A stretch of DNA of 64,000 nucleotides from Gallionella sp. (lineage in GTDB: Bacteria; Pseudomonadota; Gammaproteobacteria; Burkholderiales; Gallionellaceae), in the NCBI GenBank assembly GCA_030682375.1, contig JAUXOL010000013.1:62001-126000 (forward strand), given 5' to 3'. Shown in pieces: positions 1 to 64,000 of the stretch (its first letter is position 1; every line of letters starts with the position of its first letter). A program made the translations under genes and the position numbers. The notes under the pieces are model-generated. The model had not been told where the DNA came from. It did no database searches and saw only the letters and a list, made by a program, of their open reading frames with translations.

Positions 1-1019
1 AAGGTTGGAGCCCACTGCTAACGTCTGAAACTCAGTACTCAGAGGTGGGTGCTCCAAACATTGCTGCGTTTTTTCCAGATGTTCTGACTGACGCACTAGA
101 TGCATGTGGCCAAGCGCACATTGACGGTAACGGGCGACGCTATCGTTCTGCCGACATGTGCACACAACTCGCCACGTTACTAGGGCGAACCGCTACTTGG
201 GAGACTGAAGTTACCACACTAACTGATCCCGCGCTCAGCCTCGACCAAGTGATCGAGTTAATGGAAAAAAATGGAATTGGGAGACCTTCAACATTCGCGG
301 ATAGACTATCCGCAGCGATCGATAATGATTTAGTACGCCACAACCAGGCAACAAATCGGCTGGAGATCGGTGATTATGGCGAAAAGGTATTAGCAGCACT
401 AACTACCCTACCTGCCAGTGCCGTTGTGGATGCGGCGTTTAGTGCGGATCTTGAAATGGCGTTAAAAGCCATCGAAACTGATCATTCACTTGCCGGAGAT
501 ATAGTGCGCCAATTCTGCGAAAGAGCTTTAGGTACAGATTCTTCGCTCGCTGATTGGCTTGATGAGCAGGTCATCGATGGAGAGAGTCTAAACGAATCTA
601 TCGCCCGTGCCGACGCGATCCTGCCTTCGGCGAACAGTTGGAGTTCCTTTGCGCTCCCGGCTGGCATGTCCCCAGAGCAATTGGCGATAAAGCCTGATGA
701 GGCGATCTCGTTGCGCGCTGAGATCGATACGATCCTCGCGGCACCAGACCGAAATAGATGGAAACGGCGTTCGCCTCGCCAACGGGCTGCGTGTCGCCTT
801 GCTGTATTAGCAATGGCAAGCACCACATTCTCGGCTGAAGGTTTAGTTGCACTGGCATCGCGCGATATCGTGCTGCGCTGGTGGATCGACTTGGCACCAC
901 AAGAGGCGCCGCTTTCTGACGATGAATTTGAAGAGATACAGGTGGCATTGCTGATGCTTGATCCTGTAGCAAAAGCAGACCTCGCGGCGTTGGCTGTTCG
1001 AGTCGATCTGTCGCTATAG
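1..1019 (+). CDS. Type IA DNA topoisomerase-like protein, C-terminal part (cut by window edge)
   Basis: The frame is open to the left edge, so only the last 338 residues are visible; the GTG at 45 is probably internal. The stretch GIGRPSTF (about residue 77 counted from that GTG) matches the GIGRPSTY motif of type IA topoisomerases. The next ~80 residues follow the family pattern: a helix ending in a charged turn, an LEIGDYGEKV segment like the family's LTELG element, then AAFSADLEMALKAIE like the family's FTANMEEELDEIA. The last ~190 residues resemble nothing I recognise and contain no zinc-finger cysteines. Toprim and the catalytic tyrosine would lie outside the window. An AAGGAG site follows 11 nt after the stop and leads into the HNH gene, which suggests an operon. 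The assignment rests on motif recognition; the function of this version is unknown. Confidence 0.6.
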   Translation, partial: GWSPLLTSETQYSEVGAPNIAAFFPDVLTDALDACGQAHIDGNGRRYRSADMCTQLATLLGRTATWETEVTTLTDPALSLDQVIELMEKNGIGRPSTFADRLSAAIDNDLVRHNQATNRLEIGDYGEKVLAALTTLPASAVVDAAFSADLEMALKAIETDHSLAGDIVRQFCERALGTDSSLADWLDEQVIDGESLNESIARADAILPSANSWSSFALPAGMSPEQLAIKPDEAISLRAEIDTILAAPDRNRWKRRSPRQRAACRLAVLAMASTTFSAEGLVALASRDIVLRWWIDLAPQEAPLSDDEFEEIQVALLMLDPVAKADLAALAVRVDLSL

Positions 1020-1045
1020 CAATAACTTAAAGGAGAATCAACTCG

Positions 1046-1807
1046 ATGGGCTTCATTTCCTATCCGAGAACAGCAGCCGAATTAAGGGCAGTCCTGTCGC
1101 TTGGCTACCAAGAAGTGCTTAGGTTGTTGCGCACAAAACAATTGCGAATCAACCTGCGCAGCTATCTGAGACATCTATTCAAGGAAAATCAATACGACGA
1201 TCAAGCAATCGATCAGTTAAACAAAAAACTGTTCGCATGGCAGGAAGCGCGCAAAGAGGCAGGACTACCCTGCGGAGCACTTGTCTACCATCATTCTGGA
1301 GTCAGAAATCTACATGGTTTCAAAATCACTATGATCCAATACGAAAAGAAGGCTGATCGGGCTATCTACGTGAAAGAACGGGAGAAAGAATTCAGGCCGA
1401 TTCGCAAAGCGTGGCTGAAAGATATCGCCGTTCGGAACGCCAAGGAGCTGGAAGCTGCTGGCATACCCCGAAGCGAAATTGAAAAAATGGCAAAGTATGG
1501 AATAACTCCGACGGATTCCAATGGCAAACCGTGGTATCAGGTTCATCATAGGCTCCCTCTGGACGACGGAGGTACCAACGATCCAAAAAATTTCATTCTC
1601 ATCCGCAACGACGTTGAGCACCGAGCCGTACATGGTTACTACAACCCAGCGGAGCTTCGTATCGACCGACTCGCCTATGGAAGCATTGCGGAAGTCGCAT
1701 TACCAATGCCACCGGAAGATACGATCATCTACCCGAACCCCGCGCTCGGCTATGTAGCTGAGATTGTCCCACATGCCGATTTTTTAGAGATATACCATGA
1801 TGATTGA
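1046..1807 (+). CDS. HNH-endonuclease domain protein (possible toxin)
   Basis: This is a 253-residue protein. Residues ~165-200 form an HNH nuclease motif: VHHRLPLDDGGTND, then KNFILI, then EHRAVHG. That is the usual His-His, GGT-D, Asn, His-x3-His arrangement of HNH enzymes. The N-terminal ~160 residues are basic and helical and match no family I know. The start is ATG 1046 behind AAGGAG at 1030-1035. The gene lies 26 nt after the topoisomerase-like gene and overlaps the next gene by 11 nt. A nuclease followed directly by a SUKH-type protein is the arrangement of many bacterial toxin-immunity pairs (known for the families). A toxin role is inferred; a DNA-processing partner of the topoisomerase-like protein is the alternative. 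Confidence 0.7.
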   Translation: MGFISYPRTAAELRAVLSLGYQEVLRLLRTKQLRINLRSYLRHLFKENQYDDQAIDQLNKKLFAWQEARKEAGLPCGALVYHHSGVRNLHGFKITMIQYEKKADRAIYVKEREKEFRPIRKAWLKDIAVRNAKELEAAGIPRSEIEKMAKYGITPTDSNGKPWYQVHHRLPLDDGGTNDPKNFILIRNDVEHRAVHGYYNPAELRIDRLAYGSIAEVALPMPPEDTIIYPNPALGYVAEIVPHADFLEIYHDD

Positions 1808-2234
1808 AGACTTGGTCGATAACATAACATTGTTCCTTAAAGACGGAGCGGCATCAGCCATCCCGCGGCCCTGTAGCGAAGACGAAATTTCTAAGGCAGA
1901 AACCGCATTTTCAGCTGAGTTTCATCATGTTTTTCCCGAAGCTTACAAGCGTGTTTTGCGTCGAGCGAATGGCCTTGCTCACAATGGTCTCATCATTTGG
2001 CCGGCGGCGCCAGAATCGCTATTTCAAGAAACAATACTTCAAGCGAACACAGATCAGCGCGAGAATTTCTCTGACGATTTCATCTACTACGGCCAGATAG
2101 ACGAAGAACTCTATGTTTTCGATATAAATACTGAAAAATATTTCGCGATCGAATATGTGGGGAAATCGGTATGGAAAAAATTTGAAAGTGCGGAAGAGAT
2201 GTTCGAATTTATGCTCAAACGAGCTTTGGAATAA
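1797..2234 (+). CDS. SUKH (SMI1/KNR4, YrhA-like) immunity-type protein
   Basis: This is an acidic 145-residue protein. It shows the SUKH pattern: an early helix with the signature IPRPCSEDEISKAE, then FPEAYKRVLRRANGL near residue 45, HNGLIIWPA near residue 62, an F-x-I-N segment near residue 105, and a C-terminal helix with the FESAEEMFEFM pattern. SUKH proteins usually neutralise nuclease toxins of contact-dependent or polymorphic systems (established for the superfamily). The start ATG 1797 overlaps the end of the HNH gene, so the two are probably translationally coupled. I infer that this is the antidote for that nuclease. It ends just before a strong hairpin terminator. Confidence 0.65.
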   Translation: MMIEDLVDNITLFLKDGAASAIPRPCSEDEISKAETAFSAEFHHVFPEAYKRVLRRANGLAHNGLIIWPAAPESLFQETILQANTDQRENFSDDFIYYGQIDEELYVFDINTEKYFAIEYVGKSVWKKFESAEEMFEFMLKRALE

Positions 2235-2262
2235 GCTGCTTATGTCAAAGTGACAAAATGAA

Positions 2263-2300
2263 AATACCCCTGAATTCCATAATCGGAAATCAGGGGTATT
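2263..2300. terminator. Bidirectional hairpin between convergent genes
   Basis: The 11-bp stem AATACCCCTGA / TCAGGGGTATT is perfect and has a 16-nt loop. It lies between the convergent ends of the SUKH gene (2234) and the 111-residue ORF (2317). It can act in both directions, although neither side has a long T-run. Confidence 0.6.
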
Positions 2301-2316
2301 ATGTTGTTGCTGTACA

Positions 2317-2652
2317 TCAGTTTATAAGACTCGGCCAACTCAGTTCTGTTACCGGGACCAATGGCAAATCATGCATGTCTGGCAAATCCTCAATTTCGCA
2401 AAGATTATAGGGCACAATTAACACATTATCATCGGGACCCTCATCGAGCCCTTTATTAAAGCGCAATAAAATTTCGTAGCGCTCCCCGTTGTAGATAACC
2501 TCATCTCCTTCACTTGCATTAATTGCTACCCCTTTCGGCTGTAACAACTCCTCAAGATACTTGGTGGCGCAATAATCCAAGCCTTGACTCTTGCATGTGC
2601 GTAGCGCTTCCAGAATTGTCCTTCTGTAGCGATGTTCCAATTCCACTTTCAT
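2317..2652 (-). CDS. Hypothetical protein, 111 aa
   Basis: I do not recognise this family. It is a small, acidic, soluble protein without signal peptide or membrane segment. The N-terminal ~40 residues look helical and contain two cysteines about 8 residues apart (CKSQGLDYC). The middle EVIYNGERYEILLRF looks like a beta hairpin, and the C-terminal part is rich in Asp, Glu and Pro. The start ATG 2652 has a good AAGGAG site 7-9 nt upstream. The gene is monocistronic, convergent with the HNH/SUKH operon, and has an unusually structured leader (2678-2714). It may be accessory, like its neighbours. Confidence 0.6.
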   Translation of the reverse strand: MKVELEHRYRRTILEALRTCKSQGLDYCATKYLEELLQPKGVAINASEGDEVIYNGERYEILLRFNKGLDEGPDDNVLIVPYNLCEIEDLPDMHDLPLVPVTELSWPSLIN

Positions 2653-2677
2653 GGTGCTCTCCTTGAGAAAACGAGAA

Positions 2678-2714
2678 CACCATGCCCCTACCGGGGCATG
2701 GTGCCCCGGTAGGG
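2678..2714 (-). promoter_or_regulatory. Leader with two mutually exclusive hairpins
   Basis: Two perfect inverted repeats share bases. CACCATGCCCC (2678-2688) pairs with GGGGCATGGTG (2693-2703). CCCTACCGGGGCA (2686-2698) pairs with TGCCCCGGTAGGG (2702-2714). Only one can form at a time. They lie 26-62 nt upstream of the start of the 111-residue gene. The CACCATG string also occurs at its start codon. An attenuator or protein-binding leader is possible, and so is a simple repeat cluster. Confidence 0.4.
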
Positions 2715-2807
2715 TTGATAAGTTATGGCAAGTAGGAAACCCGCCTTTGTGAGTGCCTAACTAATTGATTTTAGGCGATTGTGCATTTGCTACATAATAC
2801 CGGTCTT

Positions 2808-2969
2808 GCCAAGAAAGGTAACCCAAAGAAGGCGCCCCCAGCTTGCCGCCGCTACGCGGTTCCCTGCGTTGCTCGACTGGTCAGGCGGCTGCGGAACTCG
2901 CGCTTCGCGCTCAGACAGTCCTCGCCGAAATCCCCTGACCAGCCTGCGCTACTCGGCGGCGCACAGGGG
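2808..2969 (+). repeat. Dispersed GC-rich repeat, copy A (inverted partner at 3800-3981)
   Basis: This ~160-bp sequence runs from AAGAAAGGTAACCCAAAG through CTCAGACAGTCCTCGCCG to GCGCACAGGGG. It recurs in inverted orientation at 3800-3981 at high identity. It has no convincing coding potential, although short ORFs cross it. The two copies frame the secreted-protein gene at 3158-3751. Confidence 0.75.
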
Positions 2970-2996
2970 AGGGTAAATCGAAAATCAAAATCAAGT

Positions 2997-3018
2997 GGTG
3001 GGCAACAAGTTGCCCACC
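2997..3018. repeat. Small palindrome GGTGGGCAAC-AA-GTTGCCCACC
   Basis: The 10-bp arms are perfect. A sister palindrome of the same type (GTGGGCAC-GAA-GTGCCCAC) lies at 3752-3770, on the other side of the gene at 3158-3751. Apart from this and repeat copy A, the stretch 2653-3157 has no gene I can support. Confidence 0.6.
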
Positions 3019-3157
3019 ATAGTCAAAGCAATTTGACTCCGGTACACTCAAGACGCGGGGATAATCCTTTGACACGTTGTGTGAAGTGTATAGTTACTTG
3101 GCATTTGAAGTCAGGAGGCGTTTAGGCGGCCTAAATCACTATAGGAATGTTTGCTCC

Positions 3158-3751
3158 ATGAGACTCTCTATCAGCGTCAGGGCAATAGCACTCTTCTTCT
3201 CAGTAATTTTCTCAGGAACCGCATTCGGCGATCAGCGCAGCACTTTTATTCATATGGCATGTGTCCCGGAAATTGGATTCTTCGAAATAACTCCGACCTA
3301 CATCTGGAATGTTCCAGAAGAGCGCGCCATAAAACGGTTAATGCAGAAAAAACACAAACTATTTCCCGAGGGATCAGGGAAATTTTCATGCGTATTGAAT
3401 GACTCTACGATTAAGGTTCAGTATCGGACAGAGTCGTGTAACCATTATGAGAATAGCCAAATCTTTATTGATATGTGGGTCAACGATTTGAAAGTAATCC
3501 ATCAGGTAGTATTCGCAGATACATGCTATTCCGCTGCGACAACCCGAATTTGGTATTCACAAGAAGGTAGTGTTGGTTTTGATGCAAACCCTGCATATGG
3601 GATGTTTGATAGCGGACCTGTTACTGTTTCATTCTTTGCTGGCCTCGTTGGTGATGAGTTTAATAATTTTTCAGCGAACGATGAAGCGCTGCCGATTACG
3701 ATGAGCCATATCAATAAAAGGATTGATGGCTTAGTCAACAAAGCTCGATAG
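3158..3751 (+). CDS. Hypothetical secreted protein, 197 aa
   Basis: I do not recognise this family. Starting at ATG 3158 gives a clear signal peptide: MRLSISVRAIALFFSV, then a small-residue cleavage region near GTAFGD (about residue 25). The open frame extends back to 3077, but that part has no signal-like start. The mature part (~172 residues) has five cysteines, which suggests disulfides in the periplasm, and mixed beta-rich sequence. The weak AGGA upstream fits modest expression. The DNA is more AT-rich than the housekeeping genes. The gene stands alone and is framed by two palindromes and two inverted 160-180-bp repeats, which suggests a mobile or recently acquired cassette. Confidence 0.6.
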   Translation: MRLSISVRAIALFFSVIFSGTAFGDQRSTFIHMACVPEIGFFEITPTYIWNVPEERAIKRLMQKKHKLFPEGSGKFSCVLNDSTIKVQYRTESCNHYENSQIFIDMWVNDLKVIHQVVFADTCYSAATTRIWYSQEGSVGFDANPAYGMFDSGPVTVSFFAGLVGDEFNNFSANDEALPITMSHINKRIDGLVNKAR

Positions 3752-3790
3752 GTGGGCACGAAGTGCCCACGCTGTGCTTTGGTTTTTTTG
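3752..3790 (+). terminator. Hairpin plus T-run after the secreted-protein gene
   Basis: The 8-bp stem GTGGGCAC / GTGCCCAC (3752-3759 and 3763-3770, loop GAA) is followed within ~12 nt by a T-rich run. It sits directly at the stop codon of the 197-residue gene. Confidence 0.55.
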
Positions 3791-3799
3791 CTTTTTCTT

Positions 3800-3981
3800 C
3801 CCCTGTGCGCAGCCGAGTAGCGGAGAACGGTCAGGGGATGTCGGCGAGGACTGTCTGAGCGCGTAGCGCGAGTTCCGCAGCCGCCTGACCGTTTGAGCAA
3901 CGCAGGGGACCGCGAAGCGGCGGCAAACCGGGGGCGCCTTTTCTTTGGTTCCTTTCTTTTGGCGAAGCAAAAGAAAGGAAC
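3800..3981 (-). repeat. Dispersed GC-rich repeat, copy B
   Basis: This is the inverted copy of 2808-2969, slightly longer. Its outer end carries a further hairpin (GTTCCTTTCTTTTG with its complement, 3949-3981). The region 3752-4189 consists of this repeat and further repeat fragments; I see no gene in it. Confidence 0.75.
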
Positions 3982-4023
3982 TTGCTGTCGGGCAACCCCC
4001 GACGGTTTTGATTTTTATTTGAT

Positions 4024-4076
4024 GGGTAGCCTTGCATAGCCACCTGACTAGGCTGCCAAAAAACGCCAGCCAAGTC
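4024..4076 (-). repeat. Dispersed hairpin element, family 1, copy 1
   Basis: Read on the minus strand this gives ACTTGGCTGGCGTTTTTTGG, then CAGCCTAGTC and GTGGCTATGC. It aligns with the copies at 37791-37837 (intergenic) and 61116-61163 (inside the FGGY kinase gene). The central stem is GGCTG / CAGCC. Confidence 0.6.
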
Positions 4077-4079
4077 ATT

Positions 4080-4109
4080 GGTTATCGCTACGCTCAACCC
4101 ATCCTACGG
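4080..4109 (+). repeat. Half copy of the palindromic element found in bioH (family 2)
   Basis: ATCGCTACGCTCAACCCA followed by TCCTACG is nearly identical to the right arm of the element inside bioH (36371-36396). Further repeat-like sequence rich in GCTACGCG follows up to 4189. Confidence 0.6.
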
Positions 4110-4189
4110 ATTCTCAGTTCGCGGGCTACGCCCATCCTTCGATACACCGCGCTACGCGCGGCACTCAGGACGAACGGTTTCAGGAGGGC

Positions 4190-5230
4190 TCAATGCGAAC
4201 GACCTAAACTCTCCAGCACCTTCCGCACCGGTGTCGGTATCGCCCCCCTCAACGCCTCTTCCACATCTATCCACAAACTCCCCGCCTGCTGTACCCGCAC
4301 CGGCTTGCGCACCACGCGCAACAGCACCGGCGTGATGTGCAATTTGAAATGCGTGAAGGTATGCGCGAACTCCGGCAGGTCGATGCGCTCACTCACTGCT
4401 ATGCCGTTGCGCTGCAGATAATCCTCCGCGACGCCCTGCCCATCGTCGATTTGCGGCGGACACCACAGGCCGCCCCAGATGCCGCTGCCAGGGCGCTTCT
4501 CCAGCAGGATGTCGTTGCCGTGCATCAGCAATAAAAACGTGGCGTGCCGCTCCGGCACGGCCTTCTTCGGGCGCGGCGTGGGGAGTTCGGCGATGCGGTT
4601 CGTATTCGATGCAACGCAGTCGGCATTCACCGGACAATCGTCGCACTTCGGTTTACCGCGCGAGCAAACGGTCGCACCGATGTCCATCAGTGCCTGGGTG
4701 TAGGTGGCGATGTCGCGCGGCGGCAACAATGACTCGGCCTGCTGCCACAACTGCTCTTCGACCTTCTTGTTCCCCGCCCAACCCTCGATGCCGCACCAGC
4801 GTGCGAGCACGCGCTTGACGTTGCCGTCGAGGATCGCGCGGCGTTCGTGATACGCCAGCGCGCAGATCGCCGCGGCGGTGGAACGGCCTATGCCGGGAAG
4901 TTCGAGAAGGTCTTCGAGTTGGTGCGGGAATTCTCCGCCGAACTGCTCGACGACGATGCGCGCGGCCTTGTGCAGGTTGCGGCCTCTGGCGTAGTAGCCG
5001 AGGCCGCTCCAGTGCGCGAGCACTTCGTCTTCGGTCGCGGCGGCGAGTGCTGCGACGGTCGGGAACGAGGCGACGAAACGCTGGTAATACGGGATGACGG
5101 TGGCGACCTGCGTCTGTTGCAGCATGATCTCGGACAGCCACACGCGGTAGGCATCCTGCCCCTGCCAGGGCAGGTCGTGACGGCCGTGTTGGCGTTGCCA
5201 ACGGATGAGGTGGGAAGAAAAACTATGCAT
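4190..5230 (-). CDS. mutY: A/G-specific adenine glycosylase MutY
   Basis: MutY removes adenine mispaired with 8-oxoguanine. The 346-residue protein is of normal length. The N-terminal HhH-GPD domain (~1-220) shows SEIMLQQTQV with the catalytic Glu, the helix-hairpin-helix LPGIGRSTA, and ILDGNVKRV with the conserved Asp. The 4Fe-4S loop is C-x6-C-x2-C-x5-C (CSRGKPKCDDCPVNADC, ~residues 193-209). The C-terminal NUDIX-like domain (~235-346) carries the GGLWCPP turn used in 8-oxoG recognition. The start at 5230 lacks a strong ribosome site. It is followed upstream by a REP-like palindrome and the asmA-family gene, both on the minus strand. Confidence 0.95.
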   Translation of the reverse strand: MHSFSSHLIRWQRQHGRHDLPWQGQDAYRVWLSEIMLQQTQVATVIPYYQRFVASFPTVAALAAATEDEVLAHWSGLGYYARGRNLHKAARIVVEQFGGEFPHQLEDLLELPGIGRSTAAAICALAYHERRAILDGNVKRVLARWCGIEGWAGNKKVEEQLWQQAESLLPPRDIATYTQALMDIGATVCSRGKPKCDDCPVNADCVASNTNRIAELPTPRPKKAVPERHATFLLLMHGNDILLEKRPGSGIWGGLWCPPQIDDGQGVAEDYLQRNGIAVSERIDLPEFAHTFTHFKLHITPVLLRVVRKPVRVQQAGSLWIDVEEALRGAIPTPVRKVLESLGRSH

Positions 5231-5240
5231 TCAACGCCGC

Positions 5241-5297
5241 TGTAGGAGCGGGCCCTGCCCGCGACCAGGAAGTTCGCGGGCAGGGCCCGCTCCTACA
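5241..5297. repeat. REP-like perfect palindrome
   Basis: There are two 24-bp perfect arms, beginning TGTAGGAGCGGGCCC and ending GGGCCCGCTCCTACA, with a 9-nt spacer. The TGTAGGAGCGGGC core resembles REP elements of pseudomonads. It lies between asmA and mutY and could also stop or stabilise transcripts. Confidence 0.8.
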
Positions 5298-5307
5298 TTA
5301 CCGACAA

Positions 5308-7422
5308 TCACCGGAACAAGCCCTTGAGGCTGTCTTTCAACTGGTCCTGCACCTTGGTCTTGATCTCTTCCTTCTTGGCTTCGACCTTCTGCTTCGCGGC
5401 CTCGCCTACCATCGCGCCGAAGTCCAGCGTGTATTTCAGGTCGGCGAACGGGCCAGTGACGCGCACCGGGACAGTGAGGCCGCCGACTGCGTCCTTGCCG
5501 CCCTGGCCTTCCAGCGTCTTCGCCAGCGTGGCCTTGGCGAGGTAGTTCATGCTGTCGCGGCCGATGTCGATGTCGCCGTTGCCGGAGAGGCGCAGCAGCG
5601 GCGATTTCAGCGACAGGTCGTCGTTGTGCGCGACGCCGTTGTTCACCTTGAAGCTGGCCTTGAGTTCGCTGAAGTCGGTCTTCTCGGCGCTGTCGGCGGA
5701 CGAGGTCTGTGAGCTGCCCTTGCCCAGCATGCCCTGCGCGTCGCGCAATTTCTTCGCGATGTTGATGCCCTTGATCGCGCCGTCGGCGAGGTTCAGCGAC
5801 ATCGTGCCGTTAAGCGCCTTCTTCATCGCGCCGACGGTGTCGCCGCGCATGGTCAGGTTCATGCCGACGTTGCCGCGCCCTTCCAGCGTATCGAAGTCGG
5901 CGGCATCCTTGGTCAGCGCGGCGATGTCGACACCGCTCAACGTCTGGTTCACCGCGATCACCGGCGTGGCCTGCGCATTGACGCTGACGCTGCCGTTGAC
6001 GCTGCCCTTGTACAGATTGGCCGACAGCGGCGCGATGTTGAGCTGGCCGTTGTGCGCCTTCATCTCGAGCTTCAGGTTGGAGGTCTTCACGTTCGCGACC
6101 TTCAGCGCACCGATATGCAGACGGCCTTCGAGGTTCAGGCTGCGCAGCGCGGACAGGTCGATGGGCTGCTCCGGCCCGCTCTCCTTGGCCGCACCGGCTT
6201 CCTTCTTCGGCATGTAGAGGTCGGCGTCGAACTGGTCGACATCCACGTCGAAACGAATCGCAGGACTCGCAAAGCCGTTCACCGCAACCTTGGCCTTGAC
6301 CTGGCTCTGCAGCAGCCCGCCCGCCAGTTCGACATCGACATGCTCCTTGTTCGCGTCGAACGCGAAGCTGCCCTTCATCTCGCTCTTGACCTGCTTGCCG
6401 GGCAGCGCGTCGCCCTTGGCGTCGAAGGACAGCGTCAGTGCCTTGCTGCCGAACGCGCGCGCGTTACCCTGTATCGACGGCAGCGACAGTGTCGCGGTGA
6501 TGTCGTTCGCGCCGTTCAGGCGCGCGGAAAGCGCGAGCTTGTCGCCGCTGAAGCTGTCCTTCGTCACTGCGATCTTCGGCGCATCGAGTGCGACTTCGAA
6601 CGCGTCCTTGCCCTTGGTTCCGCTGGCCTTCACGGAGAAGTTCTGCGTGCCGTACTGCTGCGCTGAAACATCCGCGCTCACGTCGCCGCCCGCTTGCAGC
6701 TTCAGCCCCTGCATGTCCAGCGCGCTTCCGCTGGCCTGCAGGTCCAACCCTTCCAGCTTGTAGAGTTGCTTGTCGAGATCGAAGGTCAGCGTGGTCTTGA
6801 GTTGGGTGGCGATGTCGAGCTTGGGCTGATTGGCCTGCACCGCGGCCGACAGGTCTATCTTGCTCGGCACGCCATTGGCGATGCGGCCTGTGTGCAGATT
6901 CAGGTCCTTGATCGCGTATTGCGCACCCGTGCCTTCGTCACGATAAGTGAGCGCGGTCTTCTCGATGGACACCGCGGCGATGTCGAACTCGACTTGCTTC
7001 TTCGGCTCGGTCTTCTGCTCGCTTTTGGACAGCAGATCATCGATGTTGGTCGTGCCGTCCTTACGCTTGATCAGCGTCGCCTGTAGACCGCTGATCGCGA
7101 CTTCGTCCACCACCGCCTTGCCGGAGAACAGCGGCATCAGCGCCAGCGAGACGCGCGCCGATTCAATGGCGGCGAACTGCTCTGCACTCTTGAATTCCGA
7201 CAGGGATACCTTGCCGAGATTCGCGCCGATGTTGGGGAAGAACGACAGCGTGATGTCGCCGTCGAGGCGCAGGTCGCGCTGCTTGCTGTCCTTCACCGCC
7301 TTGACGATCTCGTCCTTGTAGTCGTTCGGATCGAAGGTCGCGGCGAGATAAGCCGCACCGGCAATGGCGATGCCAACCACGGAACCCGTGACTATCAGGG
7401 TGTACTTGAGTATCTTGTTCAT
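5308..7422 (-). CDS. AsmA family protein
   Basis: This 704-residue protein has one N-terminal membrane anchor (~residues 5-28). A long periplasmic beta-rich part follows. The FDPNDYKDEIVKAVK element right after the anchor and the downstream LRLDGDITLSFFPNIG segment are typical of AsmA. The C-terminal part (~500-690) holds the AsmA-type repeat ending GPFADLKYTLD. AsmA-like proteins are now viewed as lipid-transfer or envelope-homeostasis proteins bridging the two membranes. The tail after residue ~675 is lysine- and glutamate-rich. It is transcribed with mutY or alone; the REP-like palindrome separates them. Confidence 0.85.
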   Translation of the reverse strand: MNKILKYTLIVTGSVVGIAIAGAAYLAATFDPNDYKDEIVKAVKDSKQRDLRLDGDITLSFFPNIGANLGKVSLSEFKSAEQFAAIESARVSLALMPLFSGKAVVDEVAISGLQATLIKRKDGTTNIDDLLSKSEQKTEPKKQVEFDIAAVSIEKTALTYRDEGTGAQYAIKDLNLHTGRIANGVPSKIDLSAAVQANQPKLDIATQLKTTLTFDLDKQLYKLEGLDLQASGSALDMQGLKLQAGGDVSADVSAQQYGTQNFSVKASGTKGKDAFEVALDAPKIAVTKDSFSGDKLALSARLNGANDITATLSLPSIQGNARAFGSKALTLSFDAKGDALPGKQVKSEMKGSFAFDANKEHVDVELAGGLLQSQVKAKVAVNGFASPAIRFDVDVDQFDADLYMPKKEAGAAKESGPEQPIDLSALRSLNLEGRLHIGALKVANVKTSNLKLEMKAHNGQLNIAPLSANLYKGSVNGSVSVNAQATPVIAVNQTLSGVDIAALTKDAADFDTLEGRGNVGMNLTMRGDTVGAMKKALNGTMSLNLADGAIKGINIAKKLRDAQGMLGKGSSQTSSADSAEKTDFSELKASFKVNNGVAHNDDLSLKSPLLRLSGNGDIDIGRDSMNYLAKATLAKTLEGQGGKDAVGGLTVPVRVTGPFADLKYTLDFGAMVGEAAKQKVEAKKEEIKTKVQDQLKDSLKGLFR

Positions 7423-7521
7423 GATCGCCTCGCGAAAGATAAGTTAGTCGGATTATAGCGGAGCGCGCACCGGGATTATCACGCCCGGACAATCAACACG
7501 AACACCTGTCGGCAGCAAAGA

Positions 7522-7558
7522 AAAGGCCGTTCATGGCATTGAACCACGAACGGCCTTT
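7522..7558 (-). terminator. Intrinsic terminator of hemN
   Basis: The stem AAAGGCCGTTC / GAACGGCCTTT has a 15-nt loop. On the minus strand it is followed by TTCTTT. It lies 19 nt after the hemN stop. Apart from it, the 7423-7576 gap holds only the asmA leader. Confidence 0.7.
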
Positions 7559-7576
7559 GACTTTCGACTGTAACGA

Positions 7577-8968
7577 TCAGATTACTTTTGAATACTTGGC
7601 GTGCTCGGTGCGCGTGCGCAGGTACTTGTCGAACACCATACAGATGTTGCGGATCAGCATGCGGCCCTTGGGCGTGACGACGATGCGCTGCGGCGACAGT
7701 TCCAGCAGGCCTTCGCGCTCGTATTCGAGCAGCTCGTCCCGCTCGGTGGCAAAGTAACTGTCGAAATCGATCTCGAACTCGCGGCCGAGGGCCGGCTTGT
7801 CGAGCTCGAAGTGGCACATCAGCGCCTGGATGATCTCACGACGGATCATGTCGTCATGATCCAGCACGATACCGCGCATGACCGGCAGTTCGTTGCGGTC
7901 GAGCGCGCCGTAGTACTGTTCCAATTCGCGGAAGTTACCGCTGTAGGTCGGCCCGACCTTGCCGATCGCGCTGACGCCGAGCGCGACCAGGTCGCAATCG
8001 GCGTGGGTGGAATAGCCCTGGAAGTTGCGGTGCAGCATGCCCTGGCGCTGCGCCACGGCCAGTTCGTCTTCCGGCTTGGCGAAGTGGTCCATGCCGATGT
8101 AGACGTAACCCGCGCCGGTCAGCTTGTTCACCGCCATGCTGAGGATGTCGAGCTTCATCTGTCCGCTCGGCAGGTCGGCTTCATTGATGCGGCGCTGCGG
8201 CATGAAGAGGGTCGGCATGTGCGCGTAGTTGTAGATCGACAGGCGATCCGGGTTCGCGGCGATGATGCGGTCCAGCGTGCGGCCGAAGCCTTCCAGCGTC
8301 TGCTTGGGCAGGCCGTAGATCAGGTCGATGCTGACCGACTTGAAGCCGTTGGCGCGCGCGGCAGCGATGATGCGTAGCGTCTCTTCCTCGCTCTGGATGC
8401 GGTTGACCGCCTTCTGCACCTCGTCGTCGAAGTCCTGCACGCCGATGCTGATGCGGTTGAAACCGGTCTGACCCAGCAGCGCGATGGTGTCGTCGCTGAC
8501 CTTGCGCGGGTCGATCTCGATGGAGTATTCGCCGTCCGGCACCATCTTGAAGTGCGTGGCTATGGCCGCCATCACTTCGCGGATTTCGTCGTCGGACAAA
8601 AAGGTCGGCGTGCCGCCGCCGAAGTGCAGCTGTTCGAGGGGCTGATCCGGGCCTAACAGTTCAGCCTGCATCGCCATTTCCTTGATCAGGTAGCGCACGT
8701 ATTCGGCGGACTTGCTGCGATCCTTGGTGATGACCTTGTTGCAGGCGCAGTAGAAGCACAGCGTGTTGCAGAATGGGATATGAATATACAGCGACAGCGG
8801 GCCGCCGCCGGACGCGCGGCGCTGTGCGACCCAGTGCTTGTAGCTGTCGGCGTTGAAATCCTTGGCGAAACGGTCGGCGGTCGGATAGGAGGTGTAGCGC
8901 GGGCCATTCTTGTCCAGCCGGCGTATCAGCTCCAGGTCTACGACCAGTTGATTGACTGCATTTTCCAT
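7577..8968 (-). CDS. hemN: Oxygen-independent coproporphyrinogen III oxidase HemN
   Basis: This radical-SAM enzyme decarboxylates coproporphyrinogen III for haem synthesis when oxygen is scarce. The radical-SAM cluster site is CNTLCFYCAC (C-x3-C-x2-C plus the extra Cys of HemN). GPRYTSYPTADRF near the start and HFGGGTPTFL are family signatures. I chose ATG 8968 (463 aa) because GGGGAG lies just upstream and the length then fits HemN; the longer ATG at 8995 adds nine unmatched residues. It is divergent from the membrane-protein pair at 9124 and close to the cbb3 oxidase genes, which need haem at low oxygen. Confidence 0.93.
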   Translation of the reverse strand: MENAVNQLVVDLELIRRLDKNGPRYTSYPTADRFAKDFNADSYKHWVAQRRASGGGPLSLYIHIPFCNTLCFYCACNKVITKDRSKSAEYVRYLIKEMAMQAELLGPDQPLEQLHFGGGTPTFLSDDEIREVMAAIATHFKMVPDGEYSIEIDPRKVSDDTIALLGQTGFNRISIGVQDFDDEVQKAVNRIQSEEETLRIIAAARANGFKSVSIDLIYGLPKQTLEGFGRTLDRIIAANPDRLSIYNYAHMPTLFMPQRRINEADLPSGQMKLDILSMAVNKLTGAGYVYIGMDHFAKPEDELAVAQRQGMLHRNFQGYSTHADCDLVALGVSAIGKVGPTYSGNFRELEQYYGALDRNELPVMRGIVLDHDDMIRREIIQALMCHFELDKPALGREFEIDFDSYFATERDELLEYEREGLLELSPQRIVVTPKGRMLIRNICMVFDKYLRTRTEHAKYSKVI

Positions 8969-9123
8969 AAAAACTCCCCAAAAAGCGGCCCGCATTATGC
9001 CATTTAGCGGCCTTCATTGCTTCATCGACGTAGTGCGGCGTTTTGTCTCATTCCCATCACGCCGCAAAATCGGTATGCTGCGCGACGCTTGACCGTATAA
9101 AACCACATAATCTGGAGGAGAGA

Positions 9124-9639
9124 ATGAGTCAACAGCTGGAGATTTCGACCGCCGAGTCGACGCGCGCAAAATGGCCGCACGAGATTTTCCTGATCAACCT
9201 GGTGTTCAACCACATCCTGGTATTCGCCTCCACCTTCGGCGTGTTCAGCACCTTTCCGCTGATGGTGCTGATCGTGCCGATCACCTCTTTCGCGATCACC
9301 GGATACATCATCATCAAAGGCAAACAGATCGCGAAGAGCGACGAGACCTTTTTCGTCAAGTCGCACTGGGATATCGCGGCCAAGCGCAACAATCATTTCA
9401 TGTGGCTGCTTAGCATCACCTGCGTGATGGTCGGCGGCGGTTTCTGGCTGTCGCATGCGATGGGCTGGTCGAAGATCGCGACGATCGCGCTGATCGGCGG
9501 CGTCGGCCTGCTGCCCTTCATGGTGTCCTTGCTGGTGCTGATCGTGCTCGGCAACGACTCGATGTACCAGGCGCGCCACGGCAAGCTGCCCAAGCGTTAT
9601 ACCGAACCGACCCCCTCCACCGAATCCTCACAGCCTTGA
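9124..9639 (+). CDS. Hypothetical membrane protein, 171 aa
   Basis: I cannot name this family. The start is ATG 9124, with GGAGGAG just upstream; the frame is open back to 9043, but no good start lies there. Four hydrophobic segments are visible (about residues 20-41, 44-66, 95-115 and 121-148). A charged cytoplasmic-looking loop (KGKQIAKSDETFFVKSHWD) lies in the middle, and the tail is rich in Pro, Thr and Ser. It is divergent from hemN and precedes another unknown membrane protein by 13 nt. The location between hemN and ccoS hints at a role in respiration, but nothing in the sequence proves it. Confidence 0.7.
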   Translation: MSQQLEISTAESTRAKWPHEIFLINLVFNHILVFASTFGVFSTFPLMVLIVPITSFAITGYIIIKGKQIAKSDETFFVKSHWDIAAKRNNHFMWLLSITCVMVGGGFWLSHAMGWSKIATIALIGGVGLLPFMVSLLVLIVLGNDSMYQARHGKLPKRYTEPTPSTESSQP

Positions 9640-9652
9640 TACCATTCCACGC

Positions 9653-10375
9653 ATGAATACTGAAAAACCAGGCATGAAAACAGAGAACAAGATATATCTG
9701 ATCGTCGGCGTCGTATCCGTCTTGCTCATGGTCGGTTCGTTCCTGATCCCGGGCGAACCCACGATGAAGGACGACCTGCCCTGGCATATCGAGCATCCCG
9801 CACCGAACTCGGTGCGCGTGTTCGGACTGACGCTGGGGCAATCCAGCACCGCCGATGCCGAGAATAAATTCAAGGAAGAAGCAAAACCCAGCCTGTTCAA
9901 GGCACCCAACGGCCAGCTGATCGCCGAGGTGTTCTTCGAACAAGTAGATCTCGCCGGTCTGCGCTCCAAGGTCGTGCTGACCATCGATGTTCCCGAAACG
10001 GAACTAAAGGGGATGTATGAACGCGGCCTGCGCATGGCCGCCACCGGCAGCGGCAAAAAGATCACGATAGCGTCGGAAGATGCCGCCCGGCTGCGTACCC
10101 ATCCGATCTCCAGCCTGACCTACATACCGGGCTTCCGCGTCGAAGACGAGATGTTCCTGAAGCGTTTCGGCCAACCCGCACAGCGGGTGAAAGAGAAGGG
10201 AAGCGGCGCGATCCACTGGCTGTATCCCCAGAACGGCTTGGACATCACGCTGGGAGGAGAAGACAAGCCGCTGCTGCAGTACGTCTCGCCGACCCAGTTC
10301 CACAAGCTGTCCGAGCCGTTGCTGGCACACGGCGAAGTTCTCGCCCAATCCGCAGTACCGGCAGTAACCCCTTAA
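9653..10375 (+). CDS. Hypothetical membrane-anchored protein, 240 aa
   Basis: I do not recognise this protein. One membrane segment (about residues 15-34) is followed by a soluble, probably periplasmic domain of ~200 residues with the pattern VRVFGLTLGQSSTADAE early and GAIHWLYPQNGLDI late. ATG 9653 has no clear ribosome site; ATG 9674 (MKTENK) is the alternative start. It lies 13 nt after the 171-residue membrane protein gene, so the two are probably co-transcribed. It converges on ccoS with a gap of only 6 nt and no terminator. Confidence 0.7.
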   Translation: MNTEKPGMKTENKIYLIVGVVSVLLMVGSFLIPGEPTMKDDLPWHIEHPAPNSVRVFGLTLGQSSTADAENKFKEEAKPSLFKAPNGQLIAEVFFEQVDLAGLRSKVVLTIDVPETELKGMYERGLRMAATGSGKKITIASEDAARLRTHPISSLTYIPGFRVEDEMFLKRFGQPAQRVKEKGSGAIHWLYPQNGLDITLGGEDKPLLQYVSPTQFHKLSEPLLAHGEVLAQSAVPAVTP

Positions 10376-10381
10376 CCAAGC

Positions 10382-10594
10382 TTAATCGGCAGTCTTGTTG
10401 TCCGCATCCCGATCGGTCGCTTTCCGGCGCTCGGTGGGATGCGGCATCATGTCGTCGTCGTCGTCCATCAGGATGCGGCTGCCGCCGCCTTCCATGTCCT
10501 CGTACTGGCCTTTCCTGACAGCCCACACCAGCACCACGACGAGCAACACCCCGAAGAACATCATGCCGGGAATCAAACCGTAGATCACATCCAT
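10382..10594 (-). CDS. ccoS: cbb3 oxidase maturation protein CcoS
   Basis: This is a 70-residue protein with one N-terminal membrane segment and an acidic tail containing DDDDDMM. CcoS is needed to insert haem and copper cofactors into the CcoN subunit (known for the family). I use ATG 10594 (MDVIYGLIPG), behind GAGGTG; the frame is open to 10642 but the extra residues do not fit. It is the last gene of ccoG-H-I-S and lies 10 nt after ccoI. Confidence 0.9.
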   Translation of the reverse strand: MDVIYGLIPGMMFFGVLLVVVLVWAVRKGQYEDMEGGGSRILMDDDDDMMPHPTERRKATDRDADNKTAD

Positions 10595-10604
10595 AGCAAC
10601 ACCT

Positions 10605-13067
10605 CTATTGTTTCCTGAACAGCGTGCGTATCCGCGCCGCATTGCCGATGACCACCAGCGAGCTGAGCGGCATCGTGATCGCCGCGACCAGCGGGCTGAC
10701 CATCGCCATCATCGCCAGCGGCACCATGATCGCGTTATACACGAAAGAAAGTCCGATATTCTGCTTGATCGTGAGCAGCGTGCGACGCGACAGTTGCGTC
10801 GCCTGGCGCACCTTGTCCAGCTCGTTGTGCATCAGCACGATGTCGGCGCTCTCCACCGACACATCGGTGCCCGAGCCCAACGCGATACCGACGTCGGCGC
10901 GGATCAGCGCTGGCGCATCGTTAATGCCGTCACCCACCATCGCCACCACCGCGCCGCCCTGCTGCAGCTGCTGGATCACGAGATCCTTGTCCTGCGGCAA
11001 TACCTCGGCGATCACCTCCATGCCGCCCAGTTGCCGCGCGATCGCTTCGGCCACCGTACGACGGTCGCCGGACAACAGCGTCATCGCGATGCCTTCCGCG
11101 CGCAATTCGTTCACCAGCTGCTGCGCATCGGCGCGCAGCCTGTCGGCCAGTGCGAGGATCGCGACATGCTTCCCGCCCTGCGCGATATGCACGCAGCTCA
11201 TCGCCTGCGCCTCCAGTTCGTGCGCCTGAGCCACGAGCACGTCGTCCAGCGCGACCGCGTTGCGCGTCAGCCATTCGGCGCTGCCCAGCAGCACTCCACG
11301 CCCGGCGACATTGGCTTCCACGCCCAATCCCGCAGTAGCATGGAATCCGCTCACCGCGATGTCGCGATAACCCAGCTGCCTGATCTCCGCCTCGGCGACG
11401 ATGGCCTTGGCCACGCTATGTTCGCTGTAGCGCTCCACCGCTGCCGCATCGCGCAACACGCCCTGCATATCGCACCCTTTGGCGGCATGCACTTGCGCCA
11501 CGCTCATCCTGCCTTCGGTCAGCGTACCGGTCTTGTCGAACACAAAATGCGTGACCTTCGACAGCGTTTCCAGCACCAATCCGTTCTTGACCAGGATTCC
11601 GTGCTTGGCCCCCAGCCCGGAAGCCACCGCGATGGACATCGGCGTCGCCATGCCCAACGCGCAGGGGCAGGTGATGATCAGCACCGAGGTCGCCGCCATC
11701 AGCGCGATTTCGAAACTTTCTCCACGCCAGAAGAAAAAAGTCAGCCCCGCGCAGATCAGCGTGACCAGCACGAACCAGGGCACAATTGTATCGGCCAGCC
11801 GCTGGATCGGCGCCTTGGAAGACTGCGCCTCTTCAACCAGCCGGATGATCTTGGACAGCGTGGTGTCCTGCAACAGCGAGCGCACCTCTACCAGCAGCGC
11901 ACCGGTGGTGTTCACCGTACCGGCCGAGACCTGTGCGCCGACGGACTTGCTCACCGGCACGGACTCGCCGCTCAGCATGGACTCGTCCACCGCGCTGTGG
12001 CCTTCCAGCACCACGCCGTCCACCGGCACCTTGTGTCCGGGCTTGATCAGCACCTGGTCGCCGGGCTTCACGCCGCGTATCGGCGTCATCTGCTCCTGTC
12101 CTTCGCGCATCACGATGGCGACGCGCGGCTGTAGTTCCATCAGCCGCTTGGTCGCGGACAATGCCTGATGGCGGAACATGCCTTCGAGATAGCGGCCGAT
12201 CAGGATGATGAAGGTCAAGTTGGTGACGATGTCGAAATACACTTCCCCGACGGTGCTTTTCGTCAGCGTGACATACACGGAATACAGATAGGTGACCGAC
12301 AGACCGATCGCGATCGGCATGTCCATCGTCAGATGGCCGGCGCGCAAGCCTCCGAGCGCACCGCGATAAAACGGGTAGCCGGCATAGAGCAGCGTCGGCG
12401 TCGCCAGCGCCAGCCCCATCCAGTGAAAGAACTGGCGGAACTCGTCCTCGTTCGCGCCGCTGTATAGCGCAATCGATATCCACATCATGTTCATCGTCGC
12501 GAAGCCGGCGAAGAACAGGCGGTAGAGCATCGCCCGATTGGCCTTCTGGATCGAACCCTCGGCGCTCTCAGGGTCGTAGGGCACGGCGGCATAGCCTATC
12601 CTGGCCAGCGCGTGTATCAGATCGGAAAGCTTGTTCTGGCGGTTATCCCATTTCAAATGCAGACGTTTCGCGGCCAAGTTGACATCGGCGGACAGCACGC
12701 CGGGCCTGCGCTTCAGGCCGCGCTCGATCAGCCATACACAGGCGGCGCAATGTATGCCTTCGACCAGCAGATGGATGTCGCGTATGTCGCCCGAGCAGGT
12801 AGTGAACTCGCATTGCACTTCGTCGAAGTCGTAGATCTCGACGTCTTTGGGAGGTTCGGGCGGCGGCCCCAGCAGCGCACCTTCTGGCGTGCGCTGGTAA
12901 TAGCCCTGCAGCCCCGCCTCATGGATCGCCTCGCAGACCGACTGACAGGCGAAGCAGCAGAATCGCCTATCCTCGCCTTCCAGTACCGAGTGGTAATCCG
13001 CATCGGGAGCGATTGGCAGTCCGCAGTGGTAACAGACGCCGTTGGCGTGCTCGCTGTGCTGCGTCAT
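10605..13067 (-). CDS. ccoI: Copper-transporting P-type ATPase CcoI (FixI)
   Basis: This 820-residue pump supplies copper for cbb3 oxidase assembly from the inner membrane. An N-terminal cysteine-rich part (YHCGLP, RFCCFACQ) precedes a heavy-metal-associated domain with GIHCAACVWLIE near residue 107. The ATPase core shows the TGES-type loop (MLSGES), the membrane copper motif CPC in TCPCALGMATP, the phosphorylation site DKTGTLTEG and the hinge GDGINDAPAL. The order and length match CcoI rather than CopA. It lies between ccoH (6 nt) and ccoS (10 nt), which makes a single assembly operon very likely. Confidence 0.95.
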   Translation of the reverse strand: MTQHSEHANGVCYHCGLPIAPDADYHSVLEGEDRRFCCFACQSVCEAIHEAGLQGYYQRTPEGALLGPPPEPPKDVEIYDFDEVQCEFTTCSGDIRDIHLLVEGIHCAACVWLIERGLKRRPGVLSADVNLAAKRLHLKWDNRQNKLSDLIHALARIGYAAVPYDPESAEGSIQKANRAMLYRLFFAGFATMNMMWISIALYSGANEDEFRQFFHWMGLALATPTLLYAGYPFYRGALGGLRAGHLTMDMPIAIGLSVTYLYSVYVTLTKSTVGEVYFDIVTNLTFIILIGRYLEGMFRHQALSATKRLMELQPRVAIVMREGQEQMTPIRGVKPGDQVLIKPGHKVPVDGVVLEGHSAVDESMLSGESVPVSKSVGAQVSAGTVNTTGALLVEVRSLLQDTTLSKIIRLVEEAQSSKAPIQRLADTIVPWFVLVTLICAGLTFFFWRGESFEIALMAATSVLIITCPCALGMATPMSIAVASGLGAKHGILVKNGLVLETLSKVTHFVFDKTGTLTEGRMSVAQVHAAKGCDMQGVLRDAAAVERYSEHSVAKAIVAEAEIRQLGYRDIAVSGFHATAGLGVEANVAGRGVLLGSAEWLTRNAVALDDVLVAQAHELEAQAMSCVHIAQGGKHVAILALADRLRADAQQLVNELRAEGIAMTLLSGDRRTVAEAIARQLGGMEVIAEVLPQDKDLVIQQLQQGGAVVAMVGDGINDAPALIRADVGIALGSGTDVSVESADIVLMHNELDKVRQATQLSRRTLLTIKQNIGLSFVYNAIMVPLAMMAMVSPLVAAITMPLSSLVVIGNAARIRTLFRKQ

Positions 13068-13073
13068 CGATCG

Positions 13074-13589
13074 CTACTGCGCCTTTTCGTCGACCATGAA
13101 CCTGTCGGTATTCACCCTGAATTCATCCTCGCCGCGCTTGAGGTGGATGCGCAATTCCCAGTAGCCCTTCAGCGGGAAATTGATGAACCCCTGGTAACTG
13201 CCGGGTGCGACTTCCTTGAAGGCGGTGGAGAAATCCTTGCTGGCATCCGACGCGCGGTAGGCTTCGACTTCCATCACTCCGCTCACCGGCTTGCCGTCGC
13301 GATCCACCACGCTGATCTCGTACGAGGTCGGCGTGTTCATCACCAGCGCCTTGGGTTTCTTGATCGTAGTCTGCCATGCGAGCGACTGTTGCTCACGCAG
13401 CTCCTCTAGCAACTCTTCGTTCGCCTTGCGGTCCTTGGTCTTGTAGTCCTGCTCGACCAGCGTGGAACGGCTGCTGTTGGCTGAATAAAGGACGAACGTG
13501 ATGTTGACGGCCAACACCACGACGATCAAACCGATCACCGCCCACACCCACGGGTTGCGCAGGGCTGCTTTGTTATCCTGTGAAATCAT
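13074..13589 (-). CDS. ccoH: FixH/CcoH family cbb3 assembly protein
   Basis: The 171-residue protein has one N-terminal membrane helix (about residues 14-36, starting at NPWVWAVIGL) and a periplasmic domain with beta-strand pattern (YEISVVDRDGKPVSGV, YWELRIHLKRG). This is the FixH layout. CcoH stays associated with the oxidase during assembly. It lies between ccoG and ccoI on the minus strand. Confidence 0.9.
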   Translation of the reverse strand: MISQDNKAALRNPWVWAVIGLIVVVLAVNITFVLYSANSSRSTLVEQDYKTKDRKANEELLEELREQQSLAWQTTIKKPKALVMNTPTSYEISVVDRDGKPVSGVMEVEAYRASDASKDFSTAFKEVAPGSYQGFINFPLKGYWELRIHLKRGEDEFRVNTDRFMVDEKAQ

Positions 13590-13609
13590 TCGCTATCTCT
13601 CCTGTCGTA

Positions 13610-15040
13610 TCAACGCTTGGGGCCGTTGAACTTGGATTTGTATTCTGCCGCCACCTGAGGGTCCTCGACCGCTTGGACACGGAACTCGATCGGTGTCACT
13701 TCCTTCTTGATCTTGTCTCCAGGTGCCTTCACGAAGATCGTGAACGAGGTACCTCGCCCATGATGGGTTAACAGCGGCTTTTCCGCGCCTATGAGCTGCT
13801 GCCCCTCGACGCCGCCTTCCATGGTCACAACCACATGAAGATCCTTGTCGGTCTTGTTGAGCACCTTGAACTGATACTTGTTCTGGATCGAGCCGTCGCT
13901 GAGCGAAACGAACAGCGGCTGGCGCTCGGGTATCACATTCAGCGTCATCGAGCCCATGTGGGTAAGACCGTACACGATACCCGCCAGGGCAATCACGATA
14001 ATGGACAGATACACCAGCGTGCGCGGATGCTGGTACAACTTCTTGGCCGGCTTGCCTTCCAGTTCGTCCAGAGACGCATAGCGGATCAACCCTTGCGGCT
14101 TGCCTATCTTGTCCATGATGGAATCGCAGGCATCGATACACAGGCCGCAAGTGATGCAACCCAGTTGCTGGCCGTCGCGGATATCCACGCCGGTCGGGCA
14201 CACCTGCACGCACTGGAAGCAGTCGATGCAATCGCCCTGTTGCGCCACCACCTCGGCGCCGCGGCGCAGCTTGCCGCGCGGCTCGCCGCGGGTGTAATCG
14301 TAGGTCGGCAGGATGGTCTGGGAGTCGCTCATCGTTCCCTGAATACGTGCATAGGGACACAACCAGAAGCAAGTCTGCTCGCGCAACAAGCCGGCCAGCA
14401 GGTACGTACCCACGAAGAACATCGCCAGCACGACCCAGCCTATCATCGACAGCTGGAAGTGAATCAGGCTGTTCCAGTATTCGAACGCATCGACGAACCA
14501 GATCGAGAAACTGATGCCGGTAAACAGCGCGATCACCATCCAGGCAGCATGCTTGACGACCTTCTTCTTGATCTTGTCGGCATCCCAGGGAGCCTCCTCC
14601 AGCTTGCGACGCGCGATCGGATTGCCCTCGATCTTGTCTTCGATCCAAGTGAACCAGTCTGTCCATGCAGTCTGGAAGCAGAAATAGCCGCACCATACGC
14701 GCGAGGCGACCGAGGTCACCGCAAACAGCGTCATCGCCGCCACCAGCAGCACCAGCGACAGCATCCAGATATCCTGCGGCAGCACCGTCAGGCTAAACAG
14801 GTGGAACTGGCGATGCTCGATGTCGAACAGGATGGCCTGCTTGCCGTTCCAGCGCATATACGGCATCAGAAAGAACGGCAGCCACAGCGCGAATTGCAAA
14901 TAAGTCTTCACGGTGCGGAAGAAGCCCGGCATGCGCTTGGCATGGATGGTCTTGTCCCCCGTGTTCACCGACCAGTTCTCGAATTCCTGGTAAATACCGG
15001 TAACCGTTCCGACTTCCTTCTTTTCTTCTTGCGTATTCAC
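13610..15040 (-). CDS. ccoG: CcoG (RdxA/FixG) iron-sulfur membrane protein
   Basis: This is a 476-residue polytopic protein with two 4Fe-4S motifs, CIDCFQCVQVCP and CITCGLCIDACD, and additional Cys sites in the membrane part (WCGYFCFQ, TCFWLCP). CcoG is thought to reduce copper for cbb3 biogenesis. I use GTG 15040 (protein begins MNTQEEKK) because AGGAG lies exactly 7 nt upstream; the ATG at 15055 overlaps that site. A C-terminal Ig-like FixG domain is present after residue ~360. It is the first gene of ccoGHIS and follows the ccoNOQP terminator. Confidence 0.94.
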   Translation of the reverse strand: MNTQEEKKEVGTVTGIYQEFENWSVNTGDKTIHAKRMPGFFRTVKTYLQFALWLPFFLMPYMRWNGKQAILFDIEHRQFHLFSLTVLPQDIWMLSLVLLVAAMTLFAVTSVASRVWCGYFCFQTAWTDWFTWIEDKIEGNPIARRKLEEAPWDADKIKKKVVKHAAWMVIALFTGISFSIWFVDAFEYWNSLIHFQLSMIGWVVLAMFFVGTYLLAGLLREQTCFWLCPYARIQGTMSDSQTILPTYDYTRGEPRGKLRRGAEVVAQQGDCIDCFQCVQVCPTGVDIRDGQQLGCITCGLCIDACDSIMDKIGKPQGLIRYASLDELEGKPAKKLYQHPRTLVYLSIIVIALAGIVYGLTHMGSMTLNVIPERQPLFVSLSDGSIQNKYQFKVLNKTDKDLHVVVTMEGGVEGQQLIGAEKPLLTHHGRGTSFTIFVKAPGDKIKKEVTPIEFRVQAVEDPQVAAEYKSKFNGPKR

Positions 15041-15155
15041 TCTCTCGCTCCTCATATTGCCGACGGATATTCGTCCGCCTTGTAATCAAGATGACACTGG
15101 ATAAGTTCTGCAGCCCAGGCAAAACCGATTCAAAGACATCCTCTGACGCTGGATG

Positions 15156-15184
15156 AAAAAAGGAGGAGAGTGACCTCTCCTCCT
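15156..15184 (-). terminator. Intrinsic terminator of the ccoNOQP transcript
   Basis: The stem AGGAGGAGAG / CTCTCCTCCT (15161-15170 and 15175-15184, 4-nt loop) is followed by six T on the minus strand. It closes the structural operon and separates it from ccoG. Confidence 0.85.
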
Positions 15185-15203
15185 CCTCGCTACGACTTCG
15201 GAT

Positions 15204-15323
15204 TTACTGCTTGTCCTGATCCTTGGTCGCGTTCTTGTATGCCCTGTAAAACAGCCATACAGGAACGATGATCGAACCTACCAGGCTGATGATCACACCC
15301 CAGAAAACGTAATCCTGATTCAT
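15204..15323 (-). CDS. 39-residue single-span membrane peptide after ccoP (CcoM-like candidate)
   Basis: The peptide starts MNQDYVFWG, has one hydrophobic helix (about residues 6-26, through IISLVGSIIVPVWLF), and ends in a basic-polar tail (KNATKDQDKQ). The ATG at 15323 has AAGGAG 8-9 nt upstream, a strong site. It lies 59 nt after the ccoP stop and before the operon terminator, so it is transcribed with ccoNOQP. Structural work on a Pseudomonas cbb3 oxidase found a similarly small single-helix subunit, CcoM. This peptide could play that role, but I cannot show homology by eye. Confidence 0.7.
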   Translation of the reverse strand: MNQDYVFWGVIISLVGSIIVPVWLFYRAYKNATKDQDKQ

Positions 15324-15382
15324 CTCTTAATCTCCTTTAGGTAAGTTCTGTGCGGGATTGCTCCCGCACAGATTGAGACAAA

Positions 15383-16324
15383 TTACTGCGCAGCGGCAGG
15401 TGCGGCAGCTTCAACCGCAGAGACAGCCTCGGCCGGTGCAGCTTCCATCGCTACCGGAGCGTCTGCCTGACCGCCGCCGAACTTGTAGACGTACACAGCC
15501 AGCTTTTTCATCTCTGCATCGCTCAGCTTGCCTGCAGCCTTGAACGAAGGCATCACCGCGACGCGAGTCTCGGGAGTGCCGGCATTCACGCCATTGGCGA
15601 TGGTGTACTTGATGCCTTCAACGGAGCCGTCGAAGCGATACACCTTGTCGGTCAGGTTAGCCGAACCCATCGCAGCCATGCCCTTGCCGTCTTCGCCGTG
15701 GCAGGCAGTACAACCCTTCTCCGCGAACAGCGGAGTAGCGGTTGGCGTGCCTGCTGCGACTGCGTTGGCCAGCGTGTCGATTTCGGCGGCGGACAACATG
15801 TCCTTGTGCGCCATCATCATGCCCTGACGACCATCCATAATAGACGTATGGATATTGTCGACGGTACCGCCATACAACCAGTCGTCATCGTTCAGGATAG
15901 GTGCGAACAGACCTTGCTTGTCGGTCGTACCCACACCGTTCGTGCCGTGACAGGCCGCGCAGTTGTCGCCGAACAGCACCTTGCCGGAACGAGTGACATA
16001 CTCCGTCAGTTCGCTGTCGGCCAGGATTGCTGCCGGGGTCATGTCCTTCAGCTTGGCTTCATACTTGCCGCGCACTTCGTCCACAACACCCTTGTCTGCT
16101 TCCATCTCGCTGATCGCGGTCCAGCCACCGAGCCCCTTGAAGAAGCTGGAGGTCGTCGAAACCGGGATCGACGGATAGTACAGCCAGTAAACAACCACCC
16201 AAATCGCACTGGCGGTCAGGCCCAACATCCACCACTTCGGCGGCTGATTGGTAAAGTCCCCCAAATCGTCATCCCACACGTGGCCTGTCGTTTGCACGCC
16301 ACCTACATCGTGTTTTTCACTCAT
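15383..16324 (-). CDS. ccoP: cbb3 oxidase diheme subunit CcoP
   Basis: The 313-residue protein has an N-terminal CcoP segment (VWDDDLGDFTNQPPKWW), one or two close membrane spans (~residues 33-55), and two cytochrome c domains with CAACH (~residue 122) and CTACH (~residue 207). It passes electrons to CcoO. The tail after ~290 is Ala/Pro/Glu-rich. It overlaps the end of ccoQ by 4 nt (ATGA), so translation is coupled. Confidence 0.96.
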   Translation of the reverse strand: MSEKHDVGGVQTTGHVWDDDLGDFTNQPPKWWMLGLTASAIWVVVYWLYYPSIPVSTTSSFFKGLGGWTAISEMEADKGVVDEVRGKYEAKLKDMTPAAILADSELTEYVTRSGKVLFGDNCAACHGTNGVGTTDKQGLFAPILNDDDWLYGGTVDNIHTSIMDGRQGMMMAHKDMLSAAEIDTLANAVAAGTPTATPLFAEKGCTACHGEDGKGMAAMGSANLTDKVYRFDGSVEGIKYTIANGVNAGTPETRVAVMPSFKAAGKLSDAEMKKLAVYVYKFGGGQADAPVAMEAAPAEAVSAVEAAAPAAAQ

Positions 16325-16530
16325 CTTTTTTCTCCCACATTGATATGGTCTTCGTCGTCCAGAGCCATGCCGGCCTGGGCTTCGAATGTATCCTTGTTAG
16401 ACGGTCGAAATACCATGAAATAGACCGCCGCCATGCCGATCGCCGAGACCAGGGCGAAGAACACCCCCAGCCAATCGTTCGTGGTCATGGCCGCGACATC
16501 CATCCCAAGGTATTCGAACAGCTTAATCAC
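16321..16530 (-). CDS. ccoQ: cbb3 oxidase subunit CcoQ
   Basis: This is a 69-residue protein with a single helix (about residues 20-42, through LGVFFALVSAIGMAAVYF) and an acidic tail. CcoQ stabilises the oxidase complex. It overlaps ccoO by 8 nt and ccoP by 4 nt. Confidence 0.9.
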   Translation of the reverse strand: MIKLFEYLGMDVAAMTTNDWLGVFFALVSAIGMAAVYFMVFRPSNKDTFEAQAGMALDDEDHINVGEKR

Positions 16531-17320
16531 GGTAGTTCACACCTTCTTCGAACTTGACGTGGTTGCCCATACTTTGCAGGTAGGCAATCAGTGCATCCAT
16601 GTCGGTCTTGCCTTCCAGTTGCGCTGTCGCACCCGCGATGTACTCATCCGTATAGATGGTCTTCGGAATCGGGTTGAACGGCATGATGGTCAGCACTTCC
16701 ATGGTCTTGACCGTTTCCGCAACGTTGACTGGCTTGTTTTCCAGCCAGAAGTAGTTGGGCATAACGGACTCAGGCACCACTTCGCGAGGATACTTCAGAT
16801 GGCGACGATGCCACTCATCCGAATACTTGCCGCCTACGCGAGCCAGATCCGGACCGGTACGCTTGGAGCCCCACTGGTAAGTGTGATCGTACATGGACTC
16901 TTCTGCGATCGAGTAGTGACCGTAACGATCCTTCTCATCACGGAACGGACGGATCATCTGCGAATGGCACAGGAAGCAGCCTTCGCGGATGTAAACGTTG
17001 CGGCCAGCCAACTCCAGCGCCTTGTACGGACGTACGCCGTCGCCAGGTTGCCACTCGTCCAGCGTCTTGTGCTCGGAAACAGCCGGGTTCCAGACGATCT
17101 TGTCCATGGAGATGACATTACCGTTCTGGTCCTTGTGCTGTGTAGCGTTACACGTTGGATCGTTACCGCAATTCGCAGTATTCGGCAGATAGAACAACGG
17201 AACGATTTCCACGATACCGCCGATCGCCACGGCGAAAGCGGACATCACAAACATCAGGAGCGTGCTGCGTTCGATCTTGTCCTGAAATTTCGTCGAATAG
17301 ATTTTGTCGTGATCAGACAT
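16523..17320 (-). CDS. ccoO: cbb3 oxidase monoheme subunit CcoO
   Basis: The 265-residue protein has an N-terminal membrane helix (about residues 22-46) and one cytochrome c site (CFLCHSQMIRPF, ~residue 136). GNVISMDKIVWNPAVS and the PNYFWLENKP Met-ligand region are as expected of CcoO. The subunit carries electrons from CcoP to CcoN. It lies 10 nt after ccoN, with an AAGGAG-like site before its ATG. Confidence 0.96.
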   Translation of the reverse strand: MSDHDKIYSTKFQDKIERSTLLMFVMSAFAVAIGGIVEIVPLFYLPNTANCGNDPTCNATQHKDQNGNVISMDKIVWNPAVSEHKTLDEWQPGDGVRPYKALELAGRNVYIREGCFLCHSQMIRPFRDEKDRYGHYSIAEESMYDHTYQWGSKRTGPDLARVGGKYSDEWHRRHLKYPREVVPESVMPNYFWLENKPVNVAETVKTMEVLTIMPFNPIPKTIYTDEYIAGATAQLEGKTDMDALIAYLQSMGNHVKFEEGVNYRD

Positions 17321-17330
17321 GTTTCACTCC

Positions 17331-18764
17331 TTATGCATTAGCTGGAACAGCGTTGGCGCCGCGCGCGGCACTAGCCGTACGCACAGTCATCACGATGTTG
17401 TAGAGAGCAATCCAGGCACCCAGGTTGAAGATCGCGCCGCCGATTGCACGCATCGCGTAGTACGGATGCATTGCGGACACGGATTCAACGAAAGTGTAGG
17501 TCAGAGTGCCGTACTCGTCGTAGTCACGCCACATCAGACCCTGCATGATGCCGGAGACCCACATCGCCACGACGTAAACCACCGTGCCGATAGTAGCCAG
17601 CCAGAAGTGCACGTTAACCAGGCTCTCGGAGTACATCTTCTCTACGCCCCACAGCTTCTTCACCATGTGGTACATCGCGCCGTAGGCAACCATCGCCATC
17701 CAGCCCAATGCGCCGGAGTGCACGTGACCAACGGTCCAGTCGGTGTAGTGAGACAGAGCGTTAACGGTCTTGATGGACATCACCGGGCCTTCGAAGGTGG
17801 ACATCGCGTAAAACGCCAGAGCCACAACCAGGAAGCGCAGGATGTAGTCGGTACGCAGACGATCCCATGCGCCGGACAGAGTCATCATACCGTTCATCGC
17901 ACCACCCCAAGACGGGATGATCATAGCCAGAGAGACAGCGGCACCCAAGGAGCCGGTCCAGTCAGGCAATGCGGTGTACTGCAGATGGTGAGCGCCCAGC
18001 CAGACGTAGCCGAAGGTCAGCGCCCAGAAGTGCAGCACGGACAGACGATACGAGAACACGGGCTTGCCCACTTGCTTGGGCACGAAGTAGTACATGATGC
18101 CCAGGAAGCCGCCGGTCAGGTAGAAACCCACGGCGTTGTGACCCCACCACCACTGGATCATCGCGTCTTGCACGCCAGTGTAGATAGAGAAGGAGTTGGT
18201 CAAGCTGACCGGAATCGCCATGCTGTTCACAACGTGCAGATAGGTGATCATGATGATCATACCCATCGTGAACCAGTTGGACACATAGATGTGCGAGGTC
18301 TTGCGGATCGCCACGGTCATGATGTGATTCAGACCGAAGGACAACCAAACTACAGCGATCAGGATATCGATCGGCCATTCCAGTTCGGCGTATTCCTTAC
18401 CGGAAGTCATGCCCAGCGGCAGAGTAATCACAGCCAGCACGATGATCAGGTTCCAACCCCAGAAGGTGAACCATGCCAGCTTGTTGCTCCACAGCTTGGT
18501 CGAACCGGTGCGCTGCACCATGTAGAAACCGGTTGCCATCAACGCACAACCACCGAACGCAAAAATCACCGCATTGGTATGCAGCGGACGCAGACGACCG
18601 AAAGTGATTTCGGCGATGTCGAAGTTCAAGAACGGCCACGCCAATTCGGATGCCACATACACACCGATCAGCGTACCTACTACAGCGTAGATAGCGGCCG
18701 CGATAGTGAACCATCGCACCACTTCCATGTCGTACTTTACTGGTGTCGCTTGAGTTGCTTCCAC
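17331..18764 (-). CDS. ccoN: cbb3 oxidase catalytic subunit CcoN
   Basis: This is the haem-copper catalytic subunit. Recognisable are [18 protein letters not shown], the long run of membrane helices, and [10 protein letters not shown] near the end. I use GTG 18764 (477 aa, usual CcoN length) because GGGGAGGAG lies 5-6 nt upstream. The same frame continues to an ATG at 18869, which would add 35 residues including a hydrophobic stretch ([19 protein letters not shown]), so a longer form cannot be excluded. It heads the operon ccoN-O-Q-P plus small peptide. Codon use is strongly biased, which fits high expression. Confidence 0.94.
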
Positions 18765-18843
18765 AGTATCTCCTCCCCAGAGAAAAGTTAAAAACAATAT
18801 GCCACCCGCCAGATACAGCCAGACGAACGGCACATTTCTACTT

Positions 18844-18861
18844 GCAGCTTTGTAAAGCTGC
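18844..18861. promoter_or_regulatory. Palindrome upstream of ccoN
   Basis: GCAGCTTT-GT-AAAGCTGC lies 80-97 nt before the GTG start of ccoN. A second perfect palindrome, GGGATTAAAATCCC, lies at 18939-18952. Either may be an operator. No consensus FNR box (TTGAT-N4-ATCAA) was found in 18765-19117, which otherwise holds nothing I can identify. Confidence 0.3.
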
Positions 18862-19111
18862 GCAATCATGGCATACCAGTCATAGGGGCGTAAAGAGGAA
18901 AATCGGGCTTATTCCCTACATTCCCGCCTCGTTCACTCGGGATTAAAATCCCTTGCAGCACGAGGTCGGCGAGCAGCGTTCGAATAAACTCTTTACGAAT
19001 CAACCCGGAATGCCGATACCGATATTTATGGCGAACAAAACGACGAAGACCCAACCCGCAACATGACTTTGCGAACTGTCGTCGCGTCTCGCGTCGACTT
19101 CACGCGCAACA

Positions 19112-19141
19112 AATAAAAAACCGCCCACGAGGGGCGGTTTT
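19112..19141 (-). terminator. Intrinsic terminator of the tRNA-Ser gene
   Basis: The stem AAAACCGCCC / GGGCGGTTTT has a short loop and is followed on the minus strand by a T-rich run (TTTTTTATTT including the stem end). It lies just behind the tRNA. Confidence 0.8.
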
Positions 19142-19146
19142 GTATT

Positions 19147-19237
<91 letters not shown>

Positions 19238-19307
19238 AGATGACGCTTGCCGCTTTCGCCTGTCATACCAGCGACTTCTTCGGCATGAGCGATAAACAGC
19301 GGCGCGC

Positions 19308-19316
19308 ATTCTATCA
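19308..19316 (-). promoter_or_regulatory. Probable extended -10 of the tRNA-Ser promoter
   Basis: On the minus strand TGATAGAAT is followed by the GC-rich stretch GCGCGCC. It lies ~70 nt upstream of the tRNA. The same TAGAATGCGCGCC string occurs in the rplM promoter. The -35 region is poor (TGCACC). Confidence 0.45.
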
Positions 19317-19346
19317 GCATCCGGCGATTTGGTGCAGAATGTTGGC

Positions 19347-20728
19347 ATGCACAGCAAACCCGGATATTTTCGAATCGCTCTGTTCAGCCTGTGTCTGCTG
19401 CTGGCCGCGTGCGACCAGCGTTTACCGGAATGGCGCAACGGCAAGCTGGTCGTGATCGTCCCCGAAAGCTCATGGGGCGCCAGGGCCGAGTTCGAACGCG
19501 AGTTGGTGCAGCTCTTCGCCGAACATCTGCACAGTTCCGTGGAACTGATCCCCAGCCCGCAAGACAAGATCGACCGTTCGCTGCGCCGTCATCATGCCCA
19601 CTTCGCCGCCGCGTCGCTGCGCAGCGAGGTCAACATCCACTCCCTGCATTTCGGCCCGAGCTACCAGACCGTGCGCGAACAAGTGATCTGCGGACGCAAC
19701 ATCAGGCTACCCAGAAAGATCGCCGACCTGGCCGACAAAAGCCTGGCTGTCGTGGCCGGCTCGGCGCAGGAAACGGCCTTGCGCGAGTTGCGGGGCAGGT
19801 CACCGGAACTGCAATGGGAATCTCGTCCTGGGCTGTCTGCCATCGAATTGCTGCAGGAGGTGGCCAACGGCACCGCAGACTGCGCCGTAGCCAACGAACT
19901 GCAGGTCGCCGATGCGCGCAACTACCACGCCAACCTCGTGGCAGCCTTCGACATCGGCAGCCCATCCAGACTCGCCTGGGCCTTCTCCCGCGACGTCGAC
20001 CCGAACCTGCTGAGGGAAGCGAAAGCATTCTTCGCACGCATCCAGCAGGACGGCACGCTGAACCGCCTGCTGGATCGCTACTACGGCCACCGCAACCGCC
20101 TGAAGGCGCTCGATGCGGCCGCCTTCGTCGCCAGCACCGAGCGCGATCTGCCGGAATACCGCCCCTTGTTCCAGGAGGCCGCCGACCTGACCGGCGCGGA
20201 CTGGAGGCTGCTCGCCGCACTGGCCTATCAGGAGTCGCAATGGGACCCGCTCGCCACCTCCTACACCAACGTGCGCGGCATGATGATGCTGACCGAGGAC
20301 ACCGCCGACCGCATGGGCGTGAAGAACCGGCTCGATCCGCGCGAAAGCATCCTCGCCGGCGCGAAGTATCTGGCGCTGCTCAGGGATCAGCTGCCCGACC
20401 GCATCCCCGAACCGGACCGCACCTGGCTGGCGCTGGCCGCTTACAACCAGGGCTACGGCCACTTGGAAGACGCGCGCATCCTGACGACGCGGAACGGCGG
20501 CAATCCGGACAGCTGGACCGACGTCAAGAAATGGATGCCGCTGTTGAACCAGCCCGGCTATTACGAAACGCTGAAACACGGCTATGCGCGCGGCGGCGAG
20601 GCGGTGATCCTGGTGGAGAGCATACGCAGCTATTACGACATGCTGAAAAGGCTGGATTCCGAATATGTCTCGGCCGAGACGGAGTCGATCTCGTATCGCC
20701 TGATCGAGCCGATCAAGCGCCTGCTGCG

Positions 20729-20732
<4 letters not shown>
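19347..20732 (+). CDS. mltF: Membrane-bound lytic transglycosylase MltF
   Basis: This 461-residue lipoprotein has the signal MHSKPGYFRIAL...LLLAAC, with the acylated Cys near residue 22. Residues ~35-255 form a periplasmic solute-binding domain (SBP type 3) and ~270-430 a lytic transglycosylase domain with catalytic Glu in LAYQESQWDP, plus NVRGMMMLT and AAYNQGYGHLEDA. MltF cleaves peptidoglycan. ATG 19347 gives the correct signal; the frame begins at TTG 19329. It is divergent from the tRNA gene and overlaps the convergent channel gene by 4 nt. Confidence 0.92.
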
Positions 20733-22914
<2,182 letters not shown>

Positions 22915-22935
22915 TTACCGAAAATTATTCAAAGA

Positions 22936-24633
22936 TTATGCAGCCTGCGCCCTGACCAGAAACGGCCCCAGCACCAGCGCATCCAGCCCGGCGGCCTGGT
23001 ACGCGCGTATCGCGTCCTCCGCGGTGCGCACGATGGGCTCCTCGTGCATGTTGAAGCTGGTGTTGATCACGCTCGCGACGCCGGTGGCGGCGTGGTATTC
23101 CTTCAGGATGTCGTAGTAGCCCGGATTGTCCTCGCAGCGGATCACCTGCGGGCGTGCGGTGCCATCCACATGCACCGCGGCCGGGATGGCTTTCTTCGCG
23201 ACATCGGACGCGTCGCAGGTGATGGTCATGAAACGTGCGGCGATCTGATCTTCGTCCCAGCTGGGGAAATATTCCTTCGCATATTCCTGCAGGATCACCG
23301 GCGCGAACGGCATGAATTCGGTACGCGCGAACTTCTTGTTCAGCCACTGGTTGATGCTGGGGTCGTGGCAGGGCGCCATCACGGTGCGGTTGCCCAACGC
23401 GCGCGGGCCGTATTCCATCTTGCCGTCAGCGCGCGCGACCACCTTGCCGTCGGCAAGCAATCGCCCAACCGCCTGCGCAAGGTTCTCCGGCTCCTCGTAC
23501 GCGACGCCGAGCTTCTGCAACGCAGCCAGCGCATTCTCGCGATCGATCTCGGTGCCCAGATAGACCGGCGCCAGTTCCGGACGCAGACCGCCCTTCAGTC
23601 GCGAATACACCTCGAACGCCGCACCGGTCGCCAGGCCGCCGTCGCCCATGTTCGGATGGACATAGATGTTCTCGACGCCGGGCAGCGCGAGGATGCGCTG
23701 GTTCAGTTTCACGTTGGAGAACACGCCGCCGGCCAGCGCCAGCTTGGCGACCTTCAGCGTCTCGACCTGCTGCTGCACCCACTCGCAGATCATCTTTTCG
23801 GTATAGGCCTGCAAGCCTGCGGCGATGTCTTCGCGCGACAACTCGCCGCACAACTCCGCGACCACTTCGCAGCCCATAGGCGACACCGGACGCAGCGGCA
23901 CGCGCGTCAGCCGCGCGTCGAACAGCGCATCCCAGTTCGATGCATCGGTATGCGCCAGCAAGCGCGACAGGAAGGGTTTCGGATTGCCGAATGCCGCCAG
24001 CCCGAGCACCTTGCCCTCGTGCCGTCCGGCGATGAAGCCTAGATGATGGGTGACCGCGGAATAGAGCAAGCCGATGCTGTTCAGATAGGACAGGTGCGCG
24101 ACCTCGCGCATCTTGCCGTTCTCGCCGACCCACACCGAGCCCCAGGAAAAATCGCCCGCGCCGTCCAGCGTGATCACGCCGACGCGCTCGTCGCCGAACG
24201 GGCTCGCGTAATAAGCTGACGCGGCATGCGCCTCGTGGTGTTCGACCGCATGGAAGGGTTTGTCGGCGAGCAGACCTTCAGGCTTGCGGCGCGGACGCAG
24301 CACGCGCACATAGCGTTCGAACTGGTGCTTCCAGTAGAACTTGCGCAGCTCAGCATCCTGCTTGCCGAGCAGCCCGATGCGCGCGAAAAGTTTATCCAGA
24401 TAAGGCTTCTGCTCGCGACGCCCCAGGCCGGCCTGCGCGACGACGTCGACGTCCTGCTCGCTCACGCCGGCGATTGCCAGCACCTCGGCTATCGCGCCCG
24501 CCGGATAGGCGTTGTCGCCCTTGATTCTGGAGATGCGCTCCTCCTCCACCGAGGCAATCAGCTTGCCGTCGATCAGGATGGAGGCGGCGGAATTGTGTTC
24601 GCGCCGGTTGCCGTTGATGCCGAGTATGATCAT
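22936..24633 (-). CDS. Carbamoyltransferase (NodU/CmcH family)
   Basis: The 565-residue protein has the N-terminal ASKHA-like Kae1 domain (ILGINGN, HHEAHAASAYYAS, ITLDGAGDF) that makes carbamoyl-adenylate. The C-terminal transfer domain has MEYGPRALGNRTVMAP and FAPVIL. Family members O-carbamoylate sugars, nodulation factors or antibiotics. The substrate here is not evident; no glycosyltransferase or biosynthetic cluster is nearby, so a surface glycan is only a guess. It is inserted between rarA (29 nt) and serS (36 nt), which are adjacent in E. coli. Confidence 0.88.
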   Translation of the reverse strand: MIILGINGNRREHNSAASILIDGKLIASVEEERISRIKGDNAYPAGAIAEVLAIAGVSEQDVDVVAQAGLGRREQKPYLDKLFARIGLLGKQDAELRKFYWKHQFERYVRVLRPRRKPEGLLADKPFHAVEHHEAHAASAYYASPFGDERVGVITLDGAGDFSWGSVWVGENGKMREVAHLSYLNSIGLLYSAVTHHLGFIAGRHEGKVLGLAAFGNPKPFLSRLLAHTDASNWDALFDARLTRVPLRPVSPMGCEVVAELCGELSREDIAAGLQAYTEKMICEWVQQQVETLKVAKLALAGGVFSNVKLNQRILALPGVENIYVHPNMGDGGLATGAAFEVYSRLKGGLRPELAPVYLGTEIDRENALAALQKLGVAYEEPENLAQAVGRLLADGKVVARADGKMEYGPRALGNRTVMAPCHDPSINQWLNKKFARTEFMPFAPVILQEYAKEYFPSWDEDQIAARFMTITCDASDVAKKAIPAAVHVDGTARPQVIRCEDNPGYYDILKEYHAATGVASVINTSFNMHEEPIVRTAEDAIRAYQAAGLDALVLGPFLVRAQAA

Positions 24634-24662
24634 AAAAAGTCCGTCAAGAATTTTGCTGCGCG

Positions 24663-25982
24663 CTAGTTATCGCGCTTTTTCCGAGCCGCCGCATCGAGTG
24701 CTTTCAGATGCGCCAGCTTTTCCGATATTTTTGCTTCCAGGCCGCGATTTACCGGTTCGTAGAAATTCACTTCGGGCATCCCGTCCGGGAAATAATTTTC
24801 GCCCGCCGCATAACCGCCCGCCTCGTCGTGCGCATAGCGATAGTCGCGGCCGTAATCGAGCTGTTTCATCAGCTTGGTCGGCGCGTTGCGCAGATGCAGC
24901 GGCACTTCGCGCGAACCGTCCTGTTTGACGAAAGCGCGGGCGGCATTATACGCGACGTACCCGGCGTTCGACTTCGCCGCGACCGCCAGATACAGCACCG
25001 CCTGCGCCAGCGCCAGCTCGCCCTCCGGCGAGCCCAGGCGCTCATAGGTCGCGGCGGCATCGTTGCACAACTGGATCGCACGCGGATCGGCGAGACCGAT
25101 GTCTTCCCAGGCCATGCGCACGATGCGGCGCGAGAGGTAGCGCGGGTCCGCGCCGCCGTCGAGCATGCGCACCAGCCAGTACACGGCAGCATCGGGATTG
25201 GAACCGCGCACCGACTTGTGCAGCGCGGAGATCTGATCGTAGAACGCCTCGCCGCCCTTGTCGAAACGGCGCATCTTCTGCGCCAGCGTGGCGTCGAGGA
25301 ACTGGGTGTCAACCTTGCCCAACTTCGCGGCGTTGGCGGCAGTCTGCAATTGCTCCAGCACATTCAGCAGACGCCGCGCATCGCCGTCGGCATAACCGAT
25401 CACGCGCTCCTGCGCCGCCGCATCGAACTCCAGTCCCTGCAGCGCGACCTGCTGCGCGCGCTCGAACAGCTGCCCCATCTCGGCTTCCGACAGCGATTGC
25501 AGTACATACACCTGCGCCCGCGACAGCAGCGCGTTGTTCAATTCGAATGACGGATTCTCGGTGGTCGCGCCGATGAAGGTGACCAGCCCCTGCTCCACGT
25601 AGGGCAGGAACGCGTCCTGCTGCGACTTGTTGAAGCGGTGCACTTCGTCGACGAACAGTATCGTGTGGCGGCCGCTCTGCTGCAGCGTCAACTCGGCCTG
25701 CGCGATGGCCTCGCGGATGTCCTTCACGCCGGACAGCACCGCCGATAGCGGCACGAACTCGGCATCGAACGCCGATGCCATCAAGCGCGCCAGCGTGGTC
25801 TTGCCCACGCCCGGCGGCCCCCACAAGATCATTGAATGCAGCTTGCCGGACTGGAACGCGAGCCGCAGCGGCTTGCCCTCGCCCAGCAGGTGCGATTGGC
25901 CGATCACCTCGTCGATGTGCTGCGGACGCAAGCGCTCGGCAAGGGGGGCGGCGGGCTGGTTAAGGGCGAATAGATCAGTCAT
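24663..25982 (-). CDS. rarA: Replication-associated recombination protein RarA (MgsA)
   Basis: This is a 439-residue AAA+ ATPase with Walker A GPPGVGKTTLARL, Walker B LFVDEVHRFNKSQQDAFLP, sensor TTENPSFELNNALLSR, and the C-terminal MgsA tetramerisation region (KSNAGYVAYNAA, LRNAPTKLMKQL). RarA acts at stalled replication forks with RecA and SSB. It is normal in length and in the expected position near lolA and ftsK. Confidence 0.95.
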   Translation of the reverse strand: MTDLFALNQPAAPLAERLRPQHIDEVIGQSHLLGEGKPLRLAFQSGKLHSMILWGPPGVGKTTLARLMASAFDAEFVPLSAVLSGVKDIREAIAQAELTLQQSGRHTILFVDEVHRFNKSQQDAFLPYVEQGLVTFIGATTENPSFELNNALLSRAQVYVLQSLSEAEMGQLFERAQQVALQGLEFDAAAQERVIGYADGDARRLLNVLEQLQTAANAAKLGKVDTQFLDATLAQKMRRFDKGGEAFYDQISALHKSVRGSNPDAAVYWLVRMLDGGADPRYLSRRIVRMAWEDIGLADPRAIQLCNDAAATYERLGSPEGELALAQAVLYLAVAAKSNAGYVAYNAARAFVKQDGSREVPLHLRNAPTKLMKQLDYGRDYRYAHDEAGGYAAGENYFPDGMPEVNFYEPVNRGLEAKISEKLAHLKALDAAARKKRDN

Positions 25983-26047
25983 TATCAGTTACGCAAATCG
26001 CAGATCCGGGGAGGAATTACTCCTACTTTCCGCATTCAAAAAATCCA

Positions 26048-27763
26048 TCAGGAAAGCTGATCAATACGCCAAATGGAAGTTGCCACCTTGGCAAGATATT
26101 TCTGCCTTGCCTCAATACGTGCAGGAGTCCAGTCAGCATTTTCTTCCGCCAGCTTTTTGGTTAATTCAAATGCGCTGACTTGCAAAACTGGCCGCTTGAC
26201 GGCATAGGCCGCGTTGGCAATATCTTTGTTAGCCCCTTTTGCGAGCAGCGCCATGTTGCCGATGCGGTAAACCATGGATTCCACCTCCTCATCGGAAAAC
26301 ATATCCCATCCGTTTTCCGGGTTTTGCGGCAACACGTGCTCGATATTAAAGGTATCGCTCTCGAAATCGTAATCATGCCCGCCATGTTGCCGCTCGATTT
26401 CACAAAGAATGTAACGCACGATGCGGTTATTTCGGGAGTCGGTCGTACGGATAATTTTATCGGCAAAAGTGGCCTTGAAAGCCTCGTCGCCCGGATAAAT
26501 CTCCCGCAATGATTCGATCACCTGAGCCGCACCGACAGCGCTCTCTCGGTTGATTTCCTGGGCAGCGGCATAGTATTCCCGTTCCTGCTCGTTGGTCGGC
26601 AGATTACCGATCACGTTATAGCGGAAAGCGATCATCACACAGGCGCGCAGAACAGCGACAAACTGCTCCTTGGGCAATGCGCGATTCGCCGCCATAACCA
26701 GAGGAAACGGCTGGCGCACCCGGAACATTTGCAACAGTTTTGCGTAGTTTCTCTGCGTGCCATCCCAATGCGAAGCTTCGGGATTGGTCAACGCCAGATA
26801 GGTGTCCATATCCTCTTCCATACCCCGCAACAATTCAAAGACCGCAGCCCTGTCGCTCACTTTATTGCGGATAGTTTTAAACAGGTCGGATTGACGCACG
26901 AAGGTATTGCGGCTATTCCAGTGACTGCGCAAAAAATCCGGGAAGCTCTCCGAACCCAAACGGGTGACCATGGATTCCCAACGATCTTCCAGCACATTCA
27001 TTTCGTTGGGATGCTCATTTTGCTTGTGCAATACCGAAAACAGATAATTCTTGAGCAAGTCCGTCGAAGACAGCCGCACGCCCCGCGCATTCAGTGTTTC
27101 AAAAACTTTATAAGCATTTAGCTCATCGGTCACGTTGATGACGGTAAAAAACAGGCGGTCGCTCATCGTTTCAACCAAGCTGGCCAACACCACGCCTTCA
27201 TCGCCATCCTGTTTTTTCGCATAGTCGCGAACGCGCTTTTCATACCACTCGAAAGCCTTGCGCAAACCATGCTCCGAGGCGCGAAAACCCCGCACGGGCA
27301 AGTGCCCGAGTGGAACAAGGTAGGTTTGAAAATAGCTGTCGTTGTTGCGGTTAAGCGTCAGCTTGCTGCGGGTAAGCAAAGTAACAGGATCAAGGTAACC
27401 GACATAAGTGTTGCGAATTTGCTCCAGCCTCTGTTTGTTTTGCTCGGGATTCTTACCTTCCGCGACCAGACGATCGAGATTTTTGAGTACTGAAAGAACA
27501 ATTAAACTAAGCGTAGTCAGCCGCTGCTGCCCATCAATGACATCGAAACATTTTTCGTCCTGCGATTGCAATACAAGATAGCCCATATAGTGGGCAGGCT
27601 CTCCGCCTTCTTGAATTGTACCCAGAATATCCGACCACAAATCTTCCCACTCCTCACCCGTCCAACTGTAATCACGCTGGAAACGCGGAATTTGATAGGT
27701 TAGTCCGTTCCCTATCAGTTTTCGGTAGGTATTATTTTCGGTCTTGAAATTAGTAGCCGACAT
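26048..27763 (-). CDS. DUF262-DUF1524 protein, GmrSD-like type IV restriction endonuclease
   Basis: The 571-residue single chain has the DUF262 half first: IPRFQRDYSW near residue 24 and DVIDGQQRLTTL near 75, the DGQQR nucleotide-handling motif. The DUF1524 half follows, with the HNH-type site FNIEHVLPQNPE near residue 470 and the Asn-containing GNMALLAKGANKD. The GmrSD family cleaves modified (for example glucosylated) phage DNA. The DNA is more AT-rich than lolA and rarA on either side, and the gene interrupts the lolA-rarA order, pointing to acquisition as a single-gene defence island. There is no methylase or partner gene nearby. Confidence 0.85.
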   Translation of the reverse strand: MSATNFKTENNTYRKLIGNGLTYQIPRFQRDYSWTGEEWEDLWSDILGTIQEGGEPAHYMGYLVLQSQDEKCFDVIDGQQRLTTLSLIVLSVLKNLDRLVAEGKNPEQNKQRLEQIRNTYVGYLDPVTLLTRSKLTLNRNNDSYFQTYLVPLGHLPVRGFRASEHGLRKAFEWYEKRVRDYAKKQDGDEGVVLASLVETMSDRLFFTVINVTDELNAYKVFETLNARGVRLSSTDLLKNYLFSVLHKQNEHPNEMNVLEDRWESMVTRLGSESFPDFLRSHWNSRNTFVRQSDLFKTIRNKVSDRAAVFELLRGMEEDMDTYLALTNPEASHWDGTQRNYAKLLQMFRVRQPFPLVMAANRALPKEQFVAVLRACVMIAFRYNVIGNLPTNEQEREYYAAAQEINRESAVGAAQVIESLREIYPGDEAFKATFADKIIRTTDSRNNRIVRYILCEIERQHGGHDYDFESDTFNIEHVLPQNPENGWDMFSDEEVESMVYRIGNMALLAKGANKDIANAAYAVKRPVLQVSAFELTKKLAEENADWTPARIEARQKYLAKVATSIWRIDQLS

Positions 27764-27809
27764 AATTCACTCCTTCGCGTATTCGATCTGCATTATTCAT
27801 GCACTTTCA

Positions 27810-28427
27810 TCACTCGCTCAGCACATCCGCGCCCTTGGGCGGCACGAACTTGAACAGGGAGGGGGACAACGACGGATTACACTTCAGGCCGGAGAATCGC
27901 AGCACGGTCTTGTGGCCGAACTGATCGTTCAGTTCCATGATGACCAGATTCGACTGCGCATCGAACGCCATCAGGATGCCATTGAAGCTGCTGTCCTGCG
28001 CCTTGGGCGTGGCCCGCAGCCAGTCCAGTCCGTCCTGAGTACCGCTCTCCTTGAGCGTAAAACCGCGCTCGATCTCGTTGCTGCCGGACAACAACGCCGC
28101 CGGGCTGCTGCCCAGCGCGGCATCCAGCTTGCGCACCGTGACCTGGTTCAGGTCGGCGTCGTACAGCCAGAACTTCGCGCCGTCGCCGACGATGAGCTGC
28201 TCGTAAGGTTTTTGGTAGGTCCAGCGGAACTTGCCGGGACGCACGAACTGCATCGTGCCGGACGCGCTCTGGATGCGCTTGCCGCTCTGATCCAGCACCA
28301 CCTGGGTGAAGTTCGCCTGCGCGGAACGCGTAGCGGCGATGAATTCCTTGAGCTTGGCTATACCGCCGGCATGAGCGGTAGCGGCACACAAGAGAATCGA
28401 GAGTCCGAGTAACAGTTTTTTATGCAT
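27810..28427 (-). CDS. lolA: Outer-membrane lipoprotein carrier protein LolA
   Basis: This 205-residue periplasmic chaperone carries lipoproteins from LolCDE to LolB. The signal peptide MHKKLLLGLSILLCAATAHA is clear. The pattern ANFTQVVLDQSGK, GTMQFVRPGKFRWTYQKPYEQ and KFWLYDADLNQVTV is typical of LolA. It lies 90 nt after ftsK, as in E. coli. Confidence 0.95.
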   Translation of the reverse strand: MHKKLLLGLSILLCAATAHAGGIAKLKEFIAATRSAQANFTQVVLDQSGKRIQSASGTMQFVRPGKFRWTYQKPYEQLIVGDGAKFWLYDADLNQVTVRKLDAALGSSPAALLSGSNEIERGFTLKESGTQDGLDWLRATPKAQDSSFNGILMAFDAQSNLVIMELNDQFGHKTVLRFSGLKCNPSLSPSLFKFVPPKGADVLSE

Positions 28428-28517
28428 GCTCTATATCCGGGTTGGGGAAGGGAGAAGATGAAAGGGAGAAGGGTAAAAACCGTGCGCACCGCGCAGCCAC
28501 CCTTCCCCCTTATCCCT

Positions 28518-30788
28518 TCACCCTTCTCTGTTTGGAGCGATCACCTCGCGGTTGCCGTTGCTCTGCATCGCGCTGACGATGCCCGATGCTTCCATTTGCT
28601 CGATCAGGCGCGCGGCGCGGTTGTAGCCTATGCGCAGCTGGCGCTGCACCGACGAGATCGAGGCGCGGCGCGACTTCAGCACGATGTCCACCGCCTGGTC
28701 GTACAGCGGGTCGGCTTCGGCATCCAGCGCCGGGCCGCCTTCGCCGTCCTCGCCGCCCACTTCCTCCAGCGAATTCAGCACGCCCTCGATGTATTGCGGC
28801 ATGCCCTGCGCCTTGAGGTATTCGGTGACGCGGTGCACCTCCTGGTCGGACACGAACGCGCCATGTACGCGCTGCGGATAACCGGTGCCCGGCGGCAGGT
28901 AGAGCATGTCGCCCTGCCCCAGCAGCGCCTCCGCGCCCATCTGATCCAGAATCGTGCGCGAGTCGATCTTGGACGACACCTGGAACGCGACGCGCGTCGG
29001 CACGTTGGCCTTGATCAGGCCGGTGATCACATCCACCGACGGACGCTGCGTTGCCAGCACCAGATGGATGCCGGAGGCGCGCGCCTTCTGCGCGAGACGC
29101 GCGATCAATTCCTCGATCTTCTTGCCGACCACCATCATCAGGTCGGCCAGTTCGTCGATGAACACCACGATCAGCGGCAGTTCTTCCAGCGGCTCGGGAC
29201 TCTCCGGGGTGATCGTGAACGGATTGGTCAACGGTTTTCCGCTCTTCTCCGCCTCGCGCACCTTCTGGTTGTAACCGGCGATGTTGCGCACGCCCAGCGC
29301 GGACATCAGCTTGTAGCGCCTGTCCATCTCCTGCACGCACCAGTTCAGTCCCGATGCGGCTTGGCGCATATCGGTCACCACCGGGCAGAGCAAGTGCGGG
29401 ATGCCTTCGTACACCGACAGTTCCAGCATCTTGGGATCGACCAGCAGCAACCTGACTTGCTGGGGCGTGGCCTTGTACAACAGCGACAATATCATCGCGT
29501 TGATCGCGACCGACTTGCCGGAACCGGTGGTGCCCGCGACCAGCACATGCGGCATCTTCGCGAGGTCGGCGACCACGGCCTTGCCCGCAATATCCTTGCC
29601 CATCGCCATCGTCAGCGCGGAACCCATGTCGGCATACACCTGCGAGCCGAGTATCTCGGACAGCTGCACCATCTGCCGCTTCGGGTTCGGCAACTCCAGC
29701 GCCATGTAGGCCTTGCCGGGTATGGTCTCGACCACGCGTATGCTGACCACCGACAGCGCGCGCGCAAGATCCTTGATCAGATTGACGATCTGGCTGCCCT
29801 TCACGCCTATGGCCGGCTCAATCTCGTAGCGCGTGATCACAGGTCCCGGATAGGCGCCGACCACCTTGACCTCGACGCCGAACTCCTTGAGCTTTCGCTC
29901 GATCAGTCGCGAGGTGAATTCCAGCGTATCGACCGACACCGTCTCGACATGCTGCGTCGGTTGGTCCAGCAGATGCAGCGGCGGCAGCGGCGAATCCGGC
30001 ATCTCGGAGAACAGCGGCGCCTGCTTCTCCTCGCTCACCCTGGTGGACTTGACCACTTCCGCGACCGGCATCTCGATATGGATGGGCTGATGCTCGACGA
30101 CGCGTTTCTTCTCTTCCTCGACCACGACGCTGCGTTCCTGCATCGCCTGCGCGCCGATGCGCTTGTCCCTGCGGGTCTGCCAGGTGCGCCACGACCATTT
30201 CCAGCCGCTCTCCAACGCCGCGCCCAGCCAGTCCATGAAGCGCAGCCAGGAAAGTCCGCTGAACACGCTGAGTCCGGTCGCGATCAACGCCAGCAGCAGC
30301 AGCGTCGCGCCGGTGAATCCCAGCAATCGGCTCAGCGCGTCGCCGACCAGCGCACCGAACATCCCGCCGGGCGAGAGCGGCAGCGCAGCCTGCAGCGTGT
30401 ACAAACGGATAGATTCCAGCGCGCTGGAAGCCAGCAGCAGCACGGCAAAACCGATCAAGGAAACCTGGAAGGTGCGCTTGCAGAACACGCTGTCGGCCCG
30501 CAACTCGCGATAACCCGCCCACACGCGCTGCAGCATGAACACCACCAGCCACCATGCGGAAACCCCGAACAGGAAGAACAGCAGATCGGAGAGATAAGCC
30601 CCCAGCACGCCGCCGGGATTCGAAGTCAGCGCGCCGCTGGCGCTGTGCGACCAGGCCGGGTCGGCGGGATCGTAGCCATACAGCGCCACGGTGAAATAGG
30701 CCGCGAGCGCCGCCAGCAACAACCAGCGGGATTCGCGCAACAGCATGAACAGCTTGTTGCCCGGCGATTCGCCGCGCGCATCAACCAT
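28518..30788 (-). CDS. ftsK: DNA translocase FtsK
   Basis: About 756 residues, the compact form found in many beta-proteobacteria. Four or five N-terminal membrane segments (to ~residue 180) precede a linker, then the motor: Walker [16 protein letters not shown], Walker [24 protein letters not shown]. The C-terminal gamma domain (~690-750) is a winged helix ([21 protein letters not shown]) that reads KOPS. FtsK moves chromosome ends to the septum. ATG 30788 is preferred; a GTG at 30797 is in the same frame. The start overlaps the end of the upstream regulator gene, so the two may be co-transcribed. Confidence 0.95.
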
Positions 30789-31446
30789 TGGAGGCACCGA
30801 TCATCCCCAATTGCTCTGCCAGGCGCACCGCCTCCATGCGGTTGTTCACGCGCAACGTCTGGTAGGTCGCCGCCACATGGATCTTGACCGTGCCTTCGGC
30901 GAGATTCAGCCGATCCGCGATCTCCTTGTTGGACAGGCCCTCGGCGATGCACTGCAGCACTTCCATCTGGCGCGCCGTAAGGCCGAACTCGTTGGTGCGC
31001 GTGCTGCGCTTATCGAGGCGATCCGCATCCTGCCGGGAGCCGTCGTCGCTCGGCCGCAGCAATTGCGGCGGCACATACACGCCGCCGGACAACACCAAGT
31101 TCAGCGCGCTCAACATCACCGGCGCGCTGGAGTTCTTGCACACGAAACCGAGCGCGCCCGACGCCATCACCTTCTCCATGATCGTGCGGCCTTCCTCGCC
31201 CGACACCACCATCACCGGGATATGCGGGTAATGCTGGTTGAAATAGCGTATGGAGATCGCCCCGTCGCTGCCGGGCATGTTCAGGTCGAGCAAGGCCAGA
31301 TCCAGGTCCGGGTTGGCCTCGGCCACTTTCAGCGCCTCGCTGAAACTGCCCGCTTCCAGAATCTCGGTCACTTCGGGCAGCTGTTGCAACACCAGACGCA
31401 TGCCTTCGCGAAACAGAGCATGATCGTCTACCAGCAATAATCTCAT
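30781..31446 (-). CDS. LuxR/NarL-type response regulator
   Basis: The 221-residue regulator has a receiver domain (~1-120): [13 protein letters not shown], phosphoacceptor Asp in [13 protein letters not shown], and Lys in GFVCKNSS. A LuxR helix-turn-helix follows (~150-215): [28 protein letters not shown] 31446 lies in a 4-nt overlap with the kinase gene, with AGGGAG upstream. Its natural partner is the frameshifted kinase. The target genes cannot be read from the sequence; the link to sco suggests a respiratory or copper theme. Confidence 0.9.
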
Positions 31447-32880
31447 AACATCTCCCTGTCCAGCCTTAATAAAACCGGATCGTTTGCCATCATAACATCC
31501 GCTCCCCGTGCCGGAATCACGAAACTGAAGCAAGTACCCTCCCCCTGCGTGGAACGCACCTGCATCCGGCAACCCAGCAATCGCGCCAGCCTCTCGACGA
31601 TAGCCAGACCGAGACCCAGTCCCTTGCTGCGGTCGCGCTGTCTGTTACTCACCTGATAATACTCTTCGAAGATGTGCGGCAGATGCTCGGGCGGGATGCC
31701 GATACCGCTATCGCATACCTCGATCTGCGCCCCCTCGTCCATCATCCGGCAAGTCACGGTCACCCCGCCTTGTTCGGTATAACGGATGGCGTTCGCAAGC
31801 AGGTTGCGCAGGATACGTTCCAGCAACAAGGAATCGCTGTATATCGTCTCGGAACAGGTTTCGACTTCGATCGACAATCCCTTGTCACGTGCCAGCATGG
31901 CGAACTCGCCGCGCAGCTTGTCCAGCAAAGGACCCAGCGGGAAGGATTCGAACCTCGTCTGCACCACGCCCGCGTCCAGCCTGGAGATATCCAGCAAGGT
32001 ATCGAACATCGAACACATCACTTCGACGGAACGCTCCAGTTGCATCACGGTCGCATGCGTCTTCTCGTTCAGGGCGTCGCTCTTCAGCACTTCCACGTAC
32101 ATCGCCAGCGCATGCATGGGCTGGCGCAGATCGTGGTTGGCGGCGGCGAAGAACTGCGACTTCATCCGGCTAGCCAATTCGGCGTCATGCTGCGCCTGTT
32201 CGGCCCGCTCCTTCTGCTGCACCAATTGCCCGACCAGCCTGGCGTTCTCCCACTCGCTGCGCAGCGATTGCTCGAAGGTACGGCTCAGCCCGCGCCCGGC
32301 ATTCAGCACGAACACCAGATAAATGAACAACATCACGCCCAGAATGAAATGGGGCCGGTCGCCGATGGACAGATTGAGGATCATCACAGGCAGGATCAGC
32401 GCTGTAACGAAGATATAAAGCGAAGGAGGGAACACCGGATTGAGCGTCACAGCGCCTGCCGCCACGCCCAGGATCACGCAGATCAGCAGAGTCTGGTAAG
32501 CCAGATCGCCCGACACGAACATCAGTACGCCGCCGGCCCCCCAGGTCATGCCGACCATGACGACGAACAGGATGAAGCGCGTACGCCATGCGGTGCATTC
32601 GTCCAGACTCTGCAGCCGGTCCCGACGGCTCCACCAGTGGTATGCCTCGACCATGTGCAGCGAGTACAGCATACCCAGCCAGCCCAGCAGCACGCGATGC
32701 GATACCACATCCCACATCCCACATCATCGCACACAGCAAGGCGGCCACCAGCAACTGGCTGCCTATCATCAGCGGGTAATTCTCCAGTCGCGCGCGCAAC
32801 TGGCCGGCGCGGATCGGCAGGTTCTCCTCGTCGATGTCGCTGCCCGTCCATGCATAGAACCTGTCGGCTATCGTCGTCAT
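31443..32880 (-). pseudogene. Sensor histidine kinase, out of frame through a 7-bp tandem repeat (possibly phase-variable)
   Basis: The N-terminus begins at ATG 32880 (MTTIADRFYAW, behind AGGAG, 4-nt overlap with sco) and reads into LLCAMMWDV. At 32705-32725 three tandem copies of CCACATC (GATGTGG on the coding strand) follow. The rest of the kinase continues in another frame from WDVVSHRVLLGW to 31443. Removing one 7-bp copy joins the two halves perfectly as MMWDVVSHRV. The rejoined protein (~476 aa) has several membrane helices, H-box NHDLRQPMHALAMY, N-box NLLANAIRYTE and ATP-lid DSGIGIPPEH and GLGLGLAIVERL. It is either a phase-variable gene caught in the off state, a recent mutation, or a sequence error. 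ATG 32717 could still give a shortened product. Confidence 0.85.
32705..32725. repeat. 7-bp tandem repeat CCACATC x3 inside the kinase gene
   Basis: Three perfect copies. With three copies the kinase frame is broken; with two (or five) it is open. Such a tract is prone to slipped-strand mispairing. Confidence 0.9.
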
Positions 32881-33470
32881 CGTCCGCTCCTGTCCAGCGC
32901 CAGCAGCAGCCGGATATCGTCGGCCAGCCACTCCGCGCGCTGCCCGTAGGGCGCGAGCAGACGCGTCCTGCCTTCGGTGTCGATCAAAAAGGTTCCCGCG
33001 CTGTGATCCATGTTGTAGCCGGAACTGGTCGGCTGTTTGAGATAGACGATATCGAAGGCCTTGGCCGCCCGCTCAGTAGCCCGCGCATCGCCATACAGCG
33101 CGAGGAACGAAGGATCGAAGGCCGGCACGTATTGCGCCAGCATCTCCGGCTTGTCGCGCTCCGGGTCCACCGTGACGAACAGCACCTGCACCCGCTGCGC
33201 ATCCTTGCCCAGCAGACGCATCGCCTGAGCCATATCGGCCAGCGTGGTCGGACACACATCCGGGCAATGGGTATAGCCGAAGAACAGCGCCACCGCCTTG
33301 CCGCGAAAATCCGCCAGCGTGCGCGGCTTGCCGTGATGATCGGTCAGCGCCAGATCCGCCTGGGCATACTTGGCCCCCACCTCGGAAGCATGGAACGGCG
33401 ACGGCAACCTGGGCTCGCCGCATCCGGCAAGCAGGCCGATCAACAACAGGAGCCCGAGACTACGCAGCAA
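32877..33470 (-). CDS. SCO1/SenC family copper-binding assembly protein
   Basis: This is a 197-residue lipoprotein (MLLRSLGLLLLIGLLAGC, acylated Cys ~18) with a thioredoxin-like fold. The copper site is C-x3-C in YTHCPDVCPTTL, with the conserved later His in MDHSAGTFLID. Sco proteins deliver copper to cytochrome oxidases; in bacteria some serve cbb3. The frame extends to 33494, but ATG 33470 gives the proper lipoprotein signal. It overlaps the upstream membrane protein gene by 11 nt and the kinase start by 4 nt. Confidence 0.92.
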   Translation of the reverse strand: MLRSLGLLLLIGLLAGCGEPRLPSPFHASEVGAKYAQADLALTDHHGKPRTLADFRGKAVALFFGYTHCPDVCPTTLADMAQAMRLLGKDAQRVQVLFVTVDPERDKPEMLAQYVPAFDPSFLALYGDARATERAAKAFDIVYLKQPTSSGYNMDHSAGTFLIDTEGRTRLLAPYGQRAEWLADDIRLLLALDRSGR

Positions 33471-34170
33471 CATGACAACTACCGCTCCATCCATAGAAAT
33501 AAAACGTGTAAGCGACCTTGAGCAGTCCGTACACCCCGAATCCTGCCACCATCAATCCCGCCGCCAGCCGTACGCGCGGCGACTGCACCCAGCTCCTGAT
33601 GCGTTCCCAGAACAGGCCTATCGCCAGCAGATTCGGCAACGTGCCGAGGCCGAACGCCAGCATGATGACCGCGCCGTTCTGCACGCTGCCGCCGGCCAGC
33701 GCGGTCAGCAGCACACTGTACACCAGACCGCAGGGCATCCAGCCCCACAACATGCCGAGCAGCAATGCGCGCTGCGGCGTGCTGACCGGCAACAGGCGGC
33801 GGGTCAGCGGCTGGATACGACGCCACAAGCCGCCGCCCAGCCGTTCGATGCGCCGCACCAGATTGCCGCTGCCGGCGAGATACATGCCCAGCGCGACCAG
33901 CATCAGGCTGGACAGCGCGAACAGCAGATGCTGCACCGGCACCTCGTCGCGGAACAGCAGCCCTGCCTGTCCGATCGCGCCGACCAGTGCGCCGGCTGCC
34001 GCATAGCTCGCCAGCCGCCCGCCATTGTAGGCCAGATGGAACGGCCAGCGAGGACCATCCTTGGGAAGTTGCGAAGTGACGATTCCGACGATGCTGCCGC
34101 ACATGCCGAGACAATGCACGCCGCCCAGCAGCCCGACGAAGAACACCGCGACGACGCCGAACTCAGTCAT
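33460..34170 (-). CDS. TauE/SafE-like (UreH/DsbD-type) membrane transporter
   Basis: The 236-residue protein has about six membrane helices. The signatures are GLLGGVHCLGMCGSIVG near residue 14 and GMLWGWMPCGLVYSVLL near residue 140, i.e. the Cys-Gly and Pro-Cys-Gly motifs of this DsbD-related family. Relatives act in metal or thiol transport and often lie next to cbb3 or Sco genes. It lies between bioD (8-nt overlap) and sco (11-nt overlap). A role in copper or thiol supply to Sco is inferred. Confidence 0.82.
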   Translation of the reverse strand: MTEFGVVAVFFVGLLGGVHCLGMCGSIVGIVTSQLPKDGPRWPFHLAYNGGRLASYAAAGALVGAIGQAGLLFRDEVPVQHLLFALSSLMLVALGMYLAGSGNLVRRIERLGGGLWRRIQPLTRRLLPVSTPQRALLLGMLWGWMPCGLVYSVLLTALAGGSVQNGAVIMLAFGLGTLPNLLAIGLFWERIRSWVQSPRVRLAAGLMVAGFGVYGLLKVAYTFYFYGWSGSCHVAA

Positions 34171-34849
34171 GCGCTTCCATCGGCTCTATCGGCTCCAGCA
34201 GGGTGATATCCAGCAGTGCGGCGACCGCGCGCGCATCGGGCTGGGCGCTGTGCGGAACGATGCCCAGCAGCGGCGCAGTAAGGCGCTGTTCCAGCGCCGC
34301 GATATTCTCGTCCATCATCGCCATGTCGGCATCCACCACATTCGCGACCCAACCCGCCAGGGGCAATCCGCGCGCGGCGATCGCCTCGGCGGTCAGCAGC
34401 GCATGGTTCAGGCAGCCCAACCGCATCCCGACCACCAGCACGACCGGGATGTTCATCAGCTGAACCATGTCCGCGCCATCCTGATCGTCGTTCAGCGGCA
34501 CGCAAAAACCGCCCGCCCCTTCGACGATCACCAAATCGGCCTGCGCGCTCAGTTCGGAATAGGCCTCCAGGATACGGTCGAGACTGATGCGGACGCCGCC
34601 GAAACGCGCGGCCAGATGCGGCGCGACCGCGCGCGTGAAGCTGTAGGGATTTATCTGGCCGAGGCCGGCCAGCACATTGCTGGCCGCGCGCAACTGGCGC
34701 ACGTCGTCATTGATGTCGTCGTCGCAACCCGCGGCGACCGGTTTCATGCCGACCACGCGACGACCGTACGATGCGAAGGCATGCAACAGCGCGCAACTGA
34801 CCAGCGTCTTGCCGACGCCGGTATCGGTTCCAGTGACGAAATAGCTCAT
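34163..34849 (-). CDS. bioD: Dethiobiotin synthetase
   Basis: BioD closes the ureido ring of dethiobiotin from DAPA, CO2 and ATP. The 228-residue protein has the P-loop GTDTGVGKTLVS at the N-terminus, GMKPVAAGC near residue 35, VEGAGGFCVPL near residue 108 and GWVANVVD. It overlaps bioC by 4 nt. Confidence 0.95.
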   Translation of the reverse strand: MSYFVTGTDTGVGKTLVSCALLHAFASYGRRVVGMKPVAAGCDDDINDDVRQLRAASNVLAGLGQINPYSFTRAVAPHLAARFGGVRISLDRILEAYSELSAQADLVIVEGAGGFCVPLNDDQDGADMVQLMNIPVVLVVGMRLGCLNHALLTAEAIAARGLPLAGWVANVVDADMAMMDENIAALEQRLTAPLLGIVPHSAQPDARAVAALLDITLLEPIEPMEAHD

Positions 34850-35724
34850 TTCAATTTAAAGGGTGTCTGGATGATGGATACGCCGTCGCGCGTGGTGCGC
34901 GGTTGCGGCTTCCATGCGTGACCGTACACCACTTCGTAGGTGGCGGGCAACTTGCCGTTGCTGCGCAGGCGTTCGTAATTGTCGAGCAGCCGCGCCCAGG
35001 CCTGCTTTCCCATCAGCCCCTGGCCGCGTCCGGCCGTCGCATTGTGTGCGCCTATGGCCTTGAGGTCCTGCAACACGCCGCGCACGTCCTCGTAGGTCAG
35101 CGTCAGGTATTCCATGTCCATCACCGGATCTGCGAACCCGCCGCGCACCAGCATGTCTCCGATGTCGTGCATGTCGGTGAACCGGTTCAGGTGGCTGTGC
35201 CCATCCACGCCATTGAATGCTTGCCGCAACTCCTTCAACGTGTCGGGGCCGAAAGTGGAGAACATCAACAACCCCTCCACCTTCAGCACGCGATGCAGTT
35301 CGACGAAGGTCGAGGGCAGGTCGTTGCACCACTGCAACGCGAGGTTGGACCACACCATGTCGATGCTGCCGGATGCCAGCGGCAACGCCTCGGCATCGCC
35401 GCACACATATCCCTGCTTCGCGCCGCCGAACAGTTTTTGCCACCATCCGGAATGTCCGCGCGCGTTTTGCAGCATGCCGATCGCGATGTCGAGCGCGACC
35501 GTTTGCGCCGCCGGATAGCGTTCGCCCAGCTGGCGCGTGCCCCAGCCGGTGCCGCTGCCGATATCGAGGACGCGGGCCGGTTGCAGCTTCACATAATCGA
35601 GCCGCTCCAGCATGCGCGCGCACACCTCGCGCTGCATCACCGCGGCGGCGTCGTAGTCCGCCGCCGCACGGCTGAAGGCGCGGCGCACCTGGCGCTTGTC
35701 GATCTCAAATTCGTTCATGTTCAT
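34846..35724 (-). CDS. bioC: Malonyl-ACP O-methyltransferase BioC
   Basis: BioC methylates malonyl-ACP so that the fatty-acid enzymes can build the pimeloyl chain. The 292-residue protein begins VRRAFSRAAADYDAAAVMQ (family N-terminal helix), then VLDIGSGTGWGTRQL (SAM site I), MVWSNLALQWCND, and LMFSTFGPDTLKEL. It overlaps bioH and bioD by 4 nt each. Confidence 0.95.
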   Translation of the reverse strand: MNMNEFEIDKRQVRRAFSRAAADYDAAAVMQREVCARMLERLDYVKLQPARVLDIGSGTGWGTRQLGERYPAAQTVALDIAIGMLQNARGHSGWWQKLFGGAKQGYVCGDAEALPLASGSIDMVWSNLALQWCNDLPSTFVELHRVLKVEGLLMFSTFGPDTLKELRQAFNGVDGHSHLNRFTDMHDIGDMLVRGGFADPVMDMEYLTLTYEDVRGVLQDLKAIGAHNATAGRGQGLMGKQAWARLLDNYERLRSNGKLPATYEVVYGHAWKPQPRTTRDGVSIIQTPFKLK

Positions 35725-36572
35725 TCATCCAGAAAACTCTTCAAACACGCGACGAACTGGTCCGGATGAGACAGGAACGGCGCATGCGCCGCGCCCGCCA
35801 GCACCGTCAGCCGCGCCTGCGGCATCCGTTCCGCGATATGGCGCGAAGCCTGTGGCGGCGTGAGCGTATCACGTTCCCCGGCGATCACCAGCACGGGCTG
35901 GTCTATCTCCGCCAACGCCTCGCGCAGATCGCAGTCGCGCAGGATATTCAAACCGGACTGCAACGCAGCCAGCTCCGGCTCGCCGCGGCTGAACAGCGCG
36001 GTGCGCAGTGAAACGAGTAACTCGCGTTCGTTCTCGCTGCCGCGCACCTGCAGCGCTAGGAAGCGGCGCAGCGTCAGCGCATAGTTCTGTTCCAGCGCGA
36101 CGGCGAATTCCGCCAGCGTCGCTTCCGCCATCGCGCAATCCCAGCCAGGACGTTGCACGAAGCATGGCGTGCTCGCCACCAACGCCAGACGACTCACCTG
36201 CTGCGGATACCGCTGCGCCCAGCGCATCGCGACCTGCCCGCCCAGCGACCAGCCGCAGAGATTCAGCGGTTCGTCGAACTGCGCACTCAACTCATCGACG
36301 ATGGAATCCAGTGAACCTTGCAGGGTGGGTTGAGCGCAGCGATACCCGCCGCCAGCTTCGGATAAACGATGGGTATCGCTACGCTCAACCCACCCTACGT
36401 CTTCTGCCCCGGTATTCTGGCTAAAACCATGCCCCGGCAGATCCACCGCGATCACGCGAAAATCCTGCGCCAGCCGTTCAGCCACGCTCCCCCACATGCC
36501 GCCATGCATGCCCCATCCGTGGATCAGCAGCAGCGGCTCGCCGCTGCCGGTCACTTCAACATGCAAGCTCAT
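35721..36572 (-). CDS. bioH: Pimeloyl-ACP methyl ester esterase BioH, with an in-frame palindromic insertion
   Basis: BioH removes the methyl group from pimeloyl-ACP methyl ester. The alpha/beta hydrolase core is intact: nucleophile Ser in GWSLGGQVA, Asp in GERDTLTPP, His in GAAHAPFLSH. At 283 residues it is ~27 longer than the E. coli protein. The extra piece, after the strand VIAVDLPGHGFSQ, reads WVERSDTHRLSEAGG, GYRCAQPTL and is encoded by a 75-bp palindromic element (36322-36396). It falls in a surface loop between a core strand and the next helix, so activity may be kept. It sits between bioF (17-nt overlap) and bioC. Confidence 0.93.
   Translation of the reverse strand: MSLHVEVTGSGEPLLLIHGWGMHGGMWGSVAERLAQDFRVIAVDLPGHGFSQNTGAEDVGWVERSDTHRLSEAGGGYRCAQPTLQGSLDSIVDELSAQFDEPLNLCGWSLGGQVAMRWAQRYPQQVSRLALVASTPCFVQRPGWDCAMAEATLAEFAVALEQNYALTLRRFLALQVRGSENERELLVSLRTALFSRGEPELAALQSGLNILRDCDLREALAEIDQPVLVIAGERDTLTPPQASRHIAERMPQARLTVLAGAAHAPFLSHPDQFVACLKSFLDE
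36322..36396. repeat. Palindromic element inside bioH (family 2)
   Basis: The arms AGGGTGGGTTGAGCGCAGCG... (36322-36347) and its complement (36371-36396) pair over 26 bp with one mismatch. The unit is 75 bp, divisible by three, and the frame is kept. A half copy lies at 4080-4109. Confidence 0.9.
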
Positions 36573-37710
36573 GCAAGGCCCCGATCAACCGATCCACGTC
36601 GGCTACGCTGTGCGCGGCGGACAGCGTAATGCGCAGCCGCGCCGTGCCCTGCGGCACGGTCGGCGGACGGATCGCCGCGACCCATATGCCGCGCTCGCGC
36701 AGCCCTTCGCTCAACGCCAGCGCCTTGTGGTTGTCGCCTATCAGCAGCGGCTGGATCGCTGTGTCCGACGGCATCAGCCGCCAGGGCAAATCCGCCAGCC
36801 CCTCGCGCAACCGGCCTATCAGTCCGTGCAGATGGCTGCGCAACGCAGCGCCCTGCTCGATCAAGTCCACGCTCTCCAGCACGGCAACGGACAGCGCCGG
36901 CGGCGTGGCTGTGGTGTAAACGTAGCTGTTCGCATGATTGACCATCGTGTCGATCACCACTTGTTCGGCGGCGACGAACGCGCCGAACACGCCCGCCGCC
37001 TTGCCCAGCGTCGCCATATAGATGATGCGCGGCGACGCGAGGCTGAAATGCGACAGCGAGCCGCGCCCTTCATTGCCCAGCACGCCGAAGCCGTGCGCAT
37101 CGTCCACATACAGCCAGGCATCGTGCTTCTCGCACAGCGCCAGCAGTTCGCGCAGCGGTGCGATGTCGCCGTCCATGCTGAACACCGCGTCGGTGATGAC
37201 GAGTTTGCGCCCGCTCTTCGCCTGTTCCAGCAACTGCGCCAGTTGCGCGGTATCGCCGTGGCGATAGCGCTTCACGTCGGCACGGCACAGCAGCATCGCA
37301 TCGTTCAGCGAGGCATGGTTGAGCTTGTCGGCAAACACCGTGTCGCCCCGCCCCACCAAGGCCTGCACCGCGCCCAGGTTCGCCATGTAGCCGGTGGAGA
37401 ACAGCAGCGCAGCAGGCTTTTCGACGAAGGCCGCGAGTCGCTGCTCGAGCCGATGATGCGCCTCGCTGTGGCCGCTGACCAGATGGGCGGCGCCCGCCCC
37501 CAGCCCATGCTGCAACACGCCTTGCTGCAACACTTTGATCATCTGCGGATGGTTCGCCAAGCCGAGATAGTCGTTGCTGCTGAACGAAAGCAGCAGCCTG
37601 CCGTCGACCTCGACATGCGGCGACTGCGGGCCGGCGATCATGCGCCGCTGGCGCAGCAGCCCCTGCGCGGCGCGCTCGTCGAGTTCGGTTTGGAGTTGGG
37701 TAAATGGCAT
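36556..37710 (-). CDS. bioF: 8-amino-7-oxononanoate synthase
   Basis: This PLP enzyme condenses pimeloyl-ACP with alanine. The 384-residue protein has LSFSSNDYLGLANH, GSGAAHLVSG-type binding (here GLGAGAAHLVSGHSEAH), DDAHGFGVLG, and the Schiff-base Lys in MATLGKAAGVFGA. ATG 37710 fits the family start (MPFTQLQTEL); the frame opens at 37770 through repeat DNA. The order bioB-F-H-C-D is a full late pathway plus the BioC/BioH entry. Confidence 0.95.
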   Translation of the reverse strand: MPFTQLQTELDERAAQGLLRQRRMIAGPQSPHVEVDGRLLLSFSSNDYLGLANHPQMIKVLQQGVLQHGLGAGAAHLVSGHSEAHHRLEQRLAAFVEKPAALLFSTGYMANLGAVQALVGRGDTVFADKLNHASLNDAMLLCRADVKRYRHGDTAQLAQLLEQAKSGRKLVITDAVFSMDGDIAPLRELLALCEKHDAWLYVDDAHGFGVLGNEGRGSLSHFSLASPRIIYMATLGKAAGVFGAFVAAEQVVIDTMVNHANSYVYTTATPPALSVAVLESVDLIEQGAALRSHLHGLIGRLREGLADLPWRLMPSDTAIQPLLIGDNHKALALSEGLRERGIWVAAIRPPTVPQGTARLRITLSAAHSVADVDRLIGALHELAC

Positions 37711-37724
37711 CGGTCGCGTTTTCC

Positions 37725-37858
37725 GGTAGGTCGGGTTAGGCGCGTGTCGCGCCGTAACCCGACATCTCATCGTCGGGTTACGCTGCGCTAACCAGCGACT
37801 TGGCTGACGTTGTTTGTCAGCTTAGTCGATTGGCTATGCATGGCTAACCCGACCTACG
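37725..37858. repeat. Nested palindromic repeat cluster between bioF and bioB
   Basis: The outer arms GGTAGGTCGGGTTAG / CTAACCCGACCTAC delimit the cluster. Inside are GTCGGGTTAGGCGCG (37730-37744) with its complement at 37748-37763, another GTCGGGTTACG at ~37773, and a family-1 element. The whole 149-bp gap is repeat DNA. It could attenuate transcription between bioB and bioF. Confidence 0.75.
37791..37837 (+). repeat. Dispersed hairpin element, family 1, copy 2
   Basis: ACCAGCGACTTGGCTGACG, TTGTTTGTCAGCTTAG, TCGATTGGCT. The central stem GCTGAC / GTCAGC is perfect. It aligns with copies at 4024-4076 (minus) and 61116-61163. Confidence 0.7.
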
Positions 37859-37859
37859 T

Positions 37860-38855
37860 TTAATGACTCTCAGCGAAAGGATACATACCCAGCTTATCCA
37901 GCAACGCCCGGTCGCGTTCCACGTCCGGATTGCCGGTGGTCAGCAGCTGGTCGCCGTAGAAGATGGAATTCGCACCGGCGAGGAAGCACAGTGCCTGTAC
38001 CGCATCGCTCATCTGCTGGCGTCCGGCGGACAGGCGCACGCGCGCGGTCGGCATGGTGATACGCGCGACCGCGATGGTGCGCACGAAGTCCAGCGGATCG
38101 AGCTCTTCCTGATCGGCCAGCGGCGTGCCTTCGACCTTGACCAGGTTGTTGATCGGCACGCTCTCCGGATAGGGATTCATGTTCGCCAGCTGTGCGATCA
38201 AACCGGCGCGTTGCGTCAGGTTCTCGCCCATGCCGACGATGCCACCGCTGCACACATGCATGCCCGCGCGGCGCACGCGCTCCAGCGTATCCAGCCTGTC
38301 CTGGTAATCGCGCGTGCTGATGATGTTGCCGTAGAACTCCGGCGTGGTGTCGAGGTTGTGGTTGTAATAATCGAGCCCGGCGACGCGCAGTTGCTCGGTC
38401 TGTTCGTCGTTCAGCATGCCCAGCGTCGCGCAGGTCTCCATGCCCAGCGCGCGCACCGACTTCACCATATCGACGACTGCGGCCATGTCCTCCTCGCTAG
38501 GCTCGCGCCATGCAGCGCCCATGCAGAAGCGATCCGCGCCCGCGTCCTGCGCAGCCTTCGCGGCCTTCACCACCTCGCTCACGTCCAGCATCTTCCTGTT
38601 CTCGACACCGGCCGAGTGGAACGCCGATTGCGGGCAATAGCCGCAGTCCTCGGAGCAGCCGCCGGTCTTGATCGACAGCAGCGTGGAAAGCTGCACCGCA
38701 TTCGGGTCGAATTGTTCGCGATGCACCTGCTGGGCGCGGAACATCAGGTCGGAGAACGGCAGCGTGAACAGCGCCTCGATCTCGGCGACGCTCCAGCGTT
38801 GCACTTCGGTGTTCGACTTTTTCTGGCGGACGAATTCTATGGTCTGGGTGGTCAT
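37860..38855 (-). CDS. bioB: Biotin synthase
   Basis: This radical-SAM enzyme inserts sulfur into dethiobiotin. The cluster site is C-x3-C-x2-C in [14 protein letters not shown]. Other signatures are [33 protein letters not shown] and [20 protein letters not shown] 38855 gives 331 residues (normal); the frame is open to 38963 without a matching N-terminus. It is divergent from comF and first in the bio run. Confidence 0.97.
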
Positions 38856-38981
38856 GACGGTTCTGGATCGACGTTGATGGAATGGGATATTGCGATGCTC
38901 TTTGGGTGGATTCGTCCTGCACCGTCGCACTTCGGTATGATGCGACGGGAGTCGGCGCATCATCCTAGAAAGGGCGACAGC

Positions 38982-39689
38982 TTGTCAATTCTTCGCGACA
39001 CATTGCTGAACATCCGCACAACAATAGAGCAATTGCTGCCTGCGCAACCCTGCGTGCTTTGCGGCCGCATGAGCCACGACGGCCTGTGGTGCGCCGCCTG
39101 CGACCGCACGCTTCCCCGTCTCACCGAGGCGCATTGCCCGGCTTGCGCGCTGCCCACGCCGACCGGCGAACTCTGCGGCCATTGTCTGACACATCCGATG
39201 CAGTTCAGCAGCACGACGGCGGCATACACCTACGCCTTCCCGCTGGACCGGCTGATCCAGGCGATGAAATACCGCGAACAGCTCGCACTGGCCGACGCCT
39301 TCGCCGCGGAGCTGGTTAAACGGATAGGCCGCCTGCCCGATTGCGTGATCGCGATGCCCCTGCATCCGGCCAAACTGCGCGAGCGCGGCTTCAACCAATC
39401 GCTGCTGCTCGCCGCTTCGATATCCCGCGCACTCGAACTGGAACTGCTGCCGCACGCCTGCCGGAGGATACGCGACACACCGCCGCAGTCGGCACTCCCC
39501 TTCAAGGAACGCAAGAAGAACGTGCGCGATGCGTTCTGCTGCGACATGGACTTGAGCGGCAAACATGTCGCGCTGGTGGACGACGTGCTGACCACCGGCG
39601 CCAGCCTGAATTCGCTCGCCGTCGCGGTGAAGAAACGAGGTGCCGGAGATGTATCGTCCTGGGTAGTGGCAAGGACGATCAGGAAATAA
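38982..39689 (+). CDS. comF: ComF family phosphoribosyltransferase-like protein
   Basis: The 235-residue protein has an N-terminal zinc-finger-like set (CVLCG, CAAC, CPAC, CGHC) and a C-terminal PRTase domain with [11 protein letters not shown] and the PRPP loop [13 protein letters not shown]. ComF takes part in DNA uptake for transformation; other copies may serve purine-related chemistry. The start is probably TTG 38982 behind AAGGG; no ATG fits. It is convergent with mshN. Together with MSHA or type IV pili elsewhere it would fit natural competence. Confidence 0.88.
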
Positions 39690-39729
39690 GGCTGGTGCAA
39701 TCGCCGCCTCGACTATCGTCGCGGCCGAC

Positions 39730-40974
39730 TCAGAGCCCGTTGAGTTTGCGCTGGACGAATACCTTCAAGTCGGGGCTGAGGCTCTTGCTCTCCAGCGCCT
39801 GACGATATGCGGCCTTGGCCTCTTCGGTGCGCCGCAACGCCTGTAGCGATATCCCGTAGCCCATCAACCAGGTGCCGTTGCCCGGCTGCAGCTTCAAGGC
39901 AGCCTGGTAATGAGTGGCGGCATCGGCATGGAGGCTGTTCCGTTGCTGCAGCGCGGCGAGAAAAGCCAGATAGTCGGCCCTAGCTTCGGCATAGGCCAGC
40001 GACCTCTCCAGCGTGACCAGCGCCTCGCCTGTCGCGCCGCGCTCCACCTGCAGGCGCGCCAGCAGCATCGCGAACCCGGTGTGTTCCGGCCGGTTCTCAA
40101 GGCGCTCCTGCAGCAGGCGTTCGGCATCGCTGCCGCGTTTGTCCTCCAGCAGCAATACGACCAGCGACTGGCGCGCCCCATCGTGAGCGCCGTCCAGTTG
40201 CAGCGCCATCTGGTAGCTCGCGATCGCCTCGCTGCTGCGGCCCTGCTTCATCGCCTCCGCGCCCTTGCGGAACTCGGTCTCGGCCTGCTGTGCGCGGCTG
40301 ACTTGCTTCATCGGCATGCCGCCGGTCTCCGCGACTGGCGCGGTTACCTGCGGCTTCGAGCGAGGATTCGGTGCCACCGCCTGCTTCGCCGGTGCGGCGG
40401 GAGGTTTGGCCGCAGCTTGGCTTGCAGCCGACATGGGCGAAGCGGTTGCACCGGCCTTCGGTGCAGCCGGTTTCGGCGCTCGGATCATCGGCTGAGCGAC
40501 CACAGCCTCGCGGGGCTTGCCGGAAGGTTTTGCCTGAACCGCCGATGCAACGACCTTGGGCGCAGGTGCGCTTACTGGGGCCTTGGGCGGCAATACAGAC
40601 TGCGACGCTATCTGAACTGGCTTGGCTGCCGAAACTGCGACCGCCGCAACAGTAGAAACCGGAACAACCGCCGACACGGCGGAAGCCGCTGCCACACCGG
40701 AACGGCTCGCGATGCGATCCTCACTCGCGACGCCCGATGGCGGCTTGGGCGCGACGGATACGGCGACTTGCTGCGCATGCGGTTTCGCACTGCTCACGGC
40801 CGTGTCGCGTCCCTGCCACCACCATACCGCCAACGACGCCAGCAGCAATAACAGGAACATCCGCAGCCCGCCTCCCGATCGAGGCCGCGGCACCGCGCGC
40901 ACCATGTCCTGCTCTTGCTCGACATGCACGCCGCGCCGCTCGAGCTGGCTGAGCACCTGGTTGATGAGGCTCAT
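39730..40974 (-). CDS. mshN: MSHA biogenesis protein MshN (TPR protein)
   Basis: The 414-residue protein begins MSLINQVLSQLERRG, the MshN start, then has one membrane helix (~38-56). A long Ala/Pro/Lys/Val linker (~60-220) spans the periplasm, and at least four TPR units follow (~230-410; EFRKGAEAMKQGRSSEAIASYQ, HYQAALKLQPGNGTWLMG). It overlaps mshM by 4 nt. MshN probably helps assemble the pilus machine. Confidence 0.88.
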   Translation of the reverse strand: MSLINQVLSQLERRGVHVEQEQDMVRAVPRPRSGGGLRMFLLLLLASLAVWWWQGRDTAVSSAKPHAQQVAVSVAPKPPSGVASEDRIASRSGVAAASAVSAVVPVSTVAAVAVSAAKPVQIASQSVLPPKAPVSAPAPKVVASAVQAKPSGKPREAVVAQPMIRAPKPAAPKAGATASPMSAASQAAAKPPAAPAKQAVAPNPRSKPQVTAPVAETGGMPMKQVSRAQQAETEFRKGAEAMKQGRSSEAIASYQMALQLDGAHDGARQSLVVLLLEDKRGSDAERLLQERLENRPEHTGFAMLLARLQVERGATGEALVTLERSLAYAEARADYLAFLAALQQRNSLHADAATHYQAALKLQPGNGTWLMGYGISLQALRRTEEAKAAYRQALESKSLSPDLKVFVQRKLNGL

Positions 40975-41927
40975 CGCAACAAGAACCAGCCGATTCCCAG
41001 TGAAACGACGACCGCGACCACGGTCAGTGCCAACGCCCAGGGCAACCAGTCGCGGCGCACCTCGGGCGTATCGGCCGCGGCATCGCGTATATGCCGCGCA
41101 TACACCCGTTCTTTACCTTCGCCGTAGGCCAGCATCAACGCCTTGTGCGCGACGATGTTGACCAGCCGCGGCGTGCCGCCGGTGATGCGATGCAACTTGG
41201 ACACCGCGGCCCTGCCGAACAGCGGTTCGCCGTCATAACCGGCGATGGACAGACGATGGCGCAGATAGCGATCCAGTTCGTCGCGGTCCAGGCCGCGCAA
41301 CTCGTACTGGAAGCTGATGCGCTGGCGCAGCTGACGCACAGAATGATGCTGCAGGCGATCGTTCAGTTCCGGCTGACCGAACAGCACCACCTGCAGCAAC
41401 TTGCGTTTCTCGGTCTCCAGATTGGTCAGCAGGCGCAGCACCTCGAGACTCTCCAGCGGCATCGCCTGCGCCTCGTCCAGACACACCAGCGCATGCTGAC
41501 CCTTGCTGGCGCATTCCAGCAGCGCATAGGTCAGGCCCTTCAGCAACTGATGCTGGTCGGCGTCCTTCTCCAGCGGCACGCGGAACTCGTCGGCCAGTGC
41601 CAGCAACAGACTGCGCGGCTCGAGATAGGGATTGGGAACATAGGCCGTGACGAAACGCCCCGTCGCGGTCGTAGGTGTGGCATGGTCCTGCGTGCCGATC
41701 GCAGTGGTGGGCCGCATATCCTGGTTCAACACGGTCAAGAAACGACGGCACAGCAGGGTCTTGCCGTAGCCGACCTCGCCGGTGATCTTGATGAAGCCTT
41801 CGCCGCTGCGAGCCGCCACCAGCAGGGTGTTGAGCGCTTCCTGATAGCTGCTGCAGGTAAAAAAGAAACTGGTGTCTGGAGTCAGGCCGAACGGCGGCTG
41901 GCGCAGCCCGAAGTGCTCAAGGTACAT
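40971..41927 (-). CDS. mshM: MSHA biogenesis ATPase MshM (ExeA/GspA-like AAA)
   Basis: The 318-residue protein begins MYLEHFGLRQPPFGLTPD, the ExeA/MshM start, then Walker A GEVGYGKTLLCRR and Walker B ALVCLDEAQAM. A C-terminal membrane helix ends the chain (WLPWALALTVVAVVVSLGIG). ATG 41927 lies 1 nt after the mshL stop; the frame is open to 41966 inside mshL. The family works on secretin placement or peptidoglycan passage. Confidence 0.9.
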   Translation of the reverse strand: MYLEHFGLRQPPFGLTPDTSFFFTCSSYQEALNTLLVAARSGEGFIKITGEVGYGKTLLCRRFLTVLNQDMRPTTAIGTQDHATPTTATGRFVTAYVPNPYLEPRSLLLALADEFRVPLEKDADQHQLLKGLTYALLECASKGQHALVCLDEAQAMPLESLEVLRLLTNLETEKRKLLQVVLFGQPELNDRLQHHSVRQLRQRISFQYELRGLDRDELDRYLRHRLSIAGYDGEPLFGRAAVSKLHRITGGTPRLVNIVAHKALMLAYGEGKERVYARHIRDAAADTPEVRRDWLPWALALTVVAVVVSLGIGWFLLR

Positions 41928-41928
41928 A

Positions 41929-43605
41929 TCAGGGTCTGCCGCTCTGCCCAGCCATGGCGCCGACACGATCGCGGCTCTGCGTGATGTCCTGCGACCAGTC
42001 CTTGTCGCTGTCCACCACGGTCGGCTTCAGCAGGATCACCAGCTCGCGCTTCTCGCTGCGCTTGCTGGTCTGGCCGAACACCGGCTTGGGCAAGCCGGGC
42101 AGGCCGGATTGGTCATCGAATGTCGCCTGGCGCATCAGGCCGCCGATCGCGACGATCTGCCCGTCGCGCGCGCGCACGATGCTGTCGGTCTCGGAAATGG
42201 AGCTGGAAGCCAGCGGCAGGTTCAGTGTGCCGCCTACCCCGCCGACATCCACCGTCTTGTTCACCGTCGTGACCAGACTCACCGACGGATGCACATGCAG
42301 GATGATCTCGTTGTTCTGGTCGATGCGCGGCGTCACATCCAGTGCGATGCCGGAAAAGAACGGCTGCAGCGTCACGCTGGGCGTGGACGTGGTCGCGGTG
42401 CCGGTGGTCGTGGTATTGGTGACATTGGTGACGAAGAACTCGTCGGTGCCGACTTTCAGCACAGCCTTCTGGCCGTTCAGAGTCGCGATGCGCGGGCTGG
42501 ACAGCACATGCACGTTGCCCTGAGATTCCAGGAAGCTCAGCAGCGCGGCGAAATTGCTGGTCTGGAACGCCAGTCCGAACAATGAACCAGCGACCGCGTT
42601 GGCCGGCAATGCGGTCGCAGCCGCCATGGCAAGACTTCCCCCGGGAGTAGAGGTGACGACTCCGTTACTTAGCGAACCGGTCGACGCCATGCTGGTTCCC
42701 GGAGAAACCATGCCGCCGGAAATTCCGCTGTTCGGGCCGTTCTTGAACGCCGCCCAATTCACGCCGGACTGGAAGCCGTCGTTCAGCTGCACCTCAACGA
42801 TCTTCGCCTCCAGGATCACCTGGCGCTCGATGGAAATCTGCGAAGCCTTGAGGTAGGCCGCGACGTTCTTCAATTCGTCCGGCATCGCGCGCACCACGAT
42901 CACGCCGGACATCGGGCTGACCACCACGCTGCGGCCATCCCCTATCACAATGGCCTTCAACGATTGCGCCAGCTCTTCCCAGAAGTCCGTGCTGCTGGTC
43001 ATGCTGACCTTGCTGCTGTCCATACCGCGCGTCGCCTGCCCGGTCGTGGTCGTCGTACCGGATGTGCCTGATGTCTGTCCGGCCGGATTATCCGACACTG
43101 AACCTGAGGTCACGCGCAGCGAAGAATTCCCCTGACGCAGGCCGGTCAGATAATTCACCTGGAAGATGCGTGTCTGCATCGTCAGCGGCTGGACATAGAT
43201 GCGCGTGCCGCTCACCTTGTAGTCGTAACCGTACATGTCGCGGATCGCTTCCAGCGCCTCGAACACATTGACGTCTTTCAGATTGAGGGAAATGCTGCCT
43301 TCGACTTCGGGATGCAGCAGCATGCTGTAGCGCGTGCCGGAGACGATGGCCATGAACACCTGCTGTACCGGCGTGCCGCTCACCACCAGATCGAAACGCG
43401 ACTCCACCGGCTTGTCTTCCACCGACGGCATCTCTACGCTGAGCGGCGGCAACAGGGCATTGCTGACTTCGGCAGGCTGGATGCTTTGCTGCACGGCCTG
43501 GTTCATCTCGCGCTGGATGACTTCGGCCGTATGATCCCGACCATTGGGCGTCGCGCAACCCGCAAGCAGCAGAACAGCGCTCAACACCCACAGCAAGACT
43601 CTCAT
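41929..43605 (-). CDS. mshL: MSHA secretin MshL
   Basis: This is a 558-residue outer-membrane lipoprotein (MRVLLWVLSAVLLLAGC). An N-terminal STN-type domain (SGTPVQQVFMAIVSGTRYSM, ISLNLKDVNVFEALEAIRD) and an N-domain with VRAMPDELKNVAAYLKA precede the secretin domain (VLSSPRIATLNGQKAVLKVG, SGIALDVTPRIDQNNEIIL, GLPGLPKPVFGQTSK). ATG 43605 is behind GGGAG. It forms the pore through which the MSHA pilus exits. Confidence 0.94.
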   Translation of the reverse strand: MRVLLWVLSAVLLLAGCATPNGRDHTAEVIQREMNQAVQQSIQPAEVSNALLPPLSVEMPSVEDKPVESRFDLVVSGTPVQQVFMAIVSGTRYSMLLHPEVEGSISLNLKDVNVFEALEAIRDMYGYDYKVSGTRIYVQPLTMQTRIFQVNYLTGLRQGNSSLRVTSGSVSDNPAGQTSGTSGTTTTTGQATRGMDSSKVSMTSSTDFWEELAQSLKAIVIGDGRSVVVSPMSGVIVVRAMPDELKNVAAYLKASQISIERQVILEAKIVEVQLNDGFQSGVNWAAFKNGPNSGISGGMVSPGTSMASTGSLSNGVVTSTPGGSLAMAAATALPANAVAGSLFGLAFQTSNFAALLSFLESQGNVHVLSSPRIATLNGQKAVLKVGTDEFFVTNVTNTTTTGTATTSTPSVTLQPFFSGIALDVTPRIDQNNEIILHVHPSVSLVTTVNKTVDVGGVGGTLNLPLASSSISETDSIVRARDGQIVAIGGLMRQATFDDQSGLPGLPKPVFGQTSKRSEKRELVILLKPTVVDSDKDWSQDITQSRDRVGAMAGQSGRP

Positions 43606-43662
43606 CAACACTCCCAGAATACGGACGGCTCAGCCATCAACCCGGCCGCTCCCCCTGGAGCG

Positions 43663-44061
43663 TCACGGTCCGACTTTGACTTTCTTTTTCGATATCGACA
43701 CGCCGGGGAACAGCGTCATCACCGTCTTCCCTCGCGCGCCTTGCAAAATTACACCGGTATCGCTCACTTCAATCAGCCTAACATCGCCATATTTACCCCC
43801 TAATTCGATAGTTTGACCATCGATGATCGCGGCGCTGCGCCCCTTGGAGATGATGACCGACTGCAGACCGGCCGGTTTCGGAGGCTCGACCACGACCGTA
43901 TCGGCAGGCGTCATGACGGCGACTGGAGGGCGAGTCGGATCGGGCAAGTCCTCTGCCGAGGCGGAAGCGGCCAGCAACATGAACACGGCTCCCAGCCCCC
44001 CGACGATGACCGCACTGCGACCGTAGCCCATATACATCGGCATTGGCAGACCTCTCGTCAT
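43663..44061 (-). CDS. mshK: MSHA biogenesis protein MshK
   Basis: The 132-residue protein has an N-terminal membrane or signal segment ending near AASASAEDLPDPTRPP. A small periplasmic domain follows (SVIISKGRSAAIIDGQTIELGG), the MshK/PilP-like layout. ATG 44061 is 2 nt after the mshJ stop. It probably bridges the inner-membrane complex and MshL. Confidence 0.85.
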   Translation of the reverse strand: MTRGLPMPMYMGYGRSAVIVGGLGAVFMLLAASASAEDLPDPTRPPVAVMTPADTVVVEPPKPAGLQSVIISKGRSAAIIDGQTIELGGKYGDVRLIEVSDTGVILQGARGKTVMTLFPGVSISKKKVKVGP

Positions 44062-44063
44062 TG

Positions 44064-44741
44064 CTAGATGGCCATCCACGTTTGATCCAGACTCAGGGTA
44101 TAGATGGTCAACGTCAGCACGGCATCGGGATGGCGACCCACGCTCAGACTGGCATCGCCCCAGTACATCCGGGCCGGCAGTTTTTCCAGCGCACTGACAT
44201 AGCTCAACAGATCCAGATAGCTGCCGTGTACCGTGATCTGCACCCCATGCCGGAATATCTGGCTCTGCCCCTCGGCAGCGACCGGTTGCACGGCTCCGGC
44301 CTCTTGGGGCTTATCGACCAGCAGTCCGACCGGCAAGGTCTTGAGTTCGAGCAGTTTCACGCGATTATTCTCATGCAGCACCCGACCGAGCACCTCGGCC
44401 ATCTTGCCCGGCGCGACGAGATTTTCGCGACGCTCTTCCAGATACTCCGTCTGCTCCTGCAATTGCCGACGGAGCTGCTCCTGCCGCAGGCGCAGCGGCG
44501 AATGACTATCGGCGCGCTGAGCCTGCAGCAGATTCTGCAACTGCGCCTGCAGCTCCTTCGTCCGCTCCTGCTGCTGCACCACTTGGTCGGACAGCATCTT
44601 CCGCTTCGCATCCAGCGGCGCCAGCAACACTTCGCCGACCAGCGACACCAGCACCAGCGCAACGGTAGCGAAGACGATAGCGCGCTCGCGCAACGACAAC
44701 CCGCTTATCCTGTCGCGCGCGATGATCCAGTAGCGCATCAT
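44064..44741 (-). CDS. mshJ: MSHA biogenesis protein MshJ (PilO-like)
   Basis: The 225-residue protein has one membrane helix (~20-42), a coiled coil with many Gln and Arg (QQQERTKELQAQLQNLLQ), and a C-terminal ferredoxin-like domain (QITVHGSYLDLLSYVSALEKLP). This is the PilO/GspM layout. The start at 44741 follows GAGGTGAAGGA and overlaps the PilN-like gene. Confidence 0.9.
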   Translation of the reverse strand: MMRYWIIARDRISGLSLRERAIVFATVALVLVSLVGEVLLAPLDAKRKMLSDQVVQQQERTKELQAQLQNLLQAQRADSHSPLRLRQEQLRRQLQEQTEYLEERRENLVAPGKMAEVLGRVLHENNRVKLLELKTLPVGLLVDKPQEAGAVQPVAAEGQSQIFRHGVQITVHGSYLDLLSYVSALEKLPARMYWGDASLSVGRHPDAVLTLTIYTLSLDQTWMAI

Positions 44742-45361
44742 TCCTTCACCTCCTCTACCCTGGAACGCAACACGAACTCGACATAGCGCGGCGCCGCGCC
44801 CGACTTGTCGGCTTTGGCCTGCTGCATTTGCAATGCGGCAAAATTCTTCCCCTGCATCACGGGCTCCCGGCGCAAGCGCTGGATATACTCGGGCAACAGG
44901 TCCGGATGCGTCACCGCACCGTACAGACTGAGTTGCGTTCCGTCGCCGTTGACATCGAACCCGGTCAGCCACAGGCCCGGAACCACCTGGCGCGAGAAGG
45001 CACGCATGTATTCGGAATAACCCGCGGTATTGCCCATCGCACCGGACTTCAGCACCTCGACCAAACCGCCCTGTTCACCGACCAGTCGATCCAGCCGCTG
45101 CACTTCTTCCTGCAGCTGCTGGTTGCTGCGTTGCGGAGAGAATTCGGCAGCCAGACTGCCCAGTCGCAACTGCTCGAGATTGAAACGCCGCGTGCTCTCC
45201 ACGACCTGGAGCTCCAATTGCCAAACCTGATAATGCGCATAACCGTAGACGCATCCCGACCCGAGCAGGATCAGCCCCAGACCTTGCAACATCGTCTTCA
45301 GGGAAAAGTGCTGTTGGCGCTTGACGAACGCCGGGTTATACAGATTGATCTGCTGGCTCAT
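44738..45361 (-). CDS. PilN-like MSHA protein (MshI2)
   Basis: The 207-residue protein begins MSQQINLYNPAF, the PilN/MshI2 start. A membrane helix (~25-43) is followed by a periplasmic coiled coil and a PilN-type domain (LWLTGFDVNGDGTQLSLYG). It pairs with MshJ as PilN does with PilO, and overlaps its neighbours by 4 nt on each side. Confidence 0.88.
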   Translation of the reverse strand: MSQQINLYNPAFVKRQQHFSLKTMLQGLGLILLGSGCVYGYAHYQVWQLELQVVESTRRFNLEQLRLGSLAAEFSPQRSNQQLQEEVQRLDRLVGEQGGLVEVLKSGAMGNTAGYSEYMRAFSRQVVPGLWLTGFDVNGDGTQLSLYGAVTHPDLLPEYIQRLRREPVMQGKNFAALQMQQAKADKSGAAPRYVEFVLRSRVEEVKE

Positions 45362-46317
45362 TTCCGCTCCCCCTCCTGACGCAAGGCAGCTCCCAGCGTC
45401 AGCAGCGACCTTGAGGTGAATTCGCTATCCTCCAGCGCCTCGATCGCACTGATATCCATCACCTGCGACAAATCCAGCTTTTCCACGCGAGCCTCGCTGA
45501 CCGAAGCCAGAAACTCGACCAGGCCGGTGTCGTCCGGAACGCTCACCAGTACACGACTCACCGGCAGGTGATTGAACTGGCGATCAAAATAATCCAGCGA
45601 ACGCTGCAACTCGAGCTCGATGCGATCGCGATATTGCGCACGCAGTTGAATGTTTGCATCGCGCAACTGACGGATACTGATATCTACGCGCCTCGCCAGA
45701 TACAATTCGCCGCCTGCCGTGAACGTCAGCAAGCCGCCGCGATCGTCGAATGCCAGCAACGCCAGCGCCCGCCCCTCATGCTCGAACAGCGTGGCGATGT
45801 TGCGCTGCGCCATCTCCGGGATATCGATCACCGCCAGATCTATTCCCGCCTGATGGAATAATTCGATGCGCGTCCTGATGATGTCGTTGGCTGCGCTCAC
45901 TGCATAAACGGATTGCACAGGCTCGGAGCCGCCGAATTTGCCGGACGGAATTTGCAGCACGTCTATCGTCGCCTCGTCGGCGGGATAAAGCAGGTTGTCC
46001 TTGATCTTCCAGCGCATCGCCGTCTTCAATTCCCCGGCCGGAACATTCGGCGCATCTACCAGCGACAACTGATATTCGCCGGGCGACAAAAGCGTGATGC
46101 AATCCTTGGCATCCAGATTGGCGATGCGGCGCAGTTTATCCAGAGAGACGGACGAGATGTCCCCCGTCTCGTGATATTCGCAACGCAGCACGCACGGCAT
46201 TCCGCCAACAGATTTGATCTTTGCCAGATAGACGCCGCTCTCAGTCAGGCCGATGGCCATCCTGCCATCGACATGGTTCTTGGACTTGAACAGCTTGGAG
46301 ATGAACGGGAATCCCAT
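45358..46317 (-). CDS. mshI: MSHA biogenesis protein MshI (PilM-like)
   Basis: This is a 319-residue cytoplasmic actin-fold protein without membrane segments. MAIGLTESGVYLAKI begins the fold; DAPNVPAGELKTAMRWKI and AVIDIPEMAQRNI are PilM/MshI features. It binds the start of the PilN-like partner. ATG 46317 has no ribosome-binding site; instead a sigma70-type promoter ends 10 nt upstream. It is the first gene of the mshI-I2-J-K-L-M-N run, all coupled by overlaps or tiny gaps. Confidence 0.88.
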   Translation of the reverse strand: MGFPFISKLFKSKNHVDGRMAIGLTESGVYLAKIKSVGGMPCVLRCEYHETGDISSVSLDKLRRIANLDAKDCITLLSPGEYQLSLVDAPNVPAGELKTAMRWKIKDNLLYPADEATIDVLQIPSGKFGGSEPVQSVYAVSAANDIIRTRIELFHQAGIDLAVIDIPEMAQRNIATLFEHEGRALALLAFDDRGGLLTFTAGGELYLARRVDISIRQLRDANIQLRAQYRDRIELELQRSLDYFDRQFNHLPVSRVLVSVPDDTGLVEFLASVSEARVEKLDLSQVMDISAIEALEDSEFTSRSLLTLGAALRQEGERK

Positions 46318-46327
46318 AATTGGCGCG

Positions 46328-46356
46328 AAGTTAGTTCAACAACTCATTGTTGTCAA
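46328..46356 (-). promoter_or_regulatory. Sigma70-type promoter of the msh operon
   Basis: On the minus strand there is a perfect -35 TTGACA (46356-46351), a 17-nt spacer and a -10 TAACTT (46333-46328). Transcription should begin about 7 nt later, near 46321, which leaves only ~4 nt before the mshI ATG. The short CGCGCC after the -10 resembles the rplM and tRNA promoters. Confidence 0.65.
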
Positions 46357-46443
46357 TGGATTTTTTAATTGCCGCGCAATATAAAGCATTCCTAACCGTT
46401 GCCGATAAGCCACAGTCCAGAGTGTCAATCTCCAATGGAATCA

Positions 46444-46482
46444 AAAACAAAGCCGCAGATGCACTAGTAAGCATCCGCGGCT
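46444..46482 (-). terminator. Intrinsic terminator between mshQ and mshI
   Basis: The stem AGCCGCAGATGC / GCATCCGCGGCT (46451-46462 and 46471-46482, one mismatch) is followed on the minus strand by TTTGTTTTTG. It isolates mshI from read-through of mshQ. Confidence 0.75.
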
Positions 46483-46529
46483 CTGATTGCAGTTCCGTCA
46501 CTTCAAACTCGTAGTTCTGGCTATCGCCG

Positions 46530-46562
46530 AAATTACTGACCTGCTTTGCAGGTCAGTAATTT
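46530..46562. repeat. Hairpin 1 of a three-hairpin series
   Basis: The 15-bp perfect stem AAATTACTGACCTGC / GCAGGTCAGTAATTT has a TTT loop. Confidence 0.9.
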
Positions 46563-46574
46563 TGACTGGCGTCG

Positions 46575-46607
46575 AAACTATTGATCCGCTTTGCGCATCA
46601 ATAGTTT
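46575..46607. repeat. Hairpin 2 of a three-hairpin series
   Basis: The 11-bp stem AAACTATTGAT / ATCAATAGTTT is continued by a short inner GC / GC pair around a TTT loop. Confidence 0.85.
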
Positions 46608-46647
46608 TAGTTCCGGCATAACATGCTGGGCATGTGAGCCTTCACTG

Positions 46648-46682
46648 AAATTACTAAAACGGCTTTGCCGTTTTAGTAATTT
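46648..46682. repeat. Hairpin 3, overlapping the mshQ stop codon
   Basis: The 16-bp perfect stem AAATTACTAAAACGGC / GCCGTTTTAGTAATTT has a TTT loop. The last codons of mshQ (Asn-Tyr-stop) lie in its outer arm. It may act as terminator or mRNA stabiliser. Confidence 0.9.
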
Positions 46683-49600
46683 TCCCGCAGGTAGATGAAT
46701 TCGTTGTTGCCCTTGTAGACACCGAAAGTCGCGCGCCCACCAGTCAGCGGCAGATAAGTCGGCACGGTGGGAACTATCATCGCACTACCAGCTCCGCCGG
46801 TAGGTCTCGACAAACTGATGTTCAGGATACCGTTCGTAACCGTTGCCGCCCCAGTCGGCGTCGGCGTGGTCGTTCCGGTGATTGCGCCCGACTTGTTCAG
46901 CAAATCGTAAGTCGCCGCCAGCGTCAAGCTGGTCAAGCTGTCCATCGCGCTGGTCACCCAAAATGTACCGTTGAAATACTGCACCGTCGCGGTCAACGGC
47001 AACTTCAACAACTCCGAGCCATGTGCGTTGGACAGCTTGATGCGTCCGCTCGCCACCTTGACCCCGCCCTCGAGCGAATCGGCAGGTACGAGCCTGAGCG
47101 AAAAAACATCCTCAACGTCATAAGCGCGTACATACGCATCGGTCGGCGCGGTCAGCGCAGAGCTTAAGGTATAAGTCGGTGCGACGGTCGCGACACCCGC
47201 GACAAAAGTCAGCGGATCATACGTCAACGAAAACTCATTCCCCCCCGGATTCTGCATCGTTTCGCTGCCCCTGCCATCCCATGCTTCGAGCGTGACCGTT
47301 TTGGCATAGCCGTTTGCCGTCGCGTAATTTGCGGTGACGCCACCCAACGCATTCAAAGCAGTAACCCTCACACTGAATGGCTGGCCGGAATAAACAAAAC
47401 CATCTACCACGTCATTCGAGGCCGGGCACGTCAAACCATTCGGACATGGCATAGGCACACCCGCCGACAGCACCACGGAGGTATTGAAATGGTCGGGAAT
47501 GAAACGCCCTATCAGCGCAGTCCGGGCATTCGCGGAACCGGCGAAAATCGCCACGCGATCAGTCAGATTCACTCCCGTCGAATTAAGATAATTCGTGGCT
47601 GCCGTTGCCGTCAACGTGAACGTGCCTGCTTCGCTGTAATTCAGGGTGCTCCACGTCGTCGCGGCCGCGCTACCGCCCCCCGGCACCGCAACCGCGCCGT
47701 TGCTGAGCAACCCCGCAGCCGGACTGAACGGTGCAGCCGCAAGCAGCAGCACCGTGTCGGCATAGTGCGCTGCGATTCCCGAACCGGTAAGCTGCTCGTA
47801 CGTGGCATCGATCTCCGGCAAACCGTTGCCATCTAAATCGCCGGAGCTATTCCACAGATAACCGCCGACATTCGTCTGAAAATTAGCGCCCGCGTTGGCA
47901 AAGATCGCGCCGTCTGAGGTATCGTCGGCCGGATTGGCGGATGCACCCTGCATGACATCAGAAACAATCACCGCAAACGGCCGCGCCGTCAGGATTGCGG
48001 AGGTGCCGGTCACCGGGGCAGCGGGAACCGTGGCATCGTCGCGCAGGCTCAGCGAATACTTGCCGACATCGCTGGTGACCAGGCAAAAACTAGCCACGCC
48101 AGCCGAGAAAGTCAGATTGAGGTTGTTGCTGGTTGCCGACGCCACCGGAGCCGCGATCGACAGCGTCTGACAAGCACCGTAGTTAGGCAAACACGCCCCC
48201 GAAACAGGCAGGCAAATTTTCGGTGCGGCGGCACCAATCGGATGCTCCGCTCCCAGCGCGGTCGGCGTGTACCAGCCATCCATAGGCTTGACGCCGATAA
48301 AGGTCGTATCGGTCCCGCCGCCACACACGGATGCGTTGCGCTTGACACTCATCAGATGAGGACGCCCCGCGATCACACCCGCGCCCAACGCATCGGCCGC
48401 TGGAGTATCGACCACGAATGAGGCGACGCCGCTGCTGAATTGCACCGGCGTGCCCGAGGAAGAATTGATCGTCCCCAGATATTCGCTGACGTTGATATAC
48501 ACGCCCTCCTGAACCGCATCGGACAGAACGAAATTCGCCGTGCCATTGTCAGCCGCAGCAAAGGTATAACGCTTGTTGACGCTATCCCAAATTCCATTAT
48601 TGCTTGCCGCCGAGGTCAGGGTGGCACTGGATGCCGCGCCCCCCTGCAGGGTGGCCGTAATGACCACCGTCTTGGCGTAAGTCGTGCTCACCTGGCCATT
48701 GGTATTGAGCGCACTGATGGTCACCGTCGGCCGGGGATCGGAGGCGCAAGTGGTGGGCGTCAGGTTGTCGGCCACGATCCGGAAGCCCGCTGGCGGCACA
48801 TAGGTCTGGGCGCAGATCTTGAGGCCGCTGATCTCGTGGATGTTCGTCGAGGCGCCGCTCGATCCCGTAAAAGAAAGCTGCCAGTTCGTCGGCACCTCTG
48901 CCTGCAGCGGATTGACCGCATAGGCATCAAACGACGGGATCAGCGGCGTATAGCTGGCACCGGTACCAGAGCTGTCGCGCTCGATCGAGACCAGCGTGGT
49001 CTTGGTACCGGCACTCCCATTCCAGGAGTAATTGCGAGCATCCACCGTCAAGCGATAAGCATGGCCGAGGCCAGCTGTGGCCGGCGACGGCGCATCGATA
49101 GGGGGTGTCAATGTGGCCGTGCCGCCGAGATAGGGATAGCCGATCACTCCCGACCCCGACCCGCGCGCCGACACCGAATCAGCTGTCAGACCGGGAGCCG
49201 CGCCGCCGACACGGCCCTCGGTGTTGGCCGAAAAGTTGCCATATTCGTCAACGCCGATACCTATCCAGCCACCGGTGAAGCCATTGATGCCTGTCTTTTG
49301 CGCGTAGCCGAGCGAACCGCCATATGCGCCCGACACCGCCGCGATCGCAGCATCCGACAAAATGAAAGTGATGCCGTCTCCCCCGGTACCGCCGTAGGCG
49401 TAATGCTTGAACTCGACGGAAATCCAGTTGCCTTTGGCGGGGAAAGTCCCCGGGCTGGTAGCGGACGTCGATACATTATTGGCGATAGAGGTCAAACGCA
49501 ATTTGTTGGCAACGATTTGCGGCAAAAAGGCAGTCAGCCCGCTCGTGCTCACATTCCAGTTTCCGCTGTAAATCGTCGAAGGGTTAAGGCTGGCACGATT

Positions 49601-52600
49601 GAAGTTATCGCAGACGCAAGTCACGCCGGCAGGACTGCCGGCCGGCACCGAGCACGCGAATGCCGTCTCGCCTGCCACAAAACTGGTGGTGGCCGCAATC
49701 GGCCCCGATACATTGGAAACTCCCGTAGAAGTGGCGCCGGGCGTCACCGGCGTTGGCCGCGTCCAGGTACCGGCGACATATTTGCCGATGGCAAAATTGC
49801 CGGGAGTGGCAAGTGCATCGACTTCACCCGCGACAAAACCGAATGTCACGCCATAACTGCCGACATCCACCGTGTCGCCGCTCGCCCACAGCGACCAGTA
49901 ACGATTCACATCCAGCGCAGAATCGATGCCAGAATTGGAGATCAAGGGATGCTCGTTGCCTGTCGTACTGCCGGTAAGCGTCCCGCCGCCCAGCAGCGTC
50001 GTGACCAGGTTGATAGCTATCGGCGAATAATTACCGTTGCTGCCTACTGGGTAAGTGCAGGTGGTCGTACCCGATGGGAAGGTCAGACGCAGATTGCCGT
50101 CCACAAAGCCGCTGGTACGAACGACACTGGCCGGGCAATTGGCAGCGGCCGTCAGAATATTGGCTCCCGTCGCGACCGTGCCGCTGGTCAATGCCAGCAC
50201 GCCGCTGGCGGTGACCGCGCCATTGAGCGTAAAGCCGCTGGCGTTATTGAGCGTGAGGTTCTGGAAAGTCGCCGTACCGGTAAAGCTCTGCGCCGCCGTC
50301 CCATTGAACGTCCAGGTGCCGCTACCCGAGGTAAAGGTACCCGCATTGCTGAAGTCGCCGGCAATGGCTGCCGCTCCGCTGCCGCCCGAATAAGTACCGC
50401 CGGCGTTGACCGAGATATTGCCCGCTACGGTAAGCGTATTCGCCGCGTTGTTGAGGATGCCATCGATACTCAGATCGCTGATGGCCGGCGTGTTGATATT
50501 CTGGGTCACCGTGTGCCCAACATCTACGGTAACGAAGTCTCCGGAGAGCGGAATGCCGCCGCGACAAGACGTCCAGGTTGCCGCCGCACTCCAGTTGCCG
50601 CTGGCCACGCTGGTGCAATTCACCGCGCTTGCCAGTGTCTCGGTCACAGTGAGAAATGCGCTGGTCGCGGAACAATAGACCCTAGCATTATTGGTTGCCC
50701 CGGGTTGGTTGAAGTCGTATTGCAGCATCAACCGATGGCCGGCCGGCACGGTATAGGCTGCGCTGGCGATGGTGTAGGGATAGGCGGTGGTTGTGCCGGC
50801 GCCAGTCAGCGTGATGACGGCGCTCGAACCGATCAGTGTCTTGCCCCCGGCCACCGGGTCATAGTCATACAGACTGACAGTCACTTTATCCGTGGCCGCA
50901 TTGCCGCGCAAAAATGCGCTACCGGTAGGATTCGCAGCTATATTGGTGTTCGCTGCGTAATTGGCGTTGAGATACCACCTCGAGTGTGTGTACAACCCAA
51001 CAGGGTGGTTGGCCGACCTAGCATTGCCGGTGCAGGTGTTCGCCGTAATCAACGATGCGGTGATGATAGGTGGAATAGTTTGATTGGTGCCCGAGGTAAC
51101 ATTGGTCGTGCCGTCGAATCCGATAGGCACACCCAGGGTGGTGTCGTGGTAATAGGTCTTGGGCAGCGCAGGTCTGACCGAATAAACCTGGCCGGTAAAC
51201 GGCATGGTGGTGATTATCGCCGGACTGATCCCGGTGACGTTGGCCATATTCAATCCCAGCGTGCCGGTACCGCTGCCGGTACTGGCCGTCACGGTCCAGG
51301 CAGTGCCGCTGCCGGTGACGCCGGTGATCGCCGGCGCGCCACCCAACCCGGTATTGACCAGCGTAAAGTTGCTGCTGCTCACCCCGGTGACGCTGGTATT
51401 GAACGTAACAGTCCATGACACCGTGGCCGACGTAGTCGGATTGATGCTGGCATAGTTAACCGAAACAACCGTAGGGCTGGAACAGCTATGCTTCACCGTC
51501 GCCCCGCCATTGGATGTCAACGTATAGTCTGTCGGGCAAGTGGAAGTCAAAGTAACCGTCCCAACTATCGCGCTGGTCACCGTCACATTACGCGCCAAGG
51601 TAATCCCCCCGGTGTTGCTCACGGTCAGGTTCGCGAAGCCCAAAACTCCTGCGCCGGAAATCGTCTGTACCGCCGCACCGCCATTGAGCGTGACCACGCC
51701 CGTGCCGGCAGTGAACGTACCGTTCTGCTGAAAGTTTCCCGCCACATTAAGCGCGTTAGCGCCATTGCCGAACGTATTGGTCGCACCGATGCTGAAATTG
51801 CCGCTCACAGTAAGCGCCGCAGCCGCAGTAGCAGTCGCGGTACCGCTCATGGTGAGGTTACCCCCAATCGTGGTCACTCCGGTAAGTGTCTTGGCACCGC
51901 TCCCGGCCAAGCCAAGGTTGGAATAAGGCGTGGCCTTTACCGTCTGCGCCGCACCGGTGTAGTTAACAGTGTTTCCGACTGCGGTCGCGGTCAGCGCAGT
52001 GATGGCCGACGTGCCGCCCAGAGTCAACGTGCTGCCGGTGCTGTTGGTGAGATTTCCCGTTCCAGCCAAGGCGGTGCTGACGGTCAGATTGCAGTTATTG
52101 GTCAGCACCGTCGGCGCGGTGACGGTGAGACGTGGGATAGTCAATGCTGTCGCACAGTTAAGGGACTGGGCTGCCGTGGTGCTAAAGGTATACACCCCCG
52201 TACCCGCGGTAAAAGTCGCGCCGTTGTGCGAAAGTCCGCCTCTTAAGGCGACAGCAGCCGTAGCATTGGACCAAATCCCGCCAGGATTGATGGTCACCAA
52301 TCCAGTGAACGTTTTCGCGCCGGTAGCCGAGGTAATGTTCAGCGTGCCGCCCACGTTCGTTGCGCCGGTCACTGTCAGCGCAAAGGCGCCGACAGTGTGC
52401 GTGCCGCTGTTCACATTGAGCGCTCCGCCTATCGTGGTTGTACCCAGCAAGGAGACTGCGGTTCCGGCCGTCTTGTTGATGGTGACGTTATTGTAGGTAG
52501 TGAAAGCCCCCATGGTTTGGCCGGCGCCACCGGCAAAGACCACCGTGCCGGTGCCGGCCACCATCGCCGTGGGAATAAAGCTCCCGCTAACGGTAACGGT

Positions 52601-53188
52601 GCTGCCCCCCGGAGTGAAGGCGCCGGGAGCGAAATTCCCCCCGACGGTAATATTGCTGGCCCCTGTGGCAACGAACCGCGATTGGGCAGCAGTTCCGCCC
52701 GACGTCACCGCGCCGGTCACATTGACTGTTCCGGTAGCTCCCACGGTCACTTGGCTGAATCGGCTAGCGCTGTTGCCGCCACTGATGGCGATGCTGCCGG
52801 CATTGAGCGTACCCGTGCCGACGGCAATGGTAGAGCTGCGATTAGTACCAGTGGATGCCGCCATCGTGATGGCGCCACTTACACTCAAAGTCACGCCGGG
52901 ATTGATATTGACGCCATGCGTCGCAACGGATGGCGCTGCGACAATAATGCCGGTCGCGGCAGCGTTGGCGGTAACGGTGACGGTATGAGCGGCAGCGATG
53001 GTGACGGTGTCGGCGGCAACCGGGCCACCCGCCACATTGCAAGGCGCAGCCCATGTCGTGGCAGCGTTCCAATTGCCGGTTGCCACAGAGGTACAAGCCG
53101 CAGCATTCGCCTTGGTCGCCCCCAGCAGCGCAGCCAAAAACGACAGCAGCAGCAATGACCATCTGCCACACTTGCCAAACGCGCCCAT
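46673..53188 (-). CDS. mshQ: Giant MshQ-like adhesin with lectin-like domain (2171 aa)
   Basis: The signal peptide runs from MGAFGKCGRW to about ANA at residue ~30. Residues ~35-560 are Gly/Thr/Ala-rich beta repeats of the type NVAGNFQQNGTFTAGTGVVT, probably a beta-helix. An Ig-like domain (TSATVSWTVTFN, ~575-660) and a segment starting near YYHDTTLG (~690) follow. At ~860 the opening CTSVASGNWSAAATW repeats the N-terminal CTSVATGNWNAATTW and starts a second beta-repeat block. Residues ~1190-1460 look like an L-type lectin (DNFNRASLN, GDGITFILSDAA, GGWIGIGVDEYGNF). The rest, ~1465-2171, is the DUF6701-type MshQ C-terminus (GRFIPDHFN, ending GGRATFGVYKGNNEFIYL). It is probably surface-exposed and pilus-linked. 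ATG 53188 is preferred for its GGGGAG site; ATG 53203 is possible. Confidence 0.85.
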   Translation of the reverse strand: MGAFGKCGRWSLLLLSFLAALLGATKANAAACTSVATGNWNAATTWAAPCNVAGGPVAADTVTIAAAHTVTVTANAAATGIIVAAPSVATHGVNINPGVTLSVSGAITMAASTGTNRSSTIAVGTGTLNAGSIAISGGNSASRFSQVTVGATGTVNVTGAVTSGGTAAQSRFVATGASNITVGGNFAPGAFTPGGSTVTVSGSFIPTAMVAGTGTVVFAGGAGQTMGAFTTYNNVTINKTAGTAVSLLGTTTIGGALNVNSGTHTVGAFALTVTGATNVGGTLNITSATGAKTFTGLVTINPGGIWSNATAAVALRGGLSHNGATFTAGTGVYTFSTTAAQSLNCATALTIPRLTVTAPTVLTNNCNLTVSTALAGTGNLTNSTGSTLTLGGTSAITALTATAVGNTVNYTGAAQTVKATPYSNLGLAGSGAKTLTGVTTIGGNLTMSGTATATAAAALTVSGNFSIGATNTFGNGANALNVAGNFQQNGTFTAGTGVVTLNGGAAVQTISGAGVLGFANLTVSNTGGITLARNVTVTSAIVGTVTLTSTCPTDYTLTSNGGATVKHSCSSPTVVSVNYASINPTTSATVSWTVTFNTSVTGVSSSNFTLVNTGLGGAPAITGVTGSGTAWTVTASTGSGTGTLGLNMANVTGISPAIITTMPFTGQVYSVRPALPKTYYHDTTLGVPIGFDGTTNVTSGTNQTIPPIITASLITANTCTGNARSANHPVGLYTHSRWYLNANYAANTNIAANPTGSAFLRGNAATDKVTVSLYDYDPVAGGKTLIGSSAVITLTGAGTTTAYPYTIASAAYTVPAGHRLMLQYDFNQPGATNNARVYCSATSAFLTVTETLASAVNCTSVASGNWSAAATWTSCRGGIPLSGDFVTVDVGHTVTQNINTPAISDLSIDGILNNAANTLTVAGNISVNAGGTYSGGSGAAAIAGDFSNAGTFTSGSGTWTFNGTAAQSFTGTATFQNLTLNNASGFTLNGAVTASGVLALTSGTVATGANILTAAANCPASVVRTSGFVDGNLRLTFPSGTTTCTYPVGSNGNYSPIAINLVTTLLGGGTLTGSTTGNEHPLISNSGIDSALDVNRYWSLWASGDTVDVGSYGVTFGFVAGEVDALATPGNFAIGKYVAGTWTRPTPVTPGATSTGVSNVSGPIAATTSFVAGETAFACSVPAGSPAGVTCVCDNFNRASLNPSTIYSGNWNVSTSGLTAFLPQIVANKLRLTSIANNVSTSATSPGTFPAKGNWISVEFKHYAYGGTGGDGITFILSDAAIAAVSGAYGGSLGYAQKTGINGFTGGWIGIGVDEYGNFSANTEGRVGGAAPGLTADSVSARGSGSGVIGYPYLGGTATLTPPIDAPSPATAGLGHAYRLTVDARNYSWNGSAGTKTTLVSIERDSSGTGASYTPLIPSFDAYAVNPLQAEVPTNWQLSFTGSSGASTNIHEISGLKICAQTYVPPAGFRIVADNLTPTTCASDPRPTVTISALNTNGQVSTTYAKTVVITATLQGGAASSATLTSAASNNGIWDSVNKRYTFAAADNGTANFVLSDAVQEGVYINVSEYLGTINSSSGTPVQFSSGVASFVVDTPAADALGAGVIAGRPHLMSVKRNASVCGGGTDTTFIGVKPMDGWYTPTALGAEHPIGAAAPKICLPVSGACLPNYGACQTLSIAAPVASATSNNLNLTFSAGVASFCLVTSDVGKYSLSLRDDATVPAAPVTGTSAILTARPFAVIVSDVMQGASANPADDTSDGAIFANAGANFQTNVGGYLWNSSGDLDGNGLPEIDATYEQLTGSGIAAHYADTVLLLAAAPFSPAAGLLSNGAVAVPGGGSAAATTWSTLNYSEAGTFTLTATAATNYLNSTGVNLTDRVAIFAGSANARTALIGRFIPDHFNTSVVLSAGVPMPCPNGLTCPASNDVVDGFVYSGQPFSVRVTALNALGGVTANYATANGYAKTVTLEAWDGRGSETMQNPGGNEFSLTYDPLTFVAGVATVAPTYTLSSALTAPTDAYVRAYDVEDVFSLRLVPADSLEGGVKVASGRIKLSNAHGSELLKLPLTATVQYFNGTFWVTSAMDSLTSLTLAATYDLLNKSGAITGTTTPTPTGAATVTNGILNISLSRPTGGAGSAMIVPTVPTYLPLTGGRATFGVYKGNNEFIYLRENY

Positions 53189-53222
53189 AGTCACTCCCCT
53201 CATCGCTGCCGATCCTCCCTGG

Positions 53223-54443
53223 TCAATCGACCGATATTCTCGCGAACTTGCGCTTGCCGACCTGGGCGACGACCACCCGACCGGACTCCACTATAGCGGC
53301 CTTGTCGTTGACGCGATCGCCGTCGAGCTTGACCGCGCCCTGCTGGATCATGCGCATCGCCTCGGAGGTGCTATCCACCAGCCCGGCCTGTTTCAGCAGG
53401 TGCGGCACGGTGATGCGGCCGTCTTGCGCCGCGACGCTGATCTCGGGCATATCGTCCGGCAGCACGCCTTTCTGGAAGCGAGCCTCGAATTCGGCCAGCG
53501 CGTCTTCGGCAGCCTTGCGGGAATGGAAGCGCGCGACGATCTCTTGCGCGAACAGCACTTTGATGTCGCGCGGATTGCGTCCGCCTTCGATGTCTTCTCG
53601 CCATTTCGCGATGGTCGCCAGCGATTCGAACGACAGCAGCTCCAGATAACGCCACATCAGCGTGTCGGAGATCGACATCAGCTTGCCGAACATGTCCGAC
53701 GGCGCATCGGTGATACCGATGTAGTTACCCAGCGACTTGGACATCTTGTTGACGCCGTCCAGCCCTTCCAGCAGCGGCATGGTGAGCACGCACTGCTGCG
53801 GCTGGCCGTGATGGCGCTGCAGCTCGCGGCCCATCAGCAGGTTGAATTTCTGGTCGGTACCGCCCAGCTCGATGTCGGCCTTGAGCGCGACGGAGTCGTA
53901 GCCCTGCACCAGCGGGTAGACGAATTCGTGGATGGCGATGGGCTGGTTGCCCTTGTAGCGCTTGGAGAAGTCGTCGCGCTCCAGCATCTGCGCGACGGTA
54001 TGGGTCGCGGCCAGACGGATCAGATCGACCGCGCTGAACTTGTCCATCCAGGTGGAGTTGAACACGATCTCGGTCTTTTCCGGGTCGAGCACCTTGAACA
54101 CCTGTTCGCGGTAGGACTGCGCGTTCTCCAGCACCTGCTCACGCGACAGCGGCGGGCGGGTGGCGTTCTTGCCGGTCGGGTCACCTATCATGCCGGTGAA
54201 GTCGCCGATCAGGAACAGCGCGTGGTGTCCCAAGTCTTGCAGTTGGCGCATCTTGTTCAGCAGCACGGTGTGGCCGAGGTGCAGGTCGGGCGCGGTCGGA
54301 TCGAAACCGGCCTTGACGCGCAGTGGGCGACCCAGCGCCAGCTTCTGTTTCAGTTCGTGTTCTAGCAGCAGCTCGTGCGCGCCGCGTTTGATCGTTGCCA
54401 GCGCATCGGCCGAGAACGAGTCCAGTTGTGTGGTTTTAGTCAT
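53223..54443 (-). CDS. tyrS: Tyrosyl-tRNA synthetase
   Basis: This is a 406-residue class I synthetase of the bacterial TyrZ-like type. The HIGH motif is HLGH in [10 protein letters not shown], and the KMSKS motif lies in [12 protein letters not shown]-terminal S4 RNA-binding domain (~340-400) ends the chain ([14 protein letters not shown]). It is divergent from the M23 peptidase gene. Confidence 0.97.
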
Positions 54444-54642
54444 GATTCTTGCGGTTCCAGTTTGAACGGACGCCGTCCGTTCCGGTTTTCATACCGTTCG
54501 TCGGTCGGCGCCTGCCGCCCGATTTTCCCTCCCCCCAACCGTCGGTTCTGTTTTGAGGGTGGGCCGGTTTCTGTTAAAGTGCGCGCCAGTTCAGAAAAAC
54601 AATACGTTACAAAGAAAAGAGCTGCGACTTCAGGAGGCGCGA

Positions 54643-55974
54643 ATGTTACCCCAAAACCGGCTGGACCAAGAACGCAAAACGCCAAAAATACCAGCTCCGG
54701 CAGGCAAGATGAAGCTGCGCTGGTTCGTCGCGTTGTCGACGATGCCGCTGCTGGGCGTCGTCACGGCCTTCGGCCTAGTGCCGGAAAGCGAGCTGGGGCT
54801 CGACACCGGCAAAGTCGCATACGAAGAGATTGCATTGCCCAAGGTCGCACCCGCCGCCTTCACCGAAAACCACTTCTGGCGTAACGAAAAAGTACAGCGC
54901 GGCGACACCGTCGCCGAACTGCTGCGCCGACTGAACGTGTTGGACAGCTCTGCCAGCGATTACCTGCGCACCGCCGCCGAGGCCGAGTCTTTCCGCAAGC
55001 TGCCGGTCGGCCGCGAAGTGCAGGCCGAGACCGACGCTACCGGCAGGCTGGTCGCGCTGCGCTATCTGGGCGACAACAACGCGCAGGTAGTGATCGAGGC
55101 CCAGGGCGAAGGTTACTTGACCAGAGTCGAAGCCGCTCAGCTCGAGAAGCGTTTGTTCGTGCGCACCGGCGAGATCAAGACCAGCCTGTACGCGGCGACC
55201 GATGCCGCCGGCGTACCCGAGGGTGCGGCCAACCAGCTGACCGAGATATTCAGCGGCGACATCGACTTCCACCACGATCTGAAGCGCGGCGACAAATTCA
55301 CCGTGATCTACGAGATGACCTACAGCAACGGCGCGCTGATCAGCACCGGACGCATCCAGGCCGCCGAGTTCGTCAATCAGGGCACAGCCTATCGCGCGAT
55401 CTATTTCCAGGGCGAAGGCCAGCCCAAGGGTGACTACTACACCCAGGAGGGCAAGAGCGTACGCAAGGCTTTCCTGCGTTCGCCTATCGCCTTCTCGCGT
55501 ATCAGCTCGGGCTTCAGCGGTTCGCGCTTCCACCCTGTGCTGAACAAGTGGCGTGCACACAAGGGCGTGGACTTCGCCGCCCCGATCGGCACCCCGGTAA
55601 AAGTCACCTCGGATGGCATCGTCTCGTCGTTCGGTCGTCAGAACGGCTACGGCAACGTCATCATGATCAACCATCAGGGACGCTACACCACGGTGTACGG
55701 CCACCTGTCGCGTTTTGCCAAGAGCCTGCAGCGCGGCCAGCGCGTAAAACAGGGCGACGTGATCGGCTACGTCGGCATGACCGGCATCACCAGCGGCCCG
55801 CACCTGCACTATGAATTCAAGGTGGACGGGCTGCAGCGCGACCCGTTGCGCGTCGCGTTGCCGAACGCCCAACCCGTCAAGACGGCCGACCGCGACGCAT
55901 TCCTTGCCGTGGCAGACAATTTCGTGGCCCGCATCAACCAGCTGCGCAACACCAACCTCGCCAAACTCGACTGA
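54643..55974 (+). CDS. M23 family metallopeptidase (MepM-like, LytM domain)
   Basis: The 443-residue protein has one N-terminal membrane anchor (~20-40) and an OapA/LysM-like part (NEKVQRGDTVAELLRRLNVL). The C-terminal LytM domain has zinc ligands in RFHPVLNKWRAHKGVDFAAP and GPHLHYEF. It likely cuts peptidoglycan cross-links during growth. ATG 54643 is behind AGGAGG; the frame is open from 54553. It precedes anmK by 7 nt, so wall cleavage and recycling genes are paired. Confidence 0.93.
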   Translation: MLPQNRLDQERKTPKIPAPAGKMKLRWFVALSTMPLLGVVTAFGLVPESELGLDTGKVAYEEIALPKVAPAAFTENHFWRNEKVQRGDTVAELLRRLNVLDSSASDYLRTAAEAESFRKLPVGREVQAETDATGRLVALRYLGDNNAQVVIEAQGEGYLTRVEAAQLEKRLFVRTGEIKTSLYAATDAAGVPEGAANQLTEIFSGDIDFHHDLKRGDKFTVIYEMTYSNGALISTGRIQAAEFVNQGTAYRAIYFQGEGQPKGDYYTQEGKSVRKAFLRSPIAFSRISSGFSGSRFHPVLNKWRAHKGVDFAAPIGTPVKVTSDGIVSSFGRQNGYGNVIMINHQGRYTTVYGHLSRFAKSLQRGQRVKQGDVIGYVGMTGITSGPHLHYEFKVDGLQRDPLRVALPNAQPVKTADRDAFLAVADNFVARINQLRNTNLAKLD

Positions 55975-55981
55975 TCCGGCG

Positions 55982-57079
55982 ATGCATCGGCCTGAGCTCT
56001 ATATCGGGCTAATGTCCGGAACCAGTCTGGACGGCGTCGATGCTGTCCTTGTCGATCTGGGGCAGACTCGCCCCGAACTGATCGGTCGACACTACCTGCC
56101 GTTCGACGAAGCGCTGAAGAGCGAGTTACTGGCGCTGCATCACCCCACACACAACGAACTGCACCGCAACCAGCTGGTCGCCAACCGGCTGGCTAGCCTG
56201 TATGCGCAAAGCGTCACCGAATTGCTGGCACAGACCGGAATGCCCGCTGCACAGATTGCCGCAATCGGCTGTCACGGCCAGACCATACGCCACTGCCCTG
56301 AGCACGGCTACACGCTGCAGATCGGCAACTCGGCGCTGCTGGCGGAACTTGCCGGCATCCGCGTCGTGAGCGATTTCCGCAGCCGCGACATCGCCGCCGG
56401 CGGACAGGGCGCACCGCTGGTTCCGGCATTCCACGACAAGGTGCTGCGCCACGACGCTATCCACCGCGTGGTGGTCAACATCGGCGGCATCAGCAACCTG
56501 ACCGACCTGCCGCCTGGCGCACCCACGTCGGGCTTCGACTGCGGCCCGGGTGGCCTGCTGATGGATGCGTGGTGCATGCAACACTTGGGCACCCCCTACG
56601 ACACCGATGGCGCTTGGGCTGCCTCTGGAGAAGTGATACCGGCGGTGCTGGAACGCATGCTGGACGAACCGTTCTTCGCGTTGCCGCCGCCGAAGAGCAG
56701 CGGACGCGATCTGTTCAACATGAAGTGGCTGCATGCCAGCCTGAAAGGCGACGAGGCCGCGGCGGACGTGCAGGCCACGCTGCTGGAACTGACTTGCCAG
56801 GGCATCGCCCGTGCGATTCGGGAACACTGCCGGGGTGCGCAGGAAATATATCTGTGCGGCGGCGGTGCGCACAACAGCGCGCTACGCAAGCGCCTGGCCG
56901 CCCTGCTGCCGAAATGCACGATAGCCGCGACCGACAGCCTGGATGTGAACGGCGACTTCCTGGAGGCGATCGCCTTCGCTTGGCTGGCGCAACAGACCCT
57001 GCAAGACAAACCCGCCAACCTGCCCGCCGTCACCGGTGCGCGCCACTCCTGCGTGCTCGGCGCGATCTATCCGGCGTAA
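55982..57079 (+). CDS. anmK: Anhydro-N-acetylmuramic acid kinase
   Basis: AnmK phosphorylates 1,6-anhydroMurNAc from wall recycling to MurNAc-6-P. The 365-residue protein shows YIGLMSGTSLDGVDAVLV, IGCHGQTIRH, NIGGISNLT, DCGPGGLLMDAW and YLCGGGAHN, all expected. ATG 55982 overlaps nothing and follows the M23 peptidase stop by 7 nt. Confidence 0.96.
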   Translation: MHRPELYIGLMSGTSLDGVDAVLVDLGQTRPELIGRHYLPFDEALKSELLALHHPTHNELHRNQLVANRLASLYAQSVTELLAQTGMPAAQIAAIGCHGQTIRHCPEHGYTLQIGNSALLAELAGIRVVSDFRSRDIAAGGQGAPLVPAFHDKVLRHDAIHRVVVNIGGISNLTDLPPGAPTSGFDCGPGGLLMDAWCMQHLGTPYDTDGAWAASGEVIPAVLERMLDEPFFALPPPKSSGRDLFNMKWLHASLKGDEAAADVQATLLELTCQGIARAIREHCRGAQEIYLCGGGAHNSALRKRLAALLPKCTIAATDSLDVNGDFLEAIAFAWLAQQTLQDKPANLPAVTGARHSCVLGAIYPA

Positions 57080-57106
57080 AAAAAGCGAGGGGCTTGCACC
57101 CCTCGC
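57078..57106 (-). terminator. Terminator of erpA
   Basis: The stem GCGAGGGG / CCCCTCGC has a 6-nt loop. On the minus strand it is followed by seven T. It also overlaps the end of anmK and could work both ways. Confidence 0.8.
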
Positions 57107-57129
57107 CTTCTGACTGCAAGCCGCTTCGA

Positions 57130-57480
57130 TCAGGCCGAGAACGACGAGCCGCAACCGCAGGTAGTCGTGGCATTCGGGTTCTTGATGACGAACTGCGAAC
57201 CTTCCAGACCTTCCGTGTAATCGATCTCCGCGCCAACCAGATACTGGAAGCTCATCGGGTCGATCAGCAACTGCACGCCGTTCTTGCTCATCACAGTGTC
57301 GTCGTCGTTGGCTACTTCGTCGAAAGTGAAACCGTACTGGAAGCCTGAACAGCCGCCGCCGCTGACGAACACGCGCAGCTTGAGGTCCGCATTGCCCTCT
57401 TCCTCGATCAGTTGCTTCACCTTGTTGGCCGCGTTGTCGGTAAAGATCAGCGGGTCCTGCATTTCAGTTGCTGCGTTCAT
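57130..57480 (-). CDS. erpA: Iron-sulfur cluster insertion protein ErpA
   Basis: This is a 116-residue A-type carrier. The three conserved Cys lie in [12 protein letters not shown] and [10 protein letters not shown]. It hands Fe-S clusters to target enzymes, such as those of isoprenoid synthesis. It lies 23 nt after the bactofilin gene, behind AGGAG. Confidence 0.96.
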
Positions 57481-57503
57481 AATTGCTCTCCTAAATAAAT
57501 TGC

Positions 57504-57914
57504 TTATTCCCCGGCGTTCACCTTGAGCGCCACGACCTTTTCCTGGGCGACAGCGGCATCGCTGTGTATCAACCTGCCCTCGACGATGGCACCCAGATGG
57601 ATCTCCAGCGTCTTGTAGTGCACATCTCCAGCGACCTTCGCCTTGCCCTGAAGTTCCAGATATTCGCTGGCCGTCACCGGGCCGCTGATCGTGCCGTTCA
57701 CCACCAGATGCGTCACCCGCACCTCGCCGGTGATCCTTGCTCGCTCGCTGAGCACCAGCGTGGCGGGCTTGCCCTGCACGGCGATGACGTTGCCGACCAC
57801 CTGACCGTCGATGCGCATGCCGCCGGTGAAACTCACATCGCCGTCGATGCTGGTTCCCTCGCCGATCAAAGTATCGATGCGGCTCAGCGGCTTGCTGTGT
57901 TTGTTGTTGAACAT
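57504..57914 (-). CDS. Bactofilin family protein
   Basis: The 136-residue polymer-forming protein has a short N-terminus ([17 protein letters not shown]), then a beta-helix of ~14-residue turns with regular Gly and Val ([31 protein letters not shown]). Bactofilins form filaments that help place wall enzymes or other machines. It lies between the DUF6776-type gene and erpA. Confidence 0.92.
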
Positions 57915-57936
57915 CGCTCGCTCCCTATATTGGGCG

Positions 57937-58674
57937 TTAAGATAGATTCACATTCTGGCGCAACTTCGGCTCACGCGCTCCCTGCTCGAATATCCGCACC
58001 TGAACACTCTCCAGTTCCGCACCCGGCGGCAACTGCAGACTCTTTTCCACGCGCTGATAATACTTGAAACCGAGCTGGAATTGGGCATTCCCGGACGCAT
58101 CCTGGGGGTATAGGCGCGTGGTGCGCTGACCTCCCTCCAGTACCGTGGCAACCAGCTGATAGCTGCCGGAAAACTCCTTTGCCCGCTGCCCGCCCTGCAC
58201 CAGCAGCATGCGCAGGCGGTATTCGCCGGGCATCCGGTCACGCTCCAGTTTCAGCCGGTGCACCGCCAGTTCGCCCTCTTTGCCGCGCACCGCGGTCAGA
58301 TTCTGGAAGAACGCGAGATCTTCCTGCAAGGAAATATTTTCATCGGAAAGGGTCTTGAGCTGCTTGGCCGTCTCCTGATTGCTGGACTGCTCGATCTGCA
58401 CCATGCGCTCGTACTGCACCAGCTGGCTCTTCAGATTTTCATTCTCGACGCCCAGCACCTCAACCCGCTCGCGCAACTGCACCAGTTCCTGCTCGGCCTC
58501 ACTGCGATGGAAACCGGCCAGCTCCAGACCGCTGCCGTATGCCCACCATGCCAGCCCCAATGTACCGATCACGAACGGGACCAGCATGCTCCAGCGCAGA
58601 TACCATGGCATGTGCAGCCGCACCGACAGCCGGGGAGCGGCGATGCCGAACCTGCGTTTGACTCGACGCCACAT
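57937..58674 (-). CDS. DUF6776-type coiled-coil membrane protein
   Basis: The 245-residue protein has one membrane helix (~30-50, WSMLVPFVIGTLGLAWW). A coiled coil follows (~58-125, QELVQLRERVEVLGVENENL), then a beta-rich periplasmic C-terminus (YRLRMLLVQGGQRAKEF, AELESVQVRIFE). Its function is unknown. It forms a probable transcription unit with the bactofilin and erpA; argC ends 2 nt upstream of its start. Confidence 0.8.
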   Translation of the reverse strand: MWRRVKRRFGIAAPRLSVRLHMPWYLRWSMLVPFVIGTLGLAWWAYGSGLELAGFHRSEAEQELVQLRERVEVLGVENENLKSQLVQYERMVQIEQSSNQETAKQLKTLSDENISLQEDLAFFQNLTAVRGKEGELAVHRLKLERDRMPGEYRLRMLLVQGGQRAKEFSGSYQLVATVLEGGQRTTRLYPQDASGNAQFQLGFKYYQRVEKSLQLPPGAELESVQVRIFEQGAREPKLRQNVNLS

Positions 58675-58675
58675 C

Positions 58676-59704
58676 CTAAGGCAACAGCGGAACGTTATCG
58701 AGCGCGATGCTCTCCGGCAATCCGAACATGATGTTCATGTTCTGCACCGCCTGGCCGGCCGCCCCCTTGACCAGATTGTCGATCACCGACAGCACCACCA
58801 CGGTGTCGCCGCCCTGCGGGCGATGCACCGCGATACGGCAGCGGTTCGCGCCGCGCACCGAGCGCGTCTCGGGATGGCTGCCGGCCGGCATCACATCGAC
58901 GAACGGCTCGTGCGCATAGCGCTGTTCGAATAGCGCCTGCAAATCCACATCGCGGGTCAGCCTGCCGTACAGTGTGGCATGGATACCGCGTATCATCGGA
59001 GTCAGGTGCGGCACGAAGGTCAGCCCGACCGGGCTGCTCTTCACGCGCGCCAGACCTTGCCTGATCTCTGGCAGATGGCGATGGCCCGCCACGCCGTAGG
59101 CCTTGAAGTTGTCGGATGCCTCGGAGAACAAGGCCGGGATCTCGGCCTTGCGTCCGGCACCGGATACGCCGGACTTCGCGTCGGCGATCAGGCTACCCGG
59201 CTCGATCACGCCTGCTTCCAGCAAGGGGATGAAGCCCAGCTGCACCGCGGTCGGATAGCAGCCGGGATTGGCAACCAGCCGTGCCTGTGCGATCTGCGCG
59301 CGATTCACCTCCGGCAAACCGTACACCGCCTCGGCAACCAGGTCCGGACAGGCATGGGTCATGCCGTACCACTTTTCCCACTCGGCGATATCCTTGATGC
59401 GGAAGTCCGCGGCCAGGTCGATCACCTTCACACCTGCATCCAGCAAGGCCCGCGTCTGCTGCATCGCAATGCCGTTCGGCGTGGCGAAGAACACCAGATC
59501 GCATTGCTCCAGTCTGGCTTCGTCCGGATGGGTGAACGGCAGGTCGACATAACCGCGCAGGCTGGGGAACATCTGGCTGACCAGGGTGCCGGCATCGGCG
59601 CGAGAAGTGATGACCTGCAACTCAACCTGCGGATGCGCCGCCAACAGACGCAGCAGTTCCACACCGGTGTAGCCCGTACCGCCAACTATGCCTACCTTAA
59701 TCAT
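58676..59704 (-). CDS. argC: N-acetyl-gamma-glutamyl-phosphate reductase
   Basis: ArgC reduces N-acetylglutamyl phosphate in arginine synthesis. The 342-residue protein has the NADP site [17 protein letters not shown], catalytic Cys in [12 protein letters not shown], and the His region [12 protein letters not shown]. It is of normal length. Confidence 0.96.
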
Positions 59705-59753
59705 CTCGAACCTTCCTCAAAAACGATCCGCATAATACAACAACACCAAAGCA

Positions 59754-59775
59754 AAAGCCGCCCGGAGGCGGCTTT
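59754..59775 (-). terminator. Terminator of rplM-rpsI
   Basis: The stem AAAGCCGCC / GGCGGCTTT has a 4-nt loop. On the minus strand it is followed by TGC and mixed sequence. It lies 20 nt after the rpsI stop. Confidence 0.7.
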
Positions 59776-59795
59776 GCATCGATACAACCGAACGA

Positions 59796-60188
59796 TTAAC
59801 GCTTGGAGAACTGCTTGCGACGGCGAGCACCGCGCAGACCGACCTTCTTACGTTCGACTTCACGAGCATCGCGGGTCACCAGACCTGCTGCCTTCAACGT
59901 CGGCTTAAACTCGGCGTTGTAGTCGATCAGCGCACGGGTGATACCGTGACGAACCGCACCAGCCTGGCCAGCTTCGCCGCCACCGGTGACGTTCACCATG
60001 ATGTCGAACTTGCTCAGCGTGTCGGTCAGCGTCAGCGGCTGACGCACGATCATGCGGCCGGTTTCGCGGGAGAAGAACACGTCCACCGGCTTATCGTTGA
60101 CGACGATGTCGCCCTTGCCCGGCTTGATAAATACACGAGCCACCGCACTCTTGCGACGACCGGTTCCGTAGTTGTAATTTGCGCTCAT
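59796..60188 (-). CDS. rpsI: 30S ribosomal protein S9
   Basis: The 130-residue protein begins [17 protein letters not shown] and ends with the basic tail [14 protein letters not shown] that reaches into the ribosomal P site. It lies 2 nt after rplM. Confidence 0.98.
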
Positions 60189-60190
60189 GA

Positions 60191-60628
60191 TTAAGCCTTC
60201 AACAGATTAACGGGTTTCGGCTGCTGCGCGACATGCGGATGATCCGCGCCGGCATAAACCTTCATCTTGCGCAGCATCGCGTAGCCCAGTGGGCCCTTCG
60301 GCAGCATGCCCTTGACAGCCTTCTCCAGCACGCGCTGCGGATGACGCTGCTGCAGCTTGGTGAAGTTGGTCGTGTACAGGCCGCCAGGATAGCCGGTGTG
60401 GCGATGGTACAACTTGGCTTCCGCCTTGTTGCCGGTCACGCGCAGCTTGTCCGCGTTGACCACCACGACGAAGTCGCCGGTGTCTACGTGCGGTGTGTAG
60501 ATCGCCTTGTGCTTGCCACGCAGACGCGAAGCGATTTGGGCAGCCAAACGGCCCAGCACTTGATCAGCTGCGTCAACCAGAAGCCAGTCGTGCTGGACTT
60601 CATGGGCCTTAGCGGAAAATGTTTTCAT
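60191..60628 (-). CDS. rplM: 50S ribosomal protein L13
   Basis: The 145-residue protein begins [20 protein letters not shown] and contains [19 protein letters not shown] and [14 protein letters not shown] 60628 fits the family; the frame is open to 60676. It is first in rplM-rpsI and driven by a clear sigma70-type promoter. Confidence 0.98.
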
Positions 60629-60675
60629 AGCCACAATTCCTAAAAATTCAATAAGTAAACCTCGAAGGGCGCGCA

Positions 60676-60705
60676 TTCTATGTCAGCCACCCAACCCATG
60701 TCAAA
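60676..60705 (-). promoter_or_regulatory. Promoter of rplM-rpsI
   Basis: On the minus strand there is a -35 TTGACA (60705-60700), an 18-nt spacer and a -10 TAGAAT (60681-60676), then the GC-rich discriminator GCGCGCC. The leader to the rplM ATG is ~40 nt. A GC-rich discriminator is typical of promoters shut down by ppGpp. Confidence 0.75.
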
Positions 60706-60746
60706 CAAAAATTGTCCTGGCCGCCGAATGGCCGTGCAGTGGGGAT

Positions 60747-62186
60747 TCATCGACTCAATAAGCCGTCCAGCCACACTTTCCAGCGCGCATATTTTTCGAC
60801 CAGCTCCGAAGCGGGGCGCATTATATCGACTTTCTCCGCACATCGTCCGTCTGCCGACGGCATTCCCGCGGCAAGTCGTGCCGCGCCTACCAGACCGGCA
60901 TCGGACTGCGTCAGACGGTAGACCGTCGCGAACGGCGCACAGCAGGCGATCCCCTGCTGCAGGCAGGCCAGATTGGACAGGCCGCCGGAGAGGTAGACGC
61001 GTTCGACGCCGAATTCCCGATGCATGTCTTCCAGCATGCGGGCCACCCGGAAGCTGATCCCTTCCAGCAGCAAGGCTGCGATGCGTTGCGGCGGGAGGCC
61101 ATCGACCGGCGCGTAACCAGCTACTTGGCTGCCGTTGTTTCGGAGCTTAGTAGATTGGCTGGTCGTTTCATCAAAGAACATCACTCCCAAGTCCTTGCGG
61201 AAGTACGGCGCACCCAGTCCGCTCGGCTCCGCGAGACAAAAGATATCGTCGATTGCCAGATCCTCCGCACAGCAATCGACCGCCGGATACGCTGCCAGCG
61301 CCGAGGCGATGGAATTCAGCGTCCCCTCGCAGGCGAAATCAGTATGTCCGTTGCCGGTCTGCCAAAGCAGCGTCTGCAGATAACCATCGGTCGCATCCCG
61401 ACCGTCCGGCAGCGGACAGATCACAAAACCGCCCGTCCCGAGATTCACCAAGGCTTCCCGCTGGCCGGGCACGAGACTCGCAGCCAGCGCCGCCGACTGG
61501 TCCGCGATACTCGCACGCAGCGTCAATCCATTATTCAGCGGCAGCGCCCATCCAGAAGACGCGCGTATCTCCGGCAGCGCCTCATGCGGCATGCCGAAGA
61601 GTTCGCAGAGCCGCGACGACCATTTTCTGTCATGCACATCCATCAACAACGTGCGCGCCGCCATCGATGCATCGGTCAGGTATGCGCCGCTCCAGCGCCA
61701 GACCAGAAAGGTATCCAGCGTCCCCGACAACCAGTCGCCGCAAGCCAGGCGCTCGCGCCACGACGGATGCTCCTGCAGCAGCATATGCAACTTCGGCGCG
61801 AGGTAATAAGGCGTGATCGGCAGCCCCGCGAGCGAGCGTATCTCGGCCTCCTTGCCTCGTAGCGCCTCGCAAGCGGCAGCGCCTCTATCGTCCTGCCACG
61901 AGATCAACGGGGTAACCGGCTGCCCGGTCTCGCGCTCCCATATCAAGAACGACGAGCGCTGGCAGCACAGGCCTAGCGGCGGACGCTCGTCCGTCTGCGC
62001 CATGCATTCGGCCAGCACCGCCTCGGCGGCCTCCGCGTAAGCCAACGCGTCGCTCTCGTATCGCCCGCCGTCAGCAGCCACCGCGGGCGCAGGCCGAACG
62101 ACGATGCCGTGCAGTACTCTCCCCGAAGACAGCAGACCTGCCTTGATCGAGGTCGAGCCGAGATCGAGCGCGATGGCCGCCGTCAT
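60747..62186 (-). CDS. FGGY-family carbohydrate kinase, probable glycerol kinase, with a 48-bp in-frame repeat
   Basis: The 479-residue protein begins IALDLGSTSIKAGLL (phosphate-1 loop). It has ISWQDDRG, FLVWRWSGAYLTDAS, NLGTGGF and YLSGGLSNLACLQ (ATP-binding C-terminal domain). It differs from canonical GlpK. Its ATG 62186 overlaps glpD by 4 nt, and GDPD precedes glpD, which makes glycerol the likely substrate. Between GVMFFDE and the helix LPPQRIAALLLEGISF about 16 residues (TSQSTKLRNNGSQVAG) come from a palindromic repeat (61116-61163). The insert is in frame and in a probable surface loop. Confidence 0.82.
   Translation of the reverse strand: MTAAIALDLGSTSIKAGLLSSGRVLHGIVVRPAPAVAADGGRYESDALAYAEAAEAVLAECMAQTDERPPLGLCCQRSSFLIWERETGQPVTPLISWQDDRGAAACEALRGKEAEIRSLAGLPITPYYLAPKLHMLLQEHPSWRERLACGDWLSGTLDTFLVWRWSGAYLTDASMAARTLLMDVHDRKWSSRLCELFGMPHEALPEIRASSGWALPLNNGLTLRASIADQSAALAASLVPGQREALVNLGTGGFVICPLPDGRDATDGYLQTLLWQTGNGHTDFACEGTLNSIASALAAYPAVDCCAEDLAIDDIFCLAEPSGLGAPYFRKDLGVMFFDETTSQSTKLRNNGSQVAGYAPVDGLPPQRIAALLLEGISFRVARMLEDMHREFGVERVYLSGGLSNLACLQQGIACCAPFATVYRLTQSDAGLVGAARLAAGMPSADGRCAEKVDIMRPASELVEKYARWKVWLDGLLSR
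61116..61163 (+). repeat. Dispersed hairpin element, family 1, copy 3, inside the kinase gene
   Basis: The 48-bp unit opens ACCAGCTAC and closes with GGCTGGT. The centre GGCTGCCG-TTGTTT-CGGAGCT folds as in the other copies. It matches 37791-37837 at about three of four bases or better. It keeps the reading frame (16 codons). Confidence 0.8.
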
Positions 62187-63772
62187 CAAATCCGTTCGCC
62201 CTGAGCCAGGGCTAAGGGCCGACATGCATCTATCTCCTGCGCGACCCGGGTCTCGTGCCATCCCAGCACCGGCGCGACCAGCTCGGCCAAGCGACGCAAA
62301 TCATTCTCGTCGAGCCGCGCAAGGATCTGCAGCGGCATCCGGCGACGCAACAGATCGGACAGATGCATCGGCATCTCCTCGCCGGCGCAGAACAGCAGAT
62401 CGGCCAGGATGAACGGCAGGTCGGGGACGATGCGCTGCGCCAATTCCGGCCTCTGTTCGATTAGCGCAAACACCTGCTCGCAGCGCACACCATGACGGCG
62501 CAACAGCCACTGTGCGCTGTCGGCGTCGATACATAGGCGCAGCGCACGCGCAACGCCCTGCTCCATCCAGCCCAGAAAATCCTGCTGAGGCTTCCACGGT
62601 AGATCGCACTCGCCACTGGTACAAGGCCGGGCGACACCAAGCGCCGCGCACACCGCATCGACGATGCTGCACGCATCCTCGCGCGCCGAGGTGAGCTTGC
62701 CGCCGATGGAGCAATGCAGGCCGCTATCCAGCGTCTTCAGCTCCCAGTCCCGGCTGAGCGCCGAAGGCGACATGTCTTCGTCCTGTTTCATCACGCGCAG
62801 CCCGGCGTAACTGCCGATCACATCCTGCCTGCGCCACGCCGTCTTAAGATACCGGTTCGCTGCCTCCAGCAAATAGTCCACATCGCCATCCTCGACGACC
62901 GCATGGCCGGGCTTGCCGAGATAATCGGTGTCGGTCGTGCCGAGCAGCGTGCGGCCATACCACGGGATCACGAAAAACACGCGCCCATCCGACTTCGCCG
63001 TCAGCAGGATCGCCTCGTTCGCAGCCAACCCCGGCATCACCAGATGCACTCCTTTGGTCAACCGGCACCATGCGCGTCCGACATCGTCTGAGGCGAGCCA
63101 CTGTCCGGCGGCGCTGACGCATTGCCGGGCGCGCAACCACACCGCAGCACCGTTCACCTCGTCCTGCACGGTCGCACCGCACACCCGCCCGCCCTCTTCG
63201 TTCCAGTCGATGAGGCGCGCATAGTTCACACACACCGCGCCATGCGCGACCGCACCAGCGACCAGCTCCAGCACCAGACGCGCATCGTCGGTCTGCGCAT
63301 CGCCATAGGTGTAGCCGCCTCTCAAGGTCTCATCGTCGAGATAAGGAAAGTGTTCGGCGAAATGCGCGCAATCGAAGCGGCGATGCCGCATCTGTTCGTC
63401 CGGAAAACCAGCCAACATGTCGTACAGCATCAACCCGGCCTTCAGCTTCAACAATCCGTTGCGACTGTCCTCGTACACCGGCACACCGAAGCGCAACGGC
63501 CACACCCGATGCGGCGCGATGCGCAGCAGACGCTGCCGTTCCGCGAGCGCCTTCTTCACCAGCTTGAAATCGTAAGTCTCCAGATAGCGCAATCCGCCGT
63601 GGATCAGCTTGCTCGATGCGGAAGAAGTCGCCCCCGCCCAGTCGCCCTGCTCCACCAGCGCGACCTTCAGACCTCTCAGCGCCGCGTCGTACGCCGTCCA
63701 CGCACCGTAGATGCCGCCGCCACAAACCAGCAGATCAAAGTCGTCCTGCAATGCCGCAAAATCGCGCTTCAT
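62186..63772 (-). CDS. glpD: Aerobic glycerol-3-phosphate dehydrogenase
   Basis: This 528-residue FAD enzyme of the inner membrane oxidises glycerol-3-phosphate to DHAP and feeds quinone. FAD site LLVCGGGIYGAWTAYDA, then GATSSASSKLIHGGLRYLE, FFVIPWYGRTLLGTTDTDY and SIGGKLTSAR are typical. It overlaps the GDPD gene and the kinase gene by 4 nt each, so all three are coupled. Confidence 0.95.
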   Translation of the reverse strand: MKRDFAALQDDFDLLVCGGGIYGAWTAYDAALRGLKVALVEQGDWAGATSSASSKLIHGGLRYLETYDFKLVKKALAERQRLLRIAPHRVWPLRFGVPVYEDSRNGLLKLKAGLMLYDMLAGFPDEQMRHRRFDCAHFAEHFPYLDDETLRGGYTYGDAQTDDARLVLELVAGAVAHGAVCVNYARLIDWNEEGGRVCGATVQDEVNGAAVWLRARQCVSAAGQWLASDDVGRAWCRLTKGVHLVMPGLAANEAILLTAKSDGRVFFVIPWYGRTLLGTTDTDYLGKPGHAVVEDGDVDYLLEAANRYLKTAWRRQDVIGSYAGLRVMKQDEDMSPSALSRDWELKTLDSGLHCSIGGKLTSAREDACSIVDAVCAALGVARPCTSGECDLPWKPQQDFLGWMEQGVARALRLCIDADSAQWLLRRHGVRCEQVFALIEQRPELAQRIVPDLPFILADLLFCAGEEMPMHLSDLLRRRMPLQILARLDENDLRRLAELVAPVLGWHETRVAQEIDACRPLALAQGERI

Positions 63773-64000
63773 ACATCCCTCCTCTGCAAGGCCTTCTGCG
63801 GCACGTCGCTAATCAGGATATCCACGCCCAGATCGAGCGCACGATCTATCTGTTCATCGCTATTGCAGGTATAGACCGCGATGCGCTTGCCGCGCTCGCG
63901 CACCGCGCCAACCATAGACTCGTCCAACGTGGCGATGTGCACACACAGGCCATGCAGGAAAGGCTGCGCGTCCAGCACCTCGCGCGCGAAGGCCGCATCG
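63769..64000 (-). CDS. Glycerophosphodiester phosphodiesterase, C-terminal part (cut by window edge)
   Basis: The visible C-terminus of ~76 residues reads RGKRIAVYTCNSDEQIDRAL and then LGVDILISDVP, the usual end of the GDPD barrel (family: VWTVN-like strand, then GVDGIITDDP-like end). The frame continues past 64000. The enzyme releases glycerol-3-phosphate from phospholipid head groups, which fits the downstream glpD and kinase. ATGA overlap with glpD. Confidence 0.88.
   Translation of the reverse strand, partial: DAAFAREVLDAQPFLHGLCVHIATLDESMVGAVRERGKRIAVYTCNSDEQIDRALDLGVDILISDVPQKALQRRDV

Follow-up and report, generated by a model that had tools for sequence, protein, structure and literature searches.

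A 54-60-bp palindromic element dispersed through Gallionellaceae genomes and present in frame within unrelated genes

The 64,000 bp of Gallionella sp. DNA analysed here (the window) encode an FGGY-family kinase whose reading frame runs through a palindrome, and a first-pass annotation had pointed out two similar palindromes lying between genes of the same stretch. We asked what this palindrome is, how it came to lie in frame within an enzyme and whether coding genes are its target. Palindromic elements that lie in frame within genes are known chiefly from Rickettsia, where the Rickettsia palindromic elements (RPE) were reportedly described by Ogata et al. in 2000.

The window copies and their repeat family

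As annotated, three copies are found in the window. They share the core ACTTGGCTGNCGTTNTTT with no mismatches, at 4058-4075 (minus strand), 37798-37815 (plus strand) and 61123-61140 (plus strand), and all three are better folded than shuffled sequences (z -4.5, -5.5 and -3.1). The motif TTAGTNGATTGGCT alone is not significant in the window, where it has two matches, a number equalled by 11 of 100 shuffles; the family membership of the window copies therefore relies on a family model. This covariance model, R1, was built from 13 aligned copies that include the three listed here:

61113..61172, minus strand: 60-bp element in the FGGY kinase gene (DETTSQSTKLRNNGSQVAGY); R1 match G000:C13:123111-123175, minus, 72.6 bits, E=4.2e-14
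61116..61163, minus strand: palindromic core of the kinase element; fold of -20.2 kcal/mol on the plus strand, z -3.05
60747..62261, minus strand: ORF of an FGGY-family (glycerol-kinase-like) kinase; NCBIfam TIGR01311, E=4e-52, under the curated cut-off
37788..37845, minus strand: sister copy with a TGCAT-GCC 5' end and a 58-bp core; R1 match G000:C13:99786-99848, minus, 69.3 bits
4028..4085, plus strand: sister copy of the TGCAT-GCC subtype with a 58-bp core; R1 match G000:C13:66025-66087, plus, 63.4 bits
37726..37857, no strand assigned: host REP (GTAGGTCGGGTTAG...TAACCCGACCTAC) around the 38-kb copy, with the 19-bp piece GGGTTACGCTGCGCTAACC

The kinase insert had been given as 48 bp and 16 residues. 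It is indeed in frame, but its size was underestimated: aligned relatives have a 20-residue gap at this place in their proteins, and eight relatives have a 60-bp gap in their DNA, which sets the element at 61113-61172. The earlier 48-bp call is its palindromic core. The longest reading of the kinase ORF is 504 aa, with homologues listed at 430-513 aa, and the true start may lie further in.

The two sisters belong to the same family as the kinase copy, but they form a separate subtype with another 5' end and a 58-bp core inside a GGGTTA-type REP. Both lie in gaps between ORFs, the 38-kb copy within a GGGTTAGCGCAGCGTAACCC REP and the 4-kb copy within a GATGGGTT...CAACCC REP. The piece GGGTTACGCTGCGCTAACC of the former recurs without mismatch at 13 further sites in the genome. 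Several GGGTTACGCTGCGCTAACC repeats also lie within about 0.5 kb of a weak Y1_Tnp protein of 178 aa (L038:1363-1899; G000 C15, ~48.5 kb), which is probably the RAYT of this REP. Elsewhere in the window, at 46530-46682, three short hairpins stand in a row (AAATTACT.../...AGTAATTT and similar), at and past the 3' end of a 2,176-aa ORF (46673-53203).

The annotation had recognised a dispersed repeat, but the genome (2.78 Mb, 22 contigs) holds 32 copies rather than three. A literal pattern search of the genome, with a pattern that was too strict, found only two copies, and the kinase copy, used as a DNA query, retrieved no sister at E<0.1; with the 38-kb copy as the query, further copies were retrieved. 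The genome scan with a covariance model that had been proposed as a check gave 32 significant copies at E<=6.7e-5 (the 13 model copies included), and the next match had E=5.2.

R1 also matches 132 of the 149 other Gallionellaceae genomes at E<=0.001 (133/150 with our own genome). Relatives contain from 0 to at least 38 copies per genome, the high counts being lower bounds because about 35 candidates were scored per genome. The named kinase relatives are mostly Gallionella, Sideroxydans and kin, and the bacterial family that carries the repeat is probably iron-oxidising. Outside this family, R1 matched one of 184 other genomes of the class, in a run of reduced sensitivity (28 of the 32 own copies listed) that also served as a control for false matches. 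This lone copy (L348 in G289, from another family of the class; E=9.3e-15) lies in a CCCTCCCC-rich stretch and possibly reflects horizontal transfer. In collections of phages and plasmids, R1 had no match at E<=0.01. Three IMG/VR contigs contain the core pattern, and the two that hold a full copy (L350:402-460 and L351:5594-5658) may represent a vehicle between hosts. The literature searched contained no paper on this repeat family or on the peptides of the element and its host repeats. The repeat family is abundant and apparently recent, and found in free-living bacteria.

A conserved hairpin with exact borders and a CT target

On the kinase coding strand, the main type of the element consists of approximately GATGAAACTACTAGCCATTCGACTARG, a variable stem-loop and then CMAAGTCGCTGGTTAT, which together make an imperfect palindrome. 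Our census comprised 174 rows, or 172 distinct copies after removal of two duplicates: 31 of the 32 copies of the own genome, 108 of 112 from six closed genomes, and 33 that were the best-scoring loci of 29 further genomes. Loci L278-L287 were omitted, as were C4:22140 of the own genome and the second member of a touching pair in G050. Among the 174 rows, 83 are 60 bp and 42 are 54 bp long, and 132 have a length divisible by three. Shorter-ended copies of 58-59 bp, including the 4- and 38-kb ones, have another 5' end and lie within REPs or another long repeat.

The central stem was said to differ in bases while staying paired, and the census bears this out. We followed 18 pairs, picked by eye from one copy, through 81 of the 83 60-bp rows, after removal of a duplicate and of a row that was out of register. 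The proposed pairs form in 94.0% of cells, compared with a shuffle mean of 87.3% (maximum 88.5%) and 5-41% for slid partners. Both sides are changed in 94 cells, compared with a shuffle mean of 22.8 (maximum 34). The 21 further pair types represent no excess over shuffles (mean 19.5, maximum 24), and the covariation term in the first 13-copy alignment was nearly nil (-0.06). The middle arm reads CGACT/AGTCG in 62 of the 81 copies, CCACT/AGTGG in eight, TGACT/AGTCA in five and CTACT/AGTAG in one, the kinase copy. By our own reading, both sides of the kinase stem change fall at third codon positions and are silent (TCG to TCT, GTC to GTA). The hairpin may be kept because a moving enzyme recognises folded single-stranded DNA.

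Covariation, together with the location of the majority of copies outside genes, would also be expected of a functional RNA or regulatory element that spreads through usefulness and not selfishness. We consider this quite improbable. Rfam gave seven matches at E<=1 in seven loci, none of which reached the gathering score, copy number ranges widely among relatives, and the copies are nested in a manner that resembles transposition.

Evidence for movement came from the insertion sites. When the element was removed exactly, the joined flanks were found elsewhere for 70 of the 128 main-type rows (68/126 without two duplicate rows), a match being 24 bases in the fetched DNA with the eight central bases exact and at most three mismatches. 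Removal that was one base short or one base long gave a single row each, and removal two to four bases off gave none. CT precedes the element in 110 of the 128 rows and T in 121, compared with a background of 5.4% CT among flank dinucleotides. The empty sites allow a target duplication of at most one T, which is ambiguous because the element, too, usually ends in T.

Many of the 60 printed empty sites resemble other palindromic repeats, such as CTTCGACAGGCT/CAGGGCGAACGG and CCCCAACCCTCT/CCCGCTTGCGGG (the slash marks the junction), and one is the element itself (L250, AGCCATTCGACT/AAGC). Similarly, L276 contains a copy within a copy, at an inner ACT, in which the inner copy is broken by other repeats. 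Nesting of this kind, within its own copies and within other repeats, has the appearance of transposition. The nested copy is broken by a stretch of about 200 bp (L276:1274-1479) with the ends TTGATCCGGCAC and GTGCCGGATCAA.

Copies inside genes

We then considered the proposal that an active process seeds coding genes. In-frame entry, precise empty sites and self-nested copies agree with an active process, but a targeting of genes is not supported. Only 17 of the 172 copies lie in genes (3/31 in the own genome, 11/108 in the six closed genomes and 3/33 in the others), as judged from the codon usage of both flanks and an open frame through the copy. ORFs of at least 250 codons cover 48,966 of the 64,000 window bases, yet 90% of copies are outside genes by this test; the element avoids genes and does not seek them. 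A stricter version of the test retained eight candidates (seven after removal of a duplicate row), which agreed in strand and frame throughout. A copy near the N-terminus of GlnD (L059), perhaps located before the true start, was excluded from the count.

All 17 in-gene ORFs match known families. According to our reading of the domain matches, the hosts are MutS, MutL, NifN (twice, in the own genome and in G057), the FGGY kinase, PurL, CysS, MiaA, PrmC, a UvrD-like helicase, a restriction-type DEAD helicase, an MFS transporter, a radical-SAM protein, an S4-domain protein, a SpecificRecomb-family protein, a CbiA-like amidotransferase and a thioredoxin-like protein. Translation of such a copy, for example that in nifN of the closed genome G057 (L267), would give a peptide that spans DGTTSHSTKPASGQVAGY. 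Mismatch-repair genes are both hit, in separate genomes (mutL in G050, L259; mutS in the own genome, L042).

All 17 in-gene copies have lengths that are a multiple of three (54 or 60 bp, which add 18 or 20 residues); divisibility by three is a property of both main length classes, intergenic copies included. Fifteen of the 17 are in one strand and frame, mostly read as D-x-TTSHST...QVAGY. The exceptions are the MutL copy, in antisense frame 0, and the CbiA-like copy, in antisense frame 1. Most copies can be read through in any of three frames (135, 131 and 124 of 174 rows). Were the copies independent, the one-frame bias would have P ~2e-6 for 15/17, or 5e-6 for 14/16 with NifN counted once; they are not fully independent, because NifN contributes two copies and some 12 of the 17 are, as judged by eye, nested in other repeats. 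The mutS and nifN genes look intact, since the alignment to solved relatives is broken only once in each, where the insert and its surrounding repeat lie (query 411-487 versus 387-400 in MutS, 170-201 versus 160-161 in NifN).

Other host repeats also occur in frame in genes, with peptides like PNPLPQAGEGANA, VRPELVEG and SPSPQPS-GRGS, in L042 (mutS), L046 (nifN), L166, L169, L186, L207 and L251. The present element is often nested there, and these repeats look like further in-gene repeat families. A tentative but real possibility is that the in-gene copies are by-products of host repeats (PNPLPQAGEGA, VRPELVEG, SPSPQPS-GRG) that entered genes first and later served as targets. The roughly 12 of 17 copies found inside such repeats speak for this order of events, which is compatible with a mobile hairpin element. 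The kinase copy, on the other hand, breaks plain coding sequence, and host repeats alone leave unexplained why 15 of 17 copies agree in strand and frame when their host repeats and sites differ.

The kinase locus was examined in relatives both as protein and as DNA, in two sets that may share organisms. Of 110 loci read as DNA, 108 have the anchor motif, one being the window itself; the site is empty in all of the remaining 107. None of these 107 loci carries the peptide, so the case of kinase relatives with the peptide and without the DNA repeat, which would have counted against a mobile element, was not encountered among them. In a motif search of the 119 protein relatives listed (120 with the window's own kinase) of 1,313 found, four metagenomic kinases (P0006, P0007, P0009 and P0059) have the peptide at the same place, as seen in the protein only, and P0111 has a related peptide elsewhere in the kinase, inside a further insert. 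In P0059 a second copy lies in frame within the first.

A quick tree computed from 79 of the 120 proteins, with the insert excluded, places the five carriers at scattered positions, which implies at least five changes. P0006 and P0031 are close sisters on this tree, although they differ in the insert. The distribution may reflect repeated insertion at one CT, recombination-borne spread or precise loss; the shared ending NNGSQVAGY rather favours a common ancestry of the insert, followed by transfer or loss. A different insert, like RHGGAEPSGAGAGALHFLPQTADFVGNVSEV, is found in P0093, P0095, P0108 and P0111 at kinase residues ~70-120, before RPPLGLC; in P0111, the relative of the present element lies inside it. 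A kinase structure modelled from 18 sequences reached a best mean pLDDT of 71.4 (49-58 for the other four models) and places the insert (residues 364-383) within a coil of low confidence (345-386) that precedes a long helix, which counts as weak evidence.

The four metagenomic kinases with the peptide at the same place could mean that it is an ordinary lineage-specific loop, resembling the repeat by chance, and that the gene copies are not mobile DNA. This reading is largely contradicted and seems hardly credible to us: the kinase copy fits the family model over its full length, relatives lack exactly 60 bp or 20 aa, and the same peptide is found in mutS, nifN, purL, cysS and others.

Candidate mobilisers and known systems

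We consider it very probable that the repeat is a 54-60-bp non-autonomous hairpin mobile element that works like RPE or in-gene REPs, with selection keeping the harmless in-frame landings. What the computation shows is a family that has multiplied within the Gallionellaceae, with exact borders, a covarying hairpin and copies in frame, and that inserts precisely after CT, often into other palindromic repeats and with no duplication past one ambiguous T. Landings in genes in one strand and frame would be tolerated as a loop, because the main length classes are divisible by three and one sense frame encodes a hydrophilic peptide; other landings would be purged by selection.

How does such an element compare with known mobile DNA? 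Classical MITEs possess terminal inverted repeats and a fixed-length target-site duplication. The present element is instead an imperfect palindrome with at most one ambiguous T at its empty sites, and it has the precise filled and empty sites of a mobile element in general (70/128 rows). Non-autonomous elements derived from IS200/IS605 make no target duplication, insert 3' of a short fixed sequence and have hairpin ends. Our element shares these traits, but it is one single hairpin of 54-60 bp. Matches to its left end in five genomes lay in full-length copies in 65 of 66 cases, and the 66th was the interrupted nested copy in L276; thus, these genomes revealed no longer element that shares this left end.

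RPE are described as palindromes of ~150 bp that lie in frame in unrelated metabolic genes of Rickettsia, where the added peptide is seemingly tolerated (PMC10969869). Like RPE, our element is a dispersed palindrome found in frame in many unrelated genes (17/172 copies, all divisible by three). Unlike RPE, it is 54-60 bp long, occurs in free-living Gallionellaceae, lies mainly outside genes and inserts exactly after CT. It appears to work like RPE, a likeness that concerns the kind of element. A second comparison is with GTAG/CGTC REPs, many-copy short palindromes of a number of species, some of which are located in genes, including several for DNA synthesis or repair (Di Nocera et al. 2013, PMC3733652). 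The words Gallionella, Nitrosomonas and Sideroxydans are absent from the main text of that paper. Our element similarly hits repair genes (mutS, mutL and the UvrD-like helicase), but its element strand lacks a GTAG 5' of the hairpin, and we found no association with Y1.

The latter differences bear on what moves the element. It could be a REP-type repeat that is moved in trans by a resident TnpA-REP Y1 or an IS200/IS605-like nuclease acting on folded single strands, which we regard as possible but doubtful. TnpA-REP is described to cleave at CT 5' or 3' of a bulged REP (PMC8266576), and the bulged hairpin and CT junction of our element, without clear target duplication, resemble this, but no cognate Y1 gene is linked to it. 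The Y1 family PF01797, which was tested as a whole and not by subtype, has three matches in the own genome and at least one in 16 of 18 copy-rich genomes. It is equally present in 14 of 15 copy-free genomes tested (of 17), and it is absent from the closed genome G040, which has 32 copies, and from G027 (85% complete). R1 has no match within 1.5 kb of any of the three Y1 genes in the own genome. In copy-rich genomes, 3 of 30 Y1 loci have a nearby copy, which we estimate to be about what copy density predicts (~1 or more in 94 kb). Moreover, neither GTAG nor GTRG is found 5' of the hairpin on the element strand, which has CTAC or similar where REPs have GTAG; the GTAG of the element is located only on the opposite strand, 3' of the hairpin. 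A Y1/RAYT mobiliser, as suggested by the first-pass annotation, is therefore not supported, although a lost, diverged or unusual Y1 is possible.

We found no enzyme that mobilises the element. Recombination of the IS110 type at a CT core was set aside, as the right junction reads AT rather than CT. Two further candidates, integron attC sites and group II introns, were provisionally dropped.

A bolder proposal, which we think unlikely, is that the 60-nt single hairpin is a complete and recently active mobile unit of a new type, which inserts after CT with no target duplication, whose enzyme is neither Y1/RAYT nor encoded on a longer relative, and whose coding-neutral design has been shaped by repeated passage through genes. 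The coding-neutral traits are a length divisible by three, one stop-free hydrophilic sense frame and a stem in which changes can affect third codon positions. If true, a single hairpin would naturally supply free-living bacteria with protein loops in their essential enzymes.

A second family of in-frame palindromes makes selfish DNA that passes through proteins a testable idea. The target rule and borders are exact, and relatives hold filled and empty alleles of the same enzyme. Some members of the Gallionellaceae are in culture, and the function of host genes such as mutS, nifN, cysS and purL can be assayed.
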